A stretch of 20,859 bases of DNA from a virus: positions 1-20,859 of the IMG/VR virus record IMGVR_UViG_3300018018_000035; one strand, given 5' to 3'. Made by a program: the position numbers and the translations under genes. The notes under the pieces are model-generated. The model made no database searches. It had not been told where the DNA came from and was given only the letters and a program-made list of their open reading frames with translations. Below, piece after piece: positions 1 to 20,859 of this stretch. How positions within the stretch are numbered: position 1 is the stretch's first letter; every line of letters begins with the position of its first letter.

Positions 1-5
1 GGATA

Positions 6-326
6 GTGGATAACATGGGTGTTCCGGAGACAATAACCGAGGTAAAGCTGTTTTGCGGTGTGAAAGAAACCAAGAACTTTTTCGAAATTGATCTGAATGA
101 TGTTAAGTTATTCCCGCAGTGGAATATCAGCGGGGGGACAGCGAGTAATCCAAATTGGACGACGTCCAAATGCGGCGCTGCCCTACTATTCAACCACATC
201 GGGAGGAATCTTGCATTTCTCATTGATGGCATTAAGCTGTGGGATAATCCCCTCCAGAATCTCCTGGGGAAAATGATCTCGATGCTGGCGTACAATTTTC
301 TTGATACTATCAATGTAGCTGACTAA
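6..326 (+). CDS. Uncertain ORF at the left edge, possibly the C-terminal part of a longer gene
   Basis: The frame is open from base 3, so the GTG at 6 and the ATG at 15 may be internal codons of a gene that begins left of the window. No ribosome binding site can be judged. The 106 residues match no family I recognise and show no signal peptide or clear motif. The opposite strand is also open from about 385 down to a TAG near 205, and there it encodes an equally protein-like segment without an ATG. I therefore cannot say which strand, if either, is translated. The purine excess at codon position 1 is about the same for both strands, by my count. Treat this as a placeholder for 1-326. Confidence 0.3.
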   Translation: MDNMGVPETITEVKLFCGVKETKNFFEIDLNDVKLFPQWNISGGTASNPNWTTSKCGAALLFNHIGRNLAFLIDGIKLWDNPLQNLLGKMISMLAYNFLDTINVAD

Positions 327-394
327 CAGCTCATTTCTTAGTTGAAAGAGCAAATGATATAGGTGCTGGTAATGCGATAGAAATGGAGCAATTT

Positions 395-664
395 ATGGAG
401 AATGGAAATTTGAAAACACCACAAATAATAGCCGAACTCGACAACCTTGAAAAAGCAGTAAATGAACTTGATCAGGTTGCGAGTAGACTTATGGAAAGGT
501 TACAATCAGCAACAACACCGGTACCCCCAGGACCGATAGTGACTGATAAAAAACAAACTGTTAGTCAATATTCGCAGATTGCAACTCGGATTTCCTGCCA
601 GAACGATAAAATATTAAAAATAATCAATGATCTCAAAGTAACGAGTGAAGATTTAGAAATATGA
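395..664 (+). CDS. Small hypothetical protein with a predicted coiled coil
   Basis: The product is 89 residues if translation starts at the ATG at 395, which has GGAG (385-388) six bases upstream. An in-frame ATG at 383 would add four residues but has no visible Shine-Dalgarno. Residues about 10-40 form a Leu/Val heptad-like helix (LEKAVNELDQVASRLMERL), followed by a Pro-rich break (TPVPPGP) and a second helix near the C-terminus. There is no membrane segment or catalytic motif. It lies at the front of the rightward array, 65 bases before the next gene. The function is unknown. A small structural or accessory phage protein is the likely class, by context only. Confidence 0.55.
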   Translation: MENGNLKTPQIIAELDNLEKAVNELDQVASRLMERLQSATTPVPPGPIVTDKKQTVSQYSQIATRISCQNDKILKIINDLKVTSEDLEI

Positions 665-729
665 GAAATTGCGTTACCAGCATTACCACAATAATTTGAA
701 ATCAATAAAATAATCAAGGAGTTACTTCA

Positions 730-1125
730 ATGGCATGGCAGAATGATGAAGAAAAAAAGCTGGCGACTGATATGCTCAAGAAAAGTCGTGGATACAAGGA
801 GATTCTTGATGCAGTTGCCAATCGCTGTAAAATGAGCGATCTCTACTGTCTGAAGAAGATACTTAAAGATGCGGGCGAGCTTCCCGGAGAACATAGACAA
901 TCCAGCCAGAAGGGGAAATCAACCAAGAGAAAATCAAACAAAGGAAACGGCCTTGATAAAGAAATCGAGCAGGAGATTGCCCGGCTTAAAGCTGAGAATG
1001 ACAAATATGAAGAGCTCATAGATCAATATGACAACAAAAGCACCGAGTTTGTTTGCTATGTGGAAACGAAATTAGAAGGAAATAAAAAGAAGCTCAGACT
1101 TCTTGAAGAAATTGCAGCACTTTGA
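730..1125 (+). CDS. Hypothetical protein with a basic linker and C-terminal coiled coil
   Basis: The 131-residue product starts at an ATG with AAGGAG eight bases upstream. Residues 1-50 are helical and could form a helix-turn-helix-like fold (YKEILDAVANRCKMSDLYCLKKIL), but this is only a visual impression. Residues 55-75 are a Ser/Lys/Arg-rich basic linker. Residues 76-131 are a charged coiled coil (EIEQEIARLKAENDKYEELI). A putative DNA-binding head plus coiled coil, upstream of a portal gene, is the general shape of a small terminase subunit. I see no decisive motif and do not assign that function. It is followed after 31 bases by the methyltransferase gene. Confidence 0.65.
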   Translation: MAWQNDEEKKLATDMLKKSRGYKEILDAVANRCKMSDLYCLKKILKDAGELPGEHRQSSQKGKSTKRKSNKGNGLDKEIEQEIARLKAENDKYEELIDQYDNKSTEFVCYVETKLEGNKKKLRLLEEIAAL

Positions 1126-1156
1126 AGAAATGAAGCGGAGATGAACCAGGGATGAG

Positions 1157-1969
1157 ATGAAACCATTGTTGAACATAGATAAATCAAAACTCTTTAAGGA
1201 AGATTGTTTAATAGGTATGCAGCAACTTCCGAGTGAGAGTATTGAACTTCTATTCGCTGATCCACCGTTCAACATAGGAAAGAAATATGGCAAGAATGGA
1301 GACCGACGTGAAGATTATTATGAGTGGTGCGATAGTTGGATTGAAGAAGGATTCCGATTATTGAAACCGAGTGGAGTGTTCTGTTTGATGACCATATCGA
1401 AGCATCTCGGCGAGATATTCCCAATGATGCATAAGCGAGGAGTATTTATAAATCAGGTAATATGGCGAAATGTGAGCGCATCGCATAGTAAACATGGATT
1501 CTGGATGAGCTATCAACCAATCTTGATGTACGAGAAAACGGGGAAGTTCAAATTCAATACCTATGTACAGAGACGAACTCAAGATCAAATGAAGACAGTG
1601 GGTGGGTTTAAGTCACGTTGGGCAGCAGGGCATAAAGCCCAGGGACAATTGCTGGACTATTGGGATGATATTCGATTCTTAAACGCGGGAAACAATGCTC
1701 ACCCCGAGGCAATTCTGAGGAAAGGAACATTCTCAAAAGTGCACCCATGTCAAATGCCGGAAGCATTAGTGGGTCGGTGTATAGTTTTCTTCACGGATCC
1801 GGGTGATACAATACTTGATCCATTCGTAGGAAGCGGGACAACATTGGTAGCAGCCAGTAAGTTGGGGCGATTTGGAATTGGATTTGAGCGGGAGATAGAG
1901 TATTGCAACTTGATTAGGAAAAGAGTTGACCACAATAGGACTGTGTTTGACGAAGTGAATATCAGATGA
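1157..1969 (+). CDS. DNA methyltransferase, beta-class N6-adenine/N4-cytosine type
   Basis: This 270-residue enzyme would transfer a methyl group from S-adenosylmethionine to an exocyclic amino group in DNA. The catalytic motif IV is DPPFN at residues 35-39, close to the N-terminus. The AdoMet-binding motif I, LDPFVGSGTT, lies near the C-terminus (D221, G225, G227). That order (IV before I) defines the beta class, and the length is normal for it. DPPF is a variant of the commoner DPPY, and adenine is the more likely target. The central region (about 100-190) is the expected target-recognition zone. No restriction endonuclease is adjacent, so this looks like an orphan phage methylase that may protect the genome from host restriction or mark it for packaging or regulation. 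The start ATG at 1157 follows AGGG at short spacing. Confidence 0.93.
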   Translation: MKPLLNIDKSKLFKEDCLIGMQQLPSESIELLFADPPFNIGKKYGKNGDRREDYYEWCDSWIEEGFRLLKPSGVFCLMTISKHLGEIFPMMHKRGVFINQVIWRNVSASHSKHGFWMSYQPILMYEKTGKFKFNTYVQRRTQDQMKTVGGFKSRWAAGHKAQGQLLDYWDDIRFLNAGNNAHPEAILRKGTFSKVHPCQMPEALVGRCIVFFTDPGDTILDPFVGSGTTLVAASKLGRFGIGFEREIEYCNLIRKRVDHNRTVFDEVNIR

Positions 1970-2000
1970 GAATGCGTGAAAAACAAATAAAGGATTGACT

Positions 2001-2660
2001 ATGGGTATGAAAAGGAAAGTTGCAGAGCTCCATCGAAAGATAGAACGCGAACGGGATAGAAAACAGAAAATGTATCAATCTGCATCGGAGGCTCTGATAT
2101 GGTGGGGAAGGACAAATGCACTTGCAGAGAAGATTATGAAGCAAAGCCTCGGGGTAATCCAAATTGCAACTGGAAACCGACTGAAGCTCATGGAGTGGTT
2201 TATGATTTGTCCGTTTAAATGGATAGGCCGGTTGGCAGAATGGTTGATGAAGTTATTCAATAAGAAAGATATTTGGCTGGATACAGCGATTTACGAAGCA
2301 CAGTTCCAACGTTGGCAAGTCCAGCGGCTTCTCGGAGATGCAAAGTCATACACAGTAGAAGAAATGGCAGGTAAACTCGAAGTACCAGTAGCGGTAATCG
2401 AGGAAATACTCAAAGAGATCATGGAGGAGAAAGATAAAAACGGTTTAAAGGAAGAGGCCACGGCACCACAGGGAAAAGTGTCAGTGCAATCACGAAAGAC
2501 TGAACCGACAATCGAAGAGAAGAAACAGAGAATATTGCGCGAGACAGAGTCGAATGAAGAAATATTGGCACCGGAATCCGCAGTGATACGAGAAGGATTT
2601 GATCCATCACCCACAGGTCCGGATTTCGGGACAAAATTGGAAGGAGGAAGGATTCGATGA
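2001..2660 (+). CDS. Hypothetical phage protein with an amphipathic central helix
   Basis: I place the start at the ATG at 2001 (219 residues), six bases after AGGA at 1991-1994. An upstream TTG at 1995 is in frame but sits too close to that site. The N-terminus (to about residue 25) is highly charged (HRKIERERDRKQ). Residues about 68-90 are rich in Trp, Phe and Met and are amphipathic (MEWFMICPFKWIGRLAEWL), which may bind a membrane or a protein surface. Residues about 115-140 resemble a small helix-turn-helix (YTVEEMAGKLEVPVAVIEEIL). The C-terminal third is low-complexity and charged. The stop overlaps the next ATG (ATGA). I do not recognise the family. Confidence 0.75.
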   Translation: MGMKRKVAELHRKIERERDRKQKMYQSASEALIWWGRTNALAEKIMKQSLGVIQIATGNRLKLMEWFMICPFKWIGRLAEWLMKLFNKKDIWLDTAIYEAQFQRWQVQRLLGDAKSYTVEEMAGKLEVPVAVIEEILKEIMEEKDKNGLKEEATAPQGKVSVQSRKTEPTIEEKKQRILRETESNEEILAPESAVIREGFDPSPTGPDFGTKLEGGRIR

Positions 2661-3001
2661 ATGAAACGCTTGAAGTGAAGCTTGAAGAAATGATATTGAA
2701 ACGGATCGATAAGCCGACGATCATCTTGATTAAAACGCAGCGGAATATAACTGCTGCAGAAATAGTGAGATTCCGAGATGAAATTAAACGTTTAGAACCT
2801 TTACTTAAGGAAATCCCAATCATTGTATTATCAAAGGACATGGAGTTTATAAATTCTAATCAGATGAGACACATATGGAGGCAAGTATTACGAGCAACAT
2901 GGATGTATTTGCGATATATATACAATCAGCGAAAGATTCAGGTTGTAAACAGCTTAAAAGGTTTTTATTCATACTGTAAAATCGAATTTTCAAAGTTATA
3001 A
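2657..3001 (+). CDS. Hypothetical protein preceding the portal gene
   Basis: The 114-residue product starts at an ATG that overlaps the previous stop codon, and it is preceded by an AAGGAGGAAGG-type ribosome binding site. The first 65 residues look like an alternating beta/alpha fold (TIILIKTQRNITAAEIVRF, then IPIIVLSKDMEF). The last 45 residues are basic and rich in aromatic residues. No catalytic or metal-binding motif is visible. Translational coupling to the upstream gene and the 15-base gap to the portal gene place it in the same transcript. The function is unknown. Confidence 0.65.
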   Translation: MNETLEVKLEEMILKRIDKPTIILIKTQRNITAAEIVRFRDEIKRLEPLLKEIPIIVLSKDMEFINSNQMRHIWRQVLRATWMYLRYIYNQRKIQVVNSLKGFYSYCKIEFSKL

Positions 3002-3016
3002 GGGGAGAAGGGGAAT

Positions 3017-4771
3017 ATGTTAGAGCTCGATGAACAAGTAGCGGGGAACCTGGTAGAAAGTCTGGTAAAATCAAACACGGCAGTGGTTGAGGAAATCGAC
3101 AAGGATCCAAAGCTCAAAGCTCAATATGAGCAGGACATGTCGGAATTGCAGATGGTGAAGAAGGAAGGCGAGAAGCTGACTGCACTTCTCTACGAGAGTT
3201 TACTTTTAACGACACAAGAAGATGAAAAATACAAATGGATAGATATTGCGAGCGGCCGCGACATTCCTTATCGTTATTTAAGACGTGCAGGGGAGACGGA
3301 AATACCGGCAATGATAAAAAACTTGCGGCGGCTGCAGTTGACGGAATTTGCCGAACTATCCAGCTCCCGTAAATATGGACGGGATACCGGATTCAGTCTG
3401 GAATGGAAGAATCCGAACTTCAAACCCAATAACGATCAGAAGGCGGAACTTGAACAATGGGAAGCCAGATTTCAACAGAAACTGTTTTTCCCTGCCGGCG
3501 ATACAAAACCCAGTTTAGCAAAATTCTTAGGTCAGATGTACAATGATTTTTTTGATTTAGATGACATTACGATCCGAATATATCGCGATGGATTGAACAA
3601 TCCTATCGGACTGCAGCTTGAAGACCCATCCCTATGGAGACCTATTATACCGAAAGTCAGGCATTATCCCTTGCCGCGTGTTGACGAAGATTTGCTGGAC
3701 CTGGTCGATCGGAAGGATCAGAAAGATATCGAACTGCCGGAAAAGGAATACGTGATGATAAAGGGTGATGAGAGATGGCAGGCCGTGACCCGGGATCATC
3801 TCATAAAGTCTCACTTTTTCCTACGTACAGAATACACAAAATGGCGGCGGGGTTATTCGGTCATGGAGCAGTCAATCAGAATTGCTACGATAATCCTGAA
3901 TGCGATCGTATATAATGCTTCGAATTTCTCGACGAATAGGACACCCATGGGGGTGCTGGCTATGACCGGTGGCATGTCGAATCCCCTGCAGCTGGAAAAA
4001 CTCAAGAAGATCCTCTGGGCAACGATGACCGGCGTAGGGAACCAGCGGCGCTTACCGATCATTGGAGTTCCGGAAAAGGGTGATGTGAAATGGGTGAATA
4101 TCCATTCGTCACCGAAGGAGCTGGAATTCTATACCGGCCTTACACTCTTTGTCAGTATAGTCTGCGCACTCTCTGGAACGAATCCCAACGAACTGGGAAT
4201 TGCGAGTTTCCAGGATGCGATGAAGGGAAACAGACTCAACGAGGAGAACAAAGATGGTGTATGGAAGCAATCCAGAGATAATGGATTAAAAACTTTTGTG
4301 AACCACGCTGAAAACACATTGAATACACTCACCACATCCGGAGTAACGATATTTGAAGAGATCACCAGACTACCGGTGAAGGTAGGATTTAAGGGTTTGG
4401 CCGATGAGGATATGAAGGCAAAGATGGGTGTCAATAAACAGCGAATATCTATCGATACATCTATCAATGATATCCGGCACGAGAACGGCGAAAAAGCGGC
4501 AAAGCTGATGCTCGGAGATATAAATGTTTACGATATGCCAGCGATCGACAGTGTAGCGATACAATCATTCATCCGGATGATAGGGCAGCAGAAGCAGCAA
4601 GAGGAATCGGGAAAGCAGCAGGCGACGATGCAACAGCAACAAGTTGGAGAACCAGGTCAGGGGCAGGATAATAAGTCAAGCCAGCAACAGGGTGGAGAAG
4701 ATCAATACAGCGAGAAAGATAGGCAACTCATCGAGCAATATGGAGAGCCGGAAAACAGTAACAATGAATAG
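3017..4771 (+). CDS. Phage portal protein
   Basis: The 584-residue length is usual for portals. The portal forms the dodecameric ring at the unique capsid vertex through which DNA is packaged and ejected, and to which the tail or neck attaches. The evidence is the overall architecture: a mixed N-terminal domain, a central stretch recalling HK97/SPP1-like portals (GYSVMEQSIRIATIILNAIV, then TPMGVLAMTGG and PKELEFYTGLTLFVSIVCAL), and the typical 'GTNPNELGI' loop followed by 'NRLNEENKDGVWKQSRDNGL' before the clip and crown region. Residues about 527-584 are a Gln-rich low-complexity tail (QQKQQEESGKQQ). The start ATG follows GGGGAGAAGGGG. Its position upstream of a MuF-like gene fits a head module. 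I assign it from remembered family patterns, not from a search. Confidence 0.85.
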   Translation: MLELDEQVAGNLVESLVKSNTAVVEEIDKDPKLKAQYEQDMSELQMVKKEGEKLTALLYESLLLTTQEDEKYKWIDIASGRDIPYRYLRRAGETEIPAMIKNLRRLQLTEFAELSSSRKYGRDTGFSLEWKNPNFKPNNDQKAELEQWEARFQQKLFFPAGDTKPSLAKFLGQMYNDFFDLDDITIRIYRDGLNNPIGLQLEDPSLWRPIIPKVRHYPLPRVDEDLLDLVDRKDQKDIELPEKEYVMIKGDERWQAVTRDHLIKSHFFLRTEYTKWRRGYSVMEQSIRIATIILNAIVYNASNFSTNRTPMGVLAMTGGMSNPLQLEKLKKILWATMTGVGNQRRLPIIGVPEKGDVKWVNIHSSPKELEFYTGLTLFVSIVCALSGTNPNELGIASFQDAMKGNRLNEENKDGVWKQSRDNGLKTFVNHAENTLNTLTTSGVTIFEEITRLPVKVGFKGLADEDMKAKMGVNKQRISIDTSINDIRHENGEKAAKLMLGDINVYDMPAIDSVAIQSFIRMIGQQKQQEESGKQQATMQQQQVGEPGQGQDNKSSQQQGGEDQYSEKDRQLIEQYGEPENSNNE

Positions 4772-4803
4772 TCGGCAATGGCGAAATATTTTTAGGAGAT
4801 ATA

Positions 4804-4980
4804 ATGTGGTTTAATCGAAGGCCACATGTATGTGAAAAAGATTTTCGGAATGCTCTGTTGCTGATTGCCAAAATGAAAACAACAGCAGAGAGAAGATTGA
4901 TATCTAACGAACATGTGCTTGATGATCTAATCTATATGGTGAGATACTACCTGAAAACGCATCCTCAAAAAGGAGAGTAG
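4804..4980 (+). CDS. Small hypothetical protein, 58 aa
   Basis: This short open frame (MWFNRRPHVC... to ...KTHPQKGE) starts at an ATG with TAGGAGA seven bases upstream and fills the otherwise empty gap between the portal and the next gene. The product is basic and mostly helical. It has no membrane segment and no recognised motif. The good ribosome binding site, the snug fit between neighbours and the end seven bases before the next start codon support real expression. The function is unknown. Confidence 0.6.
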   Translation: MWFNRRPHVCEKDFRNALLLIAKMKTTAERRLISNEHVLDDLIYMVRYYLKTHPQKGE

Positions 4981-4987
4981 TAATTCT

Positions 4988-5281
4988 GTGGAAAGAATCT
5001 ATAACAGAAAGAGCAGGAAGCCATCGACATCGGAGGCGAAATGTAATTGTCCTATGGAATCACTGACATTTTTTAAGACCATAGACGGATTTGAAAATTT
5101 GTCAGTTGACGGAATGCGGCTTGCTCATTGCTATGTACATCATGAGACACGAAAGGTAAACCGGGAATTAGCAGCAAGCATTGAGCGCAAAAAGAAGGAT
5201 AATTTGGCAGAGGAGGGGATCGGTGATGTACAAGATCGAGTCACCGGAGTGCGGGGACAGGGTATTTTGTTTGGAGTTTAA
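4988..5281 (+). CDS. Small Cys/His-containing hypothetical protein
   Basis: The 97-residue product starts with GTG. The nearest GGAG (4972-4975) is 12 bases away, longer than usual, so the start is only moderately certain. Residues about 15-20 hold C-N-C, and residues about 47-54 hold H-C-Y-V-H-H. The spacing could bind a metal ion, but the pattern is not a recognised zinc finger. The C-terminal 20 residues overlap the next gene in another frame by 56 bases, so the true functional part is probably residues 1-78. The family is unknown. Confidence 0.55.
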   Translation: MERIYNRKSRKPSTSEAKCNCPMESLTFFKTIDGFENLSVDGMRLAHCYVHHETRKVNRELAASIERKKKDNLAEEGIGDVQDRVTGVRGQGILFGV

Positions 5282-5453
5282 TTGCGGGGCTATAGTTGAG
5301 CATATTCATAAAGATGAAGATGAGACCTTGTATGATTTACGACTTGAAAGAAGAAAGAATCAATCAGCAGTTTTGGTCAAATGTAAAAGACACGATTTTA
5401 TTTACCCACCACCATTCATGGTAAATACCAGAAGGAGATTGATCGATGAATAA
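5226..5453 (+). CDS. Small Cys-rich hypothetical protein, 75 aa
   Basis: The open frame extends upstream to 5181, but the ATG at 5226 has AGGAGGGG (5211-5218) seven bases before it and is clearly the better start. The product has four Cys (residues 9, 15, 20 and 53) and an H-x-H pair (IVEHIHKDEDE), and is otherwise a small mixed-fold protein. The start lies inside the preceding gene (56-base overlap) and the stop overlaps the next gene by eight bases, an arrangement that favours coupled translation. No family is recognised. Confidence 0.65.
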   Translation: MYKIESPECGDRVFCLEFNCGAIVEHIHKDEDETLYDLRLERRKNQSAVLVKCKRHDFIYPPPFMVNTRRRLIDE

Positions 5454-6192
5454 CAAACCGGGGAAAGTCGCCGCTAAAGTCATGGCATTTGTCGGTATAC
5501 CTGTCCTGATTTTGGGAGCATTCTTCCTTGGAAGATTACTTTCATCGAAATCGGATTCTGTGTCTACAACCACAGTTCCATCTCATTCCGATTCCGCACA
5601 AACTGTCCAGCTCATTAAGGAGAATAATGAACTCAAAGATAAATTGACTGCGATGGAGAAATTAACCGGAACCAAAACAGAGGCCCATCCATCATCCGGG
5701 ACGATCGGGAAGCCGCCAGCCAATTTTATGAGGCCGGATACGGTATGGATTCCGGTCCCTGACACGACCTCCAAACCGTCGTCCGGTAGAACACCGATTC
5801 TTGTGCATAAGCAGGATTTTCCCATCGGTATATGGTTCAATAACAGCGGACTTATTGTCAATACTATTAATCCATATCTGCAGGCAATCGATTCACCATA
5901 CTTCAAGCAATACCGATTTCCCAGACAGGAAAATGATTTCACTTTGGCATCGGTTGAAGGTCAGACAACAGAAAATCTCGACGGTCTTATCGTGTATTGG
6001 ATGAAGCCCATTCTGAGATGGGGCGGAATAGATGGCGAGATAGGATATGGTTTTTATAATCGCCTGCATCTGAGTATAAATGCGAAGATCATGATTCTGG
6101 ATCGGGTTGAATTATTGCCTACTCTTCGTGCAACCCGGGATGGGGTTGACGCTGAGGCTAACGTCAAATTTAATCTATGGGGAGGTAAGTGA
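5446..6192 (+). CDS. Membrane-anchored hypothetical protein
   Basis: The 248-residue product starts at an ATG preceded by AAGGAGAT. Residues 12-32 (VMAFVGIPVLILGAFFLGRLL) form a single hydrophobic segment after a short basic N-terminus, so the protein is probably anchored in the inner membrane with the rest outside. Residues about 50-72 form a short coiled coil (LIKENNELKDKLTAMEKL). A Pro/Thr/Ser-rich stretch follows to about 115, then a beta-rich C-terminal domain (120-248). This anchor, coil and globular-domain layout recalls spanins or membrane-tethered phage accessory factors. The C-terminal domain is not recognised and no lysis gene is nearby, so I leave the function open. The stop codon overlaps the next start. 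Confidence 0.75.
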   Translation: MNNKPGKVAAKVMAFVGIPVLILGAFFLGRLLSSKSDSVSTTTVPSHSDSAQTVQLIKENNELKDKLTAMEKLTGTKTEAHPSSGTIGKPPANFMRPDTVWIPVPDTTSKPSSGRTPILVHKQDFPIGIWFNNSGLIVNTINPYLQAIDSPYFKQYRFPRQENDFTLASVEGQTTENLDGLIVYWMKPILRWGGIDGEIGYGFYNRLHLSINAKIMILDRVELLPTLRATRDGVDAEANVKFNLWGGK

Positions 6193-6608
6193 CCGAAGAA
6201 TACGATCGTGATAAGCTTCATGAATCGAATGACGATCTATGGCGGAGGATTATCCGTATACCTTGCGTATGCGAACGCTGCGGGAATGAGGGAGAGGAAA
6301 AGGATTTCGAAGCGGATCATATTGTAACACGTGGTAATTTGAGACTAAGATGGAATTTGTTGAATGGAATATGTTTGTGCATCGGGTGTCATAAATACAA
6401 ACATGAAAGCAGTATAACGGAGATTGAATACCAAGTCTGGTTCAGAAAAACATATCCGGAAAGATGGCGTTATCTGCAGGAACTAAAGAATCAGTTGGCA
6501 GTGGATGTGGATCTTGAAGAGGTAAATAAATATTTGAGGATTCAGCTCATAGAAGCACAAAAAATAAAGAAGATTTTTGAAGGACAAATAACGGGAGAAG
6601 GTCTATGA
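6189..6608 (+). CDS. HNH-type nuclease, NinG/HNH-like, 139 aa
   Basis: The protein has the zinc-ribbon plus HNH layout: C28-x2-C31, then the conserved E-A-D-H at 41-44, an Asn at 56 or 60, and C64-x2-C67-H68 with H72. The D-H pair and the downstream Asn and His are what an HNH active site requires. The surrounding sequence (DHIVTRGNLRLRWNLLNGIC) resembles phage HNH nucleases such as those of the NinG/Rap type. Translation must start at the GTG at 6189, which overlaps the previous stop. GGAGG lies only three bases upstream, an unusually tight spacing. Phage HNH proteins near head genes often assist the terminase, which is a plausible but unproven role here. Unlike the second HNH gene of this window it is collinear with its neighbours, so it does not look like a parasite. 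Confidence 0.8.
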   Translation: MTEEYDRDKLHESNDDLWRRIIRIPCVCERCGNEGEEKDFEADHIVTRGNLRLRWNLLNGICLCIGCHKYKHESSITEIEYQVWFRKTYPERWRYLQELKNQLAVDVDLEEVNKYLRIQLIEAQKIKKIFEGQITGEGL

Positions 6609-6958
6609 AATTGACGATCACAGCATTCGGTAAAAACGTGTTCAACATCGAGGTAGAGAAGTCTATCCACGCACAAGATCTACAGAAAAGGAGAAATGCA
6701 TTCTCACAGGAAATGCGGATTCTCAAAATGCAGAAAACCGGACAGCGGGGTGTGGCAGGTAATGTATACAACAATTGTGTTTTTGGACAACCATTCCGTA
6801 TCAATGTTCCGGTAACACCACAGACAGTTAACGGTACCAAAGACGAAGCGATCAACAGAGTAATAACATCGACCGGCCTTCCAAAGGAAGTTGTAGAGCG
6901 GATGGTTGAAGCATGGTTGCAATATTGGAATGACAAGAATCAGAGTTCTGCCGAATGA
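6605..6958 (+). CDS. Hypothetical protein, 117 aa
   Basis: The start ATG overlaps the previous stop (ATGA) and has a GGGAGAAGG site. The product begins with a short beta-rich segment (MKLTITAFGKNVFNIEVE), has a basic middle, and ends in two helices (GLPKEVVERMVEAWLQYW). There are no membrane segments or catalytic motifs. The stop overlaps the start of the MuF-like gene by four bases, so the two are translationally coupled. Gene order suggests a minor head or adaptor protein. I do not recognise the family. Confidence 0.65.
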   Translation: MKLTITAFGKNVFNIEVEKSIHAQDLQKRRNAFSQEMRILKMQKTGQRGVAGNVYNNCVFGQPFRINVPVTPQTVNGTKDEAINRVITSTGLPKEVVERMVEAWLQYWNDKNQSSAE

Positions 6959-8073
6959 CAACATCTCTTAAAATATCGAAGGAGGCTTTCCGGAAGCTAC
7001 AAACTCAGCCAGGCGGTATGCAACACCTTGAAGAGTTACGAGTGATCGAGAAGCAATTTCATTCTTCTTTCGAACTGAAAAAGTTTTATGAATCACTGAA
7101 TAAGCATCTTGCAGATAGATTGAAGGAAGGCGCGATACCCACACTTCAAGACCTTCAGGAAATCGATTCATTCACACGAAAATATTTCTATGGAAAAATG
7201 CCGGAGATAGAGATGTGGTTAGTGCGGGGTTTTGTCATCGGCAAATTGATCGAGAAGGCTGAGACTCTACCACCGCCACCCCGGAAAGTTCTGGATATTG
7301 AAAAGCTTCCCACGCGGGTGCGAGATGCTGCACGAGATTACAAGCTTACAGTACGTGAGACAAGGGCTTTAGAATGGAATGTTTCAAACGGCGCCAAGAG
7401 TTTGACGAATGCTACCAGCCGGACCGTCGGCAGGGTGCAAGAACTCCTGTACGATAATCTGAAAAATCGTGGTAGCATACGTGATTTTCGCCGGGCACTG
7501 GAAACAGAGTTCTTTGATGATGAACACGAGTTGAATCGAGATTGGAAGCGAGTTGCAATTACCGAGACCAATGCTGCGTTCAACAATGGATATCTGGTCC
7601 AGGTACCACCGAGTGAGTGGGTGATTGGGATGTCCCTGATTAATTGCTGCCCACAATGTAGCCGGCTAATTGACGGGAAAATATTTCCCGTGATAGAGCC
7701 TGCAGAAGATATGACATATGATAATCTTGATCCGGAGAGCAAGGAATATAAAAAAAGATCATGGCTGTGGGCCAATACAGTATGGACGGGGAAGGACAAC
7801 GTAGGCCGGAGTCCATCGCCATATAAAAAGATGACCGGTGAAAATGGGGAACCCGTATTAGTTGAGAGAGCACACTATGAGTTGTACATGCCATCGATCC
7901 CCTGTCATCCTTATTGTCGTTGTCGTTGGATTCGTCTGAAACCTCTGAATCAATACATAGAAAATGGCAACATCCGGATGAGAGCCATGGACGAGAAAGC
8001 ATGGGAGAAATGGTACAACGCCGATATCATCACAAAACTCACCGAACTAAAACAGCACGGTATAGAACTATGA
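6955..8073 (+). CDS. Phage head morphogenesis protein, SPP1 gp7 / Mu F-like
   Basis: The 372-residue protein belongs to the minor head proteins that bind the portal and, in some phages, enter the host with the DNA. The family signature is in the C-terminal half: 'VAITETNAAFNNGY' (about residues 200-215), the metal-binding pair C232-P-Q-C235 followed by 'RLIDGKIFPV', and the terminal 'P-C317-H-P-Y-C321-R-C323-R-W'. Residues 1-190 are helical. The region between the Cys pairs has an insertion (about 250-290) longer than in SPP1. The start ATG overlaps the preceding gene, and the stop overlaps the next gene's ATG. Its place just upstream of giant polyvalent-type proteins is typical of phages that inject such proteins. 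Confidence 0.85.
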   Translation: MTTSLKISKEAFRKLQTQPGGMQHLEELRVIEKQFHSSFELKKFYESLNKHLADRLKEGAIPTLQDLQEIDSFTRKYFYGKMPEIEMWLVRGFVIGKLIEKAETLPPPPRKVLDIEKLPTRVRDAARDYKLTVRETRALEWNVSNGAKSLTNATSRTVGRVQELLYDNLKNRGSIRDFRRALETEFFDDEHELNRDWKRVAITETNAAFNNGYLVQVPPSEWVIGMSLINCCPQCSRLIDGKIFPVIEPAEDMTYDNLDPESKEYKKRSWLWANTVWTGKDNVGRSPSPYKKMTGENGEPVLVERAHYELYMPSIPCHPYCRCRWIRLKPLNQYIENGNIRMRAMDEKAWEKWYNADIITKLTELKQHGIEL

Positions 8074-8327
8074 CCACAAGGCGGGGATTACTGATAATAA
8101 TCTCAGCGATTGCCTTGTTCGCCATTGGTGTAGTTTTCGGTTACAAATTACGGGAAATATCTGCAGAGCCAAGAGTTGTTTATAGGTTTGTCAGTCTTAC
8201 TGGAAAACACAGAAACTTATCGGGAAAGTCGGTAGAAGGGAAAGATATCAAGTTGGGGCGGATAGATTCCTTGCAGCTGTTAATGGTGCAGCATGAGGAA
8301 GAGCTGAGGAGATTTATGAGGCGGTGA
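8070..8327 (+). CDS. Small single-pass membrane protein, 85 aa
   Basis: I start this at the ATG at 8070, inside the overlap with the MuF-like stop codon (ATGA). The open frame extends further upstream only because it shadows the MuF gene. Residues 6-25 (GLLIIISAIALFAIGVVFGY) are a clear transmembrane helix or uncleaved signal anchor. The remaining 60 residues are charged, ending in a helix with EEELRRFMRR. The size and topology would suit a small envelope accessory protein, but there is no lysis signature. Its stop overlaps the next ATG (TGATG). Confidence 0.65.
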   Translation: MTTRRGLLIIISAIALFAIGVVFGYKLREISAEPRVVYRFVSLTGKHRNLSGKSVEGKDIKLGRIDSLQLLMVQHEEELRRFMRR

Positions 8328-8500
8328 TGGATAATACAATAAGAGTATATCCTCCACAAAATTATGAATCATCATTTCAGTATGTCGATGTCGAGAAAGG
8401 GCAGCAGGTAAGATGGCTGTATTGCCGTAATGGAGATAAAAAGATAATCTACGGTTATGCGATACTCAAGAAGAAACCGCGAAAGGTGAAAAGAGTTTAA
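8327..8500 (+). CDS. Small basic hypothetical protein, 57 aa
   Basis: The reading frame runs from ATG at 8327 (MDNTIRVYPPQNYE...) to TAA at 8498-8500 and exactly fills the gap between its neighbours. It shares one base with the previous stop and one with the next ATG (TAATG). The product looks like a small beta-barrel: alternating hydrophobics (VRWLYCRNGDKKIIYGYAIL) and a basic tail (KKKPRKVKRV). It may bind nucleic acid, but that is inference from charge only. Both overlaps support expression by translational coupling. Confidence 0.55.
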   Translation: MDNTIRVYPPQNYESSFQYVDVEKGQQVRWLYCRNGDKKIIYGYAILKKKPRKVKRV

Positions 8501-11500
8501 TGCAATGTGATACAAAGAAATATTTTGCTGGGCCGGTGCAAGGTGATACATTATCACGCGGAATTGAACTCTCGACAAAACAGACAGATAGTTCCATCCC
8601 ATTGATACTCAAGAGTCATGAAGTCGGATTCATAAATGGAAGACCGTATTTACTTGTAGATAAAACAATAGATACTTTTCTCGGTTCGGCGCCATCCAGA
8701 GAACACGGGAATGTATATTTTTTCAAGAGTGAGAATGATTGCATTATCGTCAGCGATATACAGGGGACGATTTTGGAAATAGCCGGCAGTTGGTTACAGA
8801 AGGGCGCGAAGACCAATGAGGGTCCGGTGATCGAGTGCGGTGATCAAGTGGCGCTGGTTGATACTGAGTCAGGAAGAAAAGTTTTTCGGAAAAGCCAATT
8901 GCGGCCGGTCAATGATTATCAACGAGAAGCACAGAAAATTGGGGAAGCTACAGATTTCTTTATAACATTGCGGAAACGCCTTGAACCAAACACGCAAGAG
9001 CCTATCACATCGAAAGTGAAAATCGGATTCAGTGGGGGAAGATTCAAGTTAAACCTGAATCCGGAAATACAGCCAGCCGAAGGTACTACGAAACAATTTG
9101 GGCCGAATGATACCCGGAAATTGATGCGGACTCCGGATGGTGCCATGCGCTGGATGAATGCGGATGAGGAAAAGAAGGAGCTGGAACGCCGGCAGCAAAA
9201 GAAGACAGGTGAAGTTCAGAATGAAGGGATTCAAAGACCTGCAGCCCAATTTCGAATCGGTCAAGAAATACCATACAAAGGTGAGAAGGTGCAGGTTATA
9301 AGTTATGCAGAAAACATCGTGGCATTCAAGAAAGAAGATGGGACAACAGGAACTTTGAAAGCAACGGAATACGATCATGATGCAGAAAGTAAAGCCGCTG
9401 CGAAAAAGCAATCAGTCCAAACATCTACAGAAGCCAAAAATAAGCAGCATGGGAAAATGACGGAAATCTATCAGCAGAATGCTCTCGATGAAAAGCGTCG
9501 ACGTCAACAGGAGAGAGCACTTCAATTCGAACCTCATCCTTCGTCAGAAGGGGAAAAATATCGGGAAGAAGTAAACCGGATACATAATGAGCAAATATTG
9601 ACACCGGAATACAAGCAATTCAAAGAACAACTTCCGGCAGGCTGGAATCAGCTGGATGATTTTAATTTTCAAAAGGAAGTAGAGTGGGAGCAGGAAGGCT
9701 GGTTCAAGATACATTTTACAATGAATCGGACCTGGATTCCGGAGAAAAAATCGTATACGGTTTCGTTTAATGACCGACCGATTCATTTGACTTACAAAGG
9801 TGAAATTCAGGAGTTAGTCGACATCGATGGTGATGATATCGTTTTGAAGGCTGGGAATAATGAAGTACGGATCAATCAGTACGATCTTGATAAGTATAGA
9901 GGAACTTTACTCCTGGATGAAGACGGGAATGCGACGGTCCAGAAAGGTGAGAAAGAACTTGGTGAACTCAGTATGGAAGAAGGCATTACCCAAGCAGATC
10001 TCCTGAAACCAGGGACAATCAAGATTATCAATGACGAGGTATGGAAAAGGATAGAGCCGGCCGCCGGTGCGCGATATATCGATGTTCGTCTTGGTAAGGT
10101 TGCTACAGGTATTACCGTATACAAGCATGGTCATGAAATTGGTGTAATAGATGGTAATCGGAGGACTAATATAGTCCTGAATAAGAACACACGCCGTAAT
10201 GTCGATAGTGATAAATTGGACGATGAATCGAAGAAGATGAGGCGATTAGTTGTTGGACTTACTGGCAGATTAAGAGAAGAACAAATTAAGAATATAGATG
10301 TCGATACAGCGAAAGCCAGAATCGAGGTAGGGAAAGAGAAAATAGGACGGAAACCGATCGATGCTGGAATGTACAAAGACGTCTTTGATTCCTTTATCAA
10401 TGACGGGGGGGAAGGGATCGATGAACAACTTGCAGAGGCTTATGGTCGGCCGGAATGGAAGGCAACAATTCAATCTCTGGCAGAGAGAATGAAGGTGGCA
10501 GATAATCAGCAGGGCCGGGAGATCGATGCATTCAATGCTTTGTCGAAGAGCGGAATTCTGAAAGAAAAACCTACAAACAGAACAACATCCGAACATATAG
10601 ATGCAGCTGAAGATTTTCTACGACAGCACCGAAACAATTATCTCCGCGATAAGCTTAGAACAAAGATTGGTGAAGCGCGTACAAGCGGAACCCAGGGTAA
10701 GTTTGAATGGGGGGAGACATCGGAGATTCCGGAAAATGCTAAAGCTGTTGTCGAAGAGCCGTTCAAGATTCGAGATAGTAGCGGAAATAGTTACCACGTG
10801 GTATATGCTTTTGTGCCTATGGACTCGGTAGTTGAATCCCATAATATCGAAGGTCAGGAGAATGCAGAACATCCCAAGGAACTGCAGGCAAGAAAAAGAA
10901 GTGACGTGCACGCCATAACCCAAATGCAGAAGATTGCGGCCGATATCAATGACGATGTGGTTACGGACAATGCCGATGCTACCCGTGGTGCACCGGTGGC
11001 CTTTGCCCGTGATGGGAAAGTCTATATCATCCAGGGGAACGGCCGCAGCGCAGGCATTAAAGGTACAAAAGGCGAACAACGAGAGAAATATTTCGGTATG
11101 ATACTCGATAAGGCGAAAAAACTTGGTGTATCAACTGATAAACTGACTGAAAACGACATGTTAGTCCGGATATTGACGCCGATGCATACTTATGAAGATG
11201 CACGCCGGCTGTCGGCATTCGGTCAGAAGAGTGCAGCTCTCCCACAGACCGAGGTCGAAGAAGCCCGGGCATTCCAGAATGCACAACGTATACCATATGA
11301 TTTCCGTATCAATCTTGAAGGGATAGGGAATAGATCGATCGATGAGAATAATGTTGGAACGTTCATCAGGAACAATCCGCAACTCTATCAGGAGATATTG
11401 AAAGATTCCGGATTAGCCCGGGAAGCCGTTGAGAGCCATCCATCGGTACAAACAAAACTTGTAAATACTGCAATGCTGGCCCAACTCAAGAGTGATTTCA

Positions 11501-12540
11501 TCGAGGATATCAGCAGTCGCGATGACAAGACACATCGTCTTGTACAGCAGCTGGCGCCGGCTCTGGCAGACAACCAGAGAGCCGTGGCCGAAGGCCAAGT
11601 ACCCAACTATGCAGATCTTCAATCCTTACTCGGCCGTGTTGTAAAATCTTACGATAATCTCGGTGCTGGAACAAAGTCATTGATGAATATCCGGGCCGGT
11701 AATGTGGAATTCCTGAATGATGATCCGCAGGCAATGAATCCCGATACACTTATCCATCGAATGAGACAAGAAGATCTGCTATCCACAGAGAAGAAAGAAG
11801 AGAATCTTTTCCGGGATCCGCTGACAGTTGTTGGGATGATAGCATATCACCAGGCAATGAATCCACGGATTGGAGAGGATAACCGGAATAAATCATTAAA
11901 CCAATTCGCATTGAAGATACGCAGGTTCTCGGATGCGCTGAAAACACTTAATCAAAATCAGAATGATATTTTCGGGGCTCTCAAAACAGATGAACAAAAG
12001 AAAGCAGAACAGTATCGGGATGTTGTGGCAATTGCTGAACGGACCCTATTGGAGAATAAACCTTATCGGGCCGGAGAGGAACAATTGACAGCCGATGAGC
12101 AAATAGCGGCAAAGGAACAATTTGGTGCATTCGATGTATATCGTAAAATGGAAAAAATTGCAAGACAGTATGGTTTCGAATTAGCGAATGAAAAAGGCGT
12201 ATTGAAGAAAAGTATTCGTCGATTGATAAGATTTTTTGGCGATCGGGATAAAAAGGCGATCGCCCTGTTTCGGAAATCAATGGAGAAACCAACGGCGGGT
12301 GAACTTTCAGCTATGGTCGAGGAAGCAGCCGAACAGACCGATACCCACCCCACCGAAGAACAGAAGAAAGCCGGCAATTACCAAAAAGGACATGTTCGAT
12401 TATATGGCCTTGATATCACTATTGAAAATCCGAAGGGGTCATTCCGCAGTGGCGTAAGCAAACAAGGCAAGAAGTGGGAAACTGAATTGAAACATCACTA
12501 TGGCTACATAACGCGTGTGAGAAAAACAAAGGATGAATAA
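8500..12540 (+). CDS. Polyvalent-type giant protein, N-terminal part: ddrB-like ParB domain and first half of an inorganic-pyrophosphatase-like domain
   Basis: This 1346-residue protein is assembled from many small domains. Residues 1-640 contain several short beta-barrel-like units (for example IGQEIPYKGEKVQVISYAEN near 260), separated by charged helical linkers. Residues about 740-875 match the ddrB-like ParB fold: VPMDSVVESHN, then LQARKRSDVHAITQMQKIA from 795, then RGAPVAFARDG and GNGRSAGI around 846-853. A helical region follows to about 1150. Residues 1285-1346 (KKAGNYQKGHVRLYGLDITI, ENPKGSFRSG, HHYGYITR) are the first half of the pyrophosphatase-like domain found in phage polyvalent proteins. 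The protein stops six residues after ITRV, before the metal-binding Asp motif, which is encoded past the HNH gene at 13153. Such proteins are thought to be injected with phage DNA and to counter host defences. The ATG overlaps the previous stop. Confidence 0.85.
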   Translation: MQCDTKKYFAGPVQGDTLSRGIELSTKQTDSSIPLILKSHEVGFINGRPYLLVDKTIDTFLGSAPSREHGNVYFFKSENDCIIVSDIQGTILEIAGSWLQKGAKTNEGPVIECGDQVALVDTESGRKVFRKSQLRPVNDYQREAQKIGEATDFFITLRKRLEPNTQEPITSKVKIGFSGGRFKLNLNPEIQPAEGTTKQFGPNDTRKLMRTPDGAMRWMNADEEKKELERRQQKKTGEVQNEGIQRPAAQFRIGQEIPYKGEKVQVISYAENIVAFKKEDGTTGTLKATEYDHDAESKAAAKKQSVQTSTEAKNKQHGKMTEIYQQNALDEKRRRQQERALQFEPHPSSEGEKYREEVNRIHNEQILTPEYKQFKEQLPAGWNQLDDFNFQKEVEWEQEGWFKIHFTMNRTWIPEKKSYTVSFNDRPIHLTYKGEIQELVDIDGDDIVLKAGNNEVRINQYDLDKYRGTLLLDEDGNATVQKGEKELGELSMEEGITQADLLKPGTIKIINDEVWKRIEPAAGARYIDVRLGKVATGITVYKHGHEIGVIDGNRRTNIVLNKNTRRNVDSDKLDDESKKMRRLVVGLTGRLREEQIKNIDVDTAKARIEVGKEKIGRKPIDAGMYKDVFDSFINDGGEGIDEQLAEAYGRPEWKATIQSLAERMKVADNQQGREIDAFNALSKSGILKEKPTNRTTSEHIDAAEDFLRQHRNNYLRDKLRTKIGEARTSGTQGKFEWGETSEIPENAKAVVEEPFKIRDSSGNSYHVVYAFVPMDSVVESHNIEGQENAEHPKELQARKRSDVHAITQMQKIAADINDDVVTDNADATRGAPVAFARDGKVYIIQGNGRSAGIKGTKGEQREKYFGMILDKAKKLGVSTDKLTENDMLVRILTPMHTYEDARRLSAFGQKSAALPQTEVEEARAFQNAQRIPYDFRINLEGIGNRSIDENNVGTFIRNNPQLYQEILKDSGLAREAVESHPSVQTKLVNTAMLAQLKSDFIEDISSRDDKTHRLVQQLAPALADNQRAVAEGQVPNYADLQSLLGRVVKSYDNLGAGTKSLMNIRAGNVEFLNDDPQAMNPDTLIHRMRQEDLLSTEKKEENLFRDPLTVVGMIAYHQAMNPRIGEDNRNKSLNQFALKIRRFSDALKTLNQNQNDIFGALKTDEQKKAEQYRDVVAIAERTLLENKPYRAGEEQLTADEQIAAKEQFGAFDVYRKMEKIARQYGFELANEKGVLKKSIRRLIRFFGDRDKKAIALFRKSMEKPTAGELSAMVEEAAEQTDTHPTEEQKKAGNYQKGHVRLYGLDITIENPKGSFRSGVSKQGKKWETELKHHYGYITRVRKTKDE

Positions 12541-12553
12541 GATAATGCTATTT

Positions 12554-13078
12554 CTAAATCAAATATTTTTGTTTGATGAGATATTTTCGGACACAAGGAG
12601 GTGTGACGTCAAGTTGTTTGGCAATTTGAGCGATCGGGATTCCTTGCTTAAAAAGTTTTACACCAGTTTTTGTGTCCCATTTATATTTTCCCCAGCGGAG
12701 ATTAATTGTGGACAATCCTTTTCGTTTAAACACTTTTATAATAGTACCATAATTGACATTGAAATGTTTTGCAATATATGCAAAGGATTTTCCCTTCTCA
12801 CGAAGTCGAAGGGCTTCATCAAACGACCAAGATCGTCGTTCACCTTCATGAATAATGGACATATGTTTGGATTGAGTAACAATTTCAAGATTGGAAGCTA
12901 TATTATTCAAGCCATTGTGATCTTTATGATGGATAAGTTCATCACATCGAAGGGTTCGTCCAATAATTTTTTCCATGATAACACGATGGGCAAGACGCTG
13001 TTTACCATTTACTCTAATAAGCAAATAAAAAGTATTACCTAATTTACGAATATGTCCACCAAGATTTGGGCGTCCCAT
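12554..13078 (-). CDS. HNH homing endonuclease, antisense, interrupting the polyvalent gene
   Basis: The 174-residue protein is the only convincing leftward gene. It has an I-HmuI-like HNH core: H50-H51-K-D53-H54-N55, then N58-N59 and N63-L-E65-I-V, preceded by 'LAHRVIMEKIIGRTL'. Two helix-turn-helix-like segments follow, at about 86-122 (FDEALRLREKGKSFAYIAKH) and 139-171 (LFKQGIPIAQIAKQLDVTPP), as expected for DNA-recognition modules of homing enzymes. The start has AAGGAT nine bases upstream. It lies between two ORFs that each encode half of one domain, so it looks like a mobile nuclease gene that invaded the polyvalent gene. The space outside its ORF is under 120 bases, which leaves little room for a separate group I intron. 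Confidence 0.88.
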   Translation of the reverse strand: MGRPNLGGHIRKLGNTFYLLIRVNGKQRLAHRVIMEKIIGRTLRCDELIHHKDHNGLNNIASNLEIVTQSKHMSIIHEGERRSWSFDEALRLREKGKSFAYIAKHFNVNYGTIIKVFKRKGLSTINLRWGKYKWDTKTGVKLFKQGIPIAQIAKQLDVTPPCVRKYLIKQKYLI

Positions 13079-13105
13079 TTCAATATATCCTTATTTGATG
13101 ATCGC

Positions 13106-13134
13106 AATGTAATGATTGGTTTCTTTAAAAGCAA
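13106..13134 (-). promoter_or_regulatory. Candidate promoter for the antisense HNH gene
   Basis: Reading leftward, TTGCTT (13134-13129) and TACATT (13111-13106) are separated by 17 bases. Each matches the sigma-70 consensus at four of six positions. The -10 element lies about 28 bases before the HNH start codon, which has its own AAGGAT site. A dedicated promoter would be expected for a gene facing away from every neighbour. The match is weak and unsupported by any other evidence. Confidence 0.3.
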
Positions 13135-13152
13135 ACTGATTAGGTTGATAAT

Positions 13153-15981
13153 ATGAATAAATTGAAAGCAAAAGATGGAGATGCTATCGATGTTTTCATT
13201 GGGGATGATCTTGATAGCATGAATGTGTTCATCGTTGATCAAGTGGATCCCGAAACACGTAAGTATGACGAGTGTAAAGTGATGATCGGCTTTAAAACCT
13301 TCAAAGATGCCAGGGAAGGATACCTTGCCAATTATGAAGAGGGATGGGAAGGTATCGGAAATATCACGAGAATGTCGATCGATGATTTTAAGAACTGGTT
13401 GAAGAACGGGGATACCACAAAAAAGGTGGCAGATGTATTGAAGTCATGGTTCAAGACTCTATTCAAAGGAGGTATGCAGCAAGATTTATTTGGGCAACGG
13501 AACTCTGGATCTACAATCGGCACCACGACGTCTCCATCATCCAGAAAAGCAAATCGAATGCTCGGTGTTAATTGGGGACGGTTCGATACTGAAAGGCCCG
13601 GGCATAAATATATCAGAAGATATCGTGATAAGAACGAGAAATGGATTTATGTTTACAAAAATCCGGAGGGCCATGAATTCGAAGGTGATGAGGAAGGAAA
13701 TCCTATTCCACGACATTATGATTGGAAAGAGGGAGATAAAGTCAATGTCAATGGAACGACGGCCAAAATAAAAAGTATTGGCGACAAGACACTTGTGCTT
13801 GAAGATGAAGACGGGAAATCATTCACGGCAAAGATTGATGATGTAGAAACGCATGATGAGCAGCAAACGCGATTACGGAAGGAAACAGATCAGAGTAAAT
13901 GGAAAAATATTATTGATAAACTGGAAAAAGAGCCAAAATCACTGAAGGAAAAAGTGGAAGGAAGACTGAATGAAAAACAGGAAGGAAAACAATATAGGGA
14001 TGCAGGTGAACGAGTAGGAGGGAGTAAAAAGGAGATTGCAGCCATACGAATATTATCGGCGGGTGATCTTGATAAACTTGACAATGCAACCGCATACAGA
14101 GTAGTGACCAAAGAACGGATACTATCAGACATTGATGCTGAAGCTGAGAAAGCAAATGGGGTTGAAAGCGGAGCTGCATACCTGAAAAAGAAATTACGTG
14201 AAGCGGTGAATTCCCGGCCACCAAATACACCGGAAGACAGGAAAAAATTTGTTGAACTAACACCAAAAATATTCGAGAAGATAGATGCAGCAAAGACAGT
14301 AGAAGAGCTTCAAAACATTAGCAGAAATATGTTTGAAGCTTTTCTGGATTGGGGAACAAGAAAACGAGCAATTCTTTACAAGGACGACAAGAGCGGAGAT
14401 GTTTCAAGGTTGCTCGGTAAGGAATTTCTGAATCTTATTGGACGGAATAGCGATTCAGCGAAGGAACATTGGGTGAATGCAATATTGATGAACTCATTCG
14501 ACAAAGAAACATCGGATAAAGAGTATAAACAACATGTAGAAAGTAGAAAAAATACCATCGAAATAAATAAAAAACGGATGGATGAATATACTCCAGAGCA
14601 ATGGGAAAATTATTTTAAGTCTGATCCCGTAACATCAATGGTATTCACACGAAAACAATTAGCCGATGAAAAGAAAAACAATCCAGAAAAATATCAGCAG
14701 GCCATTGAAGATTATAAGAAACGAGAATATAAAAGTAATGAGCAAAGGAATGAAGCTTTAACCTATGAAAAATGGTTAGAGAAACGACCGCAATATAAGC
14801 CGCGTGAAGCCGACTGGACATGGGCAGACGAGAAGGATAAAAAAGCAATTGATAAACGGAAAGCAGAATTGAAGATACATGACAATCCACCACTTGCTTT
14901 TATAAAGCGAACAAATGGAAGAGAAGTAAAGGATTCAGACATCACAGTAGATGCAATCAAAAATAAATATGGATTTAAAAGTGTTCAATTCGGGCATTAT
15001 GTAAAAGATGTTGAAGCCAAAGAGCATGTAAGACATTTTATTGAAAGTATGAACGATCTTGAGGATGCAATTGGAATCGACATTAAAAAAATGAATCAAC
15101 TATCAGGATTGAGTATAGCATTCGGAGCAAGAGGATCGGCTGGATCCTTAGCACATTATGAACCGATGGCGAAAATAATCAATTTAACAAAAACAAATGG
15201 CGATGGTACAATAGCGCATGAGATATTCCACAATTTCGATCATTTATTAGGTGGCATGAAAGAAGGAACAACCAAGGAGAAAGTATATTTATCACAACAA
15301 GGGAAAGAGAATCAAAGTAAGACTTCTCAGGCAATGCAGGAAGTATTGGAAGTAATAAAGAAAGGTGATAATTCGGTTAAGGTTGAATTCAAACCGAACG
15401 AACATCAGTATACCTATAAAAGCATTCAACAAAACTGTGAAAATAAAGGATATGAATTTGCAAAACAGGAATTACTACGATATGCTAAAGACCCAAATAA
15501 TTTAGGCGGCGCAGAAGACTATTTTAAATACCTTGCAACATTATCGAAAAAGCCAATAGAGATTTCTTTCCCAAGCGGGAATTCTAAATACTATGATGGA
15601 GCTAAAAGTTTTAAGAGTACCTATTGGCAAAGTGATGTAGAATTATTCGCACGAGCGGCGGAAACATATGTTCAAGATAAACTTGCAGGCAATGACATGT
15701 ATAACAATTATCTTGTTGCCGGGAACAGTATTCAGCAACCAGACAAAAAGTATGATTCAACTACGCTTCAACTTACTTATCCCCAGGGAGAGGAAAGAGT
15801 GAAGATCAACGAAGCATTTGATAAACTTATACAGGCAGCAAAAGAAGAATTGAACATAGGCATAGCAAAGAAGAAAGAGGGAAAGCGGATTTCGAGTGAA
15901 ATCCAAATGCAGAAAAGTCTCTATAATCCAAATATGTTCAAAATAGATTTTCATTTATTAAGTAATTTCATTGATTCATGA
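13153..15981 (+). CDS. Polyvalent-type giant protein, C-terminal part: second half of the pyrophosphatase-like domain and LPD1 zincin-like domain
   Basis: Residues 8-14 (D-G-D-A-I-D-V) match the inorganic pyrophosphatase signature apart from Ala at the usual Pro/Glu position. The remaining domain follows to about residue 90 (FIVDQVDPETRKYDECKVMI, YLANYEEGWEGIGNITRMSI, FKNWLKNGDT), so this ORF completes the domain begun by 8500-12540. A barrel-like unit (about 195-235) and long helical linkers follow. Residues about 610-700 resemble the LPD1 domain of polyvalent proteins: YGFKSVQFGHYVKD, SGLSIAFGARGSAGSLAHYE, then H689-E-I-F-H693-N-F-D-H697, a zinc-peptidase-like HExxH plus a third His. Residues to about 920 are an unrecognised helical tail. 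The upstream TAGG is a weak ribosome site, so independent translation may be poor, or it may use the later ATG at 13219. Confidence 0.85.
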   Translation: MNKLKAKDGDAIDVFIGDDLDSMNVFIVDQVDPETRKYDECKVMIGFKTFKDAREGYLANYEEGWEGIGNITRMSIDDFKNWLKNGDTTKKVADVLKSWFKTLFKGGMQQDLFGQRNSGSTIGTTTSPSSRKANRMLGVNWGRFDTERPGHKYIRRYRDKNEKWIYVYKNPEGHEFEGDEEGNPIPRHYDWKEGDKVNVNGTTAKIKSIGDKTLVLEDEDGKSFTAKIDDVETHDEQQTRLRKETDQSKWKNIIDKLEKEPKSLKEKVEGRLNEKQEGKQYRDAGERVGGSKKEIAAIRILSAGDLDKLDNATAYRVVTKERILSDIDAEAEKANGVESGAAYLKKKLREAVNSRPPNTPEDRKKFVELTPKIFEKIDAAKTVEELQNISRNMFEAFLDWGTRKRAILYKDDKSGDVSRLLGKEFLNLIGRNSDSAKEHWVNAILMNSFDKETSDKEYKQHVESRKNTIEINKKRMDEYTPEQWENYFKSDPVTSMVFTRKQLADEKKNNPEKYQQAIEDYKKREYKSNEQRNEALTYEKWLEKRPQYKPREADWTWADEKDKKAIDKRKAELKIHDNPPLAFIKRTNGREVKDSDITVDAIKNKYGFKSVQFGHYVKDVEAKEHVRHFIESMNDLEDAIGIDIKKMNQLSGLSIAFGARGSAGSLAHYEPMAKIINLTKTNGDGTIAHEIFHNFDHLLGGMKEGTTKEKVYLSQQGKENQSKTSQAMQEVLEVIKKGDNSVKVEFKPNEHQYTYKSIQQNCENKGYEFAKQELLRYAKDPNNLGGAEDYFKYLATLSKKPIEISFPSGNSKYYDGAKSFKSTYWQSDVELFARAAETYVQDKLAGNDMYNNYLVAGNSIQQPDKKYDSTTLQLTYPQGEERVKINEAFDKLIQAAKEELNIGIAKKKEGKRISSEIQMQKSLYNPNMFKIDFHLLSNFIDS

Positions 15982-15990
15982 GATTTTAAT

Positions 15991-16017
15991 TATAATAAAA
16001 TTATACATAGGGAGGAG
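15991..16017 (+). promoter_or_regulatory. AT-rich candidate -10 region and strong ribosome binding site before 16027
   Basis: TATAAT, a perfect -10 hexamer, occurs at 15991-15996 in a run of A and T. The best upstream hexamer, TTGATT at 15971-15976, is only 14 bases away, so a standard promoter is doubtful. GGAGGAGA (16011-16018) is an excellent Shine-Dalgarno for the ATG at 16027. The gene is thus strongly translated whether or not it has its own promoter. Confidence 0.3.
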
Positions 16018-16026
16018 ATTTTTATA

Positions 16027-17505
16027 ATGCAACCAATTCAAGGAGCACCCGCCGAATTAAATAGTATGTTGAAAGAGGTCTATGAGTCAGCACTTAAGAC
16101 CTACGATGGAGATGAAGAAATGGCTTCAAAGACTGCTTATTCCGCAGCCGAAAAAGCCGGTTGGTATAAAGGGAAGGATGATAAATGGCAAAAGAGAAAG
16201 AAAGTGGAAAAGAGTATTACAAATGTCAGTTTTGAAAAATTAGGATTCGGGATCGATGAATTAAACAAGTCAATTCATAAGCGTGAGGATGTGAATCCAC
16301 AACGCGGAAAAGAAGAATATGGAGACGTTGAATTCGCCGATGAAAGGAATAAAAAATATCCGATCAATGACGAAGGACATATTCGTGCTGCATGGAATTA
16401 CATCAATAAGGAAAAAAATGCAGCCGAGTATCCAGCAGAAGACGTTGCCAAGATCAAAGCGAAAATAATTGCAGCATGGAAAAAGAAAATCGACAAAGCC
16501 GGACCGCCAAGCGCCATACGCAAATCATTTTTATTCAATCTATTTAAGAGTAAAAAACATGAAGTAATTATACCAAAGATCGGTGATAAGATGATGATGG
16601 ATGGGAAAGAGTATATCTTCCTTGAATCTACTCCAGGTGAACCTAAATGGCATAGTCCGGAGGAAGTGGATAACCTCGTGGAGAAATCTGAAAATATCGA
16701 TCCACTCTCCCTGTCAATAACACAAAAAATCATCGAAGAGAAGAAAAAAGAAAAGGAAGATCACAAACAATCATCGGATCCATCTGACGATCCTTCAATG
16801 GAAATAAAAGAGCCATGGCAAATGACGAGAGAGGAGTTCGAAGAAGCGAAAAATAATGGTGAAGATGTCAGCGGATGGAATAATTCGAACGATAGAAGTC
16901 TTTATGAGGATTTGATTAAACGAGTTGATTTTCTTGAAAAGGAAGAAACAGGCGGACGTAGAGAGCGGGCCAAAATACTGAGAGATGCGGCCCAAGCTAT
17001 TATTGATATATGGGATGAAAAACATGATCATCAATCGCAAATTAAACAGGCGATCTCCGAAGGAAAGAATGTACCAGCCGATGTGTTGAATGATTATAAA
17101 GACACCATCAAGAAGGATATTAACACGCCGAAGGTTATTGCGAAATCGATGTCCGCAGAAGGAGATAACACAAACTCCAACATAGAATCATCGACCGGCA
17201 ATTGGGAGAAGGGCGAAAAACGGTCATTCGCATTCGATCCGAATTCGACTGAGAATGAAGGCCGTTTCAGACTATTGCCTCCGGATGCAATTCAGAAAGA
17301 TTCTTACTTCCGGACAAAATCAAAAACTGATGGGATATCATTTGTCAAAGGGAAACTTATCGGAAGTGATAAAATAGTATACCAGGCGATTCGATTCGAC
17401 AAAAACATTATTCCCGAAGATGAAGCTGCAAAATGGTGGGAGAAGAACAAGTCGAAATTCAAACCAGGCTGGGATGTTATAACAAAGCCAGAAGATCAAA
17501 AATAG
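16027..17505 (+). CDS. Polyvalent-associated protein with ChaB-like and DUF6582-like segments
   Basis: The 492-residue protein starts at an ATG nine bases after GGAGGAGA. Residues about 12-55 resemble a ChaB-like fold (MLKEVYESALKTY, MASKTAYSAAEKAGWYKG). Residues about 98-160 resemble the DUF6582 segment of phage proteins (FADERNKKYPINDEGHIRAA, then AEYPAEDVAKIKAKIIAAWK). Near residue 338 is 'HDHQSQIKQAISEGKNVPAD', a Gly-Lys-x-Val-Pro motif that recurs in polyvalent proteins. The last 110 residues (GRFRLLPPDAIQKDSYFRTK, GISFVKGKLIGSDKIVYQAI, AAKWWEKNKSKF) recall a small domain of phage head proteins. Domain names are from memory. It is probably co-expressed and perhaps co-packaged with the split giant protein, and it is the last gene before a strong terminator. 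Confidence 0.75.
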   Translation: MQPIQGAPAELNSMLKEVYESALKTYDGDEEMASKTAYSAAEKAGWYKGKDDKWQKRKKVEKSITNVSFEKLGFGIDELNKSIHKREDVNPQRGKEEYGDVEFADERNKKYPINDEGHIRAAWNYINKEKNAAEYPAEDVAKIKAKIIAAWKKKIDKAGPPSAIRKSFLFNLFKSKKHEVIIPKIGDKMMMDGKEYIFLESTPGEPKWHSPEEVDNLVEKSENIDPLSLSITQKIIEEKKKEKEDHKQSSDPSDDPSMEIKEPWQMTREEFEEAKNNGEDVSGWNNSNDRSLYEDLIKRVDFLEKEETGGRRERAKILRDAAQAIIDIWDEKHDHQSQIKQAISEGKNVPADVLNDYKDTIKKDINTPKVIAKSMSAEGDNTNSNIESSTGNWEKGEKRSFAFDPNSTENEGRFRLLPPDAIQKDSYFRTKSKTDGISFVKGKLIGSDKIVYQAIRFDKNIIPEDEAAKWWEKNKSKFKPGWDVITKPEDQK

Positions 17506-17530
17506 AATCATCAACAGAACAACAACAGTC

Positions 17531-17559
17531 TTGAAAAGAATGGATTAATTCAATAGTAA
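17531..17559 (+). promoter_or_regulatory. Candidate promoter upstream of the hairpin leader
   Basis: TTGAAA (17531-17536) matches the -35 consensus at five of six positions. TAGTAA (17554-17559), 17 bases later, matches the -10 consensus at three of six. If it is active, transcription would begin near 17566 and run straight into the two alternative hairpins before the gene at 17660. The -10 element is poor, so this is a hypothesis. Confidence 0.25.
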
Positions 17560-17586
17560 ACAAATATTGATCAGCCTCAACGGAGT

Positions 17587-17649
17587 CAACGAGCAAACCT
17601 CGTTGCGAATAACGGACCAGATATTCGCGGCGAGGTTTTTTTATTTTTA
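17587..17649 (+). terminator. Rho-independent terminator with a mutually exclusive upstream hairpin
   Basis: AACCTCG (17596-17602) and GCGAATA (17605-17611) pair with TATTCGC (17622-17628) and CGAGGTT (17631-17637), leaving a 2x2 internal loop and a 10-base apical loop. A T-rich tract (TTTTTTTATTTTT) follows directly. This is the strongest terminator in the window and ends the polyvalent transcript. CAACGAG (17587-17593) can instead pair perfectly with CTCGTTG (17599-17605) across a 5-base loop. The two hairpins share 17599-17605 and so cannot both form. The next start codon is only about ten bases after the T tract, so this could act as an attenuator for the downstream genes. Confidence 0.85.
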
Positions 17650-17659
17650 AAAGGAAGAT

Positions 17660-17965
17660 ATGCCGAAATACTCAGATGATACGCTGGAATCATGTGAAAG
17701 TGTTGAAGAAGTGATCAGTACAGTAATAACCGATCCAGAGAAGAGGTACCATTTTTTAGTGAGCCTTTCGAAAGTTCTCAATATTCGAAAAGGAGTAGTT
17801 TGTTTCCGCCCTTATATCCTCCATCATCGCCGGCGTGCAGTGCAAGAACTTTTTAATGGTGATAACCAGGATGAAATAGCGCACCGCCTGGGAGTATCGA
17901 TAAAGACTATAACAAACGATATAAAACGCTCTTACGAACACCATCCCCGAAAAGTGGTATCCTAA
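17660..17965 (+). CDS. Small helix-turn-helix DNA-binding protein
   Basis: The 101-residue product starts at an ATG with AAGGAAG just upstream. Residues about 57-92 form a LuxR/sigma-region-4-like helix-turn-helix: RRRAVQELFNGDNQDEIAHR, then LGVSIKTITNDIKRSY. 'Q-D-E-I-A-H-R-L-G-V-S' is the first helix and turn, and 'I-K-T-I-T-N-D-I-K' is the recognition helix. Residues 1-50 carry no recognised domain. It probably binds DNA as a regulator. Its position between a terminator and the protease, scaffold and capsid genes makes a role in head-gene expression plausible, but a terminase-small-subunit-like or recombination role cannot be excluded. A 6-bp inverted repeat (17945-17950 with 17978-17983) spans its stop codon. 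Confidence 0.75.
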   Translation: MPKYSDDTLESCESVEEVISTVITDPEKRYHFLVSLSKVLNIRKGVVCFRPYILHHRRRAVQELFNGDNQDEIAHRLGVSIKTITNDIKRSYEHHPRKVVS

Positions 17966-18048
17966 AAAAAGCCATTATCGGGGTTATGATTTCCAGCCCA
18001 ATTTATACATTTCGTTAATCAAATCCCATAGGTAGGACAGGATCCCGG

Positions 18049-19542
18049 ATGAAAATTGGTGACACCTTCAAAATAGCTGCGTTTTTTGATTTCGATATGC
18101 CTTTACAAAAGTCGGAATTGGGCATCCATCTCCCGGATGATGACTATATCATCAAAGGTCGGATGCTTAATCGCGTGAAGGATGTGGCGGGCGAAAGACC
18201 AATCATCCCAGAAATGGACTGGTCTTATTTTGATACAAATGGATTTGTAAAGTATGAACATGATCCGATCGAAACGACGATCACCAAATCCGGAACTGTA
18301 ACAACCGTCGTCCGTCCGGATCCCGAGAATATTATCGGAGCTCCTTTAAAACGCTATCGAATCAATGATCAAGAAGAGCATCTTATCGGAGCTCTATTTC
18401 CGCAGATGGATAATGCACAGAAGGTTGTAAAGTTAATCAAAGCCCTCCGAGACCACAACTCAAGATTTCCAAACAATCAACGAACAATCGGTTTTTCAAT
18501 CGAGGGAAGATATACAAAAAGGTTGGCCAGTGGAGATTATGCGGGTAAAGTTATCAATGTTGTTGTAACACCGAATCCCCAGGAAGTAACAACGTATCTG
18601 GAGCAAGCGCAAAAATCGAATTTGGCTCTTGTGAAATCGATGGAAGCCGGATATGGAACAAATCCAGATTCGCAAACGGGAGGCGGAGCGCTTCGAAAAG
18701 AAGATTTAGAAGGTGCAAATTCAAATAAACATTCAAAGTCAGGGGAGAAATCTAAAATGGAAAAATTCAGTTCACGCCAGGAAGCGTATACGGCCTTCCG
18801 TAAGCAAGGGAAGAATCATGAAGATGCTTTGAAAGCAGTGGAGGAGCATTTCGCAAAAAAGGCCCAGGCACGCGCTGACTGTGGGACATCATGCGAGAAA
18901 AGTTTAACATCGGCTCTCGATAATTTCAAGAAGTCGATTGATGGTCTTACGGCGTTCCAGTCGAGTCAGGAGCAGCGTGCGATCGAAGTGGCCTCAGCTG
19001 ATGCTGAGATCAAGAAATCGATCGTGACAATGGACGAGAGCAAAGAGATCGACGGCGCGAAGTTCATCGGTACGGTGGGTAAGGTCACATCAGCGGTAGC
19101 CACCATGGTCCGGGAAGGACAAGTGGAACTCGCGAAATCGATAAGCTCGATCGCTGCAGGGCTCTCGGAGATCACGAACATTCTGAAGAGCATGGATGGA
19201 CGAGTATCTACTCTCGAAGAGGGGGTCGATGCTGCGAACGAGAATGTTGCCCGGGTCGAAGTAGGCTTGAAAAAGAGCCAGGCCGGAATCAGTCTCATTG
19301 ATAAGGGCGCAGTAAAGGTGGAAGGCGCCGATAACGATGATACGCCGAAGGGTATTGCGCTTCTGAAATCAGTATCCTCGATCAAGATGCAAAGCTATCT
19401 CGTTGATCGGGGTGCCGTGGAAACCGATCAGCACAAACGGCGCGAATATTTCTCGGCCCAGGAAACGATTCGGACGATGGGGGTCGTTGCGTTGTCGAAA
19501 TCGATCCAAGATGAGCTGGTCTCACACTTTACGACGAGCTAA
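18049..19542 (+). CDS. Prohead protease fused to a scaffold-like C-terminal region
   Basis: The 497-residue protein would cut the scaffold and capsid subunits during head maturation. Residues 1-185 fit the HK97/S78-type prohead protease: the catalytic His is H71 in 'FVKYEHDP', followed by 'IIGAPLKRYRIND' and 'LIGALFPQMDNAQKVVKLIK', and the catalytic Ser is S150 in 'TIGFSIEGR'. Residues 199-216 repeat an N-terminal segment of the capsid protein (see findings). Residues 237-497 are an alanine-, serine- and glutamate-rich helical region with coiled-coil character (ITNILKSMDGRVSTLEEGVD), as expected of scaffold. The start follows AGGA at 18039-18042, six bases before the ATG. An in-frame internal ATG at 18757 may give a separate scaffold. 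Confidence 0.82.
   Translation: MKIGDTFKIAAFFDFDMPLQKSELGIHLPDDDYIIKGRMLNRVKDVAGERPIIPEMDWSYFDTNGFVKYEHDPIETTITKSGTVTTVVRPDPENIIGAPLKRYRINDQEEHLIGALFPQMDNAQKVVKLIKALRDHNSRFPNNQRTIGFSIEGRYTKRLASGDYAGKVINVVVTPNPQEVTTYLEQAQKSNLALVKSMEAGYGTNPDSQTGGGALRKEDLEGANSNKHSKSGEKSKMEKFSSRQEAYTAFRKQGKNHEDALKAVEEHFAKKAQARADCGTSCEKSLTSALDNFKKSIDGLTAFQSSQEQRAIEVASADAEIKKSIVTMDESKEIDGAKFIGTVGKVTSAVATMVREGQVELAKSISSIAAGLSEITNILKSMDGRVSTLEEGVDAANENVARVEVGLKKSQAGISLIDKGAVKVEGADNDDTPKGIALLKSVSSIKMQSYLVDRGAVETDQHKRREYFSAQETIRTMGVVALSKSIQDELVSHFTTS
18757..19542 (+). CDS. Nested in-frame scaffold protein (internal start of the protease gene)
   Basis: The ATG at 18757 is codon 237 of the protease ORF and has AGGGGAG (18741-18747) nine bases upstream, a better site than many true starts here. 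Translation from it would give a 261-residue helical protein beginning MEKFSSRQEAYTAFRKQG, without the protease domain. Lambda C/Nu3 and related phages encode scaffold in just this nested way. The internal start lies right after the linker that follows the shared capsid-like motif. Direct evidence of expression is lacking. Confidence 0.55.
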   Translation: MEKFSSRQEAYTAFRKQGKNHEDALKAVEEHFAKKAQARADCGTSCEKSLTSALDNFKKSIDGLTAFQSSQEQRAIEVASADAEIKKSIVTMDESKEIDGAKFIGTVGKVTSAVATMVREGQVELAKSISSIAAGLSEITNILKSMDGRVSTLEEGVDAANENVARVEVGLKKSQAGISLIDKGAVKVEGADNDDTPKGIALLKSVSSIKMQSYLVDRGAVETDQHKRREYFSAQETIRTMGVVALSKSIQDELVSHFTTS

Positions 19543-19628
19543 GTGGGGGCTCGGAATATTTCATTTCCCGCGAGGGATGGGTTGAGACGAATTAACTTTT
19601 TCTATCACAATAAGTCAGGGGAGCAGTT

Positions 19629-20859
19629 ATGGACGAGTTATTTTATCCTGGCGATATTGAAGATATCGCAGGATCCGGAAAAGGCGCGGAGGGGCTGGGC
19701 GATGTTGTTGGTTTTGCCGACATCATTAAGGCCCAAAATCCGTTGTCTGAACTTCGCAAAGCATTAGAAGCCGGTTATGGTACCGGTCCCGACACGCAGA
19801 CGGGGGGCGGGGCGCTGCGTATCGAGAGTCTTGAACCAAACCTCAAGAACCTTACCTACACCGAGGAATCAACAACCCTCATTAATGATCTACTGAAGGA
19901 CAAGAAGAAAGCTGAATCCACGGTCGAAGAATATTCGACGATCGATGAGATCGGAGAAGCCTTTACATTCGGCGAAGGTGGACTTCCGGCGTCGGAAGAC
20001 GATTACTACAGCCGTCGTTATGAATTGATTAAGTACGTCGGTTCGGTAGGCCAGGTTTCAAATCCGATGCTTGCGGTCCGACCATTGGCGCCGGCGCGTG
20101 AACGTGAAATCAAATCGAAGATGTTGGCCATCAAACGAAAGCTCGATATCCTTTCATATTTCGGGGATAAGACATTGGTATCCACGGAATTCAATGGATT
20201 ACTGGCTGCCGTTATTCAGGCCGGATTGAGCGAATCGACGGGCCACATCATTGATCTGCGTGGTTATCAGCCGCGACTTGAAGATTTCAATCAGGGCATC
20301 CAGGTACTCGAAAACATCACCGGTTATACCGGCAATGTCCGTTGTTATCTTTCGCCATTTGCGAAGAATCAATACAAAGCGACATTGCTGAAGGACAAAC
20401 GCTATGTTGTCGGTGGTGGCGTGAAAAGTACCAGAGATGCAGAGATTGAAGGACTGAAAGCAAATCTTATTATCCATGACGACGGTGAAGCTCCGATTCG
20501 GAAAGATATTTTCCTGAATCCTCGGAAATATCCGCGACGGAATCGTGATAACAATGCTTTCATGGCCATCGGTTCGACACCGCCTGCAGTCCCGACAATT
20601 ACAGCAAGCAACGGAGGAGTACATACGGAACCTGTTGCCGATACCGCTACAAGGTTGGAAACTGGGGTATACGATTGGGCCATTGTGGCTGTAAATAAGT
20701 ACGGTCATAAGTCGACACCATCAGAAGATGCTCATATCCAGAATATCACGATTGCCGAGAATGAAAAAATGATGTTTACGGTTGTCGATGGTGGGTCCGG
20801 ATCGGGATTGACGGCTACGGCTTTTGAAGTATATCGACGGTCACATGCGGATAGCGGCA
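19629..20859 (+). CDS. Major capsid protein, N-terminal 410 residues, cut by the window edge
   Basis: The frame is open from ATG 19629 (AGGGGAG lies upstream) to the last base, so the C-terminus is missing. The first 64 residues form a candidate removable N-terminal region ending in 'EAGYGTGPDTQTGGGALR' (47-64), followed by 'IESLEPNLKNLTYTEE'. Residues about 65-316 look like the HK97-type capsid core of large myoviruses: a long charged strand and helix, 'FNGLLAAVIQAG' near 195, and 'GYTGNVRCYLSPFAKNQYKA'. From residue 317 a Pro-rich break (TPPAVPTITASNGG) leads into a beta-rich, fibronectin-III-like insert (YDWAIVAVNKYGHKSTPSED). Its place directly after the protease and scaffold is the standard order. 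GC content is higher here than in the polyvalent genes, as is common for capsid genes. Confidence 0.85.
   Translation, partial: MDELFYPGDIEDIAGSGKGAEGLGDVVGFADIIKAQNPLSELRKALEAGYGTGPDTQTGGGALRIESLEPNLKNLTYTEESTTLINDLLKDKKKAESTVEEYSTIDEIGEAFTFGEGGLPASEDDYYSRRYELIKYVGSVGQVSNPMLAVRPLAPAREREIKSKMLAIKRKLDILSYFGDKTLVSTEFNGLLAAVIQAGLSESTGHIIDLRGYQPRLEDFNQGIQVLENITGYTGNVRCYLSPFAKNQYKATLLKDKRYVVGGGVKSTRDAEIEGLKANLIIHDDGEAPIRKDIFLNPRKYPRRNRDNNAFMAIGSTPPAVPTITASNGGVHTEPVADTATRLETGVYDWAIVAVNKYGHKSTPSEDAHIQNITIAENEKMMFTVVDGGSGSGLTATAFEVYRRSHADSG

Follow-up and report, generated by a model that had tools for sequence, protein, structure and literature searches.

A polyvalent phage gene is split within its InPase domain

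We analysed a 20,859-base virus record over its full length, referred to here as the window. According to Pfam, it contains portal-like and other phage genes. From the ORF list and the Pfam and PHROG matches, two plus-strand ORFs sharing reading frame 1 were identified as the pieces of a giant polyvalent gene: an N-terminal piece of 1346 aa, p1 (8500–12540), and a C-terminal piece of 942 aa, p2 (13153–15981). The p1 protein has a ddrB-like ParB domain (residues 761–891) and ends in the first part of an InPase domain; p2 contains the remaining InPase part and an LPD1 domain (residues 821–899). A DUF6582 gene (16027–17505; PF20223, 7.7e-27) adjoins the polyvalent gene, and L090, an intact relative, also matches this DUF6582 gene weakly.

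The two InPase parts are complementary. The first (12355–12522, plus strand; p1 residues 1286–1341) matched positions 1–56 of the 135-position PF18823 profile (3.9e-20, 72.5 bits), and the second (13159–13404, plus strand; p2 residues 3–84), which includes the Asp triad D-G-D-A-I-D, matched positions 54–135 (1.1e-26, 93.7 bits). Together, the halves cover the full profile, including its ENPKGS.R, YGY and D.D..D motifs. PHROG families were broken at the same point, as in phrog_10089 (941|943). The InPase split far exceeds what is expected by chance. An earlier note on this DNA had described a pyrophosphatase-like domain divided between two frame-1 ORFs, and its ORFs, coordinates and shared frame all proved correct.

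Alignment with ten intact domains from phages (Leptospira LE1, Cellulophaga, Vibrio, Rhizobium, Bacteroides and others) placed the junction between V1340 of p1 and K5 of p2, with a joined sequence of YGYITRV|KAKDGDAIDVF or, in longer form, YGYITRV|KAKDGDAIDVFIG. The insertion deduced from this alignment (12520–13164, plus strand) is about 645 nt long, a length divisible by three; it has edges uncertain by ±1–3 codons and contains 23 stops in the host frame (frame 1). Eight homologues share 30 invariant residues, every one of which is retained across the two halves. The p2 ATG lies directly at the junction and is preceded by a weak AGG as its only Shine-Dalgarno-like sequence, whereas most other genes of the window have strong purine-rich sites.

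An antisense HNH endonuclease gene occupies the insert

The ORF list, Pfam, PHROG and alignment identified a minus-strand HNH_3 endonuclease gene of 174 aa (12554–13078) within the insert. As the earlier note had proposed, this gene is all that the gap holds, about 34 and 86 nt lying outside its ORF, and its position just upstream of the Asp triad was borne out by Pfam, PHROG and the junction alignment. The catalytic motif, HR..ME..IGR....E.IHHKD...N...NL, is intact in the alignment, and the C-terminal region contains helix-turn-helix segments (HTH_7/HTH_23 in Pfam). The gene thus has the features of a free-standing HNH homing endonuclease, namely an HNH motif with a DNA-binding domain and a location that is empty in relatives (121 of 121 intact domains). 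A ribosome-binding-like sequence, AAGGA (13088–13092, minus strand), precedes the HNH ATG.

On the plus strand, the frame in codon register with the antisense HNH gene is open from 12521 to 13039 and ends at a stop at 13040–13042; this is frame 2. A 169-aa ORF antisense to the HNH gene starts at an ATG that overlaps the p1 stop (ATGAATAA, 12533–12540). The occurrence of ATGAATAA at both 12533 and 13153 was considered as a target-site duplication and rejected as the boundary because the stop persists after excision. The start of the insert (12523–12537, plus strand) forms a short imperfect repeat with the 3′ flank just past the insertion site (AAAGCAAAAGATGGA; 13165–13179, plus strand). The two copies are identical at 12 of 15 positions, a match reached by random gene segments in 0.9% of trials (p about 0.009). 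A promoter scan yielded matches above those of shuffled sequences, from which no interpretation was drawn because the region is AT-rich. A second HNH gene (PF01844), sense-oriented, occurs in the structural gene cluster of the window at 6189–6608.

Neither an intron nor an intein was detected in the insert. Rfam RNA families gave no match at the gathering score and no intron even at E values up to 10, and the folding of the insert RNA was ordinary (z −1.4 versus shuffles), which argues against a group I or group II intron. Pfam found no Hint domain, and the residues past the junction, about 6 in p1 and 4 in p2, are too few for the halves of a split intein; an intein, whole or split, was therefore also rejected. 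The RNA-structure search suggested in the earlier note thus revealed no intron, while the suggested alignment with uninterrupted homologues located the junction to within the codons given above.

The InPase domain is uninterrupted in relatives

In the retrieved loci, the second half of the InPase domain was contiguous with the first in all 121 distinct homologous domains, none of which was closer to the window than about 60% protein identity. Eighty of the loci contributing to this set had been ranked solely on the second half, so that in this portion split copies were at no disadvantage. Homologues consistently encoded as two proteins, the finding that would have made the arrangement unremarkable according to the earlier note, were thus not encountered among these domains. 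Judged from these sequences, the split in the window is a departure from the norm among relatives.

We also examined a structural model of one homologue, L012 (pLDDT 91), derived from an alignment of sequences from the retrieved loci only. In this model, the junction (residues 70|71) falls in a loop between strands 63–67 and 78–82, before the Asp triad. The best PDB matches of the model were inorganic pyrophosphatases. In PDB entry 9b41 (chain L, residues 635–762), the C-terminus of a phage portal (gp19) matches the InPase profile (A8; 4.8e-47), in line with a virion location.

Single-protein searches of viral contigs yielded no close relatives of p2 or of the window HNH protein, nor did any close relative turn up in which the exact window site was present, whether empty or occupied. 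Consequently, no empty site was close enough for DNA alignment or for dN/dS on the halves.

Related HNH genes are nested antisense in polyvalent genes

In the InPase homologue L085, an antisense HNH homologue lies shortly before the intact InPase domain, and the ORF reads straight through the HNH gene. Wider scans yielded 292 distinct HNH hits. In 33 of these, an ORF in the in-register antisense frame extended at least 300 nt past both HNH ends; by the same criterion, the other two antisense frames gave 6 and 0 hits, and the shifted same-strand frames 8 and 3. Restricted to hits with good coverage and stripped of short GC-rich cases, the nested set comprises 24 elements in 22 loci, all within uninterrupted polyvalent-protein ORFs and in exact codon register. 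Further partial hits of this kind were found in L181, L188, L259 and L333. The polyvalent domains of the hosts include InPase, MuF_C, RadC, ART-PolyVal, LPD38 and helicase. The catalytic motif was intact in every nested HNH sequence aligned, and in L177 the sequence AGAGGA precedes the start of the nested gene. Two giant ORFs contain two antisense in-register HNH genes each: L110 (3869–4324 and 5660–6190) and L255 (514–984 and 1420–1872).

In-register stops on the reverse strand come only from TTA, CTA and TCA codons of the HNH gene. Using GC-matched codon use, we counted 0 such stops versus 68 expected in 28 nested genes, four of them GC-rich, a zero that is partly by construction since an open frame was the criterion for calling a gene nested. 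The non-nested genes had 709 versus 702 expected, a fit likewise partly by construction since the codon use was drawn from that set. Among the low-GC nested cases, P values were 1.7e-4 (L185), 3.9e-4 (L259), 1.6e-3 (L181) and 2.9e-3 (L177); the GC-rich cases L243, L225, L328 and L362 count for little, since in them a reverse frame is likely to be open anyway. Together, the match to the host frame on either side, the fact that almost no such ORFs occur in other frames and the low-GC cases indicate that the nesting is not due to chance. In the nested pairs, the HNH frame was the better conserved, and the signal of amino-acid constraint in the sense frame was confounded by relatedness; our claim is therefore limited to stop avoidance.

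Empty sites, seen when L110 is compared with L188 and L090, and the ART domain of L256, L262 and L332 with L067 and L088, support a real insertion of the nested HNH genes. In L262, the ART-PolyVal match is cut off at profile position 49, immediately ahead of the element. In a weakly supported tree of 107 HNH sequences, the antisense-nested label needed 10 changes, and a single origin of antisense nesting would not be required. The window HNH sequence lies on a long branch and is only loosely related to the nested group; the sequence closest to it is the non-nested one of L097.

The antisense nuclease without an intron to which the earlier note had drawn attention is thus present, and it is not an isolated oddity: related HNH genes lie antisense in many polyvalent genes, most of them unbroken. 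We tentatively propose, at somewhat short of even odds, that a widespread mobile HNH group uses both strands of its DNA, one for the nuclease and the other for a stop-free, in-register peptide that joins the host halves without splicing, and that the window carries a frame-slipped relative.

Interpretation of the split in the window

We favour the reading, to which we assign a probability of roughly 0.7, that an antisense HNH insertion of the homing type has left the polyvalent gene in pieces, and that the inserted gene comes from a wider group in which antisense, in-register nesting with an open host ORF recurs. A free-standing HNH gene would have entered the InPase loop of the giant gene in antisense orientation with no detectable intron or intein accompanying it, and the host gene would since be read as two proteins, p1 and p2. 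The HNH protein may nick or cut uninterrupted alleles in the conserved loop that precedes the Asp triad, with repair from an occupied copy transferring the HNH gene. The p1 and p2 halves, in which every invariant residue is kept, probably still assemble. The window HNH gene may itself descend from a nested form; being out of frame with the host, it leaves the gene broken here. Two open ORFs and the retained invariant residues argue for a gene in pieces; the weak Shine-Dalgarno sequence of p2 counts against it. Taken together, the alignment of invariant residues and the modelled loop position favour either a recent insertion or reassembly of the halves.

The reverse strand of the HNH gene bears on how the gene reached its present state. 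The window HNH gene has 1 reverse-stop codon versus 5.6–7.1 expected (P 0.014 and 0.0096 in two codon tests), and the 645-nt insert contains 2 stops in the in-register frame versus 23 and 16 in the other frames. Owing to the single reverse-stop codon and to the mismatch between its in-register frame (frame 2) and that of the host halves (frame 1), the gene is outside the nested group as defined, and is either a decayed member or an independent antisense insertion. The former would make the insert a decayed dual-coding element, whose lineage keeps the sense strand open in register; the initial insertion would have been read through, and small indels at the edges would have broken the frame later. 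This account, which we regard as possible but on balance doubt, draws on the scarcity of in-register stops, on relatives in polyvalent genes that are arranged exactly so and on an insert length that is a multiple of three, although such a length has a one-in-three chance. It sits poorly with an open frame that differs from that of the host and with the non-nested character of the closest HNH sequence.

An insertion into a dispensable gene could also simply have killed the domain. In such a case, a recent insertion would have inactivated InPase, p1 would work through its other domains and p2 would be poorly translated, if at all. The weak AGG ahead of the p2 ATG would be explained, and loss of one domain may be tolerated in polyvalent proteins, which are multi-domain. 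Nevertheless, the invariant InPase residues are all intact, p2 remains open over 942 aa including LPD1, and its ATG lies right at the junction, so that we consider a dead domain doubtful.

Phages carry HNH genes with other roles, and the window has its second HNH gene; the inserted gene might accordingly be a resident phage nuclease, acting for example in packaging or in the exclusion of rivals, whose position is incidental. We regard this as improbable given that the conserved domain disrupted by the gene was whole in all homologues examined, and that members of its family occupy varied, patchy sites with empty counterparts. The unrecognised splicing element envisaged in the earlier note, by which the insert would be taken out at the RNA or protein level, or bypassed by ribosomes, to give one polypeptide, is compatible with the insert length, with the frame shared by both halves and with the short repeat linking the insert start to the 3′ flank (a feature that the ShiLan element also has and that was judged weak support for an intron; PMC11855218), but is very improbable in view of the negative intron and intein results, the mere 120 nt or so outside the HNH ORF and the 23 in-frame stops.

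Comparison with known systems

The best precedent for the window gene, by analogy, appears to be splitting of the Aeh1 nrdA type. In Aeh1, mobE, a free-standing HNH gene, splits nrdA and the two products form a functional enzyme; in T4, mobA is a free-standing HNH gene that splits gene 60 (PMC2988022). As in these systems, the window has a free-standing HNH gene in a functionally critical region of a coding sequence that is intact in relatives, with no intron. It differs in that the HNH gene is antisense to its host, in that the host is a polyvalent protein and in that functional reassembly of the halves is putative. Intron-encoded HNH endonucleases of the I-HmuI type (group I) likewise combine an HNH motif with a DNA-binding part at a conserved coding site; by contrast, the window has no detected intron core and its nuclease is encoded on the opposite strand. 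With respect to the InPase domain of polyvalent proteins (PF18823; PMC5512222), the window halves together match the whole profile, the difference being their distribution over two proteins in place of the single domain of the relatives.

The usual view is that a selfish gene within a coding sequence either depends on splicing, by introns or inteins, or breaks the host gene. The ShiLan element, described in 2025, revealed a third way, on the same strand, with neither splicing nor a broken gene: a hidden HNH gene lies out of frame in a mycobacteriophage DNA methylase whose own frame stays open (PMC11855218). Its HNH protein, a zinc ribbon plus HNH, is homologous to those of the nested relatives and is 41.6% identical to the nested HNH protein of L184. 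ShiLan and the nested relatives share a mobile HNH insertion with no splicing element and an open host frame, and in ShiLan, as in the window, the start of the insert resembles the 3′ flank (PMC11855218). The nested relatives differ from ShiLan in being antisense, in codon register and in polyvalent genes. The window copy, unlike both, breaks the host ORF.

These comparisons suggest that, in some twenty giant genes, the nested relatives achieve on the opposite strand what ShiLan does on the same strand. If so, a nuclease and an insert in the host protein would be constrained on opposite strands of one stretch of DNA, and segments of about 150 residues in polyvalent proteins, otherwise annotated as orphan domains, would be reverse readings of nucleases. 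The window would then show the consequence of losing the frame, namely a gene split in two. We found no report of the antisense hidden-HNH form in polyvalent genes in the literature searched, which did not extend to bioRxiv preprints, and the novelty of the antisense in-register form is accordingly provisional.

Other antisense or frame-shifted HNH genes

An outcome similar to that in the window was found in L179, in which an antisense HNH gene separates an InPase ORF from a second polyvalent-type ORF. The InPase ORF of L179 and the ORF antisense to its HNH gene overlap (4531/4532), much as the p1 stop overlaps an ATG in the window.

Antisense HNH genes in a shifted frame were also present in long, apparently intein/Hint-like ORFs of L134 (3977–4198), L170 (3362–3577) and L210 (3989–4180), with the motifs EHLVLAGNEF, EHKFLTATGW and EHRFLLYTGEYL, respectively. 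In these possible inteins, the endonuclease would be specified by the opposite strand. HNH genes in the +1 frame occurred in apparent DNA-methyltransferase ORFs of L153 (3866–4183), L220 (3992–4309), L302 (3995–4318), L221 and L237; they follow the motif GWGTALKPA.EI, are ShiLan-like and are grouped with ShiLan in the tree. Finally, the antisense HNH genes of L183, L206, L270, L271 and L293 have long ORFs of the other strand on both sides and may represent further split genes.
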